A stretch of 64,000 bases of DNA from a virus. Both the position numbers and the translations under genes were made by a program. The stretch spans positions 1 through 64,000 of the IMG/VR virus record IMGVR_UViG_3300036884_000163. One strand, written 5' to 3'. Below, piece by piece: positions 1 to 64,000 of this stretch. The notes under the pieces were generated by a model that worked only from the letters and a program-made list of their open reading frames with translations, was not told the DNA's origin and searched no databases. Position 1 is the stretch's first letter. Every line of letters begins with the position of its first letter.

Positions 1-639
<639 letters not shown>

Positions 640-720
640 CCTCACCCAGAAAGGTGAATGCAGAGCGCCAGAGCAAAGTGAGCGGCGGAGACTAACCCGC
701 CGCAACTTAAAGGAGAAGCC

Positions 721-960
721 ATGAGCGCAGACATAACTACGTACCTTGAGCGCGTAAAAACCAAGTGTGAGGCTACAGACTTCGAGGCGGCACAACTGGT
801 AGCCCAGGTAGCCCTGCGAATTCTCGTCCAAACGCGAGTTGAGTTATGCGCGAATGCCGAAGACGTGGGCGGCGAAGAGCTGCGAGCCTTTATTTTCAAC
901 GATAACAGTGGGATGTGGGCCAAGGCCGAGGCCGCACTGGAAGCGATGGATGCCGCATGA
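721..960 (+). CDS. Hypothetical protein, 79 aa
   Basis: It starts at ATG behind a strong ribosome site (aaaggagaagcc) and ends in an ATGA overlap with the next gene. The product is small, acidic and predicted helical (segments YLERVKTKCEA and AEAALEAMDAA). I do not recognise the family. It opens the run of coupled small early genes that follows the pentapeptide gene. Confidence 0.75.
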   Translation: MSADITTYLERVKTKCEATDFEAAQLVAQVALRILVQTRVELCANAEDVGGEELRAFIFNDNSGMWAKAEAALEAMDAA

Positions 961-1286
961 GCGCCACAAAGGCAGCACAGCCAAGACCGCGGATGACGAT
1001 ACGTGAGCATTTTGAGGATTTGGCGGGAGAGGCTTACGGCGGAGACATCAGCCATCTTCTCGGTCGTGATCCAGCGTATCCCGAATGGTATAAAGCTGCC
1101 GATCTTCAAGCGGCTTGGAGAGTTTTTGAGGCCGGCATAACTGATTTGCGCAACTCTAACCGGGAACTGCTCGAAGCGCTGGAGGGCCTGACTACTTATT
1201 TCGATGGTAAGAACTCATGGGATAGGCCAAGGCCAAAATTCATGATGATGGCGCGGGCCGCTATTGCGAAAGCGAGGAAGCCATGA
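957..1286 (+). CDS. Hypothetical protein, 109 aa, ELLEAL family copy 1
   Basis: The start is set by ATGA overlap with the upstream gene. The N-terminus MSATKAAQ and the C-terminal module (ELLEALEGL ... ARAAIAKARKP) recur in the genes at 1596 and 1793, so the three are paralogous at their ends. The middle (IREHFEDLAGEAYGG, AAWRVFEAG) is unique to this copy. The ELLEAL...AIAKA helix is a common tail of unknown function on small phage proteins. It probably belongs to the same transcript as its neighbours; function unknown. Confidence 0.75.
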   Translation: MSATKAAQPRPRMTIREHFEDLAGEAYGGDISHLLGRDPAYPEWYKAADLQAAWRVFEAGITDLRNSNRELLEALEGLTTYFDGKNSWDRPRPKFMMMARAAIAKARKP

Positions 1287-1528
1287 CGGACCAAGAGATT
1301 TGTTGCAGTGGATGCGGATTCCCAGCGAAAGCCGAAGAGCTAGATGCGGATGGCCGATGCGGATGCACTCCCCCAATGAAAGACATGAGGTGGGCGGTTC
1401 CTCTTGGTGATCTAGGGATTGAATTTCATGGCCCAAAGCATTGCTTTCGTCACGGAGTTCAATTGGACGAAAAACACGAATGTGCGCTGTGTGTTGCCGA
1501 AGACGAGAAGAAGGCAAGCGGCGGGTAA
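1283..1528 (+). CDS. Small Cys-rich protein, putative zinc ribbon, 81 aa
   Basis: ATGA overlap with the previous gene. The cysteines are arranged as CCSGCGFP, CGC, CFRHG and CALC, which would suit one or two zinc sites. No named family is recognised. It is followed by 67 bases without a gene before the next start. Confidence 0.7.
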   Translation: MTDQEICCSGCGFPAKAEELDADGRCGCTPPMKDMRWAVPLGDLGIEFHGPKHCFRHGVQLDEKHECALCVAEDEKKASGG

Positions 1529-1595
1529 CCACGGAAGTCCCGCCGCAGCTTTTGCCGAAAGTCACGCCAATCAGCCCGGGATCGAAGGAGCAGCC

Positions 1596-1796
1596 ATGAG
1601 CACCACAAAGGCAGCACAGCCAAGCGCGCAGAAATTTGAGCAACAGTGCATTTATCCACTCGGCCATGAGCGGGAACTTCTCGAAGCGCTGAAGAAAATT
1701 AAACGGATCATGGCTGCGGGCCAACTTGAAGAGCGTGATATTCAATGCGTCTATTCCGTAGCCGCGGCCGCTATTGCGAAAGAGAGGAAGCCATGA
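1596..1796 (+). CDS. Hypothetical protein, 66 aa, ELLEAL family copy 2
   Basis: ATG behind aaggagcagcc. The first 29 nt match those at 957 with a single mismatch, and the last roughly 30 nt closely match the end of the gene at 1286. It is therefore a copy of that gene with the middle replaced or removed. The protein is essentially the ELLEALKKI...AAIAKERKP module with a short leader. Function unknown. Confidence 0.72.
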   Translation: MSTTKAAQPSAQKFEQQCIYPLGHERELLEALKKIKRIMAAGQLEERDIQCVYSVAAAAIAKERKP

Positions 1797-2014
1797 GCAC
1801 CACAGCAGGAGCGTGCACTGGAGTTATTTGCCCACACTGTCAGACACGAATCCTTGAGCATGATTGTTGCGAGTCGGCCGTGGAACTTCTCGAAGCGCTG
1901 CGAAAACTTAGAAATGCAACCGTCAGTAATTCGATCACGACAGCCTTGATGGCTGAAATTGACGACTTGCTTTTCCCCGATTCCGCCATCCAGAAAGCAG
2001 AGGCAAAGCCATGA
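1793..2014 (+). CDS. Hypothetical protein, 73 aa, ELLEAL family copy 3
   Basis: ATGA overlap with copy 2. It begins MSTTAGA, has a CPHC...CC cluster (residues about 14-27) that the other copies lack, then ELLEALRKLRNA and a C-terminus ending AIQKAEAKP. It combines a possible metal-binding N-terminus with the shared helical module. Function unknown. Confidence 0.7.
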   Translation: MSTTAGACTGVICPHCQTRILEHDCCESAVELLEALRKLRNATVSNSITTALMAEIDDLLFPDSAIQKAEAKP

Positions 2015-2193
2015 CCGATCTAGCAGCCCATCTCCGCGACTTAGCCACCACTCTCGCACGGGTCGAAGCTGCGCCGGCCCTGACTCTCGAAGTTCGGGCG
2101 GAGCAAGAGGAACCGGAAGCCAACGTGGCATTCGTTGCCGCGCTTGACGCGGAAGTTGATCGGCTTTTTGAAATCGTGGACGGTCGTTTATGA
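2011..2193 (+). CDS. Hypothetical protein, 60 aa
   Basis: ATGA overlap with the previous gene. The product is acidic and Ala/Leu/Glu-rich, predicted to be all helical (HLRDLATTLARVEAA). No family recognised. Support comes from its place in the coupled run. Confidence 0.65.
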   Translation: MTDLAAHLRDLATTLARVEAAPALTLEVRAEQEEPEANVAFVAALDAEVDRLFEIVDGRL

Positions 2194-2369
2194 ACCACGA
2201 TCCGATTCCCTTCCCTGCAGATTTTGCGGCCGAGGAGCGCAGGCAAATGCTGGAAGACTCTCAACCCCTGAGTTGGTGGAGGGTCTTTCTTGCATTCACA
2301 ACTTCGCTCATTTTCTGGGCTGTGCTTGTTGGCTTGGCTCTCGGGTTGTACGCGAGGCTTCACCGATGA
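2190..2369 (+). CDS. Small single-pass membrane protein, 59 aa
   Basis: The ATGA overlap at 2190 and a second one at 2366 fit it exactly between its neighbours. A cytoplasmic charged N-terminal half (AEERRQMLEDSQ) is followed by a single hydrophobic helix, roughly residues 31-52, and a short basic tail (YARLHR). No family recognised. Confidence 0.7.
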   Translation: MNHDPIPFPADFAAEERRQMLEDSQPLSWWRVFLAFTTSLIFWAVLVGLALGLYARLHR

Positions 2370-2659
2370 AAGGCATCTTTAGTGGCAAGGTCAACGCGAA
2401 TGTCGAGATCGGGGAATCCTCTCTCGTTATTAACGGACGCACGGTTTCCCTACGTGCGGTTGCGTCGGTTTCGCCCGACATGCTGGCTGTGCTCGAGGAA
2501 CTCTCCAAGCCGGAAGCAAGCGGCGGCGTCTATCGCGTCGAACGCTGGGTCGAGAAGGGCGAGCTGCGCGTGAGTTTGTTCAAGATTGGGCTGGCGGGAC
2601 ACGCTCTCCAGAAGGCAACCGATTTTGGGAAATATCTTGAGCGAAGCGGGCAGAAATGA
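2366..2659 (+). CDS. Hypothetical protein, 97 aa
   Basis: ATG at 2366 overlaps the preceding stop. The protein is well balanced and hydrophilic, with a beta-rich start (GKVNANVEIGESSLVING) and a helix (MLAVLEELSK). No family recognised. The longer upstream reading of this frame would overlap the membrane gene and is not used. Confidence 0.7.
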   Translation: MKGIFSGKVNANVEIGESSLVINGRTVSLRAVASVSPDMLAVLEELSKPEASGGVYRVERWVEKGELRVSLFKIGLAGHALQKATDFGKYLERSGQK

Positions 2660-2850
2660 GAGGCCGCTCTTGCGGAGACTGCGGCTCGTATCACGGACGC
2701 GACACCTGTCCCGTGAAGGAACTGGCGCGGAGGCAGGATCCGTATGGACTGAATCCTCCGCGTCCGACTCCGGCCATGCCGAGCGACCCAGCATCACGGG
2801 ATGCCAATGAGTACACGATTTTCCTGATTCCACCGAAACGGATTGTATGA
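2656..2850 (+). CDS. Small Cys/His protein, 64 aa
   Basis: ATGA overlap. The N-terminus CGDCGSYHGRDTCPVKELA is a compact C-x2-C...H...C cluster like those in small phage zinc-binding proteins. The rest is Pro-rich and probably unstructured. Function unknown. Confidence 0.65.
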   Translation: MRGRSCGDCGSYHGRDTCPVKELARRQDPYGLNPPRPTPAMPSDPASRDANEYTIFLIPPKRIV

Positions 2851-3074
2851 CATTCGCGGTTCGCTGCGAAACGCCGTCTCTACGAGGCGATCTCAATGTG
2901 AGGAGGGTTGCGGAGAAAGTTCGCTCGGAACCCGGGCCGGTCAGCGGTCCGGGAACTGAGTGGGAAGCAACCGAAAATGACTCAAGCAACCTGTTTTACA
3001 CCGCGCGCCTGCATCCTCGCCGATCCCTGCGACCGCTGCGATGCCTGCATGGTGAACGCGCAGGAGTTACATGA
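2847..3074 (+). CDS. Doubtful ORF, 75 aa
   Basis: It begins in an ATGA overlap with the previous gene, which argues for translation. It then overlaps about 100 nt of the Cys-rich gene that starts near 2977. Composition after residue 45 is Arg-rich and looks like an out-of-frame reading. Either this is a short coupled gene or the real gene here has lost its original start. Confidence 0.3.
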   Translation: MTFAVRCETPSLRGDLNVRRVAEKVRSEPGPVSGPGTEWEATENDSSNLFYTARLHPRRSLRPLRCLHGERAGVT

Positions 3075-3588
3075 CACGCCAACCCCAGCAATGACCTTCA
3101 AGACCGATAAGCAGCAATCCGCCGGCCTGTGCTCTCGCGGTTGCGGCCATTCGAGTCACCGCGGGGCGTGCAAATGGCTGAAAATGCAATTTACTGGGCC
3201 GAAGAGCGATGACCCGAAAGTTATCCAGCACATTAAGCCACAGAACCGAACGCCGCAAGAGGAGAAGTTGATGGAATTAGCCCGCATCTGCCACGGCACC
3301 GAAGATCAGCCCTGCACCGAAAAACTGCATCCGCTCAACCACTCCGGCTTGTGCAAGCGGTGCTACTGGCGCCAGCACTACCGCGACAAGCACCCCGGTA
3401 AGTCATTGACACCGAAGGCTAAGCGTAAAAGTGTTTCACATGGAACACTTGGGCCGCCCTGCACAGTCCCTGTCCTGTCTCTCACGGTGACCGAGGCGCA
3501 GGTGAACACACTTCTCTTGGGCTTACCGGCGGGGAAAAAAGTGGCACTAGTGCAGGCCCATCTTGACGAGCTGGCGGCGACTTTATGA
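2977..3588 (+). CDS. Cys/His-rich zinc-binding protein, about 203 aa
   Basis: Three Cys/His clusters are visible: C-x5-C...C-x2-C-x2-C near the N-terminus, then CSRGCGHSSHRGACKW, then CHGTEDQPCTEKLH...CKRCYWR. The C-terminal third has a helical segment that ends in an ATGA overlap with the next gene. The ATG at 2977 has only a weak ribosome site. An in-frame TTG at 2908 is the alternative, and the stretch upstream in this frame (LYEAISM then a stop) looks like the end of another coding segment. A nucleic-acid-binding role is plausible from the clusters only. Confidence 0.65.
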   Translation: MTQATCFTPRACILADPCDRCDACMVNAQELHDTPTPAMTFKTDKQQSAGLCSRGCGHSSHRGACKWLKMQFTGPKSDDPKVIQHIKPQNRTPQEEKLMELARICHGTEDQPCTEKLHPLNHSGLCKRCYWRQHYRDKHPGKSLTPKAKRKSVSHGTLGPPCTVPVLSLTVTEAQVNTLLLGLPAGKKVALVQAHLDELAATL

Positions 3589-3707
3589 CTGGCCGCATGA
3601 ATCGCATCAACTGGAAAACTGTCCGGGATGACCTGATCGTGTTCGTGGTTCTCTCTGGGCTCTGGAGTGTCTTGATCATTGCGGGAACTCGGTTGTGGCA
3701 CAAATGA
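3585..3707 (+). CDS. Single-pass membrane micro-protein, 40 aa
   Basis: It overlaps both neighbours by 4 nt (ATGA at 3585 and at 3704). A basic N-terminus (MTGRMNRINWKTVRDD) is followed by one hydrophobic helix (LIVFVVLSGLWSVLIIAG) and a basic end. Function unknown. The exact double coupling is the main support. Confidence 0.65.
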   Translation: MTGRMNRINWKTVRDDLIVFVVLSGLWSVLIIAGTRLWHK

Positions 3708-3763
3708 CACCGTATTACGAACACACAGGGATCGTCATCCTGCACGGAGATTGTAGAGAATGA
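3704..3763 (+). pseudogene. DNA methyltransferase N-terminal remnant, 19 aa
   Basis: The peptide MTPYYEHTGIVILHGDCRE matches the typical first residues of phage N6-adenine/N4-cytosine methyltransferases (Y-Y-E-H ... I-x-HGDCRE), which normally continue for 200 or more residues. Here a stop follows at once, and its TGA overlaps the next ATG. The gene appears deleted down to its first 19 codons while both 4-nt overlaps survive. It could still be translated as a coupling peptide. The methyltransferase assignment rests on this short motif alone. Confidence 0.55.
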
Positions 3764-4410
3764 TTCGACATGATCGCAAAGTATCTTGTCCGATTTTGGA
3801 TCGGCTAGAGAAGCGGTATTCGGCCCCGCATTGGCGATTTCTGCGCGAGGTTAGAAATGATACCGGCTTCCAATCTAATCGGTCGGCGGACGCCATGGCG
3901 GTCGGAATGTATCACAGCCGTGGGCAAATCCTGATCGGGTGGGGTTTAATGTCGGTTGTGGGAAGCAAGCTCAGCATATTAAAGCGAGCGCCAAGCCTCA
4001 GCCCCAAACCGCTTGACCGTGGGATGCTTGCGGCCATCATCGAGCGATCCATTGAACAGGCTGTCAAACCTTACCTGATCTCAGAGCAAGAAAAGGACGA
4101 CAGGGACTACAGTGAGGCTTTTGAGCGCGGGAAGAATTCCGCGTCCAATGAACTCGCCCAGTTGCGCGAGTTGAAGAGCAAAGTTGAAGAGTTTGAAACG
4201 GCGAGTGGCGTGTCAATCAATCGTTGGTCGGACGCAGAGAAAATCGGAGAAGCGGTCAAGGCCGTTCTGCAACACGACAAAGTACTGCTGCACGCGAAGA
4301 ATCGCCTCTCTGTTTCATTGCGAGAACTCATCGAAGACACGGTGCCATCAATAAAGAAATCAATTGCAGCGCTGGAGGAAGTGTTCGACTTTTCGGAGGT
4401 AGCCCAGTGA
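3760..4410 (+). CDS. Phage nuclease-like protein lacking its catalytic segment, 216 aa
   Basis: The N-terminal 55 residues (LDRLEKRYSAPHWRFLREVRN ... SADAMAVGMYHSRGQ split over several motifs) and the segment WGLMSVVG...PKPLDRGMLAAI resemble a phage family with an MmcB/PD-(D/E)XK-like fold. In that family about 50 residues, including the E-x-K catalytic strand and a CDRWW-like motif, normally lie between these two parts. Here SRGQILIG joins directly to WGLM, so the active site is missing. The C-terminal half (residues about 90-216) is helical and charged and may now be the functional part. The start is set by ATGA overlap with the methylase remnant. Confidence 0.6.
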   Translation: MIRHDRKVSCPILDRLEKRYSAPHWRFLREVRNDTGFQSNRSADAMAVGMYHSRGQILIGWGLMSVVGSKLSILKRAPSLSPKPLDRGMLAAIIERSIEQAVKPYLISEQEKDDRDYSEAFERGKNSASNELAQLRELKSKVEEFETASGVSINRWSDAEKIGEAVKAVLQHDKVLLHAKNRLSVSLRELIEDTVPSIKKSIAALEEVFDFSEVAQ

Positions 4411-4742
4411 CCGCTCCGCTGCAAATGGACACACACAACGTACCCGTAACGGCTTGGGAAATAGCTCCGATCGATAATCTAGATCAAATTACGGTCTATT
4501 TCCAGGACTATGAACTCGGCAAAGGCAAGGTCACACTGGAATGTTGGGGCGGGGCTTGGAGTTCCTATTTCGGGGCCATGGGTAGTAAGACCATCCAGCA
4601 ATTTTTCCTCTCATGCGGTCCTGATTATCTGGTTAACAAACTGAGTGGCGCGCAATCTCTCAAGCAAACTAAGACTGCACAAAAATACTTAAGACGGGTA
4701 GTTGAAGCAGCGCAATCTGGACTGAGGGAGGTTCGTAGGTGA
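4407..4742 (+). CDS. Conserved phage protein, 111 aa
   Basis: The GTG start at 4407 overlaps the preceding TGA and has ggaggt just upstream. The core (LDQITVYFQDYELGKGKVTLECWG, AWSSYFGAMG, QFFLSCGPDYLVNKL) belongs to a recurrent small phage family of unknown function. Its start codons (MTAPLQ) are nearly repeated at the start of the next gene, suggesting copied translation-start modules. Confidence 0.75.
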   Translation: MTAPLQMDTHNVPVTAWEIAPIDNLDQITVYFQDYELGKGKVTLECWGGAWSSYFGAMGSKTIQQFFLSCGPDYLVNKLSGAQSLKQTKTAQKYLRRVVEAAQSGLREVRR

Positions 4743-5101
4743 CCGCTCCCCTGCAATACGAATTTGATCTATCTGGGAAACTCCCGGTATCTGCCCAGGA
4801 AGGCATGGCGCGCGCGGATGCGAACGCGAACGCTCGCTGGAAGCATATCTGGGATGGTTGCGTTTTGGCGGCAGCTAGAAGACTTCCAGAACTAACTTCC
4901 GATGATGTTCTTGAGGAGTTCGAGAAGCTGAAAGAGCCACCAACTACTCACACGTTGAGTGCCATCGGGCCTGCCATGAAGCGCGCTTGGAAAATGGGCA
5001 TTCTCCGGCCAACAGAGAAGATTGTTCGCAGCCAGCGCGAGGAGAAGCGCGGAAACTATCACCGCACCTGGGTCAGTAATTACTACGAGGTAGCCAAATG
5101 A
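4739..5101 (+). CDS. Hypothetical protein, 120 aa, possibly DNA-binding
   Basis: GTGA overlap at 4739, with gggaggt upstream. The middle (ITSDDV-like LTSDDVLEEFEKL, followed by TTHTLSAIGPAMKRAWKMG) and the tail (RSQREEKRGNYHRTW) read like a small helical winged-helix-type phage protein that swaps between two states of a sequence. The assignment is weak; charge and length suit a nucleic-acid-binding accessory protein. Confidence 0.65.
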   Translation: MTAPLQYEFDLSGKLPVSAQEGMARADANANARWKHIWDGCVLAAARRLPELTSDDVLEEFEKLKEPPTTHTLSAIGPAMKRAWKMGILRPTEKIVRSQREEKRGNYHRTWVSNYYEVAK

Positions 5102-5682
5102 TCAGAAATTGTCTCAAGTGCGAAAAAGAGTTCACGCCGCGCCCAAGGAGAAATGCGCCCATATCTTTCGGCCTGTACTGCTCACGCCCTTGCCACTATG
5201 CCCATAAGCGATCACTGCCTCCAAAGGATTATCGCGAGAACTTCTGGGCAAAGGTCGATAAGAATGGACCACTGTGGAACGGGACACCGTGTTGGCTATG
5301 GATAGCCGCGAAAGATAAAGCGGGCTATGGCCGATTTGGCTTGCCCCGCGTTGGAAATGTCCCGGCTTATTGGGTTGCGTGGGAACTTCTGCGCGGAGAA
5401 ATCAATAAAACTCTCCAGTTCGATCATCTATGTCGGAATCGGCCATGTATCAACCCAGATCACCTAGAACCGGTGGCCCAGAAAATCAATTTGCTTCGAG
5501 GCGAGGGCTTTGCCGCAATCAACGCGAAGAAAACACACTGCATTCGCGGCCATGAGTTCACGCCAGAAAATACTCAGATGTTGAACGGATGGCGAGAATG
5601 TGCACGCTGCCGAATCATTCGCGCGTTGGCTCGAAAGCTCTGCCAAAAAGCAGACTTCGGTGAAATGCTGGCGGTCGCATGA
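5098..5682 (+). CDS. HNH homing-type endonuclease, 194 aa
   Basis: An N-terminal zinc-ribbon-like segment (CLKCEKEF ... CSRPCHYAH) precedes the HNH_3 core FDHLCRNRPCINPDHLEPV near residues 108-126. A second Cys/His part follows (THCIRGHEFTPEN ... ECARCRI). Such genes are free-standing phage homing endonucleases that cut DNA at or near their insertion site. It is coupled to its neighbour by ATGA at 5098 and is one of several HNH genes in the window. Confidence 0.85.
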   Translation: MIRNCLKCEKEFTPRPRRNAPISFGLYCSRPCHYAHKRSLPPKDYRENFWAKVDKNGPLWNGTPCWLWIAAKDKAGYGRFGLPRVGNVPAYWVAWELLRGEINKTLQFDHLCRNRPCINPDHLEPVAQKINLLRGEGFAAINAKKTHCIRGHEFTPENTQMLNGWRECARCRIIRALARKLCQKADFGEMLAVA

Positions 5683-5729
5683 TGCACCGAATCTGGCGCT
5701 CGCTCGTGTACGGGAGGCTGAAGCCGTGA
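5679..5729 (+). CDS. Bridging micro-ORF, 16 aa
   Basis: ATGA with the HNH stop at 5679 and GTGA with the methyltransferase start at 5726 enclose a 17-codon frame (MMHRIWRSLVYGRLKP). The ribosome site of the methyltransferase (gggagg) lies inside it. It may act only to carry ribosomes into the methyltransferase gene, or it may be the remains of a deleted gene. A functional peptide cannot be claimed. Confidence 0.4.
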   Translation: MMHRIWRSLVYGRLKP

Positions 5730-6997
5730 CGACAGGCTCCCTCTTCACCGGCATTGCCGGCTTTGATGAAGGTTTGCGCCGCGCCGGTTTCACGACGCTA
5801 TGGATGGCTGAGAAAGAGCCGTTCTGTCGCGCCGTGTTGCGCACCCACTTTCCAGGAGTTCAGATATTCAATGACGTTGCCGACATTACCCGAGATTCAG
5901 CCGAAGCAGTTGACGTTCTTACCGCTGGATTCCCCTGCCAAGACCTCAGTGTGGCCGGAAAGCGAGCGGGATTGGAAGGCTCTCGAAGCGGCTTGTTCTG
6001 GGAAGTTGTCCGAATCCTGGGAGAGCTTAGGCCACCTTGGTTTGTTCTCGAAAACGTGCCCGGCCTCTTTTCTTCGGGTGAAGGACGCGACTTCGCCATC
6101 GTGCTCAACGCCTTGGATGAACTCGGGTATGGTCTGGCGTGGCGTGTGCTTGACTCGCAGTTCTTCGGAGTCGCCCAGAGACGCCGCCGTGTGTTCATTG
6201 TCGGATGTTTTGGAAAGCCATGTCCCGAAGAGATTCTTTTTGAGTCCGAGGGCGGCGCAGGGGATATTGCGGAGGGCCGAGAACCGGGGACGGATGTTGC
6301 CGGATCGCTTGCATCAGGCCCTCATGTATCTGGCTTCAATGGACAAGACGCCTACACAAACCACATTGTCGCCGGACCTTTGCAGTCAGGATTCAGTGAG
6401 CGCGGACACGGACGAGCCGGAGTCAACCAGCAAGCCGTCGAACAAGGACATATCGTCGCCCACACTCTCAGCGCAGCCAACGGGATTAAGCAATGTGGCG
6501 GACGGAGACGAGAGGACGACTTCAACCTTGCCGTTTGCAACGCACTTGGAGCAGCGCAGGGCGGACCAGACGACAACTCAGCGCAGGGCGGACCCATCGT
6601 CATCCAAGACGTGCGCGGCGGAACGCGAGATAAGACCGACAGCGGGCAAGGAATTGGAATCCGGGAAGGCGGACCAAGTTACACCCTCAGCGTCACCGAG
6701 CAGCACGCCGTCGCGTTCGAGTCTCGATTCGTGCGCAATGGACGCGGAGCACCTGACACAATCGTCCCCCCACTCAAAGCCGAATCAGGGCAAACCGGGA
6801 AGGGCGACGGATGCCCACTTGTCGCCGGTGATGTCGGTACGCCGTCTGACTCCAACGGAATGCGAGACTCTGCAGAATTTTCCAAAGGGATGGACAGTGC
6901 CCGCTATCGAGCACTGGGGAACGCGGTCACGGTCTCGGTTGCCGAGTGGATCGGCCGACGAATCATTGAAGCGGAAAGGTGCGAGGTGACCGCATGA
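5726..6997 (+). CDS. C5-cytosine DNA methyltransferase, 423 aa
   Basis: It methylates cytosine C5 in phage DNA using S-adenosylmethionine. Motif I (SLFTGIAGFDEGLRRAGF), the catalytic PCQ at residues 70-72, ENV at 109-111, QRRRR at 151-155 and the final motif X (RYRALGNAV) are all present. A long Gly-rich target-recognition region lies between. Motif IX (VRRLTPTECE...LQNFPKGW) is not in this frame: it is encoded about 55 codons from the end in the frame one base over, so two compensating indels are implied. The GTG at 5726 follows gggagg. The gene almost fully overlaps a second reading frame (5871-6989). It likely protects phage DNA from host restriction. Confidence 0.85.
   Translation: MTTGSLFTGIAGFDEGLRRAGFTTLWMAEKEPFCRAVLRTHFPGVQIFNDVADITRDSAEAVDVLTAGFPCQDLSVAGKRAGLEGSRSGLFWEVVRILGELRPPWFVLENVPGLFSSGEGRDFAIVLNALDELGYGLAWRVLDSQFFGVAQRRRRVFIVGCFGKPCPEEILFESEGGAGDIAEGREPGTDVAGSLASGPHVSGFNGQDAYTNHIVAGPLQSGFSERGHGRAGVNQQAVEQGHIVAHTLSAANGIKQCGGRRREDDFNLAVCNALGAAQGGPDDNSAQGGPIVIQDVRGGTRDKTDSGQGIGIREGGPSYTLSVTEQHAVAFESRFVRNGRGAPDTIVPPLKAESGQTGKGDGCPLVAGDVGTPSDSNGMRDSAEFSKGMDSARYRALGNAVTVSVAEWIGRRIIEAERCEVTA
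5871..6989 (+). CDS. Overprinted phage protein inside the methyltransferase, up to 372 aa
   Basis: A second frame is open for 372 codons across the methyltransferase. It has the features of an independent phage family, not of random sequence: LTFLPLDSPAKTS, a W/S-rich middle ending NSGMVWRG, then VCSLSDVLE and FFLSPRAAQGILRRAENRG. I recognise the last pair of motifs from stand-alone phage proteins of unknown function. Near its end the frame also carries methyltransferase motif IX. The start is uncertain (ATG 5871 preferred, 5754 possible) and no strong ribosome site is seen. Confidence 0.5.
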   Translation: MTLPTLPEIQPKQLTFLPLDSPAKTSVWPESERDWKALEAACSGKLSESWESLGHLGLFSKTCPASFLRVKDATSPSCSTPWMNSGMVWRGVCLTRSSSESPRDAAVCSLSDVLESHVPKRFFLSPRAAQGILRRAENRGRMLPDRLHQALMYLASMDKTPTQTTLSPDLCSQDSVSADTDEPESTSKPSNKDISSPTLSAQPTGLSNVADGDERTTSTLPFATHLEQRRADQTTTQRRADPSSSKTCAAEREIRPTAGKELESGKADQVTPSASPSSTPSRSSLDSCAMDAEHLTQSSPHSKPNQGKPGRATDAHLSPVMSVRRLTPTECETLQNFPKGWTVPAIEHWGTRSRSRLPSGSADESLKRKGAR

Positions 6998-7026
6998 CCA
7001 GGGAAAACCTGAGGCATAAACAGTGA
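6994..7026 (+). CDS. Bridging micro-ORF, 10 aa
   Basis: Ten codons (MTRENLRHKQ) run between an ATGA overlap with the methyltransferase stop and a GTGA overlap with the next gene at 7023. This is the same geometry as the 16-codon frame at 5679. It most likely serves translational coupling. Confidence 0.35.
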   Translation: MTRENLRHKQ

Positions 7027-7343
7027 AACTCGTCTCCACGCTCTCGCCCCACCAGCTCGCCGACATCCTCAATTTCCTGCTTGGCTTGCCCGTAAAGAAG
7101 GGTGTCAACGGCGGATTAGTGCGAAGAGATGGACTCCATCCCTGCTTAACATTTTCGTGGGGGATGAAGGTGCGGGCGCGGGCCGAGCACTGGGCGGAAA
7201 CAGCCCTTCGGACTCCCGATGCCTACGATGGGCGCATGGCTATTCCAGAACCTTTAGAGATTCGTCTAGGGAGGAAGCGACGGATGCCGAAGGAGTTAAA
7301 TCCATGGATCTGGACAACTTCGAGGGAGAGGCTACAGCGATGA
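7023..7343 (+). CDS. Hypothetical protein, 106 aa
   Basis: The GTG start overlaps the micro-ORF stop. A helical N-terminus (LSPHQLADILNFLLGLP) is followed by a basic, Trp-containing C-terminus (RKRRMPKELNPWIW). No family recognised. It ends in an ATGA overlap with the RusA gene, placing it in the same translational unit. Confidence 0.6.
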   Translation: MKLVSTLSPHQLADILNFLLGLPVKKGVNGGLVRRDGLHPCLTFSWGMKVRARAEHWAETALRTPDAYDGRMAIPEPLEIRLGRKRRMPKELNPWIWTTSRERLQR

Positions 7344-7735
7344 GAACAGCTCCCACTGAGCACGAGACCCAGCAGGTGCACTTCACAGTCCCGCTAGTGC
7401 CGCCTAGCGTCAACCATTACGTCCAGCACTTTAAGGGCGGCGTGCATGTCGTGTCGGAGGAGGCGAAGGCGTTCAAGTTGGCGGTCTACATCTTCGGGCG
7501 CGACCAGCCGACTTTCTCCGGCAAGAACACTACCTACTCAGTGTTCCTTGCGATCTACCTGGCGAAAGGACAGAAGGGAGACATCGACAACTTTCCTAAA
7601 CTGATCCTGGATGGGCTGCGCGATGCCAAGATCATCCACTCCGACGCGGCAGTGATGTGCCTGCACATCGAACTGTTCCGCGATCCGGCCAATCCGCGCA
7701 CCGAGATTACGGTTGATGCGCGGCGGGCGCGTTAA
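7340..7735 (+). CDS. rusA: RusA-type Holliday junction resolvase, 131 aa
   Basis: RusA nucleases cut four-way DNA junctions formed during phage replication and recombination. The family start VPPSVNHYVQ and the catalytic acidic block GDIDNFPKLILDGL (D81, D83, D91) are intact, followed by the usual IIHSDAAV segment. The length is normal. The ATG at 7340 overlaps the upstream stop; an in-frame ATG at 7304 would add 12 residues without family support. A 17-bp sequence spanning its last codons is repeated 53 bp downstream. Confidence 0.92.
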   Translation: MRTAPTEHETQQVHFTVPLVPPSVNHYVQHFKGGVHVVSEEAKAFKLAVYIFGRDQPTFSGKNTTYSVFLAIYLAKGQKGDIDNFPKLILDGLRDAKIIHSDAAVMCLHIELFRDPANPRTEITVDARRAR

Positions 7736-7785
7736 ACCCATGATAAATAGGGGAATATAGTTCTCGACATGCGCGGCGGGCGCGT
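7716..7785 (+). repeat. 17-bp direct repeat (two copies)
   Basis: atgcgcggcgggcgcgt occurs at 7716-7732, spanning the RusA stop region, and again at 7769-7785. The second copy forms the spacer of the promoter at 7764-7792. It may be a short duplication scar or a pair of binding sites for a regulator. Confidence 0.85.
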
Positions 7786-7792
7786 ATATAGT
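7764..7792 (+). promoter_or_regulatory. Sigma70-type promoter for the ATPase operon
   Basis: TCGACA at 7764-7769 and TATAGT at 7787-7792 are each one base from consensus and are separated by 17 bp. Transcription would start near 7799, about 30 bp before the ATPase ATG, which is preceded by gggaggccat. This is one of the few real gaps in the early region, which supports a separate transcription unit. Confidence 0.65.
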
Positions 7793-7828
7793 GGGGATCG
7801 TTAAAGTACGAAGGCTGGGAGGCCATAT

Positions 7829-8947
7829 ATGGAAACCTATAAAGCAATTCCGCAAGCACGGAAAGCAGAAAAACATCAAGTTAAACTGAAACTCGGTATC
7901 CAGGGGCCATCTGGCTCAGGGAAAACTTTGGGCGCTTTGGAACTGGCGCACAACCTCTGGCCCGATGCCAAGATACTTGTCATCGACACCGAGAACGATT
8001 CTGCCAGCCTCTATGCGGATAAGGTTGCCTTCGACACCATCCCGCTCGATCCGCCCTATGAATCCGTCCGCTACGAAGCCTGCATCGACTATGCCGTGAA
8101 GAACGGATACGACGTTGCCATCCTCGACAGCGTGACTCACCAGTGGGACGGAGAAGGCGGGATACTGCGCCGCAAGGAAGAACTGGATCAGCGACCCAAC
8201 GCGAACTCATGGGCCAATTGGTCGAAGTTCACCCCGGAGCACACCCACTTTATCGAGACCATCAAACAGGCTCCCATCCACATCATTGCCACCCTGCGGT
8301 CGAAGCAGGATTACGTACTGCAGACCAACGACAAGGGCAAATCGACGCCCACGAAGTTAGGACTCGCTCCGATTCAGCGCGAGGGTTTCGAGTACGAGTT
8401 CACGCTGGTGTTTGATGTGCAGATGGACCACAAAGCCACGGTGAGCAAGAACCGCACAGGCTTGTTCGGCTCCAAGGTACTGGATCTCACGGACAAGAAA
8501 GTCGCCAACCAGATCCGGGAATGGCTGGAGTCCGGGAAGCCCGTCGAATCGCCGGTTCAGCCGGCTGCGCCGCCCGCCCCCCACACGAATGGAAAGACTA
8601 CTCCGCAAAAAGTAGACGACTGGAAGCTGGAATCCGATCAGTTGCGCTGCCACGTCTATGACGCGCAGAAACGCACAAGCAAGCAGGGGGAGTTCGTCGC
8701 AGTCAAGCATAACGGGCAAGTCAATGGGAAAGACATTGCGTTCTGTTTCCATCCACAATTGTTCGACGCGCTTCTGCTGGCCAAAGGCGGGAGCGCTTCG
8801 TTCTTAATCGAGGCTGGGGACTTCGTTAAGATCAACGATGTCATCCAAGTTGCCGATCAACTATATATGGACGGGAAGCCCGCACTCCTGCCCCCACCAA
8901 CTAACCTGCACGGCGTCGATGTGACGGACGCCGACATACCCTTCTAA
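7829..8947 (+). CDS. AAA-family phage ATPase with SSB-like C-terminal tip, 372 aa
   Basis: The N-terminal AAA_24-type (RecA-like) ATPase has Walker A GPSGSGKT at residues 26-33 and Walker B VAILD at 96-100. A Pro-rich linker (about 240-265) leads to a second, beta-rich domain (SDQLRCHVYDAQKRTS ... FVKINDVIQVADQL). The last residues TDADIPF match the acidic DIPF tip by which single-strand binding proteins recruit partners. Together with the adjacent Gp157-like gene this suggests a DNA recombination/annealing module. The ATG follows gggagg. Confidence 0.8.
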   Translation: METYKAIPQARKAEKHQVKLKLGIQGPSGSGKTLGALELAHNLWPDAKILVIDTENDSASLYADKVAFDTIPLDPPYESVRYEACIDYAVKNGYDVAILDSVTHQWDGEGGILRRKEELDQRPNANSWANWSKFTPEHTHFIETIKQAPIHIIATLRSKQDYVLQTNDKGKSTPTKLGLAPIQREGFEYEFTLVFDVQMDHKATVSKNRTGLFGSKVLDLTDKKVANQIREWLESGKPVESPVQPAAPPAPHTNGKTTPQKVDDWKLESDQLRCHVYDAQKRTSKQGEFVAVKHNGQVNGKDIAFCFHPQLFDALLLAKGGSASFLIEAGDFVKINDVIQVADQLYMDGKPALLPPPTNLHGVDVTDADIPF

Positions 8948-8956
8948 GGAGGCACC

Positions 8957-9478
8957 TTGAAACTCTACGACATACCGATGGAATTCGCTGAACTGGAACA
9001 ATCCCTGCTGGAGTCCGAGGGCGAACTGAGTGCCGAACTGGAACTTCGTTTTGACAACTTTCTGCGCGGCGGAAAAGACAAGATCGAAGCTGCGGCGATG
9101 GTGGTCAGGACGCTGGAAAGCGAGGCCGACGCCTGCAAGGCTGAAGCCGCTCGTCTGTCGCAACGCCGAACCTCACTCGACAATAACGCGGATCGGCTCA
9201 AGAAAATGGTGCTGATCGCTCTGGACTCCGCCTTCTCGGGCAAGATCAAGACAACGCTGTTCACGATTTGGGGCCAGACGTCGGCAGCACGGGTGAGCAT
9301 CGACTTGGTACCTGGCGCAAGCTTGGAGGAGCTAAGAACCAGAGCACCAGAGTACGTCCGCACGAAGTACGAGCTTGATAAGGACGCCATTGGAGCAGCC
9401 CACAACGACGGCAAGGTTCTGCCGGAAGACCTGATTGTTTCGGATGTTCCTGGCACGCGCTTTCTGCGAATAAAGTGA
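8957..9478 (+). CDS. Siphovirus Gp157-like protein, 173 aa
   Basis: The domain order and the phrase VPGTRFLRIK at the end fit the Gp157 family, associated with phage replication or resistance in Streptococcus phages. The first 110 residues form a long coiled coil (FAELEQSLLESEGELS ... DNNADRLKKMV). The start is TTG at 8957, chosen because aaggaggcacc lies exactly upstream; the ATG at 8978 lacks such a site. It lies 9 bp after the ATPase gene, so it is in the same operon. Confidence 0.82.
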   Translation: MKLYDIPMEFAELEQSLLESEGELSAELELRFDNFLRGGKDKIEAAAMVVRTLESEADACKAEAARLSQRRTSLDNNADRLKKMVLIALDSAFSGKIKTTLFTIWGQTSAARVSIDLVPGASLEELRTRAPEYVRTKYELDKDAIGAAHNDGKVLPEDLIVSDVPGTRFLRIK

Positions 9479-9487
9479 TCCGAGAGC

Positions 9488-9552
9488 ACGCAGGGTGCGC
9501 CCTGCGTCCTGGCCGTGGGATTGTAGTTTTCCTTACCGCGCTTAGAACGCGG
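9488..9552 (+). ncRNA. Structured intergenic segment with two stem-loops
   Basis: acgcaggg/ccctgcgt (9488-9495 and 9500-9507) form a perfect 8-bp stem with a tgcg loop, followed by ccgcg/cgcgg (9536-9540 and 9548-9552). No T-run follows, so it is not an obvious terminator. It may stabilise the upstream mRNA or act as a leader for the next gene. Confidence 0.45.
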
Positions 9553-9574
9553 GCGGCCAGAACGGAGGGCACAG

Positions 9575-9823
9575 ATGGAAACCAGCGAAGAAACAAAACC
9601 GAAATCAAGTTCGATGTTTGCGTGCGAACCGCAATATGACCGGGCCACGCAAACTCTCACCCTGACGTTCGCCAAGGGTGGGGCGTACACCTTTCCGAAC
9701 TTCGACCCCGAGAACGCCGCGGAATTCATCGCAGCAGACTCGTGGGGCAAGTGGTATCACGCCCACAAGGGACTGTTCACGAACGGTGTCAATCGACTTT
9801 CCTCCGGCCAAACCGCCTCCTAG
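9575..9823 (+). CDS. KTSC-domain-like protein, 82 aa
   Basis: The pattern SSMFACEPQYD, TLTLTFAKGGAYTF, then GKWYHAHKGLF is that of the small KTSC domain. This domain occurs alone in many phages and bacteria and is thought to bind nucleic acid; its role here is not shown. The ATG follows a ggagggcacag site. Structured non-coding segments lie on both sides. Confidence 0.7.
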   Translation: METSEETKPKSSSMFACEPQYDRATQTLTLTFAKGGAYTFPNFDPENAAEFIAADSWGKWYHAHKGLFTNGVNRLSSGQTAS

Positions 9824-9837
9824 CTAAGCCGGAGGGG

Positions 9838-9891
9838 CCGGGCGGGTGCGACATGACGCTCTGAGAGGCATCGTGGGGCGCACCCACCCGG
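9838..9891 (+). ncRNA. Long imperfect stem-loop in intergenic region
   Basis: ccgggcgggtgcg (9838-9850) pairs with cgcacccacccgg (9879-9891) with one mismatch, giving a 13-bp stem around a 28-nt loop. A smaller cctccgg/ccggagg stem (9801-9807 and 9829-9835) overlaps the preceding stop. No T-run follows. It resembles an RNA processing or stability element more than a terminator. Confidence 0.45.
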
Positions 9892-9930
9892 AATTGTAAG
9901 AGCAGGTCAAGCCACGAACAGGAGAGCACG

Positions 9931-10320
9931 GTGCATCTAAAACGTAATGAAAGATGCCCCATCCACAATGGGCGCCGAGACTGTTGCGGACGGTCCGAGT
10001 TTAACCGCTATCGGCAAGTATCCAAAGTGCCGCGCGGATGGACACAGATTTCTCCTGGAGTCAGGCGGTTCGCTGACGGGAGAGAAAAGCGGTCTCCGGC
10101 CGCCATGCGGAAGCTGCTGATGATGAAGGTCAAAGAGCAAATGGCAGTTTGCCCGCTTTGCGAATTGCCCTTCACGGACATGTTTGAAATCGTGCCCGAT
10201 CACCGCGAACCTCGCGGGATGGGCGGCTCCATGCGCGACGATTCGCCTAAGAATATCCAAGCCACGCACGCACTCTGCAATTTGATAAAGGCAAGTCGGA
10301 GGTTGCCTGTCGATGCCTAA
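9931..10320 (+). CDS. HNH nuclease, 129 aa
   Basis: CPLC at residues about 70-73 opens an HNH fold that continues PDHREPRGMGGS, NIQATHALCNLIK, with the expected D-H and final C-N pattern. The N-terminal half also has a Cys/His group (CPIHNGRRDCCGRSEF). The start is GTG behind aggagagcac. It may be a general phage HNH nuclease. It overlaps the next HNH gene by 8 nt. Confidence 0.8.
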   Translation: MHLKRNERCPIHNGRRDCCGRSEFNRYRQVSKVPRGWTQISPGVRRFADGREKRSPAAMRKLLMMKVKEQMAVCPLCELPFTDMFEIVPDHREPRGMGGSMRDDSPKNIQATHALCNLIKASRRLPVDA

Positions 10321-10882
10321 AGGAAAGACGAATCATTGTTCGACGTGCGGATCACTTTGCGATTCCCGCGTGCAGAATTGTAGGCAGTGTAGCGATGTGC
10401 TTCGGGTTAAAGATCCAAAGGCCCGACTCATGGCGAAGATTTCAACCGACCCGCTGTCGGGATGCTGGAACTTCACGGGGTTCAGATTGCCGAAAGGATA
10501 CGGTCGAATTCTGGGATTGATCCAAGGGCGCGTAGAACTAGCGCACCGAGTATCGTGGGTGGTTCATCATGGGCCCATCCCCGAAGGAGTCTGCGTTTGC
10601 CATAAATGCGACAACCCGAAGTGCGTAAATCCCGAGCATTTGTTTCTTGGAACCAGCGCGGAGAATTTATCAGATATGGATAGAAAAGGCCGACGCGTGA
10701 ACCATACCGCATCTCCACAGACGCGCAATGCAAACCATTGGAAAGCCTACCTGAGTGTCGAACAAATTGCTGCGATACGCAGCCGCGCCAGTGAACCTCG
10801 CAAGAAACTCGCAGTTGAGTTTGGAACATCGCCTCCCTACATCAGTGCAATCATCTGCGGAAGAAAGAGGAAATACGCATGA
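10313..10882 (+). CDS. HNH homing-type endonuclease with C-terminal HTH, 189 aa
   Basis: CSTCGSLC ... CRQC is an N-terminal zinc ribbon. GCWNFTG, HRVSWVVHHG, CHKCDNPKCVNPEHLFLGT is the HNH_3 core, and NLSDMDRKGR follows as usual. The C-terminus (LSVEQIAAIRSRAS ... LAVEFGTSPPYISAIICGRK) is a helix-turn-helix that would add DNA specificity. It overlaps the previous gene by 8 nt and the following gene by 4. Confidence 0.88.
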   Translation: MPKGKTNHCSTCGSLCDSRVQNCRQCSDVLRVKDPKARLMAKISTDPLSGCWNFTGFRLPKGYGRILGLIQGRVELAHRVSWVVHHGPIPEGVCVCHKCDNPKCVNPEHLFLGTSAENLSDMDRKGRRVNHTASPQTRNANHWKAYLSVEQIAAIRSRASEPRKKLAVEFGTSPPYISAIICGRKRKYA

Positions 10883-11133
10883 TGCCAGACCCCCACAACG
10901 ATCTCACGCCAGAAGAAGACGAACAGTGGACATTGGTAGCTGACGAAAAGCCGCCAAGTGGTAGGAATGTCCTGCTTGCCTTTGAGGAGCATTGGAATCC
11001 AGTCGTTGGATTTTACTGCTGCCTCAATGAATTTTTCGAGACAAGTGCCCATGATCACAATTCGCGCATTGTCGGAAAGGGGCCGAAATGGTGGATGAGT
11101 ATTCCAAGAGTTCCGCACCACGGCAAAAGCTGA
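10879..11133 (+). CDS. DUF551-like small protein, 84 aa
   Basis: The layout WTLVADEKPPSGRNVLLAF ... WNPVVGFYC ... WWMSIPRVP follows the small phage DUF551-type family (W-x-x-V ... P-x-x-G-x-x-V-L ... W-x-x-P). Function unknown. ATGA overlap with the HNH gene. Its last 46 nt also encode the start of the next gene in another frame. Confidence 0.65.
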   Translation: MMPDPHNDLTPEEDEQWTLVADEKPPSGRNVLLAFEEHWNPVVGFYCCLNEFFETSAHDHNSRIVGKGPKWWMSIPRVPHHGKS

Positions 11134-11249
11134 CGGACGAGGACGCGACCTTCTTCGCCCGAATGAAGCGCGACCGTGATCTGAAAGTGATGTCAACCAT
11201 AGAAGACAGAGACATTTTGGTTAGGATTATTGAGGACATGATTCGATAG
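11088..11249 (+). CDS. Small charged protein, 53 aa
   Basis: The ATG at 11088 follows aaaggggccga, and the frame runs 53 codons to TAG. The product is charged and helical (LTDEDATFFARMKRDRDLK, RIIEDMIR). It overlaps the end of the DUF551-like gene by 46 nt in a different frame. No family recognised. Confidence 0.55.
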   Translation: MVDEYSKSSAPRQKLTDEDATFFARMKRDRDLKVMSTIEDRDILVRIIEDMIR

Positions 11250-11292
11250 GGCAAGCTGTGAACTACTCACATACCCAGGGGGCAGGACAAAA

Positions 11293-11511
11293 ATGAAGAA
11301 TCCGCCAGACTTCGTGATGTATGTCGTGATGGTCAAGGCGCCAGGTTCGGACAAGTTTGATCCGTGCTGGGGAGAATGGGCTGAATTCGGCCATGGCGTA
11401 CATGCAAAGGGATTCGCTCGGAAGCTAGACGCTGTTAGTGAATGCAAGGTATTTCGCGTTCGGTACGGCAAAAAGAACGCTTACGTTCAGCAGTACGGCC
11501 CAATTTCTTGA
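11293..11511 (+). CDS. Hypothetical protein, 72 aa
   Basis: ATG with a weak upstream gggggcagg site. A compact aromatic/beta protein (VMYVVMVKAPG, CWGEWAEFGHG, ECKVFRVRYG). No family recognised. Confidence 0.6.
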   Translation: MKNPPDFVMYVVMVKAPGSDKFDPCWGEWAEFGHGVHAKGFARKLDAVSECKVFRVRYGKKNAYVQQYGPIS

Positions 11512-11530
11512 AGAGCTGATTCGATAAGTT

Positions 11531-11546
11531 CCCGGCTCTCGCCGGG
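11531..11546 (+). promoter_or_regulatory. GC-rich hairpin ahead of ribosome site
   Basis: cccggc-tctc-gccggg forms a 6-bp stem directly upstream of a purine-rich ribosome-binding region (aaaggagcaaggagg) serving the gene at 11585. The same arrangement occurs at 11801. It may protect or separate the mRNA segments. Confidence 0.45.
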
Positions 11547-11584
11547 CAAAGGAGCAAGGAGGTACACAGGAGAGGAGAACGGGA

Positions 11585-11785
11585 ATGGTTCAGATTCGCC
11601 TGCTTAAAATGATTCGAAGCGATTTTCCATTTGGGCGGATAGCGGTTGCCAAAGCCGGTATCTACGATGCAGAGATGAATCAGTATGGAGCATTGAGCGT
11701 TCGCGACTGCAACGGAGACTTGCTGGGAGTGAAGCCAGGAGAATTTGAATTTATCGGAGAACCTCCCGAACAGTGGAAAACGTAG
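11585..11785 (+). CDS. Hypothetical protein, 66 aa
   Basis: ATG behind aggagaggagaacggga. A small predicted beta-barrel (IAVAKAGIYDAEMNQYG, LLGVKPGEFEFIGEP) that could be SH3-like. No family recognised. Confidence 0.6.
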   Translation: MVQIRLLKMIRSDFPFGRIAVAKAGIYDAEMNQYGALSVRDCNGDLLGVKPGEFEFIGEPPEQWKT

Positions 11786-11800
11786 TTCATGCCACAGGAG

Positions 11801-11813
11801 CGGGCTTGGCCCG
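11801..11813 (+). promoter_or_regulatory. Short GC hairpin ahead of ribosome site
   Basis: cgggc-ttg-gcccg is followed by gaaaggaagaagg, the likely ribosome site of the micro-ORF at 11828. It parallels the hairpin at 11531. Confidence 0.4.
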
Positions 11814-11827
11814 GAAAGGAAGAAGGT

Positions 11828-11881
11828 ATGGAAAGAAGTGAAGGGGTTGCTGTATTGTTTGTACTGAGAGAAATTTTATGA
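11828..11881 (+). CDS. Micro-ORF, 17 aa
   Basis: ATG with ggaaaggaagaagg upstream; 17 codons (MERSEGVAVLFVLREIL). Possibly a leader peptide for the following gene at 11900, whose ribosome site (ggtaggagg) lies just after the stop. Weak support. Confidence 0.3.
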   Translation: MERSEGVAVLFVLREIL

Positions 11882-11899
11882 GAAGGGGTAGGAGGAAGT

Positions 11900-12088
11900 A
11901 TGGCGAAAAGCGAGAAACAGAAACAGTTCGATACGAACTGCCCGATTTCGGAGGTAACTGCGGACGGTACTCCCTGTGGCCGTTGCTGGTACTGGTGTCG
12001 TGATGGGATTTGTCCGCGACACGGTGACGTGAAAGAGGCCATTACAAAGCACCTAGAGACCGGAAAATTGACCTGGGAGGAAGCATGA
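11900..12088 (+). CDS. Small Cys-rich protein, 62 aa
   Basis: ATG behind taggaggaagt. Cysteines in CPISEV, CGRCWYWCRDGICPRHG suggest one zinc site. The C-terminal helix (AITKHLETGKLTWEEA) ends in ATGA overlap with the next gene. Function unknown. Confidence 0.65.
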   Translation: MAKSEKQKQFDTNCPISEVTADGTPCGRCWYWCRDGICPRHGDVKEAITKHLETGKLTWEEA

Positions 12089-12279
12089 CCAAAGATCTGG
12101 TCAAAAGGAAACCAGTACGCGGCGAGACGTGGGAAGGTAGTTACGAATCCGCCTTAAAAGTACAGATTATGGCCTGCGTGGATGGCTATGTGGTGGCGCG
12201 CTACAAGGATTACCAGCCGTCGGTACGGTCCATCGATGAGTTTATGCGACATTTCACGTATAGCGAGCCATCCCGGTGA
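12085..12279 (+). CDS. Hypothetical protein, 64 aa
   Basis: ATGA overlap. Mixed alpha/beta small protein (ALKVQIMACVDGYVVARY, SIDEFMRHFTY). Its first residues MTKDLVK are echoed by the next gene (MTKDRLK), as if start regions had been copied between genes. Confidence 0.62.
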   Translation: MTKDLVKRKPVRGETWEGSYESALKVQIMACVDGYVVARYKDYQPSVRSIDEFMRHFTYSEPSR

Positions 12280-12545
12280 CCAAAGATCGGCTCAAGGCGA
12301 CAGGCGAAGCAGCATTCGGGGCATTCATGGCGAAGGAATACCCATTTACGAGCTACGGCCGGACGCTGCAATTCAACACAATTTGGCAAGCCGCTTACTC
12401 AGCCGGACGCTCCGCCGAGTACGAGACCGCGATGGAGTGCTTGCGGGATTTATTACAGGCTTACAAGTGTGATGCCGCCACAAGAGACGACTTTTACAGC
12501 GAACTTTGCAGTCGAGCCGAGAAGCTTCTGGAGGACAAGTCATGA
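12276..12545 (+). CDS. Hypothetical protein, 89 aa
   Basis: GTGA overlap with the previous gene. The W-Q-A-A segment (FNTIWQAAYSAGRSAEYE) is a motif shared by many small phage proteins, including two at 14.1-14.9 kb here. It ends EKLLEDKS, encoded by a 23-bp sequence repeated at the end of the next gene. Confidence 0.65.
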   Translation: MTKDRLKATGEAAFGAFMAKEYPFTSYGRTLQFNTIWQAAYSAGRSAEYETAMECLRDLLQAYKCDAATRDDFYSELCSRAEKLLEDKS

Positions 12546-12723
12546 CGGTTTGGAAAATTACAGGACGATTCCCCTCACATTGTGGAACGCCTGCACATAA
12601 TGCGGAGAACCTGGTACTTACTGAGTCGATAAGCCAAGCGATTGCTGCCTATCGGAATCATTATGCCCATGCTGAAATAGTCAAGATTGAACAGTTAGGA
12701 AAGCTTCTGGAGGACAAGTCATG
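12522..12723 (+). repeat. 23-bp direct repeat at gene junctions
   Basis: aagcttctggaggacaagtc followed by atg occurs at 12522-12544 and 12701-12723. Each copy holds the last codons of a gene, the ggagg ribosome site and a start ATG. It looks like a translational-coupling cassette copied between genes, a ready site for recombination. Confidence 0.8.
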
Positions 12724-12736
12724 GCAGACTGCTTAA
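12542..12736 (+). CDS. Hypothetical protein, 64 aa
   Basis: ATGA overlap with the previous gene and a tctggaggac ribosome site. The product (VWKITGRFPSHCG, ISQAIAAYRNHYAHAEI) is a small alpha/beta protein. Its end GKLLEDKS is nearly the end of the preceding protein because of a DNA repeat, after which it reads through four extra codons. No family recognised. Confidence 0.6.
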   Translation: MTVWKITGRFPSHCGTPAHNAENLVLTESISQAIAAYRNHYAHAEIVKIEQLGKLLEDKSWQTA

Positions 12737-12840
12737 GTGTTGAGGCGGTGACGGAGGTGATTATGCATTTGACACAGACACTTAGTCGTTACACACTTGT
12801 AGCTGCCGTGACAGGGCTTTACAATGGTGTCTTAGTTTGC

Positions 12841-13749
12841 CTATTCTCTGTCGTTGTCTGCGCGCTGACCTCCGGTACACATAACCCATGTTTCATTCGC
12901 TCCCATGAGATAGCAAAAAGTGAACCAATGCGAATGATTGAAAACGTCATAATAGGTCACTCGGCCATGGACGTAGATTGTTTGACTGCCGCTCGTGACC
13001 GCGTCGTATTCATCCTGAGTCAGAGGGCATATGAATTTAGCAAGAATTTGGCCAGTATTCGTGTTTACCTCGCTGCACATCGTGAGAATCGGACTGTTGT
13101 AGATTTCGACATTGGGAAGTATTATGCCGCTCGCCATTGCGACCTGTGCGTCCCTTTCAAGTCGAGGCTTCTGCCCCTTCAGACGAGGCTCAATGAAGAT
13201 TCCGGTGTACGTATTTCTGGCTGGGGTCTTGCCGAGATTTTTGATACCTACAGTCACGGTGAAGGGCTCGCCCACGGCGAATTTGCTGACGCTTTTTATA
13301 GAGCCGAGACTGATCCAAGCCCGTTGATCTACCCGCATTTGCGTCTTGATGGCGTCCGCACTGTCTTGAGCCGCTTTCGCCTGTTGTCGAGCTATCGTCA
13401 ATTGGCTGTCAACTTTTCTAGCCGATTCGACGGAATCAGACGCAGCCTGCTTGGCTTGGGAGTTAAGGATTTTCGTTTGAGCCTGCATTTCCTTGAACTG
13501 GCGATGGAAAATCTTGGCGGTGTAGACGCCTACAGCAAACAAAAAAAGGGTGATCCATACCATGTGCCAAGCAGGGTTCTTGAACCATGGATCGGGACGC
13601 TCTGGATCTGCATTGGCTTGGTTTTGGATTTCGTTGCTATGTGGCTGCTTTGGATCAGGAGCAATGCGAGCAAGAATGGGTGGGAGTGGTTTGCCTGCGT
13701 TGCTCTGGCGTTCTTGATTCTCGCGATCAGTCTTTTCCCTATCACCCAT
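12841..13749 (-). CDS. Membrane protein with coiled coil and beta domain, 302 aa
   Basis: The N-terminal 60 residues are polar. One transmembrane helix follows (WHMVWITLFLFAVGVYTA, about 61-78), then a long coiled coil (FKEMQAQTKILNSQA ... AIKTQM), then a beta domain (QRAWISLGSI, FTVTVGIKNLGKTPARN, GRVTYYDVFNHSHWFTFCY). This architecture occurs in bacterial chromosomal proteins of unknown function, so a host-derived cargo gene is likely. It is the only minus-strand gene in the early region. The antisense frame is also long but lacks a coherent architecture. Confidence 0.75.
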   Translation of the reverse strand: MGDREKTDRENQERQSNAGKPLPPILARIAPDPKQPHSNEIQNQANADPERPDPWFKNPAWHMVWITLFLFAVGVYTAKIFHRQFKEMQAQTKILNSQAKQAASDSVESARKVDSQLTIARQQAKAAQDSADAIKTQMRVDQRAWISLGSIKSVSKFAVGEPFTVTVGIKNLGKTPARNTYTGIFIEPRLKGQKPRLERDAQVAMASGIILPNVEIYNSPILTMCSEVNTNTGQILAKFICPLTQDEYDAVTSGSQTIYVHGRVTYYDVFNHSHWFTFCYLMGANETWVMCTGGQRADNDRE

Positions 13750-14086
13750 GGAACGGACCTCCTTGGAATCTAGGGGGAAGGCGAGGATTGTACCACCGGC
13801 GAAGGGGAAAGTGCCGCGGGTGCCGCGGGTCGGATTGGTTACCGACCGTCCCGTGAAATTCCCAGATTATTAGGGCCGCGCAGAGCGTGATGGTTATACG
13901 GCCTTATATCCCGGAACTCCCCTTCCCGCGTGGAAGAACGCCGCGCCCAGCGCGAATGTTATATGCCTCCCGTTTCGTTGGCTGGGGAGCGAGATTTTTG
14001 TTACGAAAACCGAACAGGGGAAAAGCGATTATTTGGACTTGTGCGGGACGGGTTCCGAGCGGATCAGTTTCCCCAGCACCTTATCG
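13750..14086. other. Intergenic region between divergent genes
   Basis: This 337-nt stretch separates the minus-strand membrane gene from the plus-strand genes and should hold promoters for both. A 9-bp tandem repeat (gccgcgggt twice, near 13811-13830) and a short gtcgg/ccgac inverted repeat follow. No clear -35/-10 pair could be assigned. A plus-strand frame crosses it (see 13930). Confidence 0.4.
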
Positions 14087-14121
14087 GTGACGGACCCAGC
14101 AGAACAGCGAGCGCGGCGTGA
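13930..14121 (+). CDS. Doubtful ORF, 63 aa
   Basis: GTG start; a hydrophilic product (EERRAQRECYMPPV, GEKRLFGLVRDGF) without a recognised family or strong ribosome site. It overlaps the first 35 nt of the next gene. It could be a remnant of a larger gene. Confidence 0.25.
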   Translation: MEERRAQRECYMPPVSLAGERDFCYENRTGEKRLFGLVRDGFRADQFPQHLIGDGPSRTASAA

Positions 14122-14368
14122 GTTTGAGAAGTACGCGATAGGCCGGGGTTGGAAGGTGCAGCTCGGAATAGACGGCTCTACTTATGCGAATGCCATGATT
14201 CGTCTTCGCTGGAAAGAATGGCAAGCGTGCTGGCAAGCCGCCTCCGCAGAGGCCGTCAAGTCGTGGAGAGAGTGCCTGCAACGATTTTTTGCAGTCAACT
14301 GCGACGAAGAATATCAGCTTTGGCGGGTCGAGGCCGAAGCGTTGCTGAAGTATGGAGGCGGACAATGA
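14087..14368 (+). CDS. Hypothetical phage protein, 93 aa, WQAA family
   Basis: GTG at 14087 (MTDPAEQRARREFEKYA) is preferred over an upstream TTG because the downstream residues match the typical start of small phage proteins of this kind. The segment RWKEWQACWQAASAEA resembles WKAWQAASQSA in the next gene. Function unknown; it is coupled to the next gene by ATGA. Confidence 0.65.
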   Translation: MTDPAEQRARREFEKYAIGRGWKVQLGIDGSTYANAMIRLRWKEWQACWQAASAEAVKSWRECLQRFFAVNCDEEYQLWRVEAEALLKYGGGQ

Positions 14369-14886
14369 CAGAAAAGAAACCTGATGCCGGGATGGTCGGA
14401 GAGACAGCGGAGCCAGTATCCGAATATACCAAGGCACTGCGAATACGCATGGGCCAGTGCACGCAGTGCGGAGAGATGCCCGATGAATGCGGCTGTAAGC
14501 CAGCGGGGACGCCGGGGATGACAGCGCGGGAGTTGTTCGAGAAGTGGATACGAGAAGAAGCGCGCAGTTATTCTCTGATTCCTGCCGATCCTGAATGCGG
14601 AACATATAAAGCACGAGACACTGATGCGCTATGGAAAGCTTGGCAAGCGGCCTCTCAGTCAGCCGTCGATCCCCGGATAGCCGAGCAACTCCGCTCCGCC
14701 CGCCAGGAGAAAAATCAAAAAGAAGTAGAGTACGAAAAGTTGCGGAAAGCCTTCTATCTCATGGCAGACACAAAGGAAGCTAAACTAGCGGCATCCCAGA
14801 AAGAAGTGGCGCGACTCCAGCGTTTGCTCGGAGAAAAGTGTGATAGAGAGCAAGACTTATTAAACCGCATGAGGCCCTCACTGTGA
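14365..14886 (+). CDS. Coiled-coil phage protein, 173 aa
   Basis: ATGA overlap at 14365. A Cys cluster (CTQCGEMPDECGC) is followed by a WQAA motif and a C-terminal coiled coil of about 75 residues (QLRSARQEKNQKEVEYEKL ... RLQRLLGEK). The layout suggests an oligomeric accessory protein. Function unknown. Confidence 0.7.
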   Translation: MTEKKPDAGMVGETAEPVSEYTKALRIRMGQCTQCGEMPDECGCKPAGTPGMTARELFEKWIREEARSYSLIPADPECGTYKARDTDALWKAWQAASQSAVDPRIAEQLRSARQEKNQKEVEYEKLRKAFYLMADTKEAKLAASQKEVARLQRLLGEKCDREQDLLNRMRPSL

Positions 14887-15149
14887 AGATAGATAATTCA
14901 ATGATGTCCGCCTTCTTTGTCTGCCCGTGGTACTACTTCGAGAAGTACGAAGCGAAGATTGAGCGGATTAGAAAGACGGATGCGCTATCCTTCGGTAAGA
15001 GGATGCATAAACTCCTCGAAGCGCGGCTCCGCGAGATACAAACGACCGTGATTGTCGAAGACGGACAGAAAATGTCTGAGTTGGATGTGGTCGATGAGGC
15101 CATTAACGATCCCGGATCAGATCTTGTCGATTGGGATGTAACGCCATGA
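14883..15149 (+). pseudogene. PD-(D/E)XK exonuclease-like N-terminal fragment, 88 aa
   Basis: The residues MMSAFFVCPWYYFEKYEAKIE ... split from ALSFGKRMHKLLEARL match the first part of phage Cas4/RecB-type PD-(D/E)XK nucleases: the Cys-Pro entry helix, then FG-x-x-x-H. Such proteins are usually 200-300 residues with catalytic D/E and Q-x-x-x-Y further on; none of that is present. It is probably a truncated gene whose start and stop still overlap their neighbours by 4 nt. Confidence 0.5.
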
Positions 15150-15292
15150 CCGAGCAAGCAAAGCAGGAGCGGTGTCCAAATCATTGCGACAACGACCGCG
15201 TTTATGGTGGGAAATTTGGATTCGCGGTGTGTACATGGCCAGAGCACGGAGCCAGAGGCAGGAACTCTGTAAGATTTCCTGACGATTTTTAG
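15146..15292 (+). CDS. Small Cys/His protein, 48 aa
   Basis: ATGA overlap; MTEQAKQERCPNHCDNDR, then CTWPEHG, a possible metal site. It is the last plus-strand gene before the converging terminase; its TAG shares 2 nt with the terminase stop. No terminator is seen between the two. Confidence 0.6.
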   Translation: MTEQAKQERCPNHCDNDRVYGGKFGFAVCTWPEHGARGRNSVRFPDDF

Positions 15293-16989
15293 CGCCGCGA
15301 CTTCTCCCATGCCTCGATTCTCCGTCTGGCAGCACTGCCTCCGCTGTATGAGGATGGCCTGCCGCGCTGTTCTTCCTCTTCCTTAATTTTTCCCGCGTGG
15401 AACATGGCTGCAGTCGGATCGGTCTTCCACTGCTTTTCGATCCGCTCCTGAATTCTGACTTGCACCGGCGCCGTCACTCCCCGGTGGGTCTCGAACGAAT
15501 AGTAGAGATACCTGACGCAATCGTAAATGTCGTCAATGGGGTCGCCGCTAATTTTTAGTACGTCGTTCTCTTTTTTCGGATCGTGGATCCTCGACTCGAA
15601 CACTTCGATGGTTTGCTTGCAGTTCTCGCAGATAATCAGTTCTCCGGTTTCGAGACCGGTGTAGAGCTTCATGGCCCCGCCTTGGCGGTCGTTGCTGGCG
15701 GGACTGAAGTTGACTCCGTAAGGTCGGAGCACACTGTTCATCTGGCCGGCTAGAGTATCGGGATGGCCCTCCTCCGAGAAAGAGTCTGGCGAGAGATACC
15801 AGGGTTGCCAGCGGCGCTCGATAGGCTTCTTGTCTTCGTCCAGCACCCAGCGTTCGAGCAGCATCTTGGCAAAGTTTGCGGCGGTTTCCTGGCAGCCAAA
15901 CTCGTCTACGACCGCGACCCGTCCCCGTGGCCATCCGGGAGATGGCGGAATATGAACCGCTTCGTGAGCAGCCCCAATTGATATAGAAAATCCATAATCT
16001 GAGGCGCACCATCTCGGCCACCACCACTGCTCGTTCAGCACTCGCCGCGGGACCACCATCGGGCCGAAGCCCGGCGCGATCTTCATGGCTTCATCCCAGT
16101 CCATGCCCGGACGCATCCCACGCTGCGCGTCCCAGAGATCAAAATACTGACCCTCAAATATCTTCCAGCAGCCAGCGAGCAAAGCCTTGGACGTGGCCGC
16201 CGACTGCATCTTGAGTTTGGCTAGGTAGGATGCGGGATAGAGTGAGTGATCCCGGACGTTCGACAGGATGTAGGAGATTGACAGGCGTTCAATGCGTCCG
16301 TCTCCAAGGTCAATCGCAAGTTTCTGACCATCCGAAGGCCATTTTCCATCGTAACGCAGCACTCCTTGCGGTGGAGCATTCTGCGGTTCGCAGTGCGGAC
16401 ACACTCCACCCAGGAACAACTTCATGTGCCAGGTGTGGCCTATGTTCCCAGGATTTGTGCCCAGCCGGATGCGCGTCTTGAGGTTGGGATCTGTCGAGCG
16501 GCTCCTGGTGACCAGGTACCTGACCATCTTCTCTGGCCAGTGTGTCGATTCGTCGATCGCCAACGCACTCATGGCGTGGCCTTGGTAGGGATAGACGTTT
16601 TTTTCGTGCTGGGCGTGCCGGAAATAGAATTCTGCTCCGGAGGGCCACTTCCAGGTATGGGAACTGGAGTTGTACGTTGCCCCGGTCTGGGAGAATATCT
16701 TATGGCTCTGGTCAATGGCACCGTCGCCACCTTCCAGTTCTGCATAGGTGCGGCGGAAGAAGTACGAGCGCATGCTGGGGTAATCGCGCTCCTGGATGAG
16801 GTCTACAAGCATCGTGGAGGTCTTCAGCGAGCCTGCGGCACCGCCAAGTAGGAGAATGTCCGCCGGACAGTCCAGCGCGTCCTTCTGGGCCTTCGTAGCG
16901 GGCAGCCAGCGCCTTACTGGATCAGGTAGGACTTGGACATCGCTCGCGGGGAGGGGTGGAAGAATCTCTTGTTCGCGGGGACGGATCAT
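15289..16989 (-). CDS. terL: Terminase large subunit, 566 aa
   Basis: It is the ATP-driven motor and nuclease that packages phage DNA through the portal. Walker A is GGAAGSLKT (residues 49-57) and Walker B with catalytic Glu is ALAIDESTHW (142-151). The C-terminal half has the nuclease start CASDYGFS, an AVVDEFG strand and later acidic residues. The C-terminus is Arg-rich. Length is at the upper end for the family. ATGA overlap with the small subunit, which is read first. Confidence 0.93.
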   Translation of the reverse strand: MIRPREQEILPPLPASDVQVLPDPVRRWLPATKAQKDALDCPADILLLGGAAGSLKTSTMLVDLIQERDYPSMRSYFFRRTYAELEGGDGAIDQSHKIFSQTGATYNSSSHTWKWPSGAEFYFRHAQHEKNVYPYQGHAMSALAIDESTHWPEKMVRYLVTRSRSTDPNLKTRIRLGTNPGNIGHTWHMKLFLGGVCPHCEPQNAPPQGVLRYDGKWPSDGQKLAIDLGDGRIERLSISYILSNVRDHSLYPASYLAKLKMQSAATSKALLAGCWKIFEGQYFDLWDAQRGMRPGMDWDEAMKIAPGFGPMVVPRRVLNEQWWWPRWCASDYGFSISIGAAHEAVHIPPSPGWPRGRVAVVDEFGCQETAANFAKMLLERWVLDEDKKPIERRWQPWYLSPDSFSEEGHPDTLAGQMNSVLRPYGVNFSPASNDRQGGAMKLYTGLETGELIICENCKQTIEVFESRIHDPKKENDVLKISGDPIDDIYDCVRYLYYSFETHRGVTAPVQVRIQERIEKQWKTDPTAAMFHAGKIKEEEEQRGRPSSYSGGSAARRRIEAWEKSRR

Positions 16990-17624
16990 TTGGCGGGTGC
17001 GCTCTTGAGGTATTTCTGCTCCAACTGTCCGGACATCTTCCGCTTGTTCTCAATCATCCACTGCGATTCGTAGACCTGTAGGGCGGTTACGGCCGGCTGT
17101 CCTGCCATGGCTGCCGCCTGAGCGCTGGCATTGATGACCGTGCCCTTGGGCTGTACCAGCCCAACCGCTTCCATGCCATCGCGCAGTAGGTTGCGGACGT
17201 CGGCATCGCCGCGGTGCTCATGGGTGGTCATGGTACTCATGCGGTGCCGGTATTCTCCGTGAACGAACAGGGCGAGGTCTTGGCCGAGATTATTCAGGAC
17301 TTCCGTGCGCTCAGTTGCGGCCGCCGCGGTGCGTTGCAAGACGTCTGCCTTGAACTTCTCTTTCATTTCCTCAATCGTCTTGAGGACAAGTTCGCGGCGT
17401 TCGATGCCATAGCCCTGATGGATTGGCAGGCCAGCATAGCGGCAGGCGTCCGCGATGTACGCGCCTTGGGCGCGCCACGAGCAGTATTCAAGTTCTGGGA
17501 TAGAGAGAGCGGTTTTTGGCTGTTTATCACCGCGCTTGAGGTGGGTAGGGTGTTTCTTGCGGACAAGATTCTGGGGATTGCCTTGACGCGGAGATTTGGC
17601 GGGCTGTTGGGTGGGTTCAGACAT
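16986..17624 (-). CDS. terS: Putative terminase small subunit, 212 aa
   Basis: It lies directly before terL with a 4-nt overlap. A basic, Pro-rich start is followed by a helix-turn-helix-like segment (ELEYCSWRAQGAYIADACRYAGLPIHQGYG) and a helical region (KTIEEMKEKFKADVLQRTAAAA). The HTH-first layout and position fit a DNA-recognition subunit, although the sequence is divergent and the call rests largely on context. Confidence 0.7.
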   Translation of the reverse strand: MSEPTQQPAKSPRQGNPQNLVRKKHPTHLKRGDKQPKTALSIPELEYCSWRAQGAYIADACRYAGLPIHQGYGIERRELVLKTIEEMKEKFKADVLQRTAAAATERTEVLNNLGQDLALFVHGEYRHRMSTMTTHEHRGDADVRNLLRDGMEAVGLVQPKGTVINASAQAAAMAGQPAVTALQVYESQWMIENKRKMSGQLEQKYLKSAPAK

Positions 17625-17755
17625 TTCGTCGCCGCCGCTGGTTCGGGCGGTTACAGCTTACTTCCCGGTGATTCAGGTGCGATCAGAGGGAAGGTGCGGC
17701 AACGACTTTACTGAGTTTCTCCAACCTCTTCCGGCTCTTCAACCGGCCGAGCCCA

Positions 17756-19021
17756 TTATACAACAACTTGCTCGCGGGTCGGCCATCTCATTCCTTTTTC
17801 TTTGGCCGCATCCCCAAAACGATCAGGGAATCTGGGGCCGACCTTGCCGGGAGTTACCGAGTTGGCATCGGTACCACTGGAGGATTTCGCAACATTGCTG
17901 TTGAGATTCTCATTTGCCCCAGCTTTAGCTCCTGCGGTTCCGAGAGATGGCCGAACATCGGGGGCAGTCGATCCGCGATCTGTTCCAGTTCCAGCGTTTT
18001 CTCTTTGCGCTTCATTGCTTCCCTTCTCCAGATGCCGCAACGGCACCTTGTCAATCACTCGACCGTCGCTGAGGGTTACCCGTGCATTCGCTTGGTCTGC
18101 CCAGTTCACGCTGCCAGTTGCGCCCGCGGGAATGATGTGCGACTCTCCGTTACCCTTGGAGAGTTGCACCTTGTTCGGGAAGGTTACGGAGTCGCCTTTG
18201 GCAAAGGCTGCGCCGTTCCCAGCAGATGAAACATCTCCTGCATTCGCCGGTTCAGATACTCGTCCAGCGACGTTGGTGCCAGAGACTTCGGCGAGAGCAC
18301 CATTGGAATGCTCATGTCCAACTGGTACGGTTCCTTCCCCTCTGGGAACACGTACAGTTTCTCCCCCGACTTTATCACGAACATTCCCGGCGGGAGGTGC
18401 GGATTCACTTCTAATTTCAGGTCCATTCTTTGATTCTACTCCCCCTGCCGCTGGCTGCGCATCTACAACTTCAAATTTTGGGGCAGGAGTTTTGCCGTCA
18501 ACAACCTCATATTGCGGGGCGGCAAGGTCGGCTGCTTTCTGGCGCCCCGTTACGCGTGGTACCGCTGTTGATCGTGCTTCCGAAGCTTTCGCGGTTTCCT
18601 TGGCGTTATCGTCGGCGATCTTGTCGCGGCGAGACACTTCTTCATTGATGACGCGTTGAGCGATGGTATCCGCCTGCTCTGGCGTTTTGACGATTTCCAG
18701 TTTGCCGCCGATTACAATCTTGCCTTGCTGCAGGATGGTTTTGGCCAGTTCTCCGTGAGTCTGAATCATGGCCTGCGACCTCTGGCCAGACGGAAGAGTC
18801 GCTAGATGGTCGCCAATTTCACTGATTTGCTGGTGGCCGACTTCGTGGACTGGCGGAGGGGCTTGTAGGGGCGGCGGAGGGGGCGGCGGGTCAACTGGAG
18901 GCAACCCTTGCGCAATCCGGCCAGCTCGCTGCCGCACGATATCGTATTCTGCGATGAGAGTGGCCACGGGATCTGGTGGCATCGGCAGTCCGAATTGTGG
19001 AGTCATTGGTTGAGTTGACAT
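17756..19021 (-). CDS. Disordered late protein with two embedded genes, 421 aa
   Basis: Probably a virion or assembly protein. The N-terminal third contains a helical region and a polyproline stretch, then a region with two similar pieces (APQYEVVDG, APKFEVVDA). A beta part near residues 278-340 (GDSVTFPNKVQLS ... ARVTLSDGRVIDKVPL) looks SH3-like. Two low-complexity stretches (about 199-279 and 323-389) coincide with good frames in another register, suggesting overprinting. No family recognised. Confidence 0.65.
   Translation of the reverse strand: MSTQPMTPQFGLPMPPDPVATLIAEYDIVRQRAGRIAQGLPPVDPPPPPPPLQAPPPVHEVGHQQISEIGDHLATLPSGQRSQAMIQTHGELAKTILQQGKIVIGGKLEIVKTPEQADTIAQRVINEEVSRRDKIADDNAKETAKASEARSTAVPRVTGRQKAADLAAPQYEVVDGKTPAPKFEVVDAQPAAGGVESKNGPEIRSESAPPAGNVRDKVGGETVRVPRGEGTVPVGHEHSNGALAEVSGTNVAGRVSEPANAGDVSSAGNGAAFAKGDSVTFPNKVQLSKGNGESHIIPAGATGSVNWADQANARVTLSDGRVIDKVPLRHLEKGSNEAQRENAGTGTDRGSTAPDVRPSLGTAGAKAGANENLNSNVAKSSSGTDANSVTPGKVGPRFPDRFGDAAKEKGMRWPTREQVVV
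17854..18015 (-). CDS. Overprinted gene inside the 421-aa ORF, 53 aa
   Basis: Same frame as the embedded gene at 18184. MKRKEKTLELEQIADRLPPM begins at an ATG with ggagaaggg upstream; the end is PPVVPMPTR. It is helical and charged, while the host frame across it is Gly/Ser/Asn-rich. An in-frame ATG at 18054 is less likely. Confidence 0.45.
   Translation of the reverse strand: MKRKEKTLELEQIADRLPPMFGHLSEPQELKLGQMRISTAMLRNPPVVPMPTR
18184..18426 (-). CDS. Overprinted gene inside the 421-aa ORF, 80 aa
   Basis: In another frame of the 421-aa gene lies a balanced, protein-like sequence (MDLKLEVNPHLPPGMFVI, GEKLYVFPEGKEPYQLDM, SLDEYLNRRMQEMF). The ATG has gggggag about 12 nt upstream. The host frame here is low-complexity Gly/Ala/Ser, the usual mark of the junior partner in an overlap. 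Family unknown. Confidence 0.5.
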   Translation of the reverse strand: MDLKLEVNPHLPPGMFVIKSGEKLYVFPEGKEPYQLDMSIPMVLSPKSLAPTSLDEYLNRRMQEMFHLLGTAQPLPKATP

Positions 19022-19074
19022 GAAAAGAACCAGGCCGGACTCTAATCCGGCCCTTTCCTGCTCTGTAAAGCGAC

Positions 19075-19419
19075 TTACCTGATGACGTTGCCCCTGAATT
19101 TAGCGGTAGCGGGCACAGGAGCCGAGTCGGTGACATCCAACTCAACCGGCGCCGTGCTAGTGCCAGCGGCAGTCGGAGTGCCTGCCAAGGTGATGTTGCC
19201 ATTGCCGTCTTCTGCAAAACTCACGCCAGCAGGCAGCGCGGCAGAATTCGGATCGGCAGAGTAGCTGTAAGGCGGAACGCCACCATTGACGGTGGCTACA
19301 GCCGTGCCATCGGCGGCAACGCCTTGGGTAAGCGTGATGGTTTCTGAGGCCGGGGTGACGGTGAGCGGTGCGACCGGCGGGTTGACATTGAAGACTACGG
19401 AGAGTGTGACTTCGGACAT
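19075..19419 (-). CDS. Ig-like virion protein, 114 aa
   Basis: A single putative-Ig (He_PIG-type) domain: LTVTPASETITLTQGVAA, GGVPPYSYSADPNS, LPAGVSFAEDGNGNITLAGTPTAAG. Such domains decorate phage capsids or tails and may bind surface sugars. The ATG at 19419 has gaaaggaattt upstream; the longer frame upstream is not supported. Its site among structural genes supports a virion role. Confidence 0.75.
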   Translation of the reverse strand: MSEVTLSVVFNVNPPVAPLTVTPASETITLTQGVAADGTAVATVNGGVPPYSYSADPNSAALPAGVSFAEDGNGNITLAGTPTAAGTSTAPVELDVTDSAPVPATAKFRGNVIR

Positions 19420-19512
19420 GTGAAATTCCTTTCGGTTGTGAAGTAGGTACTCAAGGATGCGGAGAAGTTCCCCGGAATGTGTCTCATGATGGGACATGGA
19501 GCCTCGGTGGAA

Positions 19513-19923
19513 CTAGGATTTCCCGAAGGCAATTTTCTTCGGCTTATGGGCAGACGTTTTCGCGGCGGTTTCCTGTTCGTCCACGGCGACATCGAGATCG
19601 TCGGCAGAGGGCAGATCGTCGGCCGGTTCGTGGTCGGGGCGCACGTTCTCTTCGTGCGGAGCAATCCAGTAGAACGACTGTTTATCCACGTCGTCCTTGT
19701 GCGGAACAAACAGCGTCCGGTGGAGGGTGTCCGCCCAGTTAATGCCGTTTAGCGCGTGATGCGCGTCAGTGGCGTCGAAGTAGACGAGGTTGAGAGTGAG
19801 TTGGCCGTGGCCTTCGACGGTATTGGAGCCGATGACCAGGGCGTCGTAGCGTTCGTACTTGCCTTGACCGGGCTTCTTTTCGGCTTTGTAGGTGAACAGC
19901 AGAACGTGCTTGGGCACTTCCAT
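19513..19923 (-). CDS. Hypothetical late protein, 136 aa
   Basis: ATG behind aaggagactcaa. A beta-rich N-terminal 90 residues (HVLLFTYKAEKKPGQGKYERY, LTLNLVYFD) is followed by an acidic then basic tail. No family recognised. It lies between the Ig protein and the internal virion proteins. Confidence 0.65.
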   Translation of the reverse strand: MEVPKHVLLFTYKAEKKPGQGKYERYDALVIGSNTVEGHGQLTLNLVYFDATDAHHALNGINWADTLHRTLFVPHKDDVDKQSFYWIAPHEENVRPDHEPADDLPSADDLDVAVDEQETAAKTSAHKPKKIAFGKS

Positions 19924-19988
19924 TTGAGTCTCCTTTGAAATTGTTGGGGATTGAGTTGCTGGCCTTGCGGGGCTTTATACTTTGCTAC

Positions 19989-22900
19989 CTACTTCGGCGG
20001 TCCCCACGCCAGTTTGCCGTTCGCATCCCGAACCGCGCGCGCATGGATTTGTTTTGTCCGTGGATCGCGCAGGATGCTGGTGTCGTTCTGGGGCTTGAAT
20101 TTCTCCGCCCCTTGCGGTACGGCAAAGGGAGTTGTAGAATCGGGGGCAGAGGTGGTTATGGGCGTACCTGAGTGGGGCTGTGTGATATTTGTGCTTTGGT
20201 TTGCTGTGGAGCTAGTAGCAGAAACGAGACGGGACGTACCAGGCTGGCCTTGGCCTAAATCGCGATCTCGTAAATCACGATCTCGTTCCTGATCGCCAGT
20301 TATACCGCCAGCGATTGCAGCCGTGCCCACGCTTTTCTTGATGATAGCGCTTGCCGCGCGTGCCAACCCTGGTCGCGTTGCCAACTCCATCCAGAGCTTA
20401 GGTCCATAACTTATCGCCGCGCCGCCCGCAAAAGTGAGAGGACTAGCCGCGAGCGCACCTTTCGCCATGGTGACCAACCCAAAAAGCTGTCGAATGGCGA
20501 ACATCCGCCCCATCATTCCAGCACCGCCGCCAATTCCCTTGCTCAATGCGTAGTCATTGAGACTCTGGGTGAAATCATCCATCGCCTTCAGGTTTTCCTC
20601 GGGTAGAATGCGTTCCAGCGAGGGGCGGACTTTCGAGAACTCGCTTTGAAATTTACCGACATCAAAGATACCGTCAGTTGATCCGAATGCGCCTTGCACC
20701 ATGGCGTTATCGCTGGCGTTGCGGAAAATGCGCTGTCCGAGTTGCGCTCGCAGTTGTGTCGCTTGCGGGTGCTTGTCGATCACTTCGAGCAATTTATCGG
20801 TGTACTCTTGGCTGTTGCCTGCGCGCTCGACGAGTTTCGATGGTTCCAATTCATTCGCCGCAGTGTCGGCAACTTTCTGTGTCCCTTTTTCAGTGACTGA
20901 TGGAGTTTCCATGCGCTGTGAGGCAGATCTCGCGCCAGTTGCCCGCCGTTCCGCAGCCACCACAGCCGAATTTTTGGTCACGTCCACACCCGCCACCTTC
21001 GCGGCCTTTTCTGAGGTCTCAGCCTTGGCGATCTTTTGCAGTTGATCGTCGAGCGCCATTTCCTGCGGCGAACGCTGCGCCATGCGCTTGCTATCAAGGT
21101 CTTTTACGAACTTGGTATATTTTTCCTCGCCCAAAAGAGTCTTGAGCGCTGGCGAACTTTGCGCGTTGCGGTGCGCCAGATCGTAATCGATCGCCTCGGG
21201 GCGCACACTGGCTGGCAAATCTGAGGAACCGGACGTAACCTTGGTGCTTTTCCGCAACACATAGTCCATGGCCCCACGCTGCGCCGTAGCTAAGCCTTCT
21301 CCTGTCTTGTCGGCATCTAACGCTGTTCTCAAGTCGGCAATGTCCGCTTCGTTCCCAGAGCGCATAACGGCTCCAATGACTTTCGCGGGATCGTCGCTTA
21401 ATACCATACGGCGGATAAATTTAGGATCGACGAACGTTGCCTTACGATCCACCGTCAGCGCGTTTGCCTCATTGAATTGCTTCGTGAGGTCCGGATGTGG
21501 TTCAAGCGATTTCTTCATCGCATCCGACATGCTCCCATACAGTTCTTGCTGAACGCGGACAGCGTTGCCACCCATCCCCGTTTGTTGGAAGTGTTTGCGA
21601 GCCCCCTGAAGTGATTCCCGGACCGCTGTACGTCCGGTCTTCATGATGTCGTAAGGCACTCCGGCCTCAAGTGGCTGAACGCCTTGCTTTGCTGCCTCAG
21701 TTTCGACTCGCTGCAGTGCATCTTTCCAGTTCGTGCCGCCAGCTCCTCTCGTTATTTCCTTCCCACTAGGAGGGGATTCTGCGAGAGACTTAAGTTCCAC
21801 ATAATTGTGCCCAGTCATGGCCTCTGCATACGGATCGAGGGGGCTGTTTGCAGCTTCACCTTCGGATGCGCGCTCAAGCATTTTTAGAACGCTTGCTGGA
21901 ATCGAGGAAGTAATGAGATCGCGGGCCGGGCCTTCCAATTGCACAACGCTCTTCGCAACATCTTGCATCGGTTTTGTATCAACAACTATCCCGCGATCTT
22001 TTGCTGCCTTCGTGAGTTGATTGTGCGCCGCCGATTCTTCTCCCTTGGCGGCATCGTTCGCTCCTCGCAAGGAAGTAATGATCTGTCGGTCGGCTTCCGG
22101 CACTGGCAATTCATCCCGGCCCGAAATGTCTTTTGCGGTCTGTTTCCCGGATTGAATATCGGCGCTGCGGCGTGCGTCCAAATCTCGCGTTGCAGATGCC
22201 TGAGCTTCCCTGCCCGCTGTTTCTGTGGCGGCGACCCTAGTCGTTTCCGCTTCGTCTTGAGCGCGATTAGCTAAATCTTTGACCAATCCTTGCGCTTCGC
22301 CTTGGCGTTGTAATACATCGCGCGCCGCGCCTTGAACGGCGGCACCAGTTGTTTCTGGAGTTCCTGCTTCTGGGCTAACTTTCGCCGCTGCATCCGTCAT
22401 GGCGGCGGTTCGATTACTCATCACATCTTGCATTCGGTTCTGAGACGTGCCCATGCGACTAAGCAGCTTTTCGGCACCCTGCTTTAGTCCGGCTCCCGCT
22501 GCTTCCCCAGAAGTCAAGGGAGCGCCTGGAATCGGCTCCCGCGCCGCCGGATGGATGCTTTTCATTAATCCTTCCCCAGCAACCGCAGTCAGTGCTTGAC
22601 CTGCGCCTTGTGCCGCTGTATCCTCCGCGGCATTTAGATAGCTTCCAGTTGGATCGGATGACTGGTCAATATCGTGGATTGCTCCAACTATTTTGGTGGC
22701 ATCGGCGGCGGAATGGCCGAGGCTCTGCAAGGTTCGGTGCAGGGGAAGGGCGGCCGGACTCATGGCGGCGATGCCGAGTTCGGTGTTATCTTTCGGTGCG
22801 GCGAACATATCCCACGCGCCTTTAAGAGCACCCTTGGTACCTTCCGCCACTTTATTAAGACCATGGATGGTCGCTCCCGCTACTCCCGCTGGGCCGGTAT

Positions 22901-23129
22901 AGCCGAGATATTCCTTGTCGGTCTTTTCCGTGGGCTGAGTCAGCGTGTCCCAGACTGAGGGTTGTGCTGGGGCTTGTGACGCTGGTGGCTTGGCAGGCAC
23001 GGACGAAATAGCGCTGACCGGCTTGGCGATAGCCGCAAAAGGATCGGTAGCCGTCTGCATCGCTGGCGGCATGGCTCCGCTGGAAGCAATTGGGCTAGCG
23101 ATGGCCGCGAAGGGGTCTTGATCTGGCAT
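19989..23129 (-). CDS. Large putative internal/ejection virion protein, 1046 aa
   Basis: A very long Ala/Asp/Glu-rich, largely helical protein. The motif DPFAAIA occurs twice near the N-terminus (residues 5-11 and 29-35). A central coiled coil (about 230-400) is followed by helical segments and, near the C-terminus, hydrophobic stretches (MFAIRQLFGLVTMAKGALAA, LTFAGGAAISYGP) that could insert in membranes. With the next two genes it forms a set like podovirus internal proteins that are ejected into the cell. No enzymatic motif is seen. Its start overlaps the next gene by one base. Confidence 0.65.
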   Translation of the reverse strand: MPDQDPFAAIASPIASSGAMPPAMQTATDPFAAIAKPVSAISSVPAKPPASQAPAQPSVWDTLTQPTEKTDKEYLGYTGPAGVAGATIHGLNKVAEGTKGALKGAWDMFAAPKDNTELGIAAMSPAALPLHRTLQSLGHSAADATKIVGAIHDIDQSSDPTGSYLNAAEDTAAQGAGQALTAVAGEGLMKSIHPAAREPIPGAPLTSGEAAGAGLKQGAEKLLSRMGTSQNRMQDVMSNRTAAMTDAAAKVSPEAGTPETTGAAVQGAARDVLQRQGEAQGLVKDLANRAQDEAETTRVAATETAGREAQASATRDLDARRSADIQSGKQTAKDISGRDELPVPEADRQIITSLRGANDAAKGEESAAHNQLTKAAKDRGIVVDTKPMQDVAKSVVQLEGPARDLITSSIPASVLKMLERASEGEAANSPLDPYAEAMTGHNYVELKSLAESPPSGKEITRGAGGTNWKDALQRVETEAAKQGVQPLEAGVPYDIMKTGRTAVRESLQGARKHFQQTGMGGNAVRVQQELYGSMSDAMKKSLEPHPDLTKQFNEANALTVDRKATFVDPKFIRRMVLSDDPAKVIGAVMRSGNEADIADLRTALDADKTGEGLATAQRGAMDYVLRKSTKVTSGSSDLPASVRPEAIDYDLAHRNAQSSPALKTLLGEEKYTKFVKDLDSKRMAQRSPQEMALDDQLQKIAKAETSEKAAKVAGVDVTKNSAVVAAERRATGARSASQRMETPSVTEKGTQKVADTAANELEPSKLVERAGNSQEYTDKLLEVIDKHPQATQLRAQLGQRIFRNASDNAMVQGAFGSTDGIFDVGKFQSEFSKVRPSLERILPEENLKAMDDFTQSLNDYALSKGIGGGAGMMGRMFAIRQLFGLVTMAKGALAASPLTFAGGAAISYGPKLWMELATRPGLARAASAIIKKSVGTAAIAGGITGDQERDRDLRDRDLGQGQPGTSRLVSATSSTANQSTNITQPHSGTPITTSAPDSTTPFAVPQGAEKFKPQNDTSILRDPRTKQIHARAVRDANGKLAWGPPK

Positions 23130-24349
23130 TACGGGGTTACCTGGTGTCCGAATGATTGAATGGCTTGCTTGATTTCAGCGTCAGATTTCCCTTTGTACTG
23201 CGGAAGCTGGCGGGCGGCTGCCAGACTCACCCCTTTGCCGCTACTCGGCGCTCCTGCGCTCGGTGCCGCGCCCGACGCACTACGAACTGAGGTCAACCGC
23301 TGGTTAACCTCATCGTTGACGGTCTGGATTTCCTTGTTTTTGTTCCCCGTCAATTTATTCCAATAAGGATGCTCTTTCCAGTCGTTCTCGATGGAAGTGA
23401 GTCGTGCTTTCCTTTCGTCTTCTAGGGATTTCGCGTCCGTGCCGATGGAGAACTTCTGGCGATCGTTCTCATTTTTCTGTTCTCGTATTTGGTTAGCCAT
23501 GTCTTGCATACGTCCCTGCTGCTCGATGGACATCTGTTTGAGATCCAACCCTCGACTCTTGGATTCCAAGTCGTTCGAAATCTTCGCAAGAGCAGCGTCT
23601 TTCTGATCCGACTCCTTGATTTTCGCGGTATCGGCAATTTGCTGCCTGAGATCGTCAATGGACTTGTTTTGCTTTTCTGTTTCCGCTTCCTTTTTGGCGT
23701 TGATCTGGTTTGTTGCCCCTTCCTGCATAACTCGAGCGTAGTCCGAGGCAAGAGCGTTGCCGCGGCCCAGGTCTTCACCTTCGGTTTTCCACTGGCTTTC
23801 CTGCTGGCCGTAGGCGGTCTGGGCCCGGTCCCATGGGCCATACTTAAAAGCCTGTCCAGCTTTCGCGCCAGCTTCGTAGCCTCCCCCCCCTAATCCAGCC
23901 GCAGCCCCAATAAACGGCGAGACGATCTTCTTCCAGAGCGGCGGTTTGTAATCTTCGTAGTTCGGAGCGGTTGGCTTGCGTCCCTGCCAATCCGTCTCCG
24001 CCTGCTGGCGTTGCTTGATGAAGTCAAGACCAGATTGCGTAGCCTTGGCTTGCGGGTTTTGAGCCGGATCATCAGAGGGTGCGGGCGGTGGCGCGGATGA
24101 AGCGCCGGTGGCTTTACCCCAATCCATCGTTCCTGTTGGCGAAGGAGGCGTGTAAGTAGGCACCGGACCGCGCTGTTGCATGGGAACTTGCGGTGGTACG
24201 GCTGGAGGAGGAGCCACTGGCTGAACCTGCGGCATGGCCGCCGCGGGCTGCATCGGTTGCGGAGGCATACCGGGCGTGGGCGGTACAGCCCCTTTGGCGA
24301 GGGCGGCCTTTAAGAGATCGGGATTCATCGCTGGCATCCAGGAACTCAT
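23129..24349 (-). CDS. Putative internal virion protein, 406 aa
   Basis: The N-terminus (about 1-115) is Pro/Met/Gln-rich and disordered, a Gly-rich hydrophobic segment follows (IVSPFIGAAAGLGGGGYEAG, about 145-164), and a coiled coil covers about 215-320. Such architecture suits a long flexible ejection protein. It directly adjoins the 1046-aa gene on one side and the 189-aa gene on the other by single-base overlaps. Confidence 0.6.
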   Translation of the reverse strand: MSSWMPAMNPDLLKAALAKGAVPPTPGMPPQPMQPAAAMPQVQPVAPPPAVPPQVPMQQRGPVPTYTPPSPTGTMDWGKATGASSAPPPAPSDDPAQNPQAKATQSGLDFIKQRQQAETDWQGRKPTAPNYEDYKPPLWKKIVSPFIGAAAGLGGGGYEAGAKAGQAFKYGPWDRAQTAYGQQESQWKTEGEDLGRGNALASDYARVMQEGATNQINAKKEAETEKQNKSIDDLRQQIADTAKIKESDQKDAALAKISNDLESKSRGLDLKQMSIEQQGRMQDMANQIREQKNENDRQKFSIGTDAKSLEDERKARLTSIENDWKEHPYWNKLTGNKNKEIQTVNDEVNQRLTSVRSASGAAPSAGAPSSGKGVSLAAARQLPQYKGKSDAEIKQAIQSFGHQVTP

Positions 24350-24918
24350 TAGGCTCCCCCTCCCGCTGCGCCTGCGGCTGCTTGCTTTGCGGAGCCTATG
24401 ACATTGTTCCAGAACCCGTACTGCTGACCTGAGAGGTTGCTTAGATTATTGAGTGCAGTCCCCTGCCCGCCGGTTGCCGTGCCGTACATGCCTTGCTCGG
24501 CTTGTGCCGCTCCGAGCGGCAAACCCGCAAGATACTGCTGATACTGGAGGTTCTTGCTGTAGTCCTGCGCTGCGCGCTGGGCGCTCAAGGTATCGGCTTC
24601 GCGGCCAGTTTGCAACGTCACATCCCGCTGCGCGAGCGGAACCTGAGAGGAATTCAGTCCCCCGGTTGCTTTCGACCAGCGTGCCATCTCCGCCTTGCCG
24701 GAATTGGCATTCGTGTTCAGGGCTTCCGACTGCAACTTGTTCTGATTGGAAAGGTATGCAGTGGACTTATAGGGGTCGGCACCAACATCCTGGCCAGAGT
24801 CCAGTTTGCCAATATTGGCGTTGTATTGGGCAACGTCGCCCTGCTCCTGGCCATAAGCGGTTTTGCTCTCCGTGCCGTAAGTGTCATTGGCAGCTTTTGC
24901 CGCACTATCCCGCGCCAT
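24349..24918 (-). CDS. Putative internal virion protein, 189 aa
   Basis: Ala/Gln/Gly/Asn-rich helical protein (AAKAANDTYGTES, LQSEALNTNANSGKAEMARW) with a Gly/Ala-rich end. It lies between the GNAT-like gene and the larger internal proteins, the order in which podoviruses encode internal core proteins. No family recognised. Confidence 0.6.
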   Translation of the reverse strand: MARDSAAKAANDTYGTESKTAYGQEQGDVAQYNANIGKLDSGQDVGADPYKSTAYLSNQNKLQSEALNTNANSGKAEMARWSKATGGLNSSQVPLAQRDVTLQTGREADTLSAQRAAQDYSKNLQYQQYLAGLPLGAAQAEQGMYGTATGGQGTALNNLSNLSGQQYGFWNNVIGSAKQAAAGAAGGGA

Positions 24919-24921
24919 CGG

Positions 24922-25350
24922 TTAGTCCTTTCCAATCCACTTGCTGTACGGCGTGACTTCCGACTGATCTTCGCGCACGAATCCGAAATGCTTCAGGATG
25001 CGCTCGATGGCTGTAGGCTTCTTGGGACGGCTGCGAATCAAGGCCGCGTTCGGAATGAAAGCGTGGACGGAGCGGATGCGGTAGCCTTCGCAGACTGTCC
25101 GCATGGCCTTTGCTGCCTTATCCCACTCTTTCAGAGGAAGAGGTACTTCACCAAGCAGTACAATCTCCGCCTGTGCTTCGAGTTGTGCTGCATTTGTCAC
25201 TACACCATCGCGTTCGTAGACCAACCCTACAAGCGATGGCCGTTTGTCGAGTTCCGCTAATGGGAACTTCATTCCCAGCCGAGATTCCATCTGCGCGTGC
25301 ATGGTGTCCACGGCTTCTTTATCGCTGGCTTCATAGCCGCGCCAGCCCAT
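24922..25350 (-). CDS. GNAT-like protein, putative internal, 142 aa
   Basis: The fold signature (YEASDKEAVDTMHAQM, LVGLVYERDGVVTNAAQL, then IRSVHAFIPNAAL and ILKHFGFVRE) resembles an acetyltransferase of the GNAT type seen beside internal core genes of T7-like phages. The canonical acetyl-CoA loop is not clear, so catalysis is uncertain. It may be structural. Confidence 0.5.
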   Translation of the reverse strand: MGWRGYEASDKEAVDTMHAQMESRLGMKFPLAELDKRPSLVGLVYERDGVVTNAAQLEAQAEIVLLGEVPLPLKEWDKAAKAMRTVCEGYRIRSVHAFIPNAALIRSRPKKPTAIERILKHFGFVREDQSEVTPYSKWIGKD

Positions 25351-25772
25351 TATGGAATCACCACCTGGCCGCTGCGGACTGGGCCTGTAAATGTCTTGCC
25401 GTCGAAACTGGAACGTACTTCAAAATGGAAGGTTCCAGATCCCAATTCCTTCGTGTCGATGTACGTCTGGTGCGTGATTCCAAAATCCGTCACGCTCTTG
25501 TTGAACTGTGGGAACGGACTGGCTCGTATCCAGTGACGAATCGGAGCGGCAATCGGATTGCCCCGGCTCGTTTGGAATTCTGGATTCACGATACGGATGA
25601 ATGCGTGTCCGGGCGCGCTCGGATTTACAGTCACGTTCAAAATCGCTTTTGGGGGTGCCGGTGCTTTGCGGCCATTCTCGAAACTTTGCAGGTTCGCGGC
25701 TGCTTCGAGATTGTTCAGCCGCTCATAGATCCGGCGCACGAAGCTCTGCTGTGCATGATCGGGGAAGGCCAA
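25350..25772 (-). CDS. Fibronectin/Ig-like late protein, 140 aa
   Basis: A helical N-terminal 35 residues (QQSFVRRIYERLNNLEAAA) is followed by a beta-sandwich of about 95 residues (AILNVTVNPSAPGHAFIRIV, GTFHFEVRSSFDGKTFTGPV), typical of fibronectin-III-like virion modules. Helix plus beta-sandwich fits a trimeric attachment or decoration role. It lies directly downstream, in transcription order, of the nozzle gene. Confidence 0.6.
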   Translation of the reverse strand: MAFPDHAQQSFVRRIYERLNNLEAAANLQSFENGRKAPAPPKAILNVTVNPSAPGHAFIRIVNPEFQTSRGNPIAAPIRHWIRASPFPQFNKSVTDFGITHQTYIDTKELGSGTFHFEVRSSFDGKTFTGPVRSGQVVIP

Positions 25773-25845
25773 TATGCTCGGCGCTGGCGTCTTGTATGAG
25801 ATACCATTCTCCTATGCTGAAACATGGTAAGGTATAGAAAACACT

Positions 25846-28800
25846 CTATTTTGAGTACTCCAGCGGTTTGAACCAAAGAAACTCTTCGACCAACTGGAAC
25901 CACGCGCCCGGCACTCCGCCGTTGGAAAATTCACACGAGAGAAGCTCGTTGTCGCCCATGATCCCTACAGCAAAATAGGTGACAGGAGCGCTTCCTGGCA
26001 CTTGCGCCTGCCCTTCGTCCAGATTCACAATCTCGGGATCTTCCTCATACGTCGGGTCATAGGTGCGCGGCGTAATTTCAACGTCGCCGCTCCCCAGCAT
26101 GTGTCCTGTGCAAGCGCTGAACCGCAGATAGCGCCCGCCCGCCGGAAACTGCTGGCTGGGTGGCTCCTTGGCATACGATGGCCAGTAACGCGACTCGTAC
26201 CCGGCTCCCAAGTCGTCGTAGGCTCCGGGCTGCATATAGAGCACACTGACGGAATTGGCGGTACTTGGGTATTGGCCAATCAGCAGTTGATGGTAATTGC
26301 ATCGCTGATCGACGGGAGTTGCCAAAGTCCGCTTGACCATCGCCATCGAGCGCGTCGGAATGGGGTCAATGTTCCAGCGCCGCGACGTCCGGTTCGCCAC
26401 CCACTCTCCGCTCAATGTCAGCATCAACGGATCTTGCCAGCCGTTGAAGTAGCTCATAGTCAGGATGTGCGACGGGGTTGTAGCGCCGTCAAGCGGAACC
26501 GCAATCTTGACTTCTTTCGCGATGTCATCCACCACAACTTGAATTTGCGCGCCCGCAGCCCGGTTCACCCGGTCCCATATCGCCATGCGCGATGCGTCTT
26601 GGTTGTTTGCTCCGCTCAGTTCCTTCGAGAGCCAGTCGAGTTCTCCCTGTCCGAGCGTTGGGGGCCATTTGTACAGGCCCGATTCCGGATCCACGAACAT
26701 GGCGAAATCAAGTCCTGTGGTGCCATCGCGCCCGGTGGCGATATTGCGGCCCGACTGCGGGCCGTGGATTCCCCAGCGCCGGCTCTGTCCCCAGCGTGCG
26801 GGAGCGTCTGCCGTGGGAAGGATCTGGTAGCCGCCATTTTCTTTGAACGCGATAATGTCGCCGTTCAGCAGTTCCCGGACTCCAACCAGCCGCGAACCAT
26901 TGGACGGCTCAATCGCTTGCACATCATTCAATCCATCCACTTCGCCCATAAACGAATTCTCGGAAAACACTGCCGTGCTCGGCTCCGCGTCGGTCACATA
27001 GGCCATCCGCTGTACCGAGGGCAGATAGGCCAGATCAATACACTGCGGCAGAGCCACAAAGAGCAAGTTTCCAGTCACGTCAACGCCTTGCGGCAAGGTC
27101 GAATCGTCGAACTGCAAGAGAATTCCAACTTTCCCGGGCGCCACTTGCGTTGGCTCCGTCTGTACAACCGTCATGGTGACGCCGAGTATTGGGGCCGGAT
27201 AGACACCTACCGGCATGGTATCGGGCAGGGTCACTACATTGTTCGATGTGCCGATGGTGGCAAGCACGCGTTGCCCGTTCATCTTGGTATGAGGAGCCGT
27301 CCAGCCCGCGATCAGCACGGTATCGCCCGCAGCGAGTCCAATGGTCGAGCCGACCGTCATAAACGCATTGCCGTTCCCGTCGGTGCTTTCGACCAGAATC
27401 GAGGTTGAGAACGGGTTGGCCGGGGTAGAGTCGGTCAGGTAATTGAACGGGCCATCGACGCCCAATCCGGCTACTGTGAAGGCGAGCACATCGTAAGAGT
27501 ATCCCGGCCCTTCCTGAACGCCTGGCGGGATGACCGCGACCGGGCACGGGCCGGCGGCGAAGCTGACAATCGCCGAAGATGGAGTAGCGCTCGGGGTGAA
27601 CCCCGCTGCGCTGTAGATCACCAACGTGCCTTGCGGGAACGAGACTGCCGCTTCTATAAAATTCCCGTCCCAGCCTACCGACATCGACGGGTAAATGGCG
27701 AAGATAGAGTAGTCTCCACTCCACTCCTGGTTCAGTTGAGACTGCACGTTGATGAGCATCCCCGGACTGTACTCGGTGACATCGTTCACCGCGAGATACA
27801 TGTACTGTGGCAGCGGCGGACTCGCGGGAACGCCTGCGGTTATCACGTCATAGGAGGTGAGGGTCTTGCCAATGCCAGTGATTTTGCTGGTTAAGTTGGT
27901 GGGAGAACTCCCGTAATATAGAGTCCAACTGTCTTCAAGGCTATCGCCCGGCAACTGCAACTCCATCGTCACCAGATAGGTATTGCTGTAGTAGTAGTAA
28001 GTTACGTTAAATGGACCTAACACCTGAGTCCAGGCCACTTCTACGCCGCTTACAACCTTGGCGATTTGCGCGTAGTATGTGCCGCCGGGAATCGTCGGAC
28101 TGCTCGGATTCGTCAGCTTGACGGTAGCGATGTTGACGGTGAGTGGAATGGATTGGGCTACGTCGGCAACAAACGCGCCTACACTAATTCCCGCCGGCCG
28201 GTAACTCGCACCGGCAAACTGCACTGGAAGAACTCCTTGCGGATCGACCGGGCTGAGGTCTCCCATCGTGTTCTGCCGCAGCAGAACGGCGTTCCGGACT
28301 CCGCCTTCGCCCATGAACTGCTCGGTTGAAATCGCCGCTGTGGGGATGGTCCGCGGCGTAAACAGCGTCCCCGATCCAGGAATGGACGTAACCACCAGCG
28401 GCCCATCGGCTGAAGCAGTGCCGTACAGGCGATATTGCGTGGGGGCGGCAGCGTTATGTGCAACTGACGCAACGTAGATGTTGATGCACTGCGAGGATGG
28501 CCAGTGCAGTCCATCGGTAGTCGTCCCAAGGTTCATCACCGACATCAGCCAAGTCGGCATCGGCGGTCCACTCGCCGCGCTCGGCCGATTGAATGTGTAA
28601 GTCAGCGTGGCCGCTGCCGAAGTATTTGTATATGCGAACGGTTGCGTCCAAATGCTTTCGCCAAGATCGTTGAAATAGCAAAAACACATGTAGACATCGA
28701 GGTTCGCCGCGATCGTTCCGCCACCCGTCTGCTGGATTAGACCTGCTGGGATTGGTGACGGCAGAACGTTTGGAAAGCCTGGTGTCCATTCCTGCCATAC

Positions 28801-29649
28801 CCCAGTGACTCCATTATCGTCAGCCGTGATGTAATACGGTTGATAAGTTGGAGTGAAGTACCCAAGAACCATAAGTCCTTGAGCACCTCCGTTCGGTGTC
28901 GGCCATGTCGGCTCAGTCGCTCCACTGTACCCGGTGACTACCCTCCGATACCAGATTGCCGCAGTCGTGCTTGGGGTTACAATATCCCCTTCCTGATAGA
29001 ACGTGTCCGCCTGCCAGATGGCTGCAATGGGATTCTGCTCGACTGGACTGATCCATCCTGTAGCCGCGTCCAAAGCGAGCACGGGAGCCTTTGACGCCAG
29101 CAAGTCGGTGAACGCCATGTAAATCCGGTTGTAGGCTTTCGCCGTCTGCATCACCGCCCCTGCGGGCAACAAGGTCGCAATCGAGGCCGCTATGCGAGGG
29201 TTGGCTGCTGGCACTATGGGGACCGGAATCAGCGTTCCGCTCCCGGCGGGAAGCTCAAGGCATAGCTGACCTGCGTCCGTAAAGACGATTCCAACTTGCG
29301 TGTTCGCCGCGATTCCGTTGGAGGGGGGAAACCATCGCCTTCTCCTAACGTCTCCGCCCACCTGTCCTCGGCTCGCGCCGCCTGCCTGTTGATTCGTCCC
29401 CTGTGCACTTGGAGTTACAGCGTTTCCCAGCACGGTCAGCACGTCCATGCCGGTGACGTTGCCAAACTCCGTCAAGAGTTGCATGGCGTAGCGCAACCCC
29501 CAGCGCGTCTTAACCGTCTCCGAAAGGAAGACCATGTTCTGGACGTCGAGCGCCAGCCCGTTCGGAACGGAAACCGCATCGTCCCACGCCACAAGGCCGC
29601 CCATGCGAACGACCTTGTGAGGGACAAGTGATTCTAAATTGACAGGCAT
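25846..29649 (-). CDS. Large tail protein, nozzle-like candidate, 1267 aa
   Basis: It sits immediately after the adaptor gene in transcription order, as do podovirus tail tubular/nozzle proteins. The sequence is beta-rich, beginning RMGGLVAWDDAVSVPNG, which fits a tail-tube start. At residues 211-252 is a small carbohydrate-binding-like module (W-x-x-x-x-x-Y-x-x-G-D-I-V ... Y-S-G-A-T-E-P-T-W-P). Later parts carry repetitive beta domains (YLAVNDVTEYSPG, NDVQAIEPSNGSRLVG). It is longer than typical nozzles, perhaps by insertion of binding modules. The nozzle call is by position. Confidence 0.6.
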   Translation of the reverse strand: MPVNLESLVPHKVVRMGGLVAWDDAVSVPNGLALDVQNMVFLSETVKTRWGLRYAMQLLTEFGNVTGMDVLTVLGNAVTPSAQGTNQQAGGASRGQVGGDVRRRRWFPPSNGIAANTQVGIVFTDAGQLCLELPAGSGTLIPVPIVPAANPRIAASIATLLPAGAVMQTAKAYNRIYMAFTDLLASKAPVLALDAATGWISPVEQNPIAAIWQADTFYQEGDIVTPSTTAAIWYRRVVTGYSGATEPTWPTPNGGAQGLMVLGYFTPTYQPYYITADDNGVTGVWQEWTPGFPNVLPSPIPAGLIQQTGGGTIAANLDVYMCFCYFNDLGESIWTQPFAYTNTSAAATLTYTFNRPSAASGPPMPTWLMSVMNLGTTTDGLHWPSSQCINIYVASVAHNAAAPTQYRLYGTASADGPLVVTSIPGSGTLFTPRTIPTAAISTEQFMGEGGVRNAVLLRQNTMGDLSPVDPQGVLPVQFAGASYRPAGISVGAFVADVAQSIPLTVNIATVKLTNPSSPTIPGGTYYAQIAKVVSGVEVAWTQVLGPFNVTYYYYSNTYLVTMELQLPGDSLEDSWTLYYGSSPTNLTSKITGIGKTLTSYDVITAGVPASPPLPQYMYLAVNDVTEYSPGMLINVQSQLNQEWSGDYSIFAIYPSMSVGWDGNFIEAAVSFPQGTLVIYSAAGFTPSATPSSAIVSFAAGPCPVAVIPPGVQEGPGYSYDVLAFTVAGLGVDGPFNYLTDSTPANPFSTSILVESTDGNGNAFMTVGSTIGLAAGDTVLIAGWTAPHTKMNGQRVLATIGTSNNVVTLPDTMPVGVYPAPILGVTMTVVQTEPTQVAPGKVGILLQFDDSTLPQGVDVTGNLLFVALPQCIDLAYLPSVQRMAYVTDAEPSTAVFSENSFMGEVDGLNDVQAIEPSNGSRLVGVRELLNGDIIAFKENGGYQILPTADAPARWGQSRRWGIHGPQSGRNIATGRDGTTGLDFAMFVDPESGLYKWPPTLGQGELDWLSKELSGANNQDASRMAIWDRVNRAAGAQIQVVVDDIAKEVKIAVPLDGATTPSHILTMSYFNGWQDPLMLTLSGEWVANRTSRRWNIDPIPTRSMAMVKRTLATPVDQRCNYHQLLIGQYPSTANSVSVLYMQPGAYDDLGAGYESRYWPSYAKEPPSQQFPAGGRYLRFSACTGHMLGSGDVEITPRTYDPTYEEDPEIVNLDEGQAQVPGSAPVTYFAVGIMGDNELLSCEFSNGGVPGAWFQLVEEFLWFKPLEYSK

Positions 29650-29667
29650 GGGGAGTTAGAGAGATTC

Positions 29668-30099
29668 CTAGTTGTACCGTAATGGCGCTGCGACTTGAAT
29701 GACGAAAGGTTCGAGGAGCTGAGGCGCCGTATAGGCAACAGTCCCCAACTCGACTGGGATTGTTCCTCCGGAACCAGCCGCAAAGATACGCAGCACGAAA
29801 TTAGACGCAGTGGGAGCCACGGCGTTCTGTTCCACTATCGCCGTATATCCAGCGACCACATTCTCTACCTTGATATCGGTGGCTTTCGGTAGGGCGCTTG
29901 TGGACCCGTTGATGACACTTGGAATCTTCGGACGTGCCAGTTTCTTCGGATTTAAGGCGGCGTTGAAGTTCAGGGTCTCGCCCGCCGTACCGACAGCGCC
30001 ACCGTTGGTGTAGTTTCCAGCGGTCGGCTGGAAAAGGAATTCCCAGATGACCGCGTGAGGGAGGACGTATTTGTTGTTGAGAGTTAGTGTTCCCGCCAT
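29668..30099 (-). CDS. Hypothetical virion protein, 143 aa
   Basis: ATG at 30099 has ggagacaacatc upstream. A beta-rich, Pro/Ala-rich sequence (LTLNNKYVLPHAVIWEFLFQP, LRIFAAGSGGTIPVELG). It lies between adaptor and nozzle genes and is likely a virion component. No family recognised. Confidence 0.6.
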   Translation of the reverse strand: MAGTLTLNNKYVLPHAVIWEFLFQPTAGNYTNGGAVGTAGETLNFNAALNPKKLARPKIPSVINGSTSALPKATDIKVENVVAGYTAIVEQNAVAPTASNFVLRIFAAGSGGTIPVELGTVAYTAPQLLEPFVIQVAAPLRYN

Positions 30100-30111
30100 G
30101 ATGTTGTCTCC

Positions 30112-30858
30112 TTAGTTATTGATGATCGGTGACGTAAATCCAGAATTCGCTGCCGAGCTGGCCGAACGCCGTCCGCCCAGCCGGAACCTCTTCGACTGCT
30201 CCGTCTTCATTGATAACCCTTCAAAATCGGCACAAGCGGTATTGAACCGCTTCTCGAATCCAGCAGCCAGCGTCGTCATGCCCGAGGCTCGCGCCATCAC
30301 AATCACCTGGCAGCACTTGTACACATAGACGTTGGTCAGTCCGATGACTTGCTGGGTGGAATTCGTGTTCAGCGAAATTGCGGTGCCGACGAAGCGCACC
30401 CGGTAATCAACCGGCTCCATGCACGGACTTACTCGCAGGATGCCTTGTCGCCACTCGTAACTCTCAACCGTAGGATCGTCGGAAGCGACTGGCGCTTCCG
30501 TTTCTCCGGTGCCAGTATCGGTGTCAATCAATTTGTCCACCATCTTGACGAAACTCCACTGCTCCTGCGTCTGGCCCACCAACCGCCACTCAATGCTCTT
30601 CGGCAATATCATCTGCGAGAGGACTTGGCCCGTTGCCTGAAACTGCGACAGGTCCGTGGTGTTTGCCGCAACGTTCGGCAGAATCACTTCCTGAGTGGAA
30701 TAGTTCAGGTCGAGAAGCTGGAGACGCACAGCGATGTCGTCGCCAATGGTCGCCAGCTTCCCGAGAATGTAATCCGCGTCAGTCCAGCCCCGGTTCGAGG
30801 AGCCGGTAGCATCCTGAAGTTCTTTCTGGACCCGCGAGATTATGTCCTGGACTGTCAC
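30112..30858 (-). CDS. Head-tail adaptor-like protein, 248 aa
   Basis: The N-terminal MTVQDIISRVQKELQDATG ... RGWTDADYILGKLA is the classic start of podovirus adaptor / DUF6682-type proteins that connect portal and tail. Later strands (VILPNVAAN, GILRVSPCMEPVDYRVRFV) fit. GTG at 30858, two bases after the upstream stop, is preferred; an ATG at 30912 adds 18 residues that overlap the upstream gene and do not match. Confidence 0.7.
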   Translation of the reverse strand: MTVQDIISRVQKELQDATGSSNRGWTDADYILGKLATIGDDIAVRLQLLDLNYSTQEVILPNVAANTTDLSQFQATGQVLSQMILPKSIEWRLVGQTQEQWSFVKMVDKLIDTDTGTGETEAPVASDDPTVESYEWRQGILRVSPCMEPVDYRVRFVGTAISLNTNSTQQVIGLTNVYVYKCCQVIVMARASGMTTLAAGFEKRFNTACADFEGLSMKTEQSKRFRLGGRRSASSAANSGFTSPIINN

Positions 30859-30860
30859 GT

Positions 30861-31325
30861 TTAATGCGCCCCGTGCCGCGTGTTTTCCGGCCACCACGAT
30901 ACAGAGCCCCATCTTGGTGTGAATTCATGGGGAATCGAATTGCCATCCATGCACGCATTGGCAGCGAGATAGCCTGGGCGATTCGTGTGGTAACTGCGCT
31001 GGAGAGGTTGCGCACAGAGACCGCATACTTTCATGCCCGCTTTACGGAAGAGTTCGGCAGTAATCTCGCCCGGACTATCTCTCGGACCAAAGATCACGGT
31101 CGCCAGTTCCGTGCCTTCGGGATCGTCGAGACCGCAGATGAATAAGTCGGTAGGGATGACTCCGCCATTCTCTTCCTGAGTAAATAAGGTTCCGACCAGT
31201 AACCCGTCACGATACTTCTTAAGGCAAACAGACGACGGCAGCAGGAGCGCTTTTAGCATATTGTGTACTGCCTCAGCGGTCGTGCTGCCCAGCGATCCCA
31301 GTGCGGTTATTACATAACTTCCCAT
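30861..31325 (-). CDS. Hypothetical late protein, 154 aa
   Basis: Overlaps the next upstream gene by 16 nt. Compact alpha/beta sequence with CGLCAQPL...H and an aromatic end (RWGSVSWWPEN); a C-x2-C-...-H site may bind metal. No family recognised. Confidence 0.6.
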   Translation of the reverse strand: MGSYVITALGSLGSTTAEAVHNMLKALLLPSSVCLKKYRDGLLVGTLFTQEENGGVIPTDLFICGLDDPEGTELATVIFGPRDSPGEITAELFRKAGMKVCGLCAQPLQRSYHTNRPGYLAANACMDGNSIPHEFTPRWGSVSWWPENTRHGAH

Positions 31326-32086
31326 CTCGTGCGTCCTCCTCTAAGTTTTTTTCTTGCCCTCTGCCGCTTCGATTCGTTCGGAGAAACGTACTCTTGGCAG
31401 TAGAGCGGGAGGTTCTCCAGTTTTCCGATATTGAACAGATAGTGAGCAATCCAACGGTGGTACTTGCCTTTGCCCGCCCGGTTCTTCCATGAGTCCGTAC
31501 CCTTGGCCTGCCAGGCATCCAGATACTTCTCGTGTTCCGCTTGGTAGTAGAGAAGCAGTGCAGCATGCGCTTCGGCGAACTGGGTGAGTTCTTCCGCCGC
31601 AGTCGATCTCTCCGAGCCCGGCCGGTGCGCGCCTTCGTAGCAGAAGACTCCACCGCGGTCGCCACCAAACTTGTTCTGGCCAACCGCATCCCGCGCCTGG
31701 TCAATCGGCCAGATGTGTCCCGAGCCAGTAATCATCTCTGGGTCGGTCTGCTGGCCTTCGTAGTAGCGCCAAACCGTCGGCTTCCATTCCGTGAACACAT
31801 GCTGCGTGTACGGCGCTTCAATTCCATTCGGCAGCAAGATTTTGGGAGCTACCAGCCAGTGCTCCTTGCTAATTGGGACGGCCTGAATGTTGACGTTTGC
31901 CGGGTAGGTTGGTCCAGTAACCGGCCAACTGAAGGCGTGCATACTGATTACGGAAGCTGGTTGCCAGCCATTGCGCTCCGCTTCAGCTTTCAGCTTGGCG
32001 TATTGAGACATGGCCCGTTTCTGGCTGTCGGTCAGGAACGGGTCGGCGAAAGTGAATCCTTGATGCGCTTGCGCGACTACGGTCAT
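31310..32086 (-). CDS. Hypothetical late protein, 258 aa
   Basis: ATG behind taaaggagaaacaca. A beta start, a long middle region rich in Trp/Tyr, a helical segment (EELTQFAEAHAALLLYYQAEHEKYL) and a basic C-terminus (NESKRQRARKKLRGG). The basic end could contact DNA. No family recognised. Confidence 0.65.
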   Translation of the reverse strand: MTVVAQAHQGFTFADPFLTDSQKRAMSQYAKLKAEAERNGWQPASVISMHAFSWPVTGPTYPANVNIQAVPISKEHWLVAPKILLPNGIEAPYTQHVFTEWKPTVWRYYEGQQTDPEMITGSGHIWPIDQARDAVGQNKFGGDRGGVFCYEGAHRPGSERSTAAEELTQFAEAHAALLLYYQAEHEKYLDAWQAKGTDSWKNRAGKGKYHRWIAHYLFNIGKLENLPLYCQEYVSPNESKRQRARKKLRGGRTRWEVM

Positions 32087-32152
32087 TGTGTTTCTCCTTT
32101 AGGATCGTCCGCTCCGTCTGATTCGCGGTGGGACGTTGGGTGGTGCATAAAC

Positions 32153-33019
32153 TCAGTTTCCGACGTGGCCTAAGACAATGCCCTTCATCCGGCACTTCGC
32201 GGCCAATTCTTCGCGGATGCGGCCCGATTCTAGGCTTGATCCAAAGACTGGTGAGATGTCGTCTTTCAGCATCGCCTCGGCATTCGCCTGCTCGCGGCGC
32301 TCATGAGCAACCCTCGCGGCTTGCAGTTCGGCGACATGCTTCAGGCTTCGCCAGGCCCGCTCGGTGTCGCTAACCGACACGTCGCCACGCTCAGTGATCG
32401 CACGTTCGTTGTGCTGGATCGCTAGCTCCATCCACGATTGTCCAGGGATAGTGGGGAAGGTCTCTGCCAGATGCCATGACCCATCAAGCCTCTGTTCGTC
32501 ATGCGTAAACTGCCGTTCATAGACGCCGTGCGCTGGGAACTCTCCAAGTAACGGAAGATCGGGCCTGCCTTCTACATGCACTTCGTAGTGCTCGCGCGCG
32601 TAGTAATTCGGCGGATACCAGACTTGCAGCAGCCAGCCTTTGATGTCCGAGTAGCGCGGAATCCAGCGCATCTCCTCGACTACCCGGATGGGACTGTTTT
32701 GCGATACTCCCACCATGGCCGGCACGTCCATCTCGACTTCGATCGTCTTGCTATGGTCGGAGGGGTCGCGCATGACGTTCTTGCTTTTGCGCGTGCCGCT
32801 AAATTCCAGACCGCCCTGATCCTGCAATACTGTGTTCGGTTTCCAGTCGTGCCACCTGGCCCCGACATACACCATCACCTTTTCCGCGATGACCAGGCGA
32901 TAGCGGTTCTCGCCCCACGGGTTGACGCCACCCACATCGCGCAGCCACTTGCGGAGATGCTTGGGCGCTCTGCCGTCAGTTAATACGTCGTGGCGCTCGG
33001 GGAGAAGAGGGTGAATCAT
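32153..33019 (-). CDS. Hypothetical late protein, 288 aa
   Basis: The N-terminal region has GGVNPWGENRYRLVIAEKV and a WYPP motif; the C-terminal 80 residues form a coiled coil (ERAWRSLKHVAELQAARVAHE). I recall this pattern from uncharacterised phage structural clusters, but no function is named. It ends a run of three unnamed genes between capsid and adaptor. ATGA overlap with the small gene upstream. Confidence 0.65.
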   Translation of the reverse strand: MIHPLLPERHDVLTDGRAPKHLRKWLRDVGGVNPWGENRYRLVIAEKVMVYVGARWHDWKPNTVLQDQGGLEFSGTRKSKNVMRDPSDHSKTIEVEMDVPAMVGVSQNSPIRVVEEMRWIPRYSDIKGWLLQVWYPPNYYAREHYEVHVEGRPDLPLLGEFPAHGVYERQFTHDEQRLDGSWHLAETFPTIPGQSWMELAIQHNERAITERGDVSVSDTERAWRSLKHVAELQAARVAHERREQANAEAMLKDDISPVFGSSLESGRIREELAAKCRMKGIVLGHVGN

Positions 33020-33216
33020 TGTGCCCTGCCTTTGGCGTTCGCTTGAGTTATTAAGGACCGAAGAGTTTCAAGCGAATCGACAACGACATACTCGTTATGT
33101 GTTCCCGGAAGCATTCTCAGAACAGTGTTTGTCTTTAGAGATGGATTGACGTAGACATTCATGCCGTCAATTTGAGTATCTATACATCGAACCATTGCTT
33201 CTTGCATCAACACCAC
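33016..33216 (-). CDS. Hypothetical protein, 66 aa
   Basis: Its TGA overlaps the next ATG in translation order. Product MVLMQEAMVRCIDTQ..., with a mixed alpha/beta middle (MNVYVNPSLKTNTVLR). GTG start behind gcaggggg. It lies next to the plus-strand HNH gene, whose insertion may have separated it from the capsid gene. Confidence 0.55.
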   Translation of the reverse strand: MVLMQEAMVRCIDTQIDGMNVYVNPSLKTNTVLRMLPGTHNEYVVVDSLETLRSLITQANAKGRAQ

Positions 33217-33247
33217 ATTGCCCCCTGCTTACTAAGAAGATTACCAC

Positions 33248-33276
33248 TTGACATTTAGCACTTCACCTGATACGTA
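33248..33276 (+). promoter_or_regulatory. Promoter candidate for the inserted HNH gene
   Basis: A perfect -35 TTGACA (33248-33253), a 17-bp spacer and tacgta (33271-33276), preceded by an extended TGA. It is oriented toward the HNH ATG at 33285. No ribosome site lies in between, so the transcript may be near-leaderless. The -10 match is modest. Confidence 0.45.
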
Positions 33277-33284
33277 TAGATATT

Positions 33285-33773
33285 ATGGCAAACAGGAAGT
33301 TCGGCGATAAAAACCTCTACGAGTGGGCGCGCGAACAGTGTCTCGCGCATACGACAAACGACTGCTTGCTGTGGCCGTACAGCACAACTACTGAAGGTTA
33401 CGGTCGGCTTGGATTGCCACCCGGCAAGAAACTTGTGCTCGTTCACCGGCTCGCCTTCTTTTTCAAGTACGGACGCTGGCCGAAGGACAAGTGCCTACAC
33501 ACATGCGATACACCGCATTGCTTCAACTGGCGGCATTTGTTCGACGGCACGCAAGCGGAAAACGTTTCCGACATGATGAAGAAAGGGCGCGGCGTATTCC
33601 TTAAAGGCAGCGTACACGGCAATGCAAAGGTCAACGACAACCAGGTTCGTGCGATTCGTGCCCTTTATGCTGCTGGGATGTCTGAAGCAATCATCGCCGA
33701 GCAATTCGGCATGGCTCAGACAAACGTGAGCAGCATAGTTAGACGCAAAACATGGAAGCACGTAACAGAATAA
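33285..33773 (+). CDS. HNH homing endonuclease with C-terminal HTH, 162 aa
   Basis: HRLAFFFKYGRWP, then CLHTCDTPHCFNWRHLFDGT is the HNH_3 core (about 66-85), and NVSDMMKKGRG follows as in the family. The C-terminus (AIIAEQFGMAQTNVSSIVRRK) is a helix-turn-helix. It is on the opposite strand to the late operon and sits between the major capsid and downstream genes. It is a free-standing mobile endonuclease with its own promoter and a shared terminator. Confidence 0.88.
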   Translation: MANRKFGDKNLYEWAREQCLAHTTNDCLLWPYSTTTEGYGRLGLPPGKKLVLVHRLAFFFKYGRWPKDKCLHTCDTPHCFNWRHLFDGTQAENVSDMMKKGRGVFLKGSVHGNAKVNDNQVRAIRALYAAGMSEAIIAEQFGMAQTNVSSIVRRKTWKHVTE

Positions 33774-33793
33774 CTACTAGGTAGTATGAAACT

Positions 33794-33818
33794 AGGCAGG
33801 AACCAGAGATTCCTGCCT
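33794..33818. terminator. Bidirectional terminator between HNH and capsid genes
   Basis: aggcaggaa-ccagaga-ttcctgcct forms a perfect 9-bp stem (33794-33802, 33810-33818). T-rich sequence follows on the plus strand (attccaattctt), and the minus-strand exit is also AT-rich. It lies in the 87-nt gap between converging gene ends. Confidence 0.65.
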
Positions 33819-33860
33819 ATTCCAATTCTTAACTCTAAAGAACATCTAAGTCCTTTAGAA

Positions 33861-35153
33861 TCAATAACCCTGCAACGTGCCCGCGGGGACACCGCAGCCA
33901 GTGATAACTCCGTTTGCGAGTGCGTTATCGCAAAAGAACTGCTCGAAGTTAACATAACAACTTGCATATTGGAAATTTGGTGTACCCCCCTGGTTGTACG
34001 TGTTGTACACACGCGAACCGTTGACGGTCGGGAAGTACGGCTCTTTGAACATCACCCGGCCAAAGGAAGACGGCGCCAGCAGATACCACGCTTGCTGATC
34101 GGCGTGCTGGCCCCAGGTAATGCGCTTGCCTTCGATCCCGATTTTGTCGGTGCCGAAGAAGGGGTCAAACCCACCAGCCTTTCCGCCTTCCAACGGAATG
34201 TACTGCAGGTCGTAGCCGATTTCCTTCAGGCTGTTAATTTGCGAATCGTGTGTATAAATGAAGTCTTCGCCGACCGCGCTTTCGTCAACACGCGCCCGCC
34301 GCTGCGACATCAGCAACTGGATAGCCGAGCGAGTGATTACCGAGCCGCCCATGTCGAAGCCGTTCGCCACAACTTGCGGAGTGCTTCGTGGAACGCCGTG
34401 GAGTTCGCCCGCGGTCGAGTAGCTGACCATGTAGCGAAGCCCGTTGATCCACTTCGGAACGCCGTCGGTCAATCCTCCGTAACGGACATAATCGCCCGTG
34501 GTCGGATTGCCGTTGCCAGTCGTGCCCACCAGCGCGTTCTGAGTGCAGGTGAAATACTGCTGCGCTCCGAGCAATGCGCCCTTGTTCGCGATGGTCAGCG
34601 AGGTTCGAGTGACGTTGCCAGTCGGGTTGACAATATCGACTGTCTGGCCGATTTCGATGTTGCGAGCACCAAACGGCGTAGCGGCCAGATTGACCGTGTT
34701 GGCATTGGGTGGAACTGCCGACAAGCTGGCGAGAAATCCGGTGCCATCGGTGTGTAGCCCGATGTCTTCCCAGTTCTTCATCATTGTGGTCAGATCGCCC
34801 AGAGCTTTGACCACGTAGTTCTCGATGGCGACGTCTTCCACTTTGACGCCGACTAGGGCCATCAATTCGGTCCAGTTGGTTGCGGTCGAGATCGCGCTGG
34901 GGGTCACGCCGCCAGCGATGTACTGCGCTGCACTGCCCAGCGGGAATGCGCCGCCGTCCGGGTACACCGCACGGGAGTCGCCGCCAGCCAGAGCAATTTG
35001 CTGCACGATGCGGTAATCGCGGTTAGAGACGCGCTCGGCCCGGCCATTCTTCATCTTGGAGGCGAGTTTGTCGGTGGTGATAAGAAGGACTGGAATCTTG
35101 GAAGCGACTCGTTCCAGTGTCAGGTTAATCAGACTAGATACGTCTGCAGCCAT
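33861..35153 (-). CDS. Major capsid protein candidate, 430 aa
   Basis: It follows the scaffold gene in transcription order and has the length and composition of an HK97-fold shell protein. Supporting segments are a helical start (SSLINLTLERVASKIPVL), VQQIALAGGDSRAV, a loop region with YFTCTQNALVG, and an end with aromatic beta strands (WYLLAPSSFGRVMFKEPYF). A long loop or delta domain covers the N-terminal 50 residues. The call is by position plus architecture. Confidence 0.75.
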   Translation of the reverse strand: MAADVSSLINLTLERVASKIPVLLITTDKLASKMKNGRAERVSNRDYRIVQQIALAGGDSRAVYPDGGAFPLGSAAQYIAGGVTPSAISTATNWTELMALVGVKVEDVAIENYVVKALGDLTTMMKNWEDIGLHTDGTGFLASLSAVPPNANTVNLAATPFGARNIEIGQTVDIVNPTGNVTRTSLTIANKGALLGAQQYFTCTQNALVGTTGNGNPTTGDYVRYGGLTDGVPKWINGLRYMVSYSTAGELHGVPRSTPQVVANGFDMGGSVITRSAIQLLMSQRRARVDESAVGEDFIYTHDSQINSLKEIGYDLQYIPLEGGKAGGFDPFFGTDKIGIEGKRITWGQHADQQAWYLLAPSSFGRVMFKEPYFPTVNGSRVYNTYNQGGTPNFQYASCYVNFEQFFCDNALANGVITGCGVPAGTLQGY

Positions 35154-35232
35154 GGGAATTCTCCCGTTGAGTGGTTAGGCAGGACAAGGCTTGCAGTCCT
35201 AAGCCGTTGATTGTTCACGCGAGACAGAACAG

Positions 35233-36762
35233 TTAACGTTTCAGGGATGAGGCAAACACCTCGGCATCGGTCGGCATTCTACCGTTGGCCGCGAAGAAGT
35301 CGGTTTTGATCTTGCCGACCTCCTGCTCGGGAGTCATCACCGGAGCAGGTTTCGCCCCAGGAGTTGTGCCCGTTCCCTGATTCATCTTGTCGTTTTGGAT
35401 CTGCGTGTCGAGTTTCTTTTGCTTCTGCTGCTGCTTGGAAATAACTTTGCCGCCGTAGGCTTCCACTTCGCGCTTCAAAATCTTAGTGACTGCCTGCGTA
35501 AAAGTTGTGGTGGCGAGCGTCGTAATCCGTTGCTGGATTTCCGGCGTTCGTCCTTGCGCCCACCATTGGTTGATCTGGCCGAGATAATGGCGGTTCGTGG
35601 CCATGCCGTCCAAGGCTTCCGCGACCGCGTCCTTAGCAATGGATCGCTTCTCGTTATCGTTCAGGCTGGTTCCCGCCAGTGTGCTTTCGACGAAAGCCAG
35701 ACCTGCGGTTTCAAACTTGCTGTTGATTCCATCCTGAAAGATTTGCGCTTCTTTTTGGCCGGCTTCCGTTTTTGTCTTGGCCGCTTCCGCCCGATCCTTT
35801 GCGGCCTGGTCGATCAGTGCCTGATCTTCGGGACTGCGGGTTCCCGATGCCGCTTTCGCGCCGGAAAGTTTGCCGCCAGAATCGCGGAACTGCTGGCCGA
35901 GAATCAGTGCTTCTTTGACCCGCTCCGCTTCCGCCTGAAGACGCTCGCCTTCTTCTCCCGGAACCGCGGCATACGACTTAATCAGCCGTTCGACAGCGCC
36001 CATTGCCCCCAAAGTATCCCACTGCACGGCTGCTTGAGTGAATCTTGCGATGGAACCGTCAGTCTGGAAGCTGCCGTCTGCGTTCTTCAGCGGTTGACCG
36101 TCCGGGCCGATTATCTGCGACAGCGGCAGCGCGACCTTGGTGATGAACTCGTCGAAGCTGCCAACGTCTTTTATGTTTGGGAAACTTTCTTCGATGTCGT
36201 AGAAGTGCTGGGCCGATTCGCCCGCAAACTTCGCCGCTTCTGGTGTCGGAAACACTTCCTGAAACTGGCCAGTAAGTGCGGCACTGCGCGCAGTCTCGTA
36301 GAGCGTGTCCACGTCGATGCCGGATTTTTCCAGTTCCGCCGCGAGCGCCGGGTTGGTTTCCAGCGCCTTTGCCAATGTCGTAACCGGTAAGGGGCCGAGC
36401 GAGTCAAGCGGGTTCGGTTCAACCTTGGTTTCTGCGGCCTTGGCATCCGCTGCCGCCTTGTCTGCTGCCGCCTTTACTTCGGCAGCCTTCTCTTCATCCG
36501 TCTTGGGCGCGATCGCTTCCGCGGCTTTCTTGTCCGCCTCAGCTTTTTCCGCCGCAAGCTGCTCGGGCGTCTTGGCCGCTGCCGCTTCTTTCGGCTTCGT
36601 GCCTTCGGCTACCGACTCATGCACTGCTTCCCGCAATGCTGCCATCGGATCAGGCGCGGTGGTGGTAGTTTCGACGACGGGCGTAGCAGGAGTAGATTCC
36701 ACCGTTGCTACTGGCGGATCGGCGACTGCGACTGCTCCAGAGTTTACGATTTCATCGGCCAT
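35233..36762 (-). CDS. Scaffold-like protein, 509 aa
   Basis: The first 115 residues are extremely Ala/Lys/Glu/Pro-rich and disordered. The middle folds (PLPVTTLAKALETNPALAAEL, VGSFDEFITKVALPL). A long coiled coil (about 300-390) and a basic, Gln/Lys-rich segment (ISKQQQKQKKLDTQ) precede the end. This is the composition expected of a phage scaffold, immediately before the capsid gene. No protease motif is seen. ATG behind gaaggagataagca. Confidence 0.72.
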   Translation of the reverse strand: MADEIVNSGAVAVADPPVATVESTPATPVVETTTTAPDPMAALREAVHESVAEGTKPKEAAAAKTPEQLAAEKAEADKKAAEAIAPKTDEEKAAEVKAAADKAAADAKAAETKVEPNPLDSLGPLPVTTLAKALETNPALAAELEKSGIDVDTLYETARSAALTGQFQEVFPTPEAAKFAGESAQHFYDIEESFPNIKDVGSFDEFITKVALPLSQIIGPDGQPLKNADGSFQTDGSIARFTQAAVQWDTLGAMGAVERLIKSYAAVPGEEGERLQAEAERVKEALILGQQFRDSGGKLSGAKAASGTRSPEDQALIDQAAKDRAEAAKTKTEAGQKEAQIFQDGINSKFETAGLAFVESTLAGTSLNDNEKRSIAKDAVAEALDGMATNRHYLGQINQWWAQGRTPEIQQRITTLATTTFTQAVTKILKREVEAYGGKVISKQQQKQKKLDTQIQNDKMNQGTGTTPGAKPAPVMTPEQEVGKIKTDFFAANGRMPTDAEVFASSLKR

Positions 36763-36868
36763 TGCTTATCTCCTTCGAAATTCAGGCGTTGGGTTCAGGT
36801 TCGTCCCGCTGCCTGTGATGGTGGTGCGTGAGTTGTGAGGGGTAAGGCTTACTACATCTTGCCAACTG

Positions 36869-37018
36869 CTATGCCTTGGTCCGATCCGGTGTCATCGCCG
36901 AAAGTCGCAGTAGCGCTATCGTTACCGGCGACATCAACTCCCGTGTCGCCCGGTTCTGATCGTATTGGATAGCTTCCAGCCTTTTTGTGGTGTCTGGCGT
37001 GTTCTCTTTCACTGCCAT
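36869..37018 (-). CDS. Small helical protein, 49 aa
   Basis: Its ATG overlaps the upstream stop (TAATG at 37016-37020). Charged, helical product (MAVKENTPDTTKRLEAIQ, ATRELMSPVTIALLR). It is too short for the longer ORF set. Translational coupling in a structural operon supports it; function unknown. Confidence 0.55.
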   Translation of the reverse strand: MAVKENTPDTTKRLEAIQYDQNRATRELMSPVTIALLRLSAMTPDRTKA

Positions 37019-37221
37019 TACATCGCTCCCCTCTTCGGCATGGTGATCTTCGCTCTTACGTCAGCGATGGTTTCGACGCGCCATCGCTCGACGCTGAAAT
37101 CGTCGAACCGTTCGATAGACTGCTGATACTTCTTGAATTCTTCCGCTGCCGATTTAGAGGAAAACACGCCGCGGAGCATATTGAACCCACATCCGTCCTG
37201 CATTACTGCGAAAACGACCAT
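37018..37221 (-). CDS. Small protein after portal, 67 aa
   Basis: The portal stop TAA overlaps this ATG (TAATG at 37219-37223). Product VVFAVMQDGCGFNMLRGVF, then SAAEEFKKYQQSIERFDDFS, a short alpha/beta protein. The longer frame upstream overlaps the portal end and is not used. Function unknown. Confidence 0.55.
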   Translation of the reverse strand: MVVFAVMQDGCGFNMLRGVFSSKSAAEEFKKYQQSIERFDDFSVERWRVETIADVRAKITMPKRGAM

Positions 37222-39728
37222 TACATCGCTCCCCCGCCCGGCACTGGTGCGGATGGTCCGCCCTTGCCAGGAGGTGCCTGTCCTAACTTGCCGCCCCAAC
37301 CAGGCGTTCCCGCATCGAGCAGCGCCGGTCCTGCCTGTCCGGCAATCTTCTCCATCTGCATGGACATCACCGCCAGTTTCAAGTAGCCGCGAATTTGCAC
37401 GTCCGCGGGCGATCCTAGCGGCAATTCCTGCCAGTTCTTGATGCCGTAGCGGATCACCTGCGAAATGACTAAGTCCCACTTCCCAGAGAAGAACTCCTTG
37501 TCCGGTTCGACCGAGGGTTTCATCACCGGCATACCATCTGGCCCCGGCACGTTCGACGGAATCGGCTGCGCGCCCGGCGCGATCAGTGCGGTAATGTCCG
37601 CCTTGATCTTGTCAATGAAGATTTGCTCGGGCAGCTCGAAATCGTAAGGAGCCAAATAGCGCATGGCGCAACGCCTGTTTTCCGGGGTGTCCAGAACTTC
37701 CATGACTAGCGGGTTCGGCTCCCGGCCGCTCGCCATCTGGATCAGTTCTTTGTAGAGTGCGCGTTGCGCCTCGAAGTCAATCGGGTAGTCCTGATCCGCC
37801 AACGGTCGGGCATCGGCCTTTCCGTCAAGGTCGGCCAGTCGAATCGGTTCATTAGAGAAGTCGGATGAACTATCGCTTTTCGTGACCTTGTACTCGTCGT
37901 CAGTCGCGTTCTCTGCGAAGCAATCGACGCTTAAGGTTGCAGCTCGTGTCCATTCCGCGCGCAAAGCGTTCCAGTAGGGTAAGAGCGTGCCTTTAGCCGT
38001 ATCGAGCGCCTGCTCCTGCCCGCCCTTGGTCTTGATGTCCTTGTCCGAACCTCCGAAGGTCATCGGCGTCAGGCCAAGCAGTAATTGGAAATACTTGAAC
38101 AGTTGTTCAATCCACTGCGGAGCGGTCGCATCAAGATGGAATTCCGGCTGAAAGAAAACATCCTTCATGCTGCGGCCTACATCGCCGTTCACCGCCACGC
38201 CAATCATGGTAGCGGGCGGCAGAAAGACGCCGTTCATCCCCTCGCCGATGATCGTCTCGTTAAACAGAATCGGCGGACAGCCTATACGGTCATGCGCATC
38301 GTCCACTGAATCTGTCCGGTCATTGATCCGATCCTGGAAGTCGAGGCCGAGTTTGACTGGAGCTGTTGGGTAGGCTCCTACACCTTTTTCCGCGCCGCAC
38401 CAGGTCCACTGTTTCCGGAACACTGCAGGCTGGATGTCGATCAGTTTGTCTTGAAACCAGACCCCGACACATCCCTCGCCAACGTACTGCGCCAGTTCAT
38501 CGGCGTCTTCCTTCTTATCAATAGCCGCGATCGCGTCTTGCGTGTACCAGACGCGGTGCAGCGAGTTCATCTTTTGCAGCGTGTTCGTCCCAAAAGACGA
38601 GCCACCAGACCGCGAGCCGCCAGGGGAGGCAACCCTCATCCTGGCCTGCCGGGCAATCTCGCCGTCGGTGATGCCGGAATCGGAGCCGCTGTTTTTTGCC
38701 AGATCCCAGTTGTCTGGATAGAGCCGACGGAATGCTCCTTTGGTGATTTCCGCCTGGTAATCGCCGAGCGGTGTATTGGCAATCACTCCACCACCGTTCG
38801 TGTTGGCTTGAGGCATCACTTCCATACTCAAGCCATGCACCACGTCCCAGCGAACTTGGCCGTTTGGAACTTCCCGCTGTCCGGTAATCACCGGCATCTT
38901 GATTCTGGCGCCGGGGTAGAAATTCTCTTGACCTAACGGCTTTCCACACTGCGGGCAAGGCACGTTCTCTTGCAGGTTTTGACTGAGATCAACTGGAGCC
39001 TGACCGCCGCACTGCGGGCACTCGAAGCGATCGGGAGAGACTTGCCGCTCCTGCATCGACGTGATGTCTTCGTAATGCGTCCCGGTAATTCCGGGGTCCA
39101 TCGACCAGCGGATGTGCCGGAAATAATGGCCGGTCAGGAACAGGAATTCCTTGCACTGCTCGAGGAAATTCCGGTCCTCGTTGTCCGAGGAAATCTTTCC
39201 GTAGGCGCGATCTCTGGCAACGGCCGCTCTCGCATCGAGATCGGAGTCGGAGTCTCCCGGCCACCACTCTACCCCTGGAACCGTGCCGAACATGGAGCTC
39301 CATACCCTGCAGGCCCAGCCGATGACGTTGACGTTTTTCTGCGGAGTGTAGTCGGTATGGCCTTGTTCGGTGCCCGCGTTCGTCCCCTGCGATCGCATGA
39401 TGTCGTTGTAGCCGACATAGGCGCAGGTGAGCGGATCCCACCCGATGTGCTGGTTGCCCTTTTTGTACTCGATGGCGCGCGTAATGGAGCGAATGACTTC
39501 GCGCCGCTGCACCGACCAATCCTCGATGTGCTGCTTCCAGCAAGTCTTCAGGCCGGACTCGAACTTCGCTATCGCAGTTTTGTCCTGCGTTTTGAAGAAC
39601 GCGGCAAGGCGGTCTTCCGGCTTGCCAGTGGCCGGCGTCGCCGCGGAAGTTTCGGGACGCTGATCGGGCTTCTGATCTTCTGGGGAAGGCTGCCGGCCGT
39701 CGCCGAGTTGGAGAGTTGGACTTGCCAC
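37221..39728 (-). CDS. Portal protein with zinc ribbon, 835 aa
   Basis: It forms the dodecameric vertex through which DNA passes. Order and size fit: after the protease gene, before the small genes and scaffold. Family-like segments are KFESGLKTCWKQ, NVIGWACRVWSS, YFQLLLGLTPMTFGG and the acidic C-terminal half. Unusually, residues 237-261 form a complete C-x2-C ... C-x2-C zinc ribbon (CPQC at 237-240, CPQC at 258-261). The end is Gly/Pro-rich. It is longer than most podovirus portals. Confidence 0.78.
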   Translation of the reverse strand: MASPTLQLGDGRQPSPEDQKPDQRPETSAATPATGKPEDRLAAFFKTQDKTAIAKFESGLKTCWKQHIEDWSVQRREVIRSITRAIEYKKGNQHIGWDPLTCAYVGYNDIMRSQGTNAGTEQGHTDYTPQKNVNVIGWACRVWSSMFGTVPGVEWWPGDSDSDLDARAAVARDRAYGKISSDNEDRNFLEQCKEFLFLTGHYFRHIRWSMDPGITGTHYEDITSMQERQVSPDRFECPQCGGQAPVDLSQNLQENVPCPQCGKPLGQENFYPGARIKMPVITGQREVPNGQVRWDVVHGLSMEVMPQANTNGGGVIANTPLGDYQAEITKGAFRRLYPDNWDLAKNSGSDSGITDGEIARQARMRVASPGGSRSGGSSFGTNTLQKMNSLHRVWYTQDAIAAIDKKEDADELAQYVGEGCVGVWFQDKLIDIQPAVFRKQWTWCGAEKGVGAYPTAPVKLGLDFQDRINDRTDSVDDAHDRIGCPPILFNETIIGEGMNGVFLPPATMIGVAVNGDVGRSMKDVFFQPEFHLDATAPQWIEQLFKYFQLLLGLTPMTFGGSDKDIKTKGGQEQALDTAKGTLLPYWNALRAEWTRAATLSVDCFAENATDDEYKVTKSDSSSDFSNEPIRLADLDGKADARPLADQDYPIDFEAQRALYKELIQMASGREPNPLVMEVLDTPENRRCAMRYLAPYDFELPEQIFIDKIKADITALIAPGAQPIPSNVPGPDGMPVMKPSVEPDKEFFSGKWDLVISQVIRYGIKNWQELPLGSPADVQIRGYLKLAVMSMQMEKIAGQAGPALLDAGTPGWGGKLGQAPPGKGGPSAPVPGGGAM

Positions 39729-39731
39729 GAG

Positions 39732-40487
39732 TTACCAGGGCCGGCCGACATGAACCATCCACAGATCGGTGTCAGGGGCTGCGATTACACTGAAAGGCAT
39801 CCAGAAATAACCCCGCTGTCCCCAACCGTCTGACCAACTGTTCTGGATAAGCGCCAGTTGTTTCGGCAGGTCATATCCCAGACAAAGAACTTCGTGACCA
39901 CCGTCTGATGCTTCACCAGGTTTCGGTGGCGACATGATGCCAGTCTCTCCGACAGGGCCGGTCATAAACGACATTGGTACAGAGAACGCAACCAGTACCG
40001 GCCATGGCGTCGGATCGGCGAGGCAGGTCAGCACATCGTTCAGCGTGGCCAGCCGGTGATAGGCTCCGGTTCTGTATTTGAATGCGTTCGCCATCTGTTC
40101 TGGGGTTAGGGCGACTATCTTGCGTGACGCATCTGGGTAAAGCGAATCCTCGCACGCTCCAAATTTCGTGAGCATCTGGCAAGCCGTGCGCGGCATCGCA
40201 CCTTGTCCGTTCGGAAAAGTACCCTCAGCCTGCAATGCTTCCACGTACAGACTTAAGGGGCTAAGAACAGGCGACACCTTCTCGTAGCGGCGCGCAATCC
40301 ATTCGCGCCCCGAAGTGAAGGCATGACCAATACAGGTCGGTTGATCGCCCTGATCCTTGATTGGGCCACCAAACTCGCGCAAGTCAACCTGTTGCGGAAG
40401 CACTGGGATGCCACGACCTAGAGCAACGCGGTACATTCGATCCCGCACGTCATGCACGTCGCGGACCGCTCCATTCTTGCGAATCAT
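39732..40487 (-). CDS. Papain-like (C1A) cysteine protease, 251 aa
   Basis: The catalytic triad is visible: C52 in the block DQGDQPTCIGHA (with Q47 as oxyanion partner), H198 in DGGHEVLCLGYD, and N216 in IQNSWSDGWGQRGYF. The N-terminal 35 residues (VDLREFGGPIKDQ) match the mature start; no long propeptide is seen. It lies 4 bp upstream of the portal gene. It may process structural proteins or act at entry. Fully conserved active-site residues suggest activity. Confidence 0.85.
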   Translation of the reverse strand: MIRKNGAVRDVHDVRDRMYRVALGRGIPVLPQQVDLREFGGPIKDQGDQPTCIGHAFTSGREWIARRYEKVSPVLSPLSLYVEALQAEGTFPNGQGAMPRTACQMLTKFGACEDSLYPDASRKIVALTPEQMANAFKYRTGAYHRLATLNDVLTCLADPTPWPVLVAFSVPMSFMTGPVGETGIMSPPKPGEASDGGHEVLCLGYDLPKQLALIQNSWSDGWGQRGYFWMPFSVIAAPDTDLWMVHVGRPW

Positions 40488-40741
40488 CGCCCAAACGCCT
40501 TACTCATCGCTTCGGGGGGCATGGACGCGCCGGACTTCTTCGGCGCTTTGCCTTTGATCGCATTGTGAGCGGTCATCAGCCCTGCAATGTGATCGGCACC
40601 AGGACTGCCGTCAGGATGCATGGACTCCTCGCCGCCCATCATCGTGTTGCCTTCGTCGCCGTCCGGCTCGCGCTCCACGCGTAGTGTGTGGCCGCCGGCC
40701 ATCGACTTGATGTGCATCGCCTTGACTTTCCCTTTTGCCAT
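40484..40741 (-). CDS. Hypothetical protein, 85 aa
   Basis: ATGA overlap with the protease gene. It contains GGHTLRVEREPDGD, HPDGSPGADH and a helix toward the C-terminus; the start is basic (MAKGKVKAMHIK). A short type common in phage structural operons. Function unknown. Confidence 0.6.
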   Translation of the reverse strand: MAKGKVKAMHIKSMAGGHTLRVEREPDGDEGNTMMGGEESMHPDGSPGADHIAGLMTAHNAIKGKAPKKSGASMPPEAMSKAFGR

Positions 40742-40745
40742 AGTT

Positions 40746-40934
40746 TTAGTCTCCCTCGTTGTCCGCTACGTCCTTCTTCGTTTCCGAATCAATGACTTGG
40801 TAGAGTTCCGGCTTATCATTCTTTGCTGCGGCGATCGCCTCTTCTGCAGTATCGAAGTCGCCCTCGAAATCCCCCCAGCCACCGCACGGATAATAGGCCG
40901 CAAAAGTAAACAACAAGAACCGCTTCAACGCCAT
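40746..40934 (-). CDS. Small protein, 62 aa
   Basis: ATG behind gggagactgag. A short alpha/beta protein (LFTFAAYYPCGGWGDFEGDF, TAEEAIAAAKND). Pattern like small phage proteins of unknown function. Confidence 0.6.
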   Translation of the reverse strand: MALKRFLLFTFAAYYPCGGWGDFEGDFDTAEEAIAAAKNDKPELYQVIDSETKKDVADNEGD

Positions 40935-40935
40935 C

Positions 40936-41373
40936 TCAGTCTCCCGCTGCCTTCTGGGCTTCTGTAATTGTGTCGTTCAACCTTGCCACAACTTCCGCCT
41001 GCTCTTTCGGCAGCGGACGCGAATGGCCTTGCATCTCTTCAAGCTTCTGTTGCTGCTGCACTTCAAACAGCGCCAGTTCGCGGCGGGCCTGCTTTGGGGC
41101 GCGCGCCGCATTCACCAGCGCCTTGCTCGCCTCTCCAGCTTGCTCGGGCGGCCTGCCTGCAATCGGCTTGTGCGGCTGGTACGCCTCTGGCAACAAGTCG
41201 GGATCGAATGCCACTCCTCCGCCAACTCGCCAGTTCAAAAAGTTCCAGAGCTTCTGATTGCGCGCTCGCTCGAAGTCAAGGTCATCCCGCAGACGGTTCA
41301 GGTCTACTCGCTGATCATCGAACCGTTCGCGGCTGACGAAGGGCAATTCCCACATTTTCAACGTCCCTTTCAT
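40936..41373 (-). CDS. Helical phage protein, 145 aa
   Basis: Start at 41373, or M7 at 41355, which has a better gaaaggg site upstream. A coiled-coil-like beginning (VDLNRLRDDLDFERARNQKLW) is followed by a basic helical end (FEVQQQQKLEEMQG). The gene lies in the run between exported-type genes and the protease gene. Function unknown. Confidence 0.55.
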   Translation of the reverse strand: MKGTLKMWELPFVSRERFDDQRVDLNRLRDDLDFERARNQKLWNFLNWRVGGGVAFDPDLLPEAYQPHKPIAGRPPEQAGEASKALVNAARAPKQARRELALFEVQQQQKLEEMQGHSRPLPKEQAEVVARLNDTITEAQKAAGD

Positions 41374-41394
41374 TGCTTTATCTATGCGCGAAGA

Positions 41395-42150
41395 TCAATA
41401 CACCCTGCAGGACGATCCGCGATAAATCGTTACCAGATCGGCGACAGTCGGCGCTACAAGCTGAATGTTGAGCACAGTCCCGGAAGCGCTTGCACCCTCT
41501 ACCGTTCCCCAGATATGAGCTGGCATCTGGGTTGCGGCACCGCCAAGCGTCCAAGCCACGCCAATCGCCTGCGATGATGTACTAGAAATCTGATCAACGA
41601 TCGCGCCTGATTTTGAAGACCCCGTGGCCGTGCTCATGAGGTAGGAGGCGGTTATGTTGGTTGCTGCGTTAGTCGCCGTCTGTACGTCCCAATAGTTTGC
41701 GGTTGCCGCGGTAGCCTGCCCAACGATAAGATTGCAGTCAAAACTCCAAGTCGCAGCGACCAAGGGCAGAGTAAAACTTAGTGCGCCAATCGTCACCGGA
41801 CTGGTGCAATCACTGACCGTCCCGGCCGTTCCGCACGTCCAGTCGGCCCCGGTAATTGTTTTCGTCTGCGGAAAGCTCCCGGCAAAGGCCGTCCACGCCG
41901 ATCCACTGTATTGACAGGTAACAATGGTCGTTCCTGCCCCAGCGCCGCAGTCCGTGGCTGAGTTTCCGTTTGTGACCACGGCAATGGTGCCAGCCGTTTT
42001 TCCCGAAACACTGGCCAGTCCGGCAACGGTCGTAATCGGGATACCACCACCGCCGCCACCTGGTTGAACCAAGGTCTGAGCAAAGACAGGGGCGGAGAAC
42101 AGCAACGAGAGCACCAACAGCCTCAACGATTTCATGGGAAGTGTTCTCAT
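41395..42150 (-). CDS. Secreted beta-rich protein, 251 aa
   Basis: MRTLPMKSLRLLVLSLLFSA...VFAQ is a Sec signal peptide ending near residue 25 (AQ site), then a Gly-rich linker and beta-rich repeats with paired cysteines (TDCGAG, VTCQYSG, WTCGTAG, SDCTSPV). The start uses the ATGA overlap with the preceding gene at 42150. The mature part looks like a trimeric tail-fibre tip or virion-surface protein. A virion protein with a signal peptide is unusual. Confidence 0.72.
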   Translation of the reverse strand: MRTLPMKSLRLLVLSLLFSAPVFAQTLVQPGGGGGGIPITTVAGLASVSGKTAGTIAVVTNGNSATDCGAGAGTTIVTCQYSGSAWTAFAGSFPQTKTITGADWTCGTAGTVSDCTSPVTIGALSFTLPLVAATWSFDCNLIVGQATAATANYWDVQTATNAATNITASYLMSTATGSSKSGAIVDQISSTSSQAIGVAWTLGGAATQMPAHIWGTVEGASASGTVLNIQLVAPTVADLVTIYRGSSCRVY

Positions 42151-42569
42151 CGGGATAGTTGCCGCCATTCGCGCATCTCAACATAAACCGCCGTCGCGCT
42201 CGCGCTTTTCACTTTCAAATACGGAGTTGCCGGACGAACGACTCCATCGGGATAAGTGAAACTGCCGAATCCGACATGCTCATTCTTTGCGATGGCGTCC
42301 CCGATCTGGATGATCTCGCCGGGAACCGCGGGATAGGTGTTAGCGTAGTTTTCGTCAGCTCGCTGGTATTCGAGTCCTTGCCCGGTAAAAGCTCCGCCAG
42401 TGTAGTTGCCGACGCCGCCTTGTGGACATTCCTGAACCTCGACATATCCGAATGATCCCTGCGAAGCGGAGAGCAGAACGAATGCGCCGGCACTTCCGTT
42501 GATAGTGACGATGGTGCGGATCGGGCTTGCCCGGTTCACCACACCTGCGGTATTGGTCGGATTGGCCAA
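42147..42569 (-). CDS. Hypothetical virion protein, 140 aa
   Basis: TTG start with gggaggaaataac upstream. Beta-rich product (IRTIVTINGSAGAFVLL, YVEVQECPQG, YLKVKSASATAVYVEMREW), of a kind seen as small decoration proteins. It precedes the signal-peptide protein and overlaps it by 4 nt. No family recognised. Confidence 0.6.
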   Translation of the reverse strand: MANPTNTAGVVNRASPIRTIVTINGSAGAFVLLSASQGSFGYVEVQECPQGGVGNYTGGAFTGQGLEYQRADENYANTYPAVPGEIIQIGDAIAKNEHVGFGSFTYPDGVVRPATPYLKVKSASATAVYVEMREWRQLSR

Positions 42570-42570
42570 G

Positions 42571-42774
42571 TTATTTCCTCCCGGCGCCGGTCGCGGCTGC
42601 CCACTTCTTCTTCATTGGTGAGGCCTTGTACTCTTCGTCGCCAGCATCCGCTTTCTTCTTTTCGGAAAGCATGATCGCGATAGCTTGTTGACGGGTTTTT
42701 ACGACCGGGCCGGCCGGACCTCCGGAGTGCAGGGTTCCTGCTTTCCATTTTCCCATCACCGCTGTATATGGCAT
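42571..42774 (-). CDS. DUF6496-like phage protein, 67 aa
   Basis: The core MGKWKAGTLHSGGPAG ... VVKTRQQAIAIMLSE is a signature of this small phage family, usually M-x-K-F/W-K-x-G-x-L-x-S-G...QAIAIALSE. The end is basic. Function unknown. It overlaps the Endonuclease VII gene end. Confidence 0.75.
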   Translation of the reverse strand: MPYTAVMGKWKAGTLHSGGPAGPVVKTRQQAIAIMLSEKKKADAGDEEYKASPMKKKWAAATGAGRK

Positions 42775-43262
42775 TGTAGGTACTCTAAGGCGTTACGCAG
42801 GCCGTCAACACTGTCACCGAAACAACCAAGTCCAGTGTTGCAGGTGCTACACAACAGGCCGCGTATCGTCCCTGTCTCATGATCATGGTCAACGGCCAGT
42901 TTTCGTGCTTGAGTCTTTCCGCAAATTTTGCAGTGCCCAGATTGCTTGGTAAACATCCGCTCATATCGGTCGGGCGTGCAACCCAATTTCCCAATTTGTC
43001 GTACCCAGTTCCGCGCCAACGTCTTGGTCTTGTGCTTGGCATAGTAACGACGGTGCATTGCTTGCCACTTTTCTGGATCGGCTGCGTATCGCGCTTTGTC
43101 CTTTTGTCGTCTTACTTCTAATGAATCGCCGAACTCGTGGGTGCATGTTCGACACTCAAGATAAACTCTGTCCCCGCGTCGGCGTTCATAACAATTTTCC
43201 TTTGTCCGCAGATGTCCGCGTCCACAATGCGTCGAGCGGCGACCAAACGTTGACCTCTGCAT
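42756..43262 (-). CDS. Recombination endonuclease VII family, 168 aa
   Basis: The block CKICGKTQARKLAVDHDHETG..., IRGLLCSTCNTGLGCF is that of Endonuclease_VII (PF02945-type). N-terminal THCGRGHLRTKENCYERR and CRTC make an extra zinc-ribbon pair. In T4 the family resolves DNA branches, but many free-standing members behave as homing nucleases. It has an ordinary length for the latter. Confidence 0.88.
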   Translation of the reverse strand: MQRSTFGRRSTHCGRGHLRTKENCYERRRGDRVYLECRTCTHEFGDSLEVRRQKDKARYAADPEKWQAMHRRYYAKHKTKTLARNWVRQIGKLGCTPDRYERMFTKQSGHCKICGKTQARKLAVDHDHETGTIRGLLCSTCNTGLGCFGDSVDGLRNALEYLQCHIQR

Positions 43263-43268
43263 CTCTAC

Positions 43269-43457
43269 TTACCGCCCTCCGGCGTTCTTTGCGAAGCGCG
43301 CTTCCTTACCTAACACTCCGGGAGCATGCGCTTCCTTTGCTGCGTAGGCTTGCGTGCTCATGCCGGCCCGCGCCGCCTTGCGCCCAAACAGACCCTTGGT
43401 TCCGTGCTTCGTCATGGCTGCGCGCGCCGCCTGCATCCAATGAGCTTTCTCGGCCAT
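43269..43457 (-). CDS. Small basic protein, 62 aa
   Basis: ATG behind gggagagac. Lys/Ala-rich helical product (HWMQAARAAMTKHGTKGLFGRK, ARAGMSTQAYAAKEAHAPGV). It resembles a widespread family of tiny basic phage proteins, probably DNA-binding. No function known. Confidence 0.6.
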   Translation of the reverse strand: MAEKAHWMQAARAAMTKHGTKGLFGRKAARAGMSTQAYAAKEAHAPGVLGKEARFAKNAGGR

Positions 43458-43468
43458 GTCTCTCCCTA

Positions 43469-43567
43469 CTATCCCCAGATTCGCAGCGCCAAGTCTGCCG
43501 CCTCAATCCATAGAAACAAGAGCGCCAGTCCGATGAACCAGCACAGGAGTTTCGCCGGTTTCGTCAT
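43469..43567 (-). CDS. Membrane micro-protein, 32 aa
   Basis: MTKPAKLLCWFIGLALLFLWIEAADLALRIWG is split here as MTKPAKLLCWFIGLALLFLW plus IEAADLALRIWG: one transmembrane helix with a basic N-terminus. The ribosome site (ggtgg) is weak. Function unknown. Confidence 0.4.
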   Translation of the reverse strand: MTKPAKLLCWFIGLALLFLWIEAADLALRIWG

Positions 43568-43697
43568 CGAAGTATCAGCCACCCAGCGCCCATGATGTTC
43601 CTCATTCAAAAAAGTTCTCCCAGCAACCCGGTTCAGCTCTTCACGGCGACTCCGCTTTCCTTAGCGGTGATCGGGAAGCTGGGAGGAATGCGCAACA

Positions 43698-45416
43698 TCA
43701 GTTCAAGACTTTTACTGACAAATTCATCAACTTCGGTACTGCAGTCGATGACGTGGTTTGCACCATAATCACCTGCAAACGTGCTGGCCCCGCCAAGTTC
43801 AGCGAGCCAACTGCTGCCACGGTCATATTCGGCCCCACCGCAGGAGTTGCGCACGTAGTCAATGCACATTCCGCCAAGTAGCCATGACCCGCCTGAATGC
43901 TTCCGCCAGTTGCCGTAGCCGAAGCTACGGTCGTGGTGAAATCCTGGCAGAAGTCAAACTGCCCGGTAGTTCCAGTCGTCAACGTATTGGTTACGGAAGG
44001 CCCGCCAATCAGAACCGGCAACCCGGTGGTGACGTCCGACCCCTGCGCATCCCACTCGAAGGCGATCTGCACAACCGTGCTTGCGCCCTGCGTGGACGAA
44101 TAGGCGTAGCCGCAGACCTCAATGCTGCGGCCGACGTAGTTCATGAAGCCAGCAGGAAGCTCAACCGATCCCAAAGGCTGAGGAACGGTCGAGGCCGCCG
44201 CAGTGGCAATCGTGTTAGCTGGCAGCACTTTCACGACACCCGGTATTCCAGGAGTCGCTGCCGGCGCATAGGTATACGCGGTTCGCGCCTCACTGTTTGC
44301 TTGGTAGTAGCTGGCCGTTGAGATCAGACCGAGCTGGACACCTTGCGGCGAAGTTACCACTGGATACGCAGTAACGACCGCACCGGAACCGGTCTGGCCG
44401 TAACTGGCGTTGGTAATCGCGCAAGCGTACTTGCCAATCGACAGCAGAATGGGACTCAAAGTGCACACCCCACTCGATACCGGCGCGACGTTTACTACCG
44501 TCGGCTGAGTGTAGAGCTTCACTTGATATTCGTTCGTAGCCGCGCCGCTCATCAGCCCGATATACGGAATCCATCCGCACGCTCCTGTAATGGCGGCGGG
44601 CGCCGTGAACTGGATTGCCGTGGTAGCCGTAGCTGTGAAGGAGTAATCGGCGGATTCCGGTCCTTCGTTGCCCATGCAATCGACTGGAGTGTAAGCAACG
44701 TGGATGGTTGCGGCGGTGTACGACGCGGAACCGGCCACGGTGAGACTCGAAAACGCCGTAGCGGACGTCAGCGCACCCGGAGCCGCGAACAGGCCAGCCG
44801 CCGGAGCGGGATTCCAGTACTGCCACTGCGGGCCGCGCTTATCGATAATCTGAACACTGGGATAAACCAATGTTCCTAGTGGATACGCCGAGGGCAGGCT
44901 AGCCGCAGAATCAATCGTGACGATGCCTACACCCAGCGACAGTGCATCATTCATCGCTTCTGCCACTCCGCCATCGCCGGACGTGATGGTCACTCCCTGC
45001 GCGTGCGAGTTGGCAAAGGTTGCAGTGAACGAGCAGAAATACGGTTGCGGGTAAGACGGGGTAGTGGCAGCCACCGACGGGAACGATGCGGCGGTTTCCG
45101 AAGCCACTGCTTCCGAGCTTGCTCCGTCCTGCACCTGGATGGGAACATTCAGCGCCTGAGCGCCCTGCGCCCAGAAAGGAAAGATTTGACGGTTGCCAGT
45201 GCCCACGTGGATAAAGCACGGAGCGATCTGAACGTTGTTCGCGCCGACCGCGATCGGACTGAGCGTGGTCACCGCCCACTTGCCATACTCCGAGACGATG
45301 ATCTCGCCCGCGACCTGGTTAGATTGTGAAGGGTTGCCGGATTGAGCCAGCGCTGGAACTGTGCCAGCCACCAGCCCGCCGAGTAGAGTTAATGCCAGCG
45401 CAAGCTTTCGGATCAT
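43698..45416 (-). CDS. Large secreted beta-rich protein, 572 aa
   Basis: A Sec signal peptide (MIRKLALALTLLGGLVAGTV ... ALAQ, cut near residue 25) leads a low-complexity Thr/Ser/Gly/Ala-rich beta sequence with spaced cysteines (APCFIHVG, YFCSFT, CMGNEG, CGWIPYIG, CTLSPIL, CGYAYSS). ATG behind acaggagaaaaac. It is probably an exported adhesin or virion-attached fibre. No named domain recognised. Confidence 0.7.
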   Translation of the reverse strand: MIRKLALALTLLGGLVAGTVPALAQSGNPSQSNQVAGEIIVSEYGKWAVTTLSPIAVGANNVQIAPCFIHVGTGNRQIFPFWAQGAQALNVPIQVQDGASSEAVASETAASFPSVAATTPSYPQPYFCSFTATFANSHAQGVTITSGDGGVAEAMNDALSLGVGIVTIDSAASLPSAYPLGTLVYPSVQIIDKRGPQWQYWNPAPAAGLFAAPGALTSATAFSSLTVAGSASYTAATIHVAYTPVDCMGNEGPESADYSFTATATTAIQFTAPAAITGACGWIPYIGLMSGAATNEYQVKLYTQPTVVNVAPVSSGVCTLSPILLSIGKYACAITNASYGQTGSGAVVTAYPVVTSPQGVQLGLISTASYYQANSEARTAYTYAPAATPGIPGVVKVLPANTIATAAASTVPQPLGSVELPAGFMNYVGRSIEVCGYAYSSTQGASTVVQIAFEWDAQGSDVTTGLPVLIGGPSVTNTLTTGTTGQFDFCQDFTTTVASATATGGSIQAGHGYLAECALTTCATPAVGPNMTVAAVGSLNLAGPARLQVIMVQTTSSTAVPKLMNLSVKVLN

Positions 45417-45485
45417 TGTTTTTCTCCTGTTAGTGTGTGAAGCGTTTACGCAAAGCCCGCGCGCGGCGGGCGACTTCCTTAGTAT

Positions 45486-45638
45486 CTACAGCCTCCCAAG
45501 CAGAAGCAAAATCAACAAGATGAGCAGAATCAGCCCTATACCGCCGCTTGGGAAATAACCCCAATCTTGGCTATGAGGCCAATTCGGGAGTGCTCCAACA
45601 AGCAACAGTACCAACACGATCACTAGAATCAGGTACAT
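45486..45638 (-). CDS. DUF3309 two-helix membrane protein, 50 aa
   Basis: MYLILVIVLVLLLVGALPNW ... then SGGIGLILLILLILLLLGRL has the exact layout of the bacterial DUF3309 family: a hydrophobic helix, a P-W-P-x-S...WG-Y-x-P-S-G-G turn, and a second helix. Function unknown. Normally chromosomal, which suggests acquisition. It lies in a cluster of small membrane proteins. Confidence 0.8.
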   Translation of the reverse strand: MYLILVIVLVLLLVGALPNWPHSQDWGYFPSGGIGLILLILLILLLLGRL

Positions 45639-45666
45639 TCTCAGTCTCCTACTTGAACAGAATTGA

Positions 45667-45840
45667 CTACCTCACGGCAGGCCCAAAAACCCTCCAACCC
45701 AGGATGCCAACGAGCACCCAGAGGACGGTGTAACCTCCAGCGCGTCGGAACCAGGCCGGTTGGCCGGGTTCATAGTAAGACCAGAACGCAGCCAGCAATG
45801 CGACGATATAAATCACCCAGAACAAGATGTTTAACGGCAT
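45667..45840 (-). CDS. Two-helix membrane protein, 57 aa
   Basis: ATG at 45840 after aaggagaaataact. Two hydrophobic helices (ILFWVIYIVALLAAFW and LWVLVGILGWRVFG) joined by a basic loop. The longer frame upstream is not supported. Function unknown. Confidence 0.65.
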   Translation of the reverse strand: MPLNILFWVIYIVALLAAFWSYYEPGQPAWFRRAGGYTVLWVLVGILGWRVFGPAVR

Positions 45841-45857
45841 AGTTATTTCTCCTTTTC

Positions 45858-46295
45858 TTAAACACAGTGCCCGAAATACCAAGCGGCGACTTCGGCGCGC
45901 GTGGACATGCCGGTCTTATTCATCACTTCGCGCATGTAGTTTTTCACTACCTGCTCGCTGGTGGAAAGCAACACGCCGATTTGCTTGTTGGTATTTCCGT
46001 GCGCCACTCCCTCCAAGACCATTCCTTCTTTCAGAGTGAAGGAGTGCGCCATTCCTAGAGGGCAAACGAACTTTCCTGAAACATTCGTAAACAGGTTAGC
46101 GAGTTTCACCCGCTTTCCGGATTCTTTGATGCCCGCGTGCCGGAACAGCGTGCGCAGGTGCTGTTTCACTATCCCCATGCTGATGTTCAGGTGGCTCGCG
46201 ATTTCTTTGTTGCTGCATCCCTGCACCAGCAGACGCAGCACTTGCTGGTCACGGGCTGTGATCTTGAGCGCGGGTGTCATGACATTTTCGTGCAT
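45858..46295 (-). CDS. Tandem LuxR-type HTH regulator, 145 aa
   Basis: Two GerE-type helix-turn-helix domains lie back to back: first LTARDQQ-like ITARDQQVLRLLVQGCSNKE ... IVKQHLRTLF (about 12-55), then LEGVAHGNTNKQIGVLLSTS ... VKNYMREVMNKTG (about 92-131). No receiver or ligand domain. It could bind as a monomer to paired half-sites and control the late genes around it. Start M1 (46295) or M6; neither has a strong ribosome site. It overlaps the preceding gene by 19 nt. Confidence 0.85.
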   Translation of the reverse strand: MHENVMTPALKITARDQQVLRLLVQGCSNKEIASHLNISMGIVKQHLRTLFRHAGIKESGKRVKLANLFTNVSGKFVCPLGMAHSFTLKEGMVLEGVAHGNTNKQIGVLLSTSEQVVKNYMREVMNKTGMSTRAEVAAWYFGHCV

Positions 46296-46465
46296 CTATT
46301 ACTCTTCGGTTCGTGGCCCGTATCTGTACAATTTAAGTCGATTGGTTCGCACGGCAATGGCTCAAACTCCACTCCGCCAACCTTTGGAACGCAGAAGAAA
46401 TTCTCCGGTGCCTTCGGCTTAGGCTTAGGCTTGTGATGGCGGTGAAATGGCCACCACATCAGCAT
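46277..46465 (-). CDS. Small Pro/Lys/Cys-rich protein, 62 aa
   Basis: MLMWWPFHRHHKPKPKPK start, then FFCVPKVGGVEFEPLPCEP and NCTDTGHEPKSNRC. Function unknown. It overlaps the regulator start by 19 nt, so translation may be coupled. Confidence 0.5.
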   Translation of the reverse strand: MLMWWPFHRHHKPKPKPKAPENFFCVPKVGGVEFEPLPCEPIDLNCTDTGHEPKSNRCTKMS

Positions 46466-46516
46466 AAGAATCCCGAGGGTGATGAGTTTGGGAATGGCGC
46501 CATCCTCTTAGGCTTC

Positions 46517-46729
46517 TTACTTCTTGCCAAGGGTAACGACATGCACCGTCGCCCGCGCCGTCTTCTGGGCTGCTTTCTTTGTCGCCTTCGCAATCGGGAT
46601 AGCGACATAGTTTCGTGTGACGACCGATCCCGCCCCGATGCCCAGACCGATGTAGAGGCTTTTGCTGTCCAAGGTGCCAGCGAAGGCCACCGAGGACAGC
46701 AGAAGAAGAATGGTCGCTAGGCGCTTCAT
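46517..46729 (-). CDS. Small secreted protein, 70 aa
   Basis: Signal peptide MKRLATILLLLSSVAFAG; the mature part (LYIGLGIGAGSVVTRNYV, then a basic Lys-rich region) is short. ATGA overlap with the lipoprotein gene upstream. Probably envelope-located. Function unknown. Confidence 0.6.
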   Translation of the reverse strand: MKRLATILLLLSSVAFAGTLDSKSLYIGLGIGAGSVVTRNYVAIPIAKATKKAAQKTARATVHVVTLGKK

Positions 46730-47304
46730 TTCACCTCGTACTGCTTGCCGAAGACTCCTGCTTTCGAATTGAAATCAGCCCGGAAGTGCTTTGCAGATTT
46801 CAGATTGTTAAACAGAGCCTTAACTTCGTCATGGCCGGTGACCTTACCCTGGACGACTGGGAGCAACGCGAGTAGGGAAGTAAGCTCGGCAGCAACGGCG
46901 TCAAACACGGCGACAATCTTTACCTGCGTGCCGGCGTCGGTAACGTGCAATTCTGGCAGTAGGGCCGCCAGGTTGGTATTGATGACACCAATCAGGGTCT
47001 GGATCTCGACCAGGATGCCAGGTTTGGCGCCCGCAGCGGCGGCATTGTACTGATCGATCAGCCCCTTGACAGTGAGTAAATCGGCTTGCGCCGCGGTTGA
47101 CCATGCCTGTATCGCTGTCAGGGCTGTGGGCGGTATACCAAGACCGAAGGCTGCCAGGATGGCTAGCGCCGAGGTAATGGCTGGTCCCAGCAAAATGATG
47201 ATGTTGGAGGCTTCCGTGGTCCATGCGGTTGTGCAGGCCGTCGCGAACAAAAGCAAGTTGAGCAGAGCGAACAACAAAAAGAATCTGACAGCAAAGCGTT
47301 TCAT
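46726..47304 (-). CDS. Putative lipoprotein with helical domain, 192 aa
   Basis: ATG at 47304 has aaggagggatg upstream. Signal peptide with a plausible lipobox (LLFATAC, Cys near residue 24), then a hydrophobic stretch and long Ala/Leu helices (IQAWSTAAQADLLTVKGLIDQ, LAALLPELHVTDAGTQVKI). The open frame extends far upstream as an Arg-rich shadow, which is discarded. An envelope protein, possibly for superinfection control or lysis. Confidence 0.6.
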   Translation of the reverse strand: MKRFAVRFFLLFALLNLLLFATACTTAWTTEASNIIILLGPAITSALAILAAFGLGIPPTALTAIQAWSTAAQADLLTVKGLIDQYNAAAAGAKPGILVEIQTLIGVINTNLAALLPELHVTDAGTQVKIVAVFDAVAAELTSLLALLPVVQGKVTGHDEVKALFNNLKSAKHFRADFNSKAGVFGKQYEVK

Positions 47305-47348
47305 GAAACATCCCTCCTTGGGATTGGTAATGAAAAGGCAGGTTGTAG

Positions 47349-47855
47349 TTAAGGATTTGGAAAGTACGGAGCGTGCCAGTCCATTACTTCCCAGCATTGA
47401 ACGTCTTTCCCGTCCCACAGCCACACGTCGTTGCCGTTCAAGTCGTGGGTATGAATTTGCTGCGTGCCATCCTTGAAAGTAATTTGGAGGTAAGGCCAGG
47501 GCGACTTCAGACCATCCCAAAATCCGGGTTGACCGTTGAAATTGAGCTTCAGCTCTTGCGCCTGCACTTTGTTGAACCACCTGATGCAGTTGTTTACGTG
47601 CCTCGCGTCGTCCGGCATGAGCGGAAAGAAGATTTTCATGTCGAGCGGTTGACCGCCGCGGTCCATGTCCATAACGTGATACTCGACGCCAATCTGCGGG
47701 ATGGTAAGCGGCGTCCCCGCAGGATCGGGATTGACGACTTGAAATGTCGAGAATTGGACTGTATCCACGTTTCCGGTCACGGTGAGCAGAACGCCTTGAG
47801 CGGCGCACGCGACAGAGCCTGCAAAGAGCAAGATGCTTAGAATTGCATGTTTCAT
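47349..47855 (-). CDS. Small secreted protein, 168 aa
   Basis: Signal peptide MKHAILSILLFAGSVACAAQ; the mature part is beta-rich (GVLLTVTGNVDTVQFSTFQV) with acidic, Trp-rich strands (WEVMDWHAPYF). It lies next to the endolysin, overlapping it by 4 nt. No family recognised. Confidence 0.6.
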   Translation of the reverse strand: MKHAILSILLFAGSVACAAQGVLLTVTGNVDTVQFSTFQVVNPDPAGTPLTIPQIGVEYHVMDMDRGGQPLDMKIFFPLMPDDARHVNNCIRWFNKVQAQELKLNFNGQPGFWDGLKSPWPYLQITFKDGTQQIHTHDLNGNDVWLWDGKDVQCWEVMDWHAPYFPNP

Positions 47856-48376
47856 GTTGTAGATCCTGTGTCAAACAATCCGGCTTCGATCCAGAGGCAA
47901 CTCATCCCGGCGTTCAAGAATACAGACCGCGCCTCGTCATTGGGCGAAACTGGGAACGTGCCCGTGAGCTGAAAGTGGGGGTCATCTTTCGGGCAGTGAA
48001 CGAATTCATCTCCCGAGTACATCCCTAGACTCTCGCCGAGGGCAATGATGCGCCGCCACACCGGACCCCAGATCGGATCATCCAGCTTCCACTCCGGTTT
48101 CCCCTGCGCGTCGAACGGCGCTACGTCCACGGCCATCCCGAAGTTGTGCCAAGAATGACCTGGCGGTGCGTTGGTCACGATCTTCAATGGATCAATAACC
48201 TTCCCGGTTTGGTCTCGGCCTTGAAGCCATATTTTTTGCTGGTCGTTCCAAGAGGCCAACCCACGGGTGACTCGTATGTCGATCCCCTCGTCCGCAAGCA
48301 GCGTAGCCTCTGCGCGAATCTTTCTCGCCAGCTGCGGATTCACGAGAGATAGCCGAGTTTCGGAAGAGGGGTCCAT
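47852..48376 (-). CDS. M15 peptidase endolysin, 174 aa
   Basis: A VanY/L-alanyl-D-glutamate peptidase fold that cleaves cell-wall peptides. Zinc residues: H77 and D84 in GHSWHNFGMAVDV, and H134 in DDPHFQ. No signal peptide, so export depends on a holin. The ATG at 48376 overlaps the previous stop (TAATG); an upstream reading adds a spurious Arg/Cys-rich head. Confidence 0.9.
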   Translation of the reverse strand: MDPSSETRLSLVNPQLARKIRAEATLLADEGIDIRVTRGLASWNDQQKIWLQGRDQTGKVIDPLKIVTNAPPGHSWHNFGMAVDVAPFDAQGKPEWKLDDPIWGPVWRRIIALGESLGMYSGDEFVHCPKDDPHFQLTGTFPVSPNDEARSVFLNAGMSCLWIEAGLFDTGSTT

Positions 48377-48675
48377 TACCAAAACCAGCAAACCAGTGCC
48401 ACCGCAACAACCGCGACGCCTGCACACAGCGACCACCATGGGAAGCCTACCTCGGGAAGACGTTTCGGCCCGGCGCTGTAGTCATTGAACTCCGATTCGA
48501 GCGGATCCGGAGGTACCGTACAGACTTGGGGATTAATGGAGGCAACGGTAGCCGCATAGAGCAGGGGATTGATGGAGGCAACGGGGACCGTTTGACAAGT
48601 TCTCGCTTGTCTCGATCTGATTGGCGTGACTTTCGCCACCTTCGCCTTCGCTTTTTTCTTCGCGTTTTTCTTCAT
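48376..48675 (-). CDS. Membrane protein beside endolysin, 99 aa
   Basis: A basic N-terminus (KKNAKKKAKAKVAKV), a repeat (ASINPLLYAATVASINPQ) and one C-terminal transmembrane helix (WWSLCAGVAVVAVALVCWFW). The tandem segment is encoded by two 21-nt near-identical pieces (48528-48548 and 48564-48584). Position next to endolysin and holin-like genes suggests a lysis role. Confidence 0.6.
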   Translation of the reverse strand: MKKNAKKKAKAKVAKVTPIRSRQARTCQTVPVASINPLLYAATVASINPQVCTVPPDPLESEFNDYSAGPKRLPEVGFPWWSLCAGVAVVAVALVCWFW

Positions 48676-48678
48676 GTG

Positions 48679-49026
48679 TTACTTTCCCGCCGCCTCTACA
48701 TTCGCGGCTTTTACCTCAACCTTGGCGGCTTCGACCAGCGCCGTGGCATTGGGAATTCCCAGTGCCGTAGCCTGAGAAGCTGAAATTGTTTCGCCCTTAG
48801 CCAGCACTTGCGCCGGGCTGGAGTGGGTGTTGAAAGCCTTCGCGACAATGCCCAGTCCAATCAGGCCAGTCGCCCCGATGATCAGCAATCCATGCGTCCA
48901 TGCGGAAGGCAGAGTGAGTCCCAGGGCCGCGCAGGATTGCGTGACTAATACTGGGCCCCCAGCCAAGATGCCGAAGATTGTCGTTAAGTAACCTTGCAGA
49001 ATTGTCGCACTCCAGAAAGATTTCAT
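48679..49026 (-). CDS. Holin-like membrane protein, 115 aa
   Basis: Two hydrophobic segments (ILQGYLTTIFGILAGGPVL and HGLLIIGATGLIGLGIVAKA) and an Ala/Lys-rich tail (VEAAKVEVKAANVEAAGK). Such two-helix proteins next to endolysins serve as holins. The call depends on context; there is no family motif. Confidence 0.6.
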   Translation of the reverse strand: MKSFWSATILQGYLTTIFGILAGGPVLVTQSCAALGLTLPSAWTHGLLIIGATGLIGLGIVAKAFNTHSSPAQVLAKGETISASQATALGIPNATALVEAAKVEVKAANVEAAGK

Positions 49027-49038
49027 TTTCGGACTCCT

Positions 49039-49380
49039 TTACTTTCCCGCGTGCACGATCATGCTCGCTGCCCGGTTCCGGGCATCCCGCTGTTCCGTTT
49101 CAATGCGTCTGTGATCTTCAATATTAGCGGCGGCCATCGCTTGCAACGAAGCGCTGATTTTTGTGAGTTCCTCTAATTGCCGATCGCGCTGGGCATCGTC
49201 TTCAGCCTGCTTTAATTTCCATGCTCCAGTCGATGCCACCAGGTCGAGCACGGTACGCGCGCGCATTATCGAGTTCCGGTTTTGGCTGCTCAACCAGAGC
49301 ACAGCTGCCGTAACATAGCCGACTAACATGACGATGCTTGGCCCCCACTCGTGAACCAAACCGTAGCTTAGAATCTGCAT
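49039..49380 (-). CDS. Spanin-like or accessory membrane protein, 113 aa
   Basis: An N-terminal membrane helix (IVMLVGYVTAAVLWLS) is followed by a long coiled coil (KLKQAEDDAQRDRQLEELTK ...), the shape of an inner-membrane spanin or of a small phage membrane accessory. It sits upstream of the holin-like gene. No partner outer-membrane spanin is recognised. Confidence 0.5.
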   Translation of the reverse strand: MQILSYGLVHEWGPSIVMLVGYVTAAVLWLSSQNRNSIMRARTVLDLVASTGAWKLKQAEDDAQRDRQLEELTKISASLQAMAAANIEDHRRIETEQRDARNRAASMIVHAGK

Positions 49381-49452
49381 TGATGTCAGTTCCCTCTCGT
49401 AGTTGATGACTGATTTGGCATCGCGAACAGCAGCTTCACGGTTAGCTTCTTC

Positions 49453-49857
49453 TTACCAGTGCGGACTTTCGGCAGGGGCGCATTCAAACATCAGCGGCAT
49501 AGTGGATGGATGAAGAGAAAACGTAGCCTTGGAATCTTCGTAACAGCGGCGGCACTTGCCGTCGATCAGCGACGGAAACACGCATGCTCTAGTCGAGCAG
49601 CGGCCTTCGAGGGCGCGGCTTAGCAAGCGGCCGTCCTCTGCTGTACGTTCTTGTTCTGAGAGGATGTAGGGGCCTTTGCTGCTGCCTCGGGTGGGCCAGC
49701 CGACGTGATACCGAATTCCAGCCGCGATTAAGGCCTTACTGACGCAGGTACTACTGACGCCGACCCTCGCGGCAATCTCATACTGGGGCTTGTGCTGCTT
49801 GCCCATGGCAAGCACGATCTCCCGCACGTTGGCGGTGAGTTTTATTTTATGTGGCAT
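49453..49857 (-). CDS. HTH plus zinc-ribbon protein, 134 aa
   Basis: A helix-turn-helix (KPQYEIAARVGVSSTCVSKAL) and a C-terminal Cys cluster (CSTRACVFPSLIDGKCRRC). ATG at 49857 is preferred; a TTG at 49887 would add ten residues. It lies directly after an intergenic region with a hairpin leader element, which may control it. Possibly a local regulator. Confidence 0.6.
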   Translation of the reverse strand: MPHKIKLTANVREIVLAMGKQHKPQYEIAARVGVSSTCVSKALIAAGIRYHVGWPTRGSSKGPYILSEQERTAEDGRLLSRALEGRCSTRACVFPSLIDGKCRRCYEDSKATFSLHPSTMPLMFECAPAESPHW

Positions 49858-49887
49858 TTTGGGAATGGCTACGCAGGAATCACCCAA

Positions 49888-50283
49888 GATCGCCCTCAGT
49901 TTTGGTCAGGGAAGAGGCCCCCGCTCAGCTACCGGCTGAGAACTGTCCCCGTTGCCTTGGGCAGCACCGGGGACAAGCTTTGGAAATTGTTCACAGAGTT
50001 TCCCTATTTGACCATCTATTTACTAGAGAATCAAGGAGTTGAGACGATTTTCTTGTGGAAATCATGCACTCAATCTTCCTGCTCCGCGTGCTTCTGTGCT
50101 TCCACTGGTTTCGTCGCCCGCGTCTCAGAATGAATCGAGCACGGTCCGACGTGGTTGGGCGGCCGTACCTGGCAGTAGGTCGAGGCTCGCTGAATGTCTT
50201 TGTATCCAGGCAGCGGGATGACTTTATTGCAGCGCATACTGTCCCTTCAGTTTGCTGTGCATACACACAGTTTTTCAGTCTTG
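49888..50283. other. Intergenic region with stem-loops
   Basis: 396 nt without a supported gene. After the hairpin copy 1 come ctcag/ctgag (49924-49928, 49936-49940) and a strong gtccccg/cggggac stem (49945-49951, 49968-49974) enclosing tgcc/ggca. It probably contains a terminator for the genes to the right and a promoter for the genes to the left, but no -35/-10 pair was assigned. Confidence 0.5.
49894..49917 (-). promoter_or_regulatory. Leader hairpin, copy 1
   Basis: A cctc/gagg stem (49894-49897, 49914-49917) encloses a 16-nt loop that begins AGTTTTGGTCAGG on the plus strand. A second copy of the same loop with a longer stem lies at 63387. Both are upstream of minus-strand genes. Confidence 0.6.
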
Positions 50284-50685
50284 CTATTTAGGTACGGCTT
50301 GCAAGTTAGATGCTGGGTTCGGAGGCAGAAACGGAATGAGAGCCTTCGCCTCGTTTGACGTTGCGCTCACACCCCCAGGGCCAGTTGCCGCAACCACGTA
50401 GTAATAAGTGGCTCCCTCAGTCAGTACGTTTCCAGTTCCCGATGTGTCCACGTAGGTGAACTGGGTCACCGGAGGACAGGTTGGCTGGCCAGTTCCGCCG
50501 CAGATCGTTGCATACGGGCCGCCAGTTACGGTACCGCGCTGAACGATAAAGCCAGTCGCCTGACCTCCGTTGCCTTGAGTCCACGTCCATGATAACGTAA
50601 CGGTGTGTTGAGCAAGCGCGAAGGTAGGGCTTGCGATGAACAAAACGGTGATAAACAAAACGGTGAATAACAGTAGTTGTTTCAT
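50284..50685 (-). CDS. Secreted fibronectin-type protein, 133 aa
   Basis: Signal peptide (LLLFTVLFITVLFIASPTFA ... LAQ), then a fibronectin-III-like domain (VTLSWTWTQGNGGQATGF, IVQRGTVTGGPYATICGG, YYYVVAATGPGGVSATSNE). ATG at 50685 has caaggagatt. Probably a cell-surface or secreted binding module. Confidence 0.72.
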   Translation of the reverse strand: MKQLLLFTVLFITVLFIASPTFALAQHTVTLSWTWTQGNGGQATGFIVQRGTVTGGPYATICGGTGQPTCPPVTQFTYVDTSGTGNVLTEGATYYYVVAATGPGGVSATSNEAKALIPFLPPNPASNLQAVPK

Positions 50686-50963
50686 AATCTCCTTGATTTG
50701 CCAGCACCATAACTTGGACCCGTAATGATGCAATCGCAGCAATCATCACTACCATTCTCACAGAGTGGCTCCACGAGCGGCATGAAGTCCTGGGGATGGC
50801 GGGTGACAATGGGCAGGGCCACGCACCATCCTACATCTTCAATCTGTATGGTTAGATCGCAAGGTTTCAACTCGCCATCAAGAGCAGGTCCGCCTTCTAC
50901 TCCTACCGGCTGATCCTGCCCCCATGCCATCGTTGCCAGCAAAAGTACCAACGCGTATTTCAT
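50682..50963 (-). CDS. Small secreted Cys-rich protein, 93 aa
   Basis: Signal peptide MKYALVLLLATMAWGQ, then a short mature part (CDLTIQIEDVGWCVALP, PLCENGSDDCCDCIITGP) with seven cysteines. ATG behind cgaggagata. Function unknown. Confidence 0.6.
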   Translation of the reverse strand: MKYALVLLLATMAWGQDQPVGVEGGPALDGELKPCDLTIQIEDVGWCVALPIVTRHPQDFMPLVEPLCENGSDDCCDCIITGPSYGAGKSRRL

Positions 50964-50976
50964 TTATCTCCTCGGT

Positions 50977-53900
50977 TTAGTGGTCCGGGTAAGGACCATG
51001 AGTTCCACAGTATGCTCCAGCTGGGCATACATAGCCGTTTTGTGTCATCGCAGTGTTCATTTGGGTTGTATCGACTCCCTGCGTTTTGTATATGCTTGTT
51101 GCGTCATAAGCAAGGTTTGAGAGTGTGAGATTATTCGCCCAAGGTAACGCCATCAGTGGGCAATTAAACGGGGCATTCCCATTAGGGCACGCGCCTGTGG
51201 GGTAGGTAACTGTAGGACTGCTACCCATAAACCCGGAGTACCCAAGACAGGTTCCGTCTGCTGTCGAAGTCGCGCAGTTAACCGTAGTCGGAAAGTGGTT
51301 GGTGCAGTCAGTGACTCCAGCGGGACAACCTACCACACTCCAATTACTCCCCGTACCTTGGTTCTCTAAAACATTACGATAGAACTGGAAGCTCGCTAGA
51401 TCCCATGATTGAAATGCAGTCGTTCCTTCGCCCGCCGGAGCCGTGCTATAAACATCCGAACTGGCTCCCGTGTCGGTAGTCGCGAAAACATTGTCATGGA
51501 AGAAGTTGGAAATCGGCGAGTGCCATGCGCCGAAATTGGTAATTGCGAAGTTGTTTGGAGAAAGAAACGTGTTGTGCTGGAGTGTTATAAAACGTCCTAA
51601 TCCGGCACCATTATTGACAAGGCAGTTAGTTATTCCCGGTGCAGGCGCTGATGTTAAATTGTACTTGACAATCAATCCAATCGTCGCGGTTTCACCAATC
51701 GCATAGTTAGCCGTAGTTGATCCCGTCGCATAACCGTTGTCGGCGCAGGTAGTGTCTCCACCACCTATGTTATGCGCATAAACTCCATCACCGCCGGCAA
51801 TGGCAATCATCTTCCCCGCCAGCGAGGCAAACGTGAGCGTGCCAGAACCGATTGCTGTATTACAGGCGGCAAGAGTGCTGCAAACCGTTCCTGGGGTTGA
51901 TGCTGGGTCGTTGTAAACGATTGTTTGCCCTCCCGTGCCGTCGCTATAGCCTGCCCATTGTCCACTGGTCCCAGTCATGGCGAACGAACCGGCAGACAGT
52001 GCACCGGTATTTGGGCTAGTTCCTACGATGCTACTACCGACTATGATCGGACACGTCGTCCACGAAGCGCCGCTCGTAATACAAGTGCCAGCCGCAGAAG
52101 TGGAGAGTGTCGGGTCAAGACGGATACTGGCGTGCAAGATGGTAACGTTGTGACTGCTATCGACGGTAATACTCTGGATGTGGGCGGGACTCTTAATGTC
52201 GGTCTGGAAGGGGGAACAGTTCGCCGTTACCGTGTATAGGCTGGGCGAGACGGTGACGTAGGACATGGCGCAGGTATAGTTATTCCCGTTGCCAGAAGTC
52301 CACTGCCACATATGACCGGGCGTGTTGAACTGGTTAGTATCCCCAATATTGGTGAACAGGTTGTTGATGAAGTCGTTATGCCCCACGGGCAACGTGGTGC
52401 CACCGCCGTTTCCAGTGTTCATGTCGCCACGCCCAATCATCTGCACTGGATTCGGAGCATTGCGTATCCAGTTGTTGCTTAATCGCACATTATCAAGGTA
52501 AGAGGCAGGTCGTCCTGTAGCCGGATCGAATACTCCTGCCGCTTGTCCGCCAGAAGTGGCTTCAACAAGCAGTAGGACGGCGAATCCACTCTGCCCGTCC
52601 GACCATGTATTTTCTATGATATTTCCATCCACCAAATTACGGTGCCCCTCTTTCGCCTCAAAACTATTCTTGACGGACCACGGGAAAGGACAAGTGTTAT
52701 GCGATGCGTACTTGCTTTCGAACGTTCCGCATCCCCAAGGAGGAGCTGGACTGTTAGCTGCACCGCCTGTAAGGAGACGCCAATTCAGGTCTCGGCCAAG
52801 ATAGTTTTTACGGATTTCGTTATCCGACCCCGGTCCGCCATTTTGATCTGCTGGAGCGCCTCCAGAGAAAAGAGTTTCCGACCCTCCCTCCATCCAGTTG
52901 TTCACAATCTTCGTTGGTCCGTTATCGAAGCCGTAGGTGGCAGCCTTTGTTTCACTAGACCAATGATGAATCTTTTCAATATAACCATTCATTAGCCAGC
53001 CATTGTCGATGTTGAACGTAACGCCGGCAGATGAATCGTCTCCGCAGCCGGGGGTATAGTTTGACGGTGGATTGATTTGAAGATATTGGACCCCTGTTTG
53101 CGTTCCTGGTTGGCCGTTGATCGTCAGGACTGTGTTTGAGGTCGTCGGATCGAAATCGGAAATCGTGTAGTTGGCTCCGCCGCTGATCGAGCCTCCGGCT
53201 CCTGAGGGAAGATTAGACATCGTGCCGCCGATGTTGATTGTCGAAACGGGACTGACGGTGAACGTGGGGCCGAAAAACGTATTGCCGAACGCGAGGGTGG
53301 GAACCGTGCTCGTAAGCGTGACCGAACCATGCGTGCCGTCAGTGTTCGCCGTAGTGACCGTTCCGGAGTTGTACCATGATAAACAATTTCCGGTCGCATC
53401 CACGCTAGATCCAGTCGTTGGTTGGCCAGAATCGCCGGGATCCCATCCATGTACGTAGAAGCGGTCGAGTCCAACATAGTTCACCGACAAAGGTGACGCG
53501 GGTCGCGTAGCAAGAGGGTTACTTTGTCCGTGGAACAAAACGGGAACAGTAGAACCGTTCTTGCTTGGAGCCGCCCCTGGCTTCGTTGTGATCTCCACGT
53601 CGCGGATGACAATGTGATTGGTAACGTTGGTGGACGTGACCGGATCTACGCTCGCCTCAATGCCCGTGTCACCAGTAGCAGGAACAACATCAAGCATCAC
53701 CGTCCACATGCTCGCTTTGTCGTTGGGAAGCACTCCAGGATTTGTGTGTCCATCGCATCCGGGGTTACGCGCGCCACCAAAACCTGGAAGTCCGCGACCG
53801 CAGGCCATCACGCCAGCAGTGAGAGGAGTTGTTGATTCGAGCGTTAGGCATTGCGTGGGTTCTACGCCAGTGCTGGGGTTAGCTTTGCCAGGAAGGCTGA

Positions 53901-55611
53901 TGCAATTACCGTTGTGCACCCCTGCAAAGTCGGATGACGTACAGTGCAACACGGTTCCGGATGGAATCTTGATACGCCACGATTTGTCCAAGTAACCGCC
54001 CCCAATGGTGTTTCCACCATTGTCACGCCAGTTATAGCAGGCGTCGAGTAATCCAGCGGGCGTGAGAGCATAAGCCGCGCCAAGGGCTTCGCCTGCAACG
54101 TTTGGCCCATTGTTGACCGACGTTCCAAGAGTCAGGTCAACGTAGTAAGTTCCCCCAGGCGGATTGCAGACGGTATCGTCTACCCATTTGATTGGGAGCG
54201 CAGCGCAAGCGAGCGGGATCCCAAAGCAATCGCCCGAAGAAGGGGGAGGAGCAGGGCTGCCTACAACCGCTACTAAGTTAATGCCTCCGCTACCCGAAAC
54301 TGCCGCGAAGCGACCTACTCTTGTGCGTCCAGGGTTTGGCGCGACCTGGCCGGTGCCGGTAAGGCTAACGGTCTGAGTGCTGCCCCCAACGCCCCCGGAA
54401 TCGTCCGTCACGGTCAAGGTTCCGGTGCGCGTTCCTGTGGTAGTCGGAGTGAAGGTCACTGAGATTGTGCAAGAAGGATTAAGGCCTCCTGTCCCGGATA
54501 ACACACTAGGACAAGTATTCGTCTGGGCAAAGTCACCTGTGATCGAAATGGAAGCGATATTCAAATTTGTCGTGCCGCCGTTTGTCAATGTAACCGTTTG
54601 ACTGAAACTGGTGGTCCCGGTTTGCTGCGCAGCGTAAGTTAATGTATTAGGTGAAATCGTCGCATAAGAAGTAGTGATTACATATGCAGCGGACGCGACC
54701 GCAGAATCTGCAAGGCTGGCGGTCCCAGCCACGGCGTAGAGCGTTTCACTTACGTTTACAGTTACGCTTCCTCCGTTTGCAAGCGGTGTGCCCGTTGTGC
54801 AATTGATACCGTCCCCAGTGGTCTGCGGATTGGACATTAGGCCATAGCAAATCAAAGCACCCGTTGTTGAGCTGGTAATCGCAACGCTCAGAGCGCTGGA
54901 GGACGTGCCTCCGCCCGGATAAAATGTCGGCGTAGCGGCATTGGAGATTTCCGTAAAAGCAATCGCGCTCAGGGCGGCTTGCGCGGTGTCCTGCGTCCAT
55001 GCCGGCGCCGTGCCGCTCGACGTGTTGATGCTCGTGGCAAATCCTGAATTGCCGCTGAAATCTTGGTATGTGCTGTAGGGAGACGATACGGCGGTAGGAA
55101 TACTCCCCCAGATAATTTGATAGATCGCATCGCTCGATCCCGCCAATGTCAACGTGACTCCGGCGGGACTCGTCGTGTTCGTGGTCTGAGCCCTGGTTGC
55201 CGGACTTCCTGTATCCACTATGGCAGAGACGCCAGTGAAAGAAAGTTCCGTAGCCTCCACCCTCCATGCGAATGTAGTGGTGTCAGTTCGTGTCACCGTG
55301 ATCGTTGTGGCTCCGCTCGTGCTCGATAGGGTGTAAGCGCAATCCGAACCATTGGTTGTGCTCTGGACGCCATAGCAACCGGCGGGGTGAGTGTAAGTGC
55401 CTCCGCCGCTGACGCTGACAATCTGTTCCGCGTTGCTTAAAATGCCGAACCCTATAACAATGACGTGACCCGATCCTGTACTCGCTACGGTTATGTCGCA
55501 CGTCGCAGAGGTCGTGACGCAGGTGCCAGAGACAGCATGTTGCACCACGGCCCACGAGGCCCACGCGGGCGAGCCTATCAGCAGTATCAGCGAAAGTAGA
55601 AGTCGTCTCAT
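50977..55611 (-). CDS. Giant secreted-type beta-helix spike, 1544 aa
   Basis: MRRLLLSLILLIGSPAWAS is a Sec signal peptide. A beta-sandwich region is followed by an ASH/choice-of-anchor-D-like domain (GGTTNLNIASISITGDFAQT, SCTISVTFTPTTTGTRTGTL, ending SLTGTG). The rest is a Ser/Thr/Gly/Asn-rich parallel beta-helix (WIRNAPNPVQMIGRGDMNTG, NFFHDNVFATTDTG), a pectate-lyase-like spike fold that could bind or degrade a polysaccharide. Start at 55611 overlaps the previous stop (TAATG). No catalytic residues could be assigned. Confidence 0.78.
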   Translation of the reverse strand: MRRLLLSLILLIGSPAWASWAVVQHAVSGTCVTTSATCDITVASTGSGHVIVIGFGILSNAEQIVSVSGGGTYTHPAGCYGVQSTTNGSDCAYTLSSTSGATTITVTRTDTTTFAWRVEATELSFTGVSAIVDTGSPATRAQTTNTTSPAGVTLTLAGSSDAIYQIIWGSIPTAVSSPYSTYQDFSGNSGFATSINTSSGTAPAWTQDTAQAALSAIAFTEISNAATPTFYPGGGTSSSALSVAITSSTTGALICYGLMSNPQTTGDGINCTTGTPLANGGSVTVNVSETLYAVAGTASLADSAVASAAYVITTSYATISPNTLTYAAQQTGTTSFSQTVTLTNGGTTNLNIASISITGDFAQTNTCPSVLSGTGGLNPSCTISVTFTPTTTGTRTGTLTVTDDSGGVGGSTQTVSLTGTGQVAPNPGRTRVGRFAAVSGSGGINLVAVVGSPAPPPSSGDCFGIPLACAALPIKWVDDTVCNPPGGTYYVDLTLGTSVNNGPNVAGEALGAAYALTPAGLLDACYNWRDNGGNTIGGGYLDKSWRIKIPSGTVLHCTSSDFAGVHNGNCISLPGKANPSTGVEPTQCLTLESTTPLTAGVMACGRGLPGFGGARNPGCDGHTNPGVLPNDKASMWTVMLDVVPATGDTGIEASVDPVTSTNVTNHIVIRDVEITTKPGAAPSKNGSTVPVLFHGQSNPLATRPASPLSVNYVGLDRFYVHGWDPGDSGQPTTGSSVDATGNCLSWYNSGTVTTANTDGTHGSVTLTSTVPTLAFGNTFFGPTFTVSPVSTINIGGTMSNLPSGAGGSISGGANYTISDFDPTTSNTVLTINGQPGTQTGVQYLQINPPSNYTPGCGDDSSAGVTFNIDNGWLMNGYIEKIHHWSSETKAATYGFDNGPTKIVNNWMEGGSETLFSGGAPADQNGGPGSDNEIRKNYLGRDLNWRLLTGGAANSPAPPWGCGTFESKYASHNTCPFPWSVKNSFEAKEGHRNLVDGNIIENTWSDGQSGFAVLLLVEATSGGQAAGVFDPATGRPASYLDNVRLSNNWIRNAPNPVQMIGRGDMNTGNGGGTTLPVGHNDFINNLFTNIGDTNQFNTPGHMWQWTSGNGNNYTCAMSYVTVSPSLYTVTANCSPFQTDIKSPAHIQSITVDSSHNVTILHASIRLDPTLSTSAAGTCITSGASWTTCPIIVGSSIVGTSPNTGALSAGSFAMTGTSGQWAGYSDGTGGQTIVYNDPASTPGTVCSTLAACNTAIGSGTLTFASLAGKMIAIAGGDGVYAHNIGGGDTTCADNGYATGSTTANYAIGETATIGLIVKYNLTSAPAPGITNCLVNNGAGLGRFITLQHNTFLSPNNFAITNFGAWHSPISNFFHDNVFATTDTGASSDVYSTAPAGEGTTAFQSWDLASFQFYRNVLENQGTGSNWSVVGCPAGVTDCTNHFPTTVNCATSTADGTCLGYSGFMGSSPTVTYPTGACPNGNAPFNCPLMALPWANNLTLSNLAYDATSIYKTQGVDTTQMNTAMTQNGYVCPAGAYCGTHGPYPDH

Positions 55612-56303
55612 TATGGTTTCAACTCGATTGCGGCCGCTTTCCAAACGCCAGTAGTTTGAGTCGCCGTACAATCTATCGTGGCCGGCGAAGCGGACGTGTT
55701 ATCGACGAGCACTCCGTTATTTGCGGTAGTGGTCACCGCCTGACGTGGAGTTCCAACCGTCACCGTCATTACGTGGGTCGCACCGTCACCCAGTCCGCAG
55801 ACTATGTAATCGTTGCTATAGGATGTAGCCACGGCAATATCCGCCGTCGTGCTACTTCCATTGTTGACGCTTCCCGAACCCACCACGGCAGTAACCCCGG
55901 AATACCCTTCTTCCACTACAAAGCCGGTTCTCGCCGTAGTCCAGGATAAGATATAACTCGTGACTCCAGAAGGAACCGATGCTTGATAGAGGGACGCAAG
56001 AGGAGAGACTGCCGGACCCACGCTTAGAGCATTGCTCAGATTATCGACCCCACTCAGCGCGGTTATTGAGCTGCTGGTGTAAAGATAGATAATCGAAGTG
56101 CTTCCAGTGGCAGGCGACGGAGAGGGTGTGACTGTTACTGTTGAGTTTGAGGTAAACGTGGCCGCATATCCGTTGATCGCAGGCGTGATTGTTCCACCAC
56201 CGCCCGCCACCGGTGGTTTAGAACCCACCACGCTTAGCCACTGAAAGCCAGATCCAATTGCAATCAGCACTGCCAACGAAATGATGATTCCAAGTTTTCT
56301 CAT
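55611..56303 (-). CDS. Exported-type beta-sandwich protein, 230 aa
   Basis: The N-terminal helix (MRKLGIIISLAVLIAIGSGF) is a signal or anchor. The rest is a Ser/Thr/Val-rich sandwich (IIYLYTSSSITALSGVDNL, YILSWTTARTGFVVEEGYSG) similar in feel to the first domain of the giant spike, hence perhaps a duplication. Function unknown; likely binds or sits on the same surface structure. Confidence 0.65.
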   Translation of the reverse strand: MRKLGIIISLAVLIAIGSGFQWLSVVGSKPPVAGGGGTITPAINGYAATFTSNSTVTVTPSPSPATGSTSIIYLYTSSSITALSGVDNLSNALSVGPAVSPLASLYQASVPSGVTSYILSWTTARTGFVVEEGYSGVTAVVGSGSVNNGSSTTADIAVATSYSNDYIVCGLGDGATHVMTVTVGTPRQAVTTTANNGVLVDNTSASPATIDCTATQTTGVWKAAAIELKP

Positions 56304-56304
56304 G

Positions 56305-59300
56305 TTAGCTGCTCGTCGATGTGCCGGCTAAGGTCGTACATTTCAGACTGTAGGCCGAAGCACCAGTCTGAAACGAGAAACAGGAGAATGAGTTCCCAAT
56401 TCCTGGAGTGGCGAAGATGATATGAGTCACTCCGGATGCAGAACCATCGAGGTATATATTCGCTGCGGTCGTGCCATTTGTGACCGAATTATATTGCCAA
56501 GCATAAGCTCCGGGAGCCGTGCCGACGATCATAATAAAATTCATGCCCGCCGCTGGCGTCGGACCCGTGATCGCTACCGCAGCCGTCGTCTGACCATAGT
56601 TCCATGCCATCGCATTCGAAAGTTGCGCTGCGGTCGGACTGCAAGCCGTATGACAGTCGATGGATTGTGGAGTGACAGATGCGGTAGTCAACGTAGGGGA
56701 GGTCGAAGGCGCTTTGGCGTTGAGTTGTGTTTGAATGCTAGATGTAGGATCGACATAACCCATGACCGTCGAAGTCACGCCGTCCACCGTTTTGTTGGTT
56801 AAGACCTGTGTGTCAGTCGTTCCAACGATTGTTCCCGTGGGGGCCGCGACGGACGAGGTAATCGTATTCGCTGTTGCCGCGACTGGGATCTGCGTTGCCG
56901 TCATTCCAGAGAGTCCGCTGCTGCCGGCCGCGCCGAATGGCCCCACGGTTCCACCATTGATTCGGGCATACATTCCAGCAGTAGTGGTCCATAAGTCTCC
57001 GTTTACTGGGCTAGTAGGTGCGGAACCATGCGGAACATTTAATCCAGTAGTCGTAGTAGTAGATGCAGCCGTTACAACTTCTGCGGTGTGGGTTTGCACC
57101 GCTGTCCAAGTCGCCGCCCGACCGAGAAACCCAGCACAACCAAAATTATGCACTACAGCGGATCCATCGCTGTACTCGGCGCTAAAACAATGGTTCGTTG
57201 AATCAAACGTGGTTTCGTGCGTAAAAATTGGCAATGTCGTGTCTAGTGCGCCTTCGGTGGCCAAGTCGTAGGGAGGAGTTCCACCTGAATTTCCTGTGAT
57301 TGGCGTACCCTCAGAAAACGAAGTCGTGGAGGCTAGGGTCGAGAAAAAGCCTGGCGCCGGAGTTGTTCCACCGATTGTTGGCGGCGCAGCGTAGCTTTGC
57401 GTTGCGAAGGTTCCAAACGCCACATTGTTGGTTTTGGTGCAGGTAGCGACGCCCGTGCTGGCGAGCGTGCAGTCTTGGCTCAGGGCCGTTGGCGCATAAG
57501 CGGTTCCACCAGAATTTCCAACCGCCAGGTAGCCTGCCCCCGGCGCGGTGTTTGGCATGACTGCGGCCTTCGTCTGCGCGTCGTTGGTTACGCTGCTCAG
57601 GCCGACAGACGTTTTCGTAACCGAGATCGCGCCCGCCGTATTTAGGACGCTGGTGCCATCCGGCTTGACGCCGCCCAAAACAGATGCAGTGGCCGTCGGC
57701 AGCGAGTAGAGCGCCGCGAAGGCCCCTGTGTTCAAAGCTCCCGACGCTGACGGTTTCTGGCCGTGCGTTCCGTCTGCAACCATTGGCACCTCTGCGGTTG
57801 TTCCCGGATCAGAGGAGGTCGCCGTGCCCGCTGCAGAACCAAACACCGTTAGCGTCGTTGCCCAGGCCGTGCAAGGCGTTCCTATACAAACTGGAACTCC
57901 TGGTGTGGTGGGCCACGTCATCGCGCTACCGGAGGATCCGCAGCCTGTTCCGGTGGATAAAATCACGCCTGAAGAAACATTGAGGCAACCATTCGACAAG
58001 CTGGCTAGCGTAACACTCTGATCGAACTTCGCCGGAACGTTGAACTCTTTCAGCGATGCGGTCAACCTTTCCAGCCAGTTTGCGGTTACGCCATCGCCAA
58101 CCTGCGCGATGTAATTCGTAATTGACACCGGGGCTCCAAACGCAAGCTGCCCCGAACTCAGTCCCACTCCGGCGCTCGGCACATCCGTGCCAATCCACGT
58201 ATCGTTCGCACTTGCTGGTGGACGATACCCCCACGTTGCTTGAGTCAGGGCAGGCTGGGAATCAATCAGTGTGATGATATGGTGTGGATTTAGGCCCGGG
58301 GTAAACAGGGAAAAATTCAGTCTTCCTTTTGCTAAGACCGAAAAGGAATTATGGGGGTTATTGTCCTGCAAGAACGTGGCGGTGGCGTTAGGGATGCTAT
58401 TATTCGTGGTATTGATACTCGACAAACAAACTGTAGCTCCTCCTGGCGACGCTGCTCCGTAGACCGAGCACCGATTCGCAACCTGAATCGGATCTCCATA
58501 CAATCCAATTCCTACGACGTTCCCTACTTCCACATCTACCTTAACAGTTTTGTTGACCGCTACTATTGAACCGGGCCAGAAGTTTAATTGTCCTGCATAA
58601 TTCCCAGCCTTAATCGTGTATGCGGAAGTGGATGACGATCCTGTATCAGTGTAAGTACAAACCAACGTCCCCGAACAAGCCGTGGCTTGAGATAGGTTGT
58701 GCGCCACATATCCGCACGTCCCACCCGATCCACCGGGGCATCCGCCATTGTAGGGATAGACTGCACCGACTCCAACCGGAGTTGTCATGCGGATTACGTC
58801 ATAGGTGATCGTGTCAGTTCCGTTTGCCACTCGCGGCCAACTAACCGGAATTGAATCGCTTCCGGTAGAACTCCAATTGAGAATCTGCATCGGAGAGGTT
58901 TGCGTATTGGCAGTCGTATCATTGGCTACGATGTAATAGGTGTATGGCGTAGCGCCAGCTGCCGTTCCGAACACCGTCCCTGCGGTTAAAACAGAGCTTG
59001 TCGTCAACTGAAAAGTGCTGGAATTGCTTGCAGTGACTGACCAAGTACCGTTGTACCCTGATGGAGTCATTCCGGTTATGGCTACGTTGTTTGTTCCTGT
59101 GCCGGGATTCAGTGTTGACGTTATTGTGATCGTGTAAGTAGGGCCACCACCAGATTCACTGGCTGCCGTGATCGCGGCACTGGAGACGCCAGCCTGAAAC
59201 GCACCCTCAGGTGCCGGTCCGGCAATCTGAAAATTTGCATTTAGGGTCGATTCTCCGGCAATCAAACCAGCAATTCCAAGACCAGGAAAGGGAGACTCGG

Positions 59301-61848
59301 CAGCGGAGCACGAGGATGGATAGCTACTACAAGGCGGATTGGCGGCAGCGCTGCTCTCGGAGTAGATGTTCTTAAGGTAGGCTCCCTGATAGTTTCCGGT
59401 GGAGTTCGATGAATACACTTGCCACAACGAGGTGGCCTGAATGACTGTGTTCTCGATGTACAACCCGTTCGAATTATAGACGGTTATTCCTAGTTGTTGA
59501 GAAGTGATGTTCGAGTCGCGCAGCGTGATGACCGAAGCGTGATTATGCGCTATGTTCATCTGGCCACCCGAGAAGACATAGGAACCGATCCACGTTGCAC
59601 CACCGTTTAATCCCGCGCTATTGTTATTGAAGTGGTCAACGGTCGCGTTCTCGTCATCCCAGAAATCGAAGAAATTATTGAATGCACCGTTCTCTCCTAC
59701 AAGGTCGCCAGAAATATCGTTAAAGTGTGTACCGTTTGCATTGTCCAAAATCGCTTCATAAGCTAAGGCAACGACTCCGGGAGTATTCATGGAAACGGGC
59801 GCTCCGGGATGTGCGTAAGTATAGGTCACACTCGACGGCACGGACGTAATAACGGCATCTCCCCAATAAGTTGAGCTGTCCGTAAACATCTGCGTAACTA
59901 TGTCACCCGGACGAAATCCGTGGGCGGATGCCGTGGTGATTGTAGCAATGCCGCCAGAGAAGGATGTGTTGGTAATGTTTACGCCAGCATATGCGGCGAT
60001 AGATGAGTGATCGGTTGGAGTACGGAAACTGATGCCTTGAATGGTGTTACTTACAAAATCATTGGCGTTTACGCGATCGCCGACCTGGATACAAGCTCCA
60101 CGCCCAACGCAATTCAGGGAGGTTCCATATCCGCTCAGTGTAGACTGGTTAGCGTGGACGAAGATCGTGCCGTAAACGTTGTAGTTGTTTATTGAATGCG
60201 GATAGCCTGGACCGTTCGCAGGAATTGTTACATTGCATTGGGCGTTCTTGTAGTACGTTGGGTCGGTACCGCAAGCGACGTTGACCGTTTCCTGAATGCC
60301 AGAAGAGGCCGAACCGATTGTGTAGGCAGAGTGTGAGAAGAAGGGCGTGAAGAGAATGGTCCCTCCACTCCCCGCGGTATAAGTGCCACCCGTCACGTTC
60401 ACTGCTTCGCTATTTGAACCATCCGTGATGTAGACCTGATAGCCAGCGCCCGAACTCACGTCAATGCCAACGATTCCCGAAGCAAGAGTCACAGTTGCCG
60501 CCGTATTCGCCGTGAGCGCCGTAGTCGAAGATTTCGACCAGTTCATCGCCGATGTCACGTAGGCGGTGGGGGGATTAGGACATTCCACACTGACATTCGG
60601 AGCCGACTGCTGAAACAGGCAGTTAAAATAGCCAGTCTGCGGTGCGGGCGTTGCAGCGTTCAGGTTGGCCGCCGACTGCGATACGCTGTTTACGCTGAAG
60701 GGGAAGCTACCAGGCGAAGGAACTGGGATCCATGTCTGGTTGCCAGCAAGAATCGTAGCCGAGTTCGCCGCGCCACTGCCTAGTTGAGCCGTGGGCACAT
60801 ACCCACCGACCAGGCTCGCCTTGGCGGCTAAACCGGTGTCCACATATCCCTTGTTGCTTGCGTGGTTAATCGCCGTAGGGTTCCCTGGCAGCGTGATCGG
60901 ACCTGTGACCGTTCCCCCGACGAGCGATAGATAAGAGCCGCCCGAGCCAGGGGCGAACTGGCTAGCGAGATTCCCTACCGGGCACCCAAGCGAGATGTCG
61001 CCAGTCGTATCCGTAGCGAAGTTGCAGTTCAGAAATCCCGCGCCAAAGAGTGGCAGAACGTTGTTGAAGTTCGCCACCGGGACGGTGCTCCCAAGCGGGA
61101 CGCTGTTCACGCTGATGTTCGCCGCCCCTACGACACCGACGCCCAATCCGATGACGGTCGCCTGCGAGAAGTCGAAGAGGCCTTTAAAGAATGCCGAGGT
61201 GCCGGTTGGCTGCGTCCAAGTCTGGCTGTTGATGGGATTGCCGAAGAGTTGATAGAAGCCGGGAGGCGGGGGAATCACGGTGCACGGCTGCGTCAGGGCA
61301 GGATTGAAGGTGTCGCCGCTCGTCAGGCAGTAATACTCCGGCTGTCCGCCGGCTTGGTTGCTCGCTTTGTACTCGGTTACGAGCCACTGGGTAGAGTTCA
61401 CGTTCCCACAAAGGATTTGGTCTTGCCCGTAAACACTACCAGCGATTAGACCTGTGGTCGGATTAGGACGCATATCGAACTGCTGCGCGACGATGGCAAA
61501 GGCATTTCCTTGTACCTGGGGGACGTTATTTCCACAGTTCCACAGTTCGAAGTGGAGATAACCGGTCTTTTGAATGTTGCCCTGGCCGTCGGTAAGCGTT
61601 GCTGTGACGGTGACGCCGGGAGCTTGAGCGTAGGCGCACACTCCAAGCGTTAGCAGGGTGATAGCCGATAACGCCTTGAGTAACAATGCACGCATTCTAA
61701 TGAGGCGCCCATGCGCCCGAGCTTCCACCGAACGACACCGCGCGCAGCAGAAGACACCAGTCGTTTGCCCTGGCGAGCCCTCTGTGTCCACGTGACCGAA
61801 CAATCGGCACAACACAATGAGCGCTAACGCCTTGAGAGTAGGTCGCAT
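56305..61848 (-). CDS. Giant tail-fibre-like protein with signal peptide, 1847 aa
   Basis: N-terminal 51 residues contain LCRLFGH ... CCARC, a DUF1660-like metal site. Then MRALLLKALSAITLL ... CAYAQAPG is a Sec signal peptide. The fibre proper has the phage-fibre phrase GGTVTGPITLPGNPTAINHA..KGYVD, then beta-helix segments (FNNFFDFWDDENATVDHFN) and many paired cysteines. The start at 61848 overlaps the Csp stop by one base (TGATG), but 61695 would be the true start of the exported form. A fibre with Cys pairs and a signal suggests assembly outside the cytoplasm. Confidence 0.75.
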   Translation of the reverse strand: MRPTLKALALIVLCRLFGHVDTEGSPGQTTGVFCCARCRSVEARAHGRLIRMRALLLKALSAITLLTLGVCAYAQAPGVTVTATLTDGQGNIQKTGYLHFELWNCGNNVPQVQGNAFAIVAQQFDMRPNPTTGLIAGSVYGQDQILCGNVNSTQWLVTEYKASNQAGGQPEYYCLTSGDTFNPALTQPCTVIPPPPGFYQLFGNPINSQTWTQPTGTSAFFKGLFDFSQATVIGLGVGVVGAANISVNSVPLGSTVPVANFNNVLPLFGAGFLNCNFATDTTGDISLGCPVGNLASQFAPGSGGSYLSLVGGTVTGPITLPGNPTAINHASNKGYVDTGLAAKASLVGGYVPTAQLGSGAANSATILAGNQTWIPVPSPGSFPFSVNSVSQSAANLNAATPAPQTGYFNCLFQQSAPNVSVECPNPPTAYVTSAMNWSKSSTTALTANTAATVTLASGIVGIDVSSGAGYQVYITDGSNSEAVNVTGGTYTAGSGGTILFTPFFSHSAYTIGSASSGIQETVNVACGTDPTYYKNAQCNVTIPANGPGYPHSINNYNVYGTIFVHANQSTLSGYGTSLNCVGRGACIQVGDRVNANDFVSNTIQGISFRTPTDHSSIAAYAGVNITNTSFSGGIATITTASAHGFRPGDIVTQMFTDSSTYWGDAVITSVPSSVTYTYAHPGAPVSMNTPGVVALAYEAILDNANGTHFNDISGDLVGENGAFNNFFDFWDDENATVDHFNNNSAGLNGGATWIGSYVFSGGQMNIAHNHASVITLRDSNITSQQLGITVYNSNGLYIENTVIQATSLWQVYSSNSTGNYQGAYLKNIYSESSAAANPPCSSYPSSCSAAESPFPGLGIAGLIAGESTLNANFQIAGPAPEGAFQAGVSSAAITAASESGGGPTYTITITSTLNPGTGTNNVAITGMTPSGYNGTWSVTASNSSTFQLTTSSVLTAGTVFGTAAGATPYTYYIVANDTTANTQTSPMQILNWSSTGSDSIPVSWPRVANGTDTITYDVIRMTTPVGVGAVYPYNGGCPGGSGGTCGYVAHNLSQATACSGTLVCTYTDTGSSSTSAYTIKAGNYAGQLNFWPGSIVAVNKTVKVDVEVGNVVGIGLYGDPIQVANRCSVYGAASPGGATVCLSSINTTNNSIPNATATFLQDNNPHNSFSVLAKGRLNFSLFTPGLNPHHIITLIDSQPALTQATWGYRPPASANDTWIGTDVPSAGVGLSSGQLAFGAPVSITNYIAQVGDGVTANWLERLTASLKEFNVPAKFDQSVTLASLSNGCLNVSSGVILSTGTGCGSSGSAMTWPTTPGVPVCIGTPCTAWATTLTVFGSAAGTATSSDPGTTAEVPMVADGTHGQKPSASGALNTGAFAALYSLPTATASVLGGVKPDGTSVLNTAGAISVTKTSVGLSSVTNDAQTKAAVMPNTAPGAGYLAVGNSGGTAYAPTALSQDCTLASTGVATCTKTNNVAFGTFATQSYAAPPTIGGTTPAPGFFSTLASTTSFSEGTPITGNSGGTPPYDLATEGALDTTLPIFTHETTFDSTNHCFSAEYSDGSAVVHNFGCAGFLGRAATWTAVQTHTAEVVTAASTTTTTGLNVPHGSAPTSPVNGDLWTTTAGMYARINGGTVGPFGAAGSSGLSGMTATQIPVAATANTITSSVAAPTGTIVGTTDTQVLTNKTVDGVTSTVMGYVDPTSSIQTQLNAKAPSTSPTLTTASVTPQSIDCHTACSPTAAQLSNAMAWNYGQTTAAVAITGPTPAAGMNFIMIVGTAPGAYAWQYNSVTNGTTAANIYLDGSASGVTHIIFATPGIGNSFSCFSFQTGASAYSLKCTTLAGTSTSS

Positions 61849-62072
61849 CAGTCTTCCGCGTGCTCGAGCACCACGACGTTCTCCGCCTTCAGGCCCTTCT
61901 CGCCTTTGGTAACATCAAACTCCACCACGTCACCCTCGGTGAGTTTGCGGTAGCCCTCGGCTTGGATGGCGCTAAAGTGAACAAAAGCTTCTCGGTTGCT
62001 GCCATCATCCAAAATCAGAAAGCCGTATCCCTTAGCGTTGTTAAACCACTTGCAAATGCCTCGTTCTGCCAT
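61848..62072 (-). CDS. Cold-shock protein (CspA family), 74 aa
   Basis: A single OB-fold RNA chaperone: ICKWFNNAKGYGFLILDDG (RNP1), then FVHFSAIQAEGYRKL (RNP2) and EFDVTKGEKGLKAENVVVL. Full length and complete. ATG preceded by aaaggagcagtag. It shares a base with the fibre start, so it is made with the fibre. It may aid translation of long late mRNAs; acquired from a host. Confidence 0.92.
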   Translation of the reverse strand: MAERGICKWFNNAKGYGFLILDDGSNREAFVHFSAIQAEGYRKLTEGDVVEFDVTKGEKGLKAENVVVLEHAED

Positions 62073-62111
62073 AGCGATCTACTGCTCCTTTTCATCTGTG
62101 AATTCTTGCTT

Positions 62112-62429
62112 CTACTGGAAATCGCGGTGAAACGTATGCTCGCCCACCACCACGGGTCTGGCTTCTTCTAACGCTCCAATCATCGCTGTCGAGATGGGCG
62201 GGATAGGCTCGAGGGTGGGGTTGGCGCAGTCGCGATGAACTGTCGCTACTGGGTCGTTGGCACCTATATAAATCACCGTGCGCCACTTGTGATTGCGCAA
62301 AATTTGCTGCTGGCATTTCGCGCAGATGCGCTTCTGTCGCTGATTGCCTTTTTTGGCACGTTTCTTCGTCAACGGGTTACGACGATAGAACGCTACTCCC
62401 CATTTAATCCACTGCCTGAACGTCTTCAT
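62112..62429 (-). CDS. Zinc-ribbon protein, 105 aa
   Basis: ATG at 62429 has gtggagtgaagct upstream. A basic linker (RRNPLTKKRAKKGNQRQKR) leads to CAKCQQQILRNHKW, with a later HRDC. A single zinc site is likely. Function unknown. Confidence 0.55.
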   Translation of the reverse strand: MKTFRQWIKWGVAFYRRNPLTKKRAKKGNQRQKRICAKCQQQILRNHKWRTVIYIGANDPVATVHRDCANPTLEPIPPISTAMIGALEEARPVVVGEHTFHRDFQ

Positions 62430-62445
62430 AGCTTCACTCCACCTT

Positions 62446-62835
62446 CTACCGCTCATTCGTGGCTCGCACACTCGTTTTGCGGTCTCGCGCACCATGCGCC
62501 CCTGCCCTAACTTTGAACTGACCAGCTCGGCCGCCAACGACGCCCTCAACTAGCTGCATCGACTTCCCAACTGGACCGCCGAGTTCGCCGGAGATCCCTA
62601 CGCCGCGCCAGATCACGGCGATCACCGGCGCCACTACCCAGCCATCAATGAGCCACCGCCACCGCGCAATCCCTTCTGGCTTCTTGATTTCCGCTTGGGC
62701 CGCGGTGAGGTCGATGTGCATGTGATGCCCGCGCGTGGGATATTTACCCATTTGACATGCGGGGTAGACTTGGTGAAATTCGAGACTTTCGGCCTCTCTC
62801 CGACTAAGAAGACAACACTGATAGCGCTTACTCAT
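62446..62835 (-). CDS. Hypothetical protein, 129 aa
   Basis: ATG behind gagggccgc; ATGA overlap with the next-upstream HNH gene. CCLLSRREAE start, HHMHIDLTAAQAEI, a hydrophobic stretch and a basic end. No family recognised; second half is Gly/Val-rich and doubtful. Confidence 0.5.
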   Translation of the reverse strand: MSKRYQCCLLSRREAESLEFHQVYPACQMGKYPTRGHHMHIDLTAAQAEIKKPEGIARWRWLIDGWVVAPVIAVIWRGVGISGELGGPVGKSMQLVEGVVGGRAGQFKVRAGAHGARDRKTSVRATNER

Positions 62836-63320
62836 GCGGCCCTCTTTCTTTGCCGCTTGTTGCGATTCTGTTCAACGGCTGTGGCCCAGCGGCAGTTGCC
62901 CGGTTCGTAGTTGCCGTTGTTTTCGATCCGGTCAATGCTGTGTGCAGGAGAAGGGCGTGGCCCCATATCAGCGAAGAAGTTCTCGAACTTCCGCCAGCGC
63001 TCACAGATCGTGATTCCACGGCCACCGTAGTACTGGTAATTTGAAGCCTTTGGGTTACAAATCCGCTGGTTCATGCTTCTCCACGAGTTGTTCGTCAGGG
63101 ACCCAGACATTCCGTGGAGGGTGTTTCGATGAAGCAACTTTTGGCGCAGGAGACATCCACAACTGTGAATGCCATCCCGACGCAAATTTCCCGACGTTAC
63201 GACGCATAACTTGCCGCAGTCACAGGAGCACAACCATGCAGCCCAACGACGGATTCTCCCTGCTGGCCAGCGGGCGATCAGGCGCCCAAAGCGGTGATTT
63301 GTTTTATCGTGGATTTGCAA
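62832..63320 (-). CDS. AP2/HNH-type phage endonuclease, 162 aa
   Basis: WLCSCDCGKLC and HSCGC form a first zinc knuckle; the core [39 protein letters not shown], with Cys/Asn/His layout, is a phage homing family. Its start is TTG. It follows the hairpin leader region at 63387. Likely a mobile endonuclease. Confidence 0.85.
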   Translation of the reverse strand: MQIHDKTNHRFGRLIARWPAGRIRRWAAWLCSCDCGKLCVVTSGNLRRDGIHSCGCLLRQKLLHRNTLHGMSGSLTNNSWRSMNQRICNPKASNYQYYGGRGITICERWRKFENFFADMGPRPSPAHSIDRIENNGNYEPGNCRWATAVEQNRNKRQRKRAA

Positions 63321-63386
63321 TTTGAATTTGTGTGTGCGGAGAAGTGCTATTGCTCAATCTCGGGGTGCGAGATCGCCGCGAGTAGC

Positions 63387-63412
63387 CCTCCAGTTTTGGT
63401 CAGGAAAGGAGG
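63387..63412 (-). promoter_or_regulatory. Leader hairpin, copy 2
   Basis: cctcc/ggagg stem (63387-63391, 63408-63412) with a 16-nt loop AGTTTTGGTCAGGAAA that differs from copy 1 by one base. The extra C and matching extra G relative to copy 1 keep the pairing, evidence that the structure matters. Confidence 0.6.
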
Positions 63413-63563
63413 CCCCTGTCAGGAAGAAACCCGGTCAGCGGTTCCTGAAGTTTCCCGGCACCGCTCGCGATACGTTACCGGGGAACTGACAACAGTTTGC
63501 ATGGATTTGCTTTTACGATAGCCGTATTCACAGAAATAAATCAATCTTAAAATCTCTCTATTC

Positions 63564-63572
63564 TGTGGATAA
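63564..63572 (-). promoter_or_regulatory. DnaA-box-like sequence
   Basis: TGTGGATAA is the complement of the consensus DnaA box TTATCCACA, next to an AT-rich stretch. Only one perfect match; two other near-matches (tattcaca at 63517, ttgttcaca near 49988) lie in the leader regions. Weak evidence for replication origin. Confidence 0.35.
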
Positions 63573-63580
63573 CGCATGTG

Positions 63581-63922
63581 TTATAGGTAAGACGGCGAGG
63601 TAATCGCGAATTCTACTGGCATCCCGCCAGCAATCCGCCTTGCAAGCATGCGGCACCCCACCTTGCACCGTAGGTCTTCCGACCATTCCTTTACGGTGCG
63701 CGTCTCTCCGAAAGCGGTCACGGTTGCCTTGGTTGATCCGCCCTTGTTGCGTCCCAGCCATCGACTGTTGCGCCGATTCTGGGCCTGCTCTTTTCGTGTG
63801 GCCCATTTGCAGTTCCCAGGTTCGTAGTTGCCGTCATTCTCGATCCGCTCGATGGTCAGGCCGGATGGCCTGCGCCGGTAGTGGGCTACTTTGAATTTCA
63901 TTGGTTTAGTTTCCCTTGCCAT
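63581..63922 (-). pseudogene. Truncated AP2/HNH-type endonuclease, 113 aa
   Basis: Contains [23 protein letters not shown] and a second homing-type DNA-binding domain ([19 protein letters not shown]), but lacks the front part YYGGRGI...CERW of its relative at 62832. It starts at 63922 with no good ribosome site. Either a deletion remnant or a half-gene that still binds DNA. Confidence 0.6.
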
Positions 63923-63936
63923 GGCATACTGAAACC

Positions 63937-64000
63937 ATGCCAAAGCGTATAAGCAAACGACCAATTGACATAAACCAAGCGGCATTCCAGATGGTGCATC
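63937..64000 (+). CDS. Small protein, 3' partial
   Basis: [20 protein letters not shown] is the start of a short protein resembling small bacterial proteins of the type MPKR..KRP-D-x-N-Q-x-A (function unknown). It is divergent from the truncated endonuclease and is cut by the window end. A catact element 8 bp before its start may be a near-leaderless promoter. Confidence 0.45.

Follow-up and report, generated by a model that had tools for sequence, protein, structure and literature searches.

The methyltransferase locus and its two open frames

The window, the whole 64,000-nucleotide stretch analysed here, comes from a virus record of 72,949 bases, and the locus lies on its + strand. The ORF at 5600-6997 (frame 1) matched PF00145 (E=1.9e-55) and TIGR00675 (E=9.4e-56) and contains the gene of a C5-cytosine DNA methyltransferase, here called alpha. 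GTG 5726, with GGGAGG before it, is the likely start of alpha. The catalytic PCQ, ENV, QRRR and motifs I and X of PF00145 were found in order; motif IX, which one-chain members of PF00145 carry in the same chain, was found only in a second reading frame, here called beta.

The +1 frame was open from 5730 to 6989, and the beta ORF was listed as 5754-6989. ATG 5871 was the first in this frame with a good ribosome-binding site and is also the start given in a preliminary description of this DNA, which had proposed dual coding. An ATG with an SD-like site was present in the beta frame of 38 of 53 related loci, compared with 1/53 in the alpha frame and 8/53 in the +2 frame. The features of the locus are as follows.

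5712..5717, + strand: GGGAGG, likely ribosome-binding site of alpha (from the sequence; 8 nt upstream of GTG 5726)
5726..6997, + strand: alpha, C5-cytosine DNA methyltransferase with motifs I-VIII, motif X and the variable region, without motif IX (PF00145, TIGR00675, motif map, HMM coverage)
5741..5764, + strand: alpha motif I, LFTGIAGF, SAM binding
5854..5858, + strand: AGGAG, likely ribosome-binding site of beta (from the sequence)
5871..6989, + strand: beta, putative nested +1-frame subunit of 372 aa (ATG 5871, stop 6987-6989)
5924..5941, + strand: alpha motif IV, AGFPCQ, catalytic Cys (motif map; the +1 reading of GFPCQDLS is DSPAKTS of beta)
5928-5948, + strand: DSPAKTS of beta, the +1 reading of alpha motif IV
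6050..6061, + strand: alpha motif VI, ENVP (motif map)
6120..6143, + strand: NSGMVWRG, conserved segment of beta
6176..6196, + strand: alpha motif VIII, QRRRRVF (motif map)
6189-6215, + strand: VCSLSDVLE of beta
6189..6330, + strand: VCSLSDVLE-VPKRFFLSPRAAQGILRRAENRGRMLPDRLHQAL of beta, predicted helical hairpin, the most conserved part of beta outside motif IX
6237-6281, + strand: FLSPRAAQGILRRAE of beta
6330..6830, + strand: variable (target-recognition) region of alpha; in beta, a low-complexity linker
6840..6893, + strand: motif IX, RRLTPTECETLQNFPKGWT, in the beta frame only (motif map, TIGR00675, HMM)
6902..6928, + strand: alpha motif X, RYRALGNAV (motif map)

RusA-like and ATPase-like ORFs were located downstream of the locus and an HNH-like ORF upstream. 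Judged by these neighbours, which were named by eye, the methyltransferase probably lies in a phage recombination region. No restriction enzyme gene was noticed among the neighbouring ORFs viewed by eye. When the window alpha was used as a query against viral contigs, no match was found.

Selection on the second frame

The proposed dual coding was confirmed: both frames were open over the described span, and DSPAKTS, VCSLSDVLE and FLSPRAAQGILRRAE were all present. The third frame was closed, with a longest stretch of 51 codons. Shuffling the beta codons left the alpha frame open as long in 0/5000 shuffles, and synonymous shuffling of the alpha codons left the +1 frame open as long in 9/5000, so that the overlap exceeded chance. 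The latter figure, together with the fact that GC-rich genes can give rise to long +1 ORFs, would fit a second frame that is a by-product of alpha codon usage and protein conservation and no gene at all.

Four-fold divergence of alpha was compared in 419 pairs of dual-coded genes with alpha identity of 45-75%; the pairs share ancestry, and their numbers are descriptive. In these non-independent pairs, the divergence was 0.62 before beta and 0.67 after it, 0.45 in the N-terminal part of beta, 0.39 around NSGM, 0.26 in LSDVLE-RRAE, 0.31 in the linker, and 0.07 in motif IX. Identity across motif IX in the same non-independent pairs was 0.78 in the beta frame and 0.51 in alpha, and substitutions there were more frequent at alpha position 1, the wobble position of beta (.44), than at position 3 (.18).

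The window itself was examined by permuting the synonymous codons of its three nearest relatives (L005, L009 and L010), 1000 times each, and comparing the beta-frame alignment scores. The window beta-frame score was above 1000/1000 permutations for each relative (z 6.3 to 8.4), and the signal was situated in 6080-6330 and 6830-6910. The segment 5871-6080 alone gave no significant result against L005, L009 and L010; the true start of beta could be downstream of 5871, because these first 70 codons did no better than chance against the nearest relatives. The synonymous-site check suggested in the preliminary description thus came out in favour of constraint on the second frame among relatives, and beta is under selection.

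In eight bacterial genomes used as a control, the overlap of canonical one-chain C5 methyltransferases with a +1 ORF was only 44-88 codons, compared with 188-325 codons, with motif IX inside, for the nested C5 methyltransferases of the same genomes. Because the canonical enzymes show so short an overlap, the second frame is not a by-product of coding the C5 fold. That reading is extremely unlikely, since two segments were better conserved in the beta frame than in alpha and varied at the wobble positions of beta, the frame was missing in canonical enzymes, and motif IX was present nowhere else. An open frame by chance was likewise ruled out by the constraint tests and the one-chain controls.

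Distribution of the methyltransferase motifs over two reading frames

The preliminary description did not contain the feature that beta holds motif IX and alpha lacks it. On an HMM of motif-IX-complete relatives (378 positions), alpha covered 12-213 and 346-375, and beta covered 226-336; alpha and beta complemented each other similarly in L005, L011, and L033. By this coverage, alpha and beta together span one normal C5 enzyme. TIGR00675 matched beta at 277-303 only, which is the part with motif IX. More than 80 relatives were retrieved from IMG/VR with beta sequences as queries, and 67 of them were parsed. Among these 67, motif IX was in alpha in 0 and in the +1 frame in 65, while motif X was in alpha in 65 and in the +1 frame in 0; the median open length was 257 codons for the +1 frame and 29 codons for the +2 frame. 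A sequencing error or a broken gene was ruled out, because dozens of independent contigs show this split as well.

Structure prediction for alpha alone gave the HhaI/HaeIII catalytic core (E 1e-13) and the motif X helix, with residues 171-389 unfolded. Predicted beta had a mean pLDDT of 54.7 and was confident only around motif IX and in the helical hairpin (residues 126-159, pLDDT 88-95); its comparison with solved structures gave no fold match and no homology. The models are compatible with two chains folding together and are no proof of it.

Taken by its motifs, the product of the locus is very probably a C5-cytosine DNA methyltransferase built from two chains in the manner of M.EcoHK31I, beta being the subunit with motif IX. 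For initiation, docking, activity and role, the following is proposed. Alpha would bind SAM and end with motif X, and would carry both the catalytic cysteine of PCQ and the variable region for target recognition. Translation of beta would begin within the alpha gene, from a separate ATG and ribosome-binding site in the +1 frame, and beta would contribute motif IX, the motif that organises the small domain for DNA recognition in one-chain enzymes. The beta hairpin (SDVLE...FLS...GILRRA...LPxxL) may dock on alpha, and the two chains, both translated on the same mRNA and in the same place, could assemble into one active enzyme. The enzyme would modify phage DNA, probably against host restriction.

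The same motif order could also be read as a single chain made by programmed ribosomal frameshifting, with motifs I-VIII read in frame 1, IX in frame 2 and X again in frame 1. The combined reading would give a standard C5 enzyme, and even motif I is in the beta frame in L005, L009 and L010, so that frame changes recur along the gene. However, two opposite shifts would be required, and no common slippery site was seen by eye at the frame switch in these three relatives. The beta frame was also constrained upstream of motif IX, over motifs IV-VIII, where it would be untranslated in a frameshift product, and in most relatives it contained an ATG preceded by an SD. Frameshifting was therefore considered very unlikely.

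The two-chain layout has known counterparts. In M.EcoHK31I, the beta gene lies entirely inside the alpha gene in another frame and encodes 176 aa; M.EaeI is another two-polypeptide C5-methyltransferase. The window beta (5871-6989) is likewise nested in alpha (5726-6997) in a different frame, but is longer, with 372 aa and a long low-complexity linker. The alpha chain of M.EcoHK31I (YGGCCR) has motifs I-VIII, motif X and the recognition region, and motif IX is only on the smaller second chain (PMC3404938). The window alpha has motifs I-VIII and X without IX, and motif IX is on a second open and constrained frame, whose polypeptide is predicted; the likeness drawn here is one of motif partition. 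Unlike M.EcoHK31I, the window pair is carried by a phage, and no adjoining restriction enzyme gene was noticed. M.AquI is also a C5 enzyme in two chains, cut between motifs VIII and IX, with IX and X on the small chain (PMC3404938). The window shares the split over two chains with M.AquI but differs in its partition, as motif X is in alpha.

Nested frames in related enzymes

A second class of enzymes had a nested frame without motif IX. Alpha carried motif IX in 67 of 74 parsed MM1-like enzymes (streptococcal phages) and in 55/55 parsed P1 dmt-like ones, and a shorter, constrained +1 ORF with the same LSDILE/YFLS core was located inside alpha of both. Four-fold divergence inside and outside the nested ORF was.10 to.29 vs.52 to.56 in the MM1-like enzymes and.01 to.09 vs.14 to.24 in the P1-like ones. 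In the latter, it was 0.01-0.05 over codons 140-260 and climbed just past the nested stop at codon 263. The P1 feature is as follows.

AF234172 66710-67201 (L101:2282-2773): nested +1 ORF in phage P1 dmt, unannotated; the synonymous constraint in alpha ends at the ORF stop

The MM1 ORF was already named beta subunit in GenBank DQ113772 (Streptococcus phage MM1 1998; orf13/orf14, beta = phrog_16143). It lies nested in the +1 frame and shares the NSGM/LSDILE/YFLS segments with the window beta, which matched phrog_16143 with E=7e-14. MM1 differs in that its alpha retains motif IX and its beta is short (141 aa) and without motif IX.

This class bears on the possibility that beta is an independent protein with another function, such as a regulator or anti-restriction factor, whose nesting is fortuitous and whose motif IX was gained secondarily. 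In favour of this, the +1 frame of MM1-like and P1-like enzymes is under strong constraint although it has no motif IX, which is present in their alpha. Against this, alpha lacks motif IX in the window and in 65/67 relatives, and in their beta the motif hardly varies; this links beta to catalysis in these enzymes. A wholly separate job was considered quite improbable, and a motif-IX subunit is still preferred. To judge from these comparisons, beta must have a role besides the supply of motif IX, because the nested frame is constrained also in motif-IX-complete enzymes.

The preliminary description held that the second frame resembled a phage family existing elsewhere as a separate gene; that family was taken to be DSPAKTS ... 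FSETWPRSGM ... NPxWVEWLMGFPxGWT. It corresponds to phrog_1008 ('DNA methyltransferase', FSETWPRSGM family), which shares with the window beta the DSPAKTS..SGM.. N-terminal part, a C-terminal motif IX (VEWLMGFPxGWT) and the nested +1 position, but lacks the YFLS-GILRRA hairpin segment and has another variant of motif IX. The family was sampled by two independent DNA patterns, FSETWPRSGM in IMG/VR and VEWLMGFP in bacterial genomes. Among the IMG/VR matches listed, the PCQ motif was upstream in the same relative frame in 60/62 FSETWPRSGM loci; of the remaining two, L167 was nested on inspection and L131 was cut. Among the bacterial matches listed for VEWLMGFP, 69/80 loci were nested and 6 were cut by contig ends; the others were L272 (nested on inspection), L228 and L274 (fusion variants, with motif IX in the frame of alpha in L274), and L275 and L284 (fragments).

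No stand-alone beta gene was found among the loci inspected (tblastn in phages and plasmids, and the two DNA patterns). The claim of a separate gene is thus unsupported, as the familiar phage family is itself nested +1 in a methyltransferase. Refutation of dual coding had been made in advance to depend on two findings together: the lack of homologues outside overlapping positions, which holds in this sample, and the lack of constraint, which clearly does not. The suggested birth of beta by overprinting of methyltransferase DNA gained support, because alpha has the fold common to all C5 methyltransferases, and no other origin of beta is visible; the beta family was probably born in this way and, in the matches listed, seems never to have escaped the overlap.

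A literature search on nested phage methyltransferase genes found no paper among those covered. The nested layout is known in principle from the bacterial M.EcoHK31I; unexpected are its breadth, since it was common in phages and bacteria in this sample, and a shorter nested frame, also under constraint, in enzymes whose alpha has motif IX, phage P1 dmt among them. It seems rather probable from these sequences that the nested +1 subunit is widespread, though overlooked, in a large group of C5 methyltransferases from phages and bacteria. The subunit would exist both with motif IX (alpha without it) and without motif IX inside complete enzymes, including the P1 dmt ORF, and motifs would have moved between the overlapping frames in evolution (IX in most, I in L005/L009/L010, X in L228). 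Long same-strand overlaps with both frames conserved are rarely proven in prokaryotes, and the evidence for dual coding is unusually clean here, since the second frame holds an essential motif. The nested gene is often missing from annotation (phage P1 and most records viewed here), and many listed phage methyltransferases may therefore be inactive if cloned alone.

Several loci showed other arrangements. In L005:2026, L009:1508 and L010:2513, motif I (GSLFxGIGGF) was in the beta frame, continuous with beta, and alpha started near motif IV; motifs I and IX would share one chain, and IV-VIII and X the other. The window, unlike these three relatives, has motif I in alpha. In the bacterial L228 (about 400-1600, reverse strand), alpha stopped after motif VIII, and IX and X were on beta, as in M.AquI but overlapping. 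In L149, the nested beta frame contained a LAGLIDADG-like insertion (VAGLIDGEGCIYLAV) around 2000-2800, through which alpha was open too. An intein-like insertion (CFTAGTLVLCEDG...VHNC) was located at motif IV of the methyltransferase ORF in L006 (1602-3530), whose main frame also had VPQRFYLSARACSGILRRA, a beta-type segment, after motif VIII.
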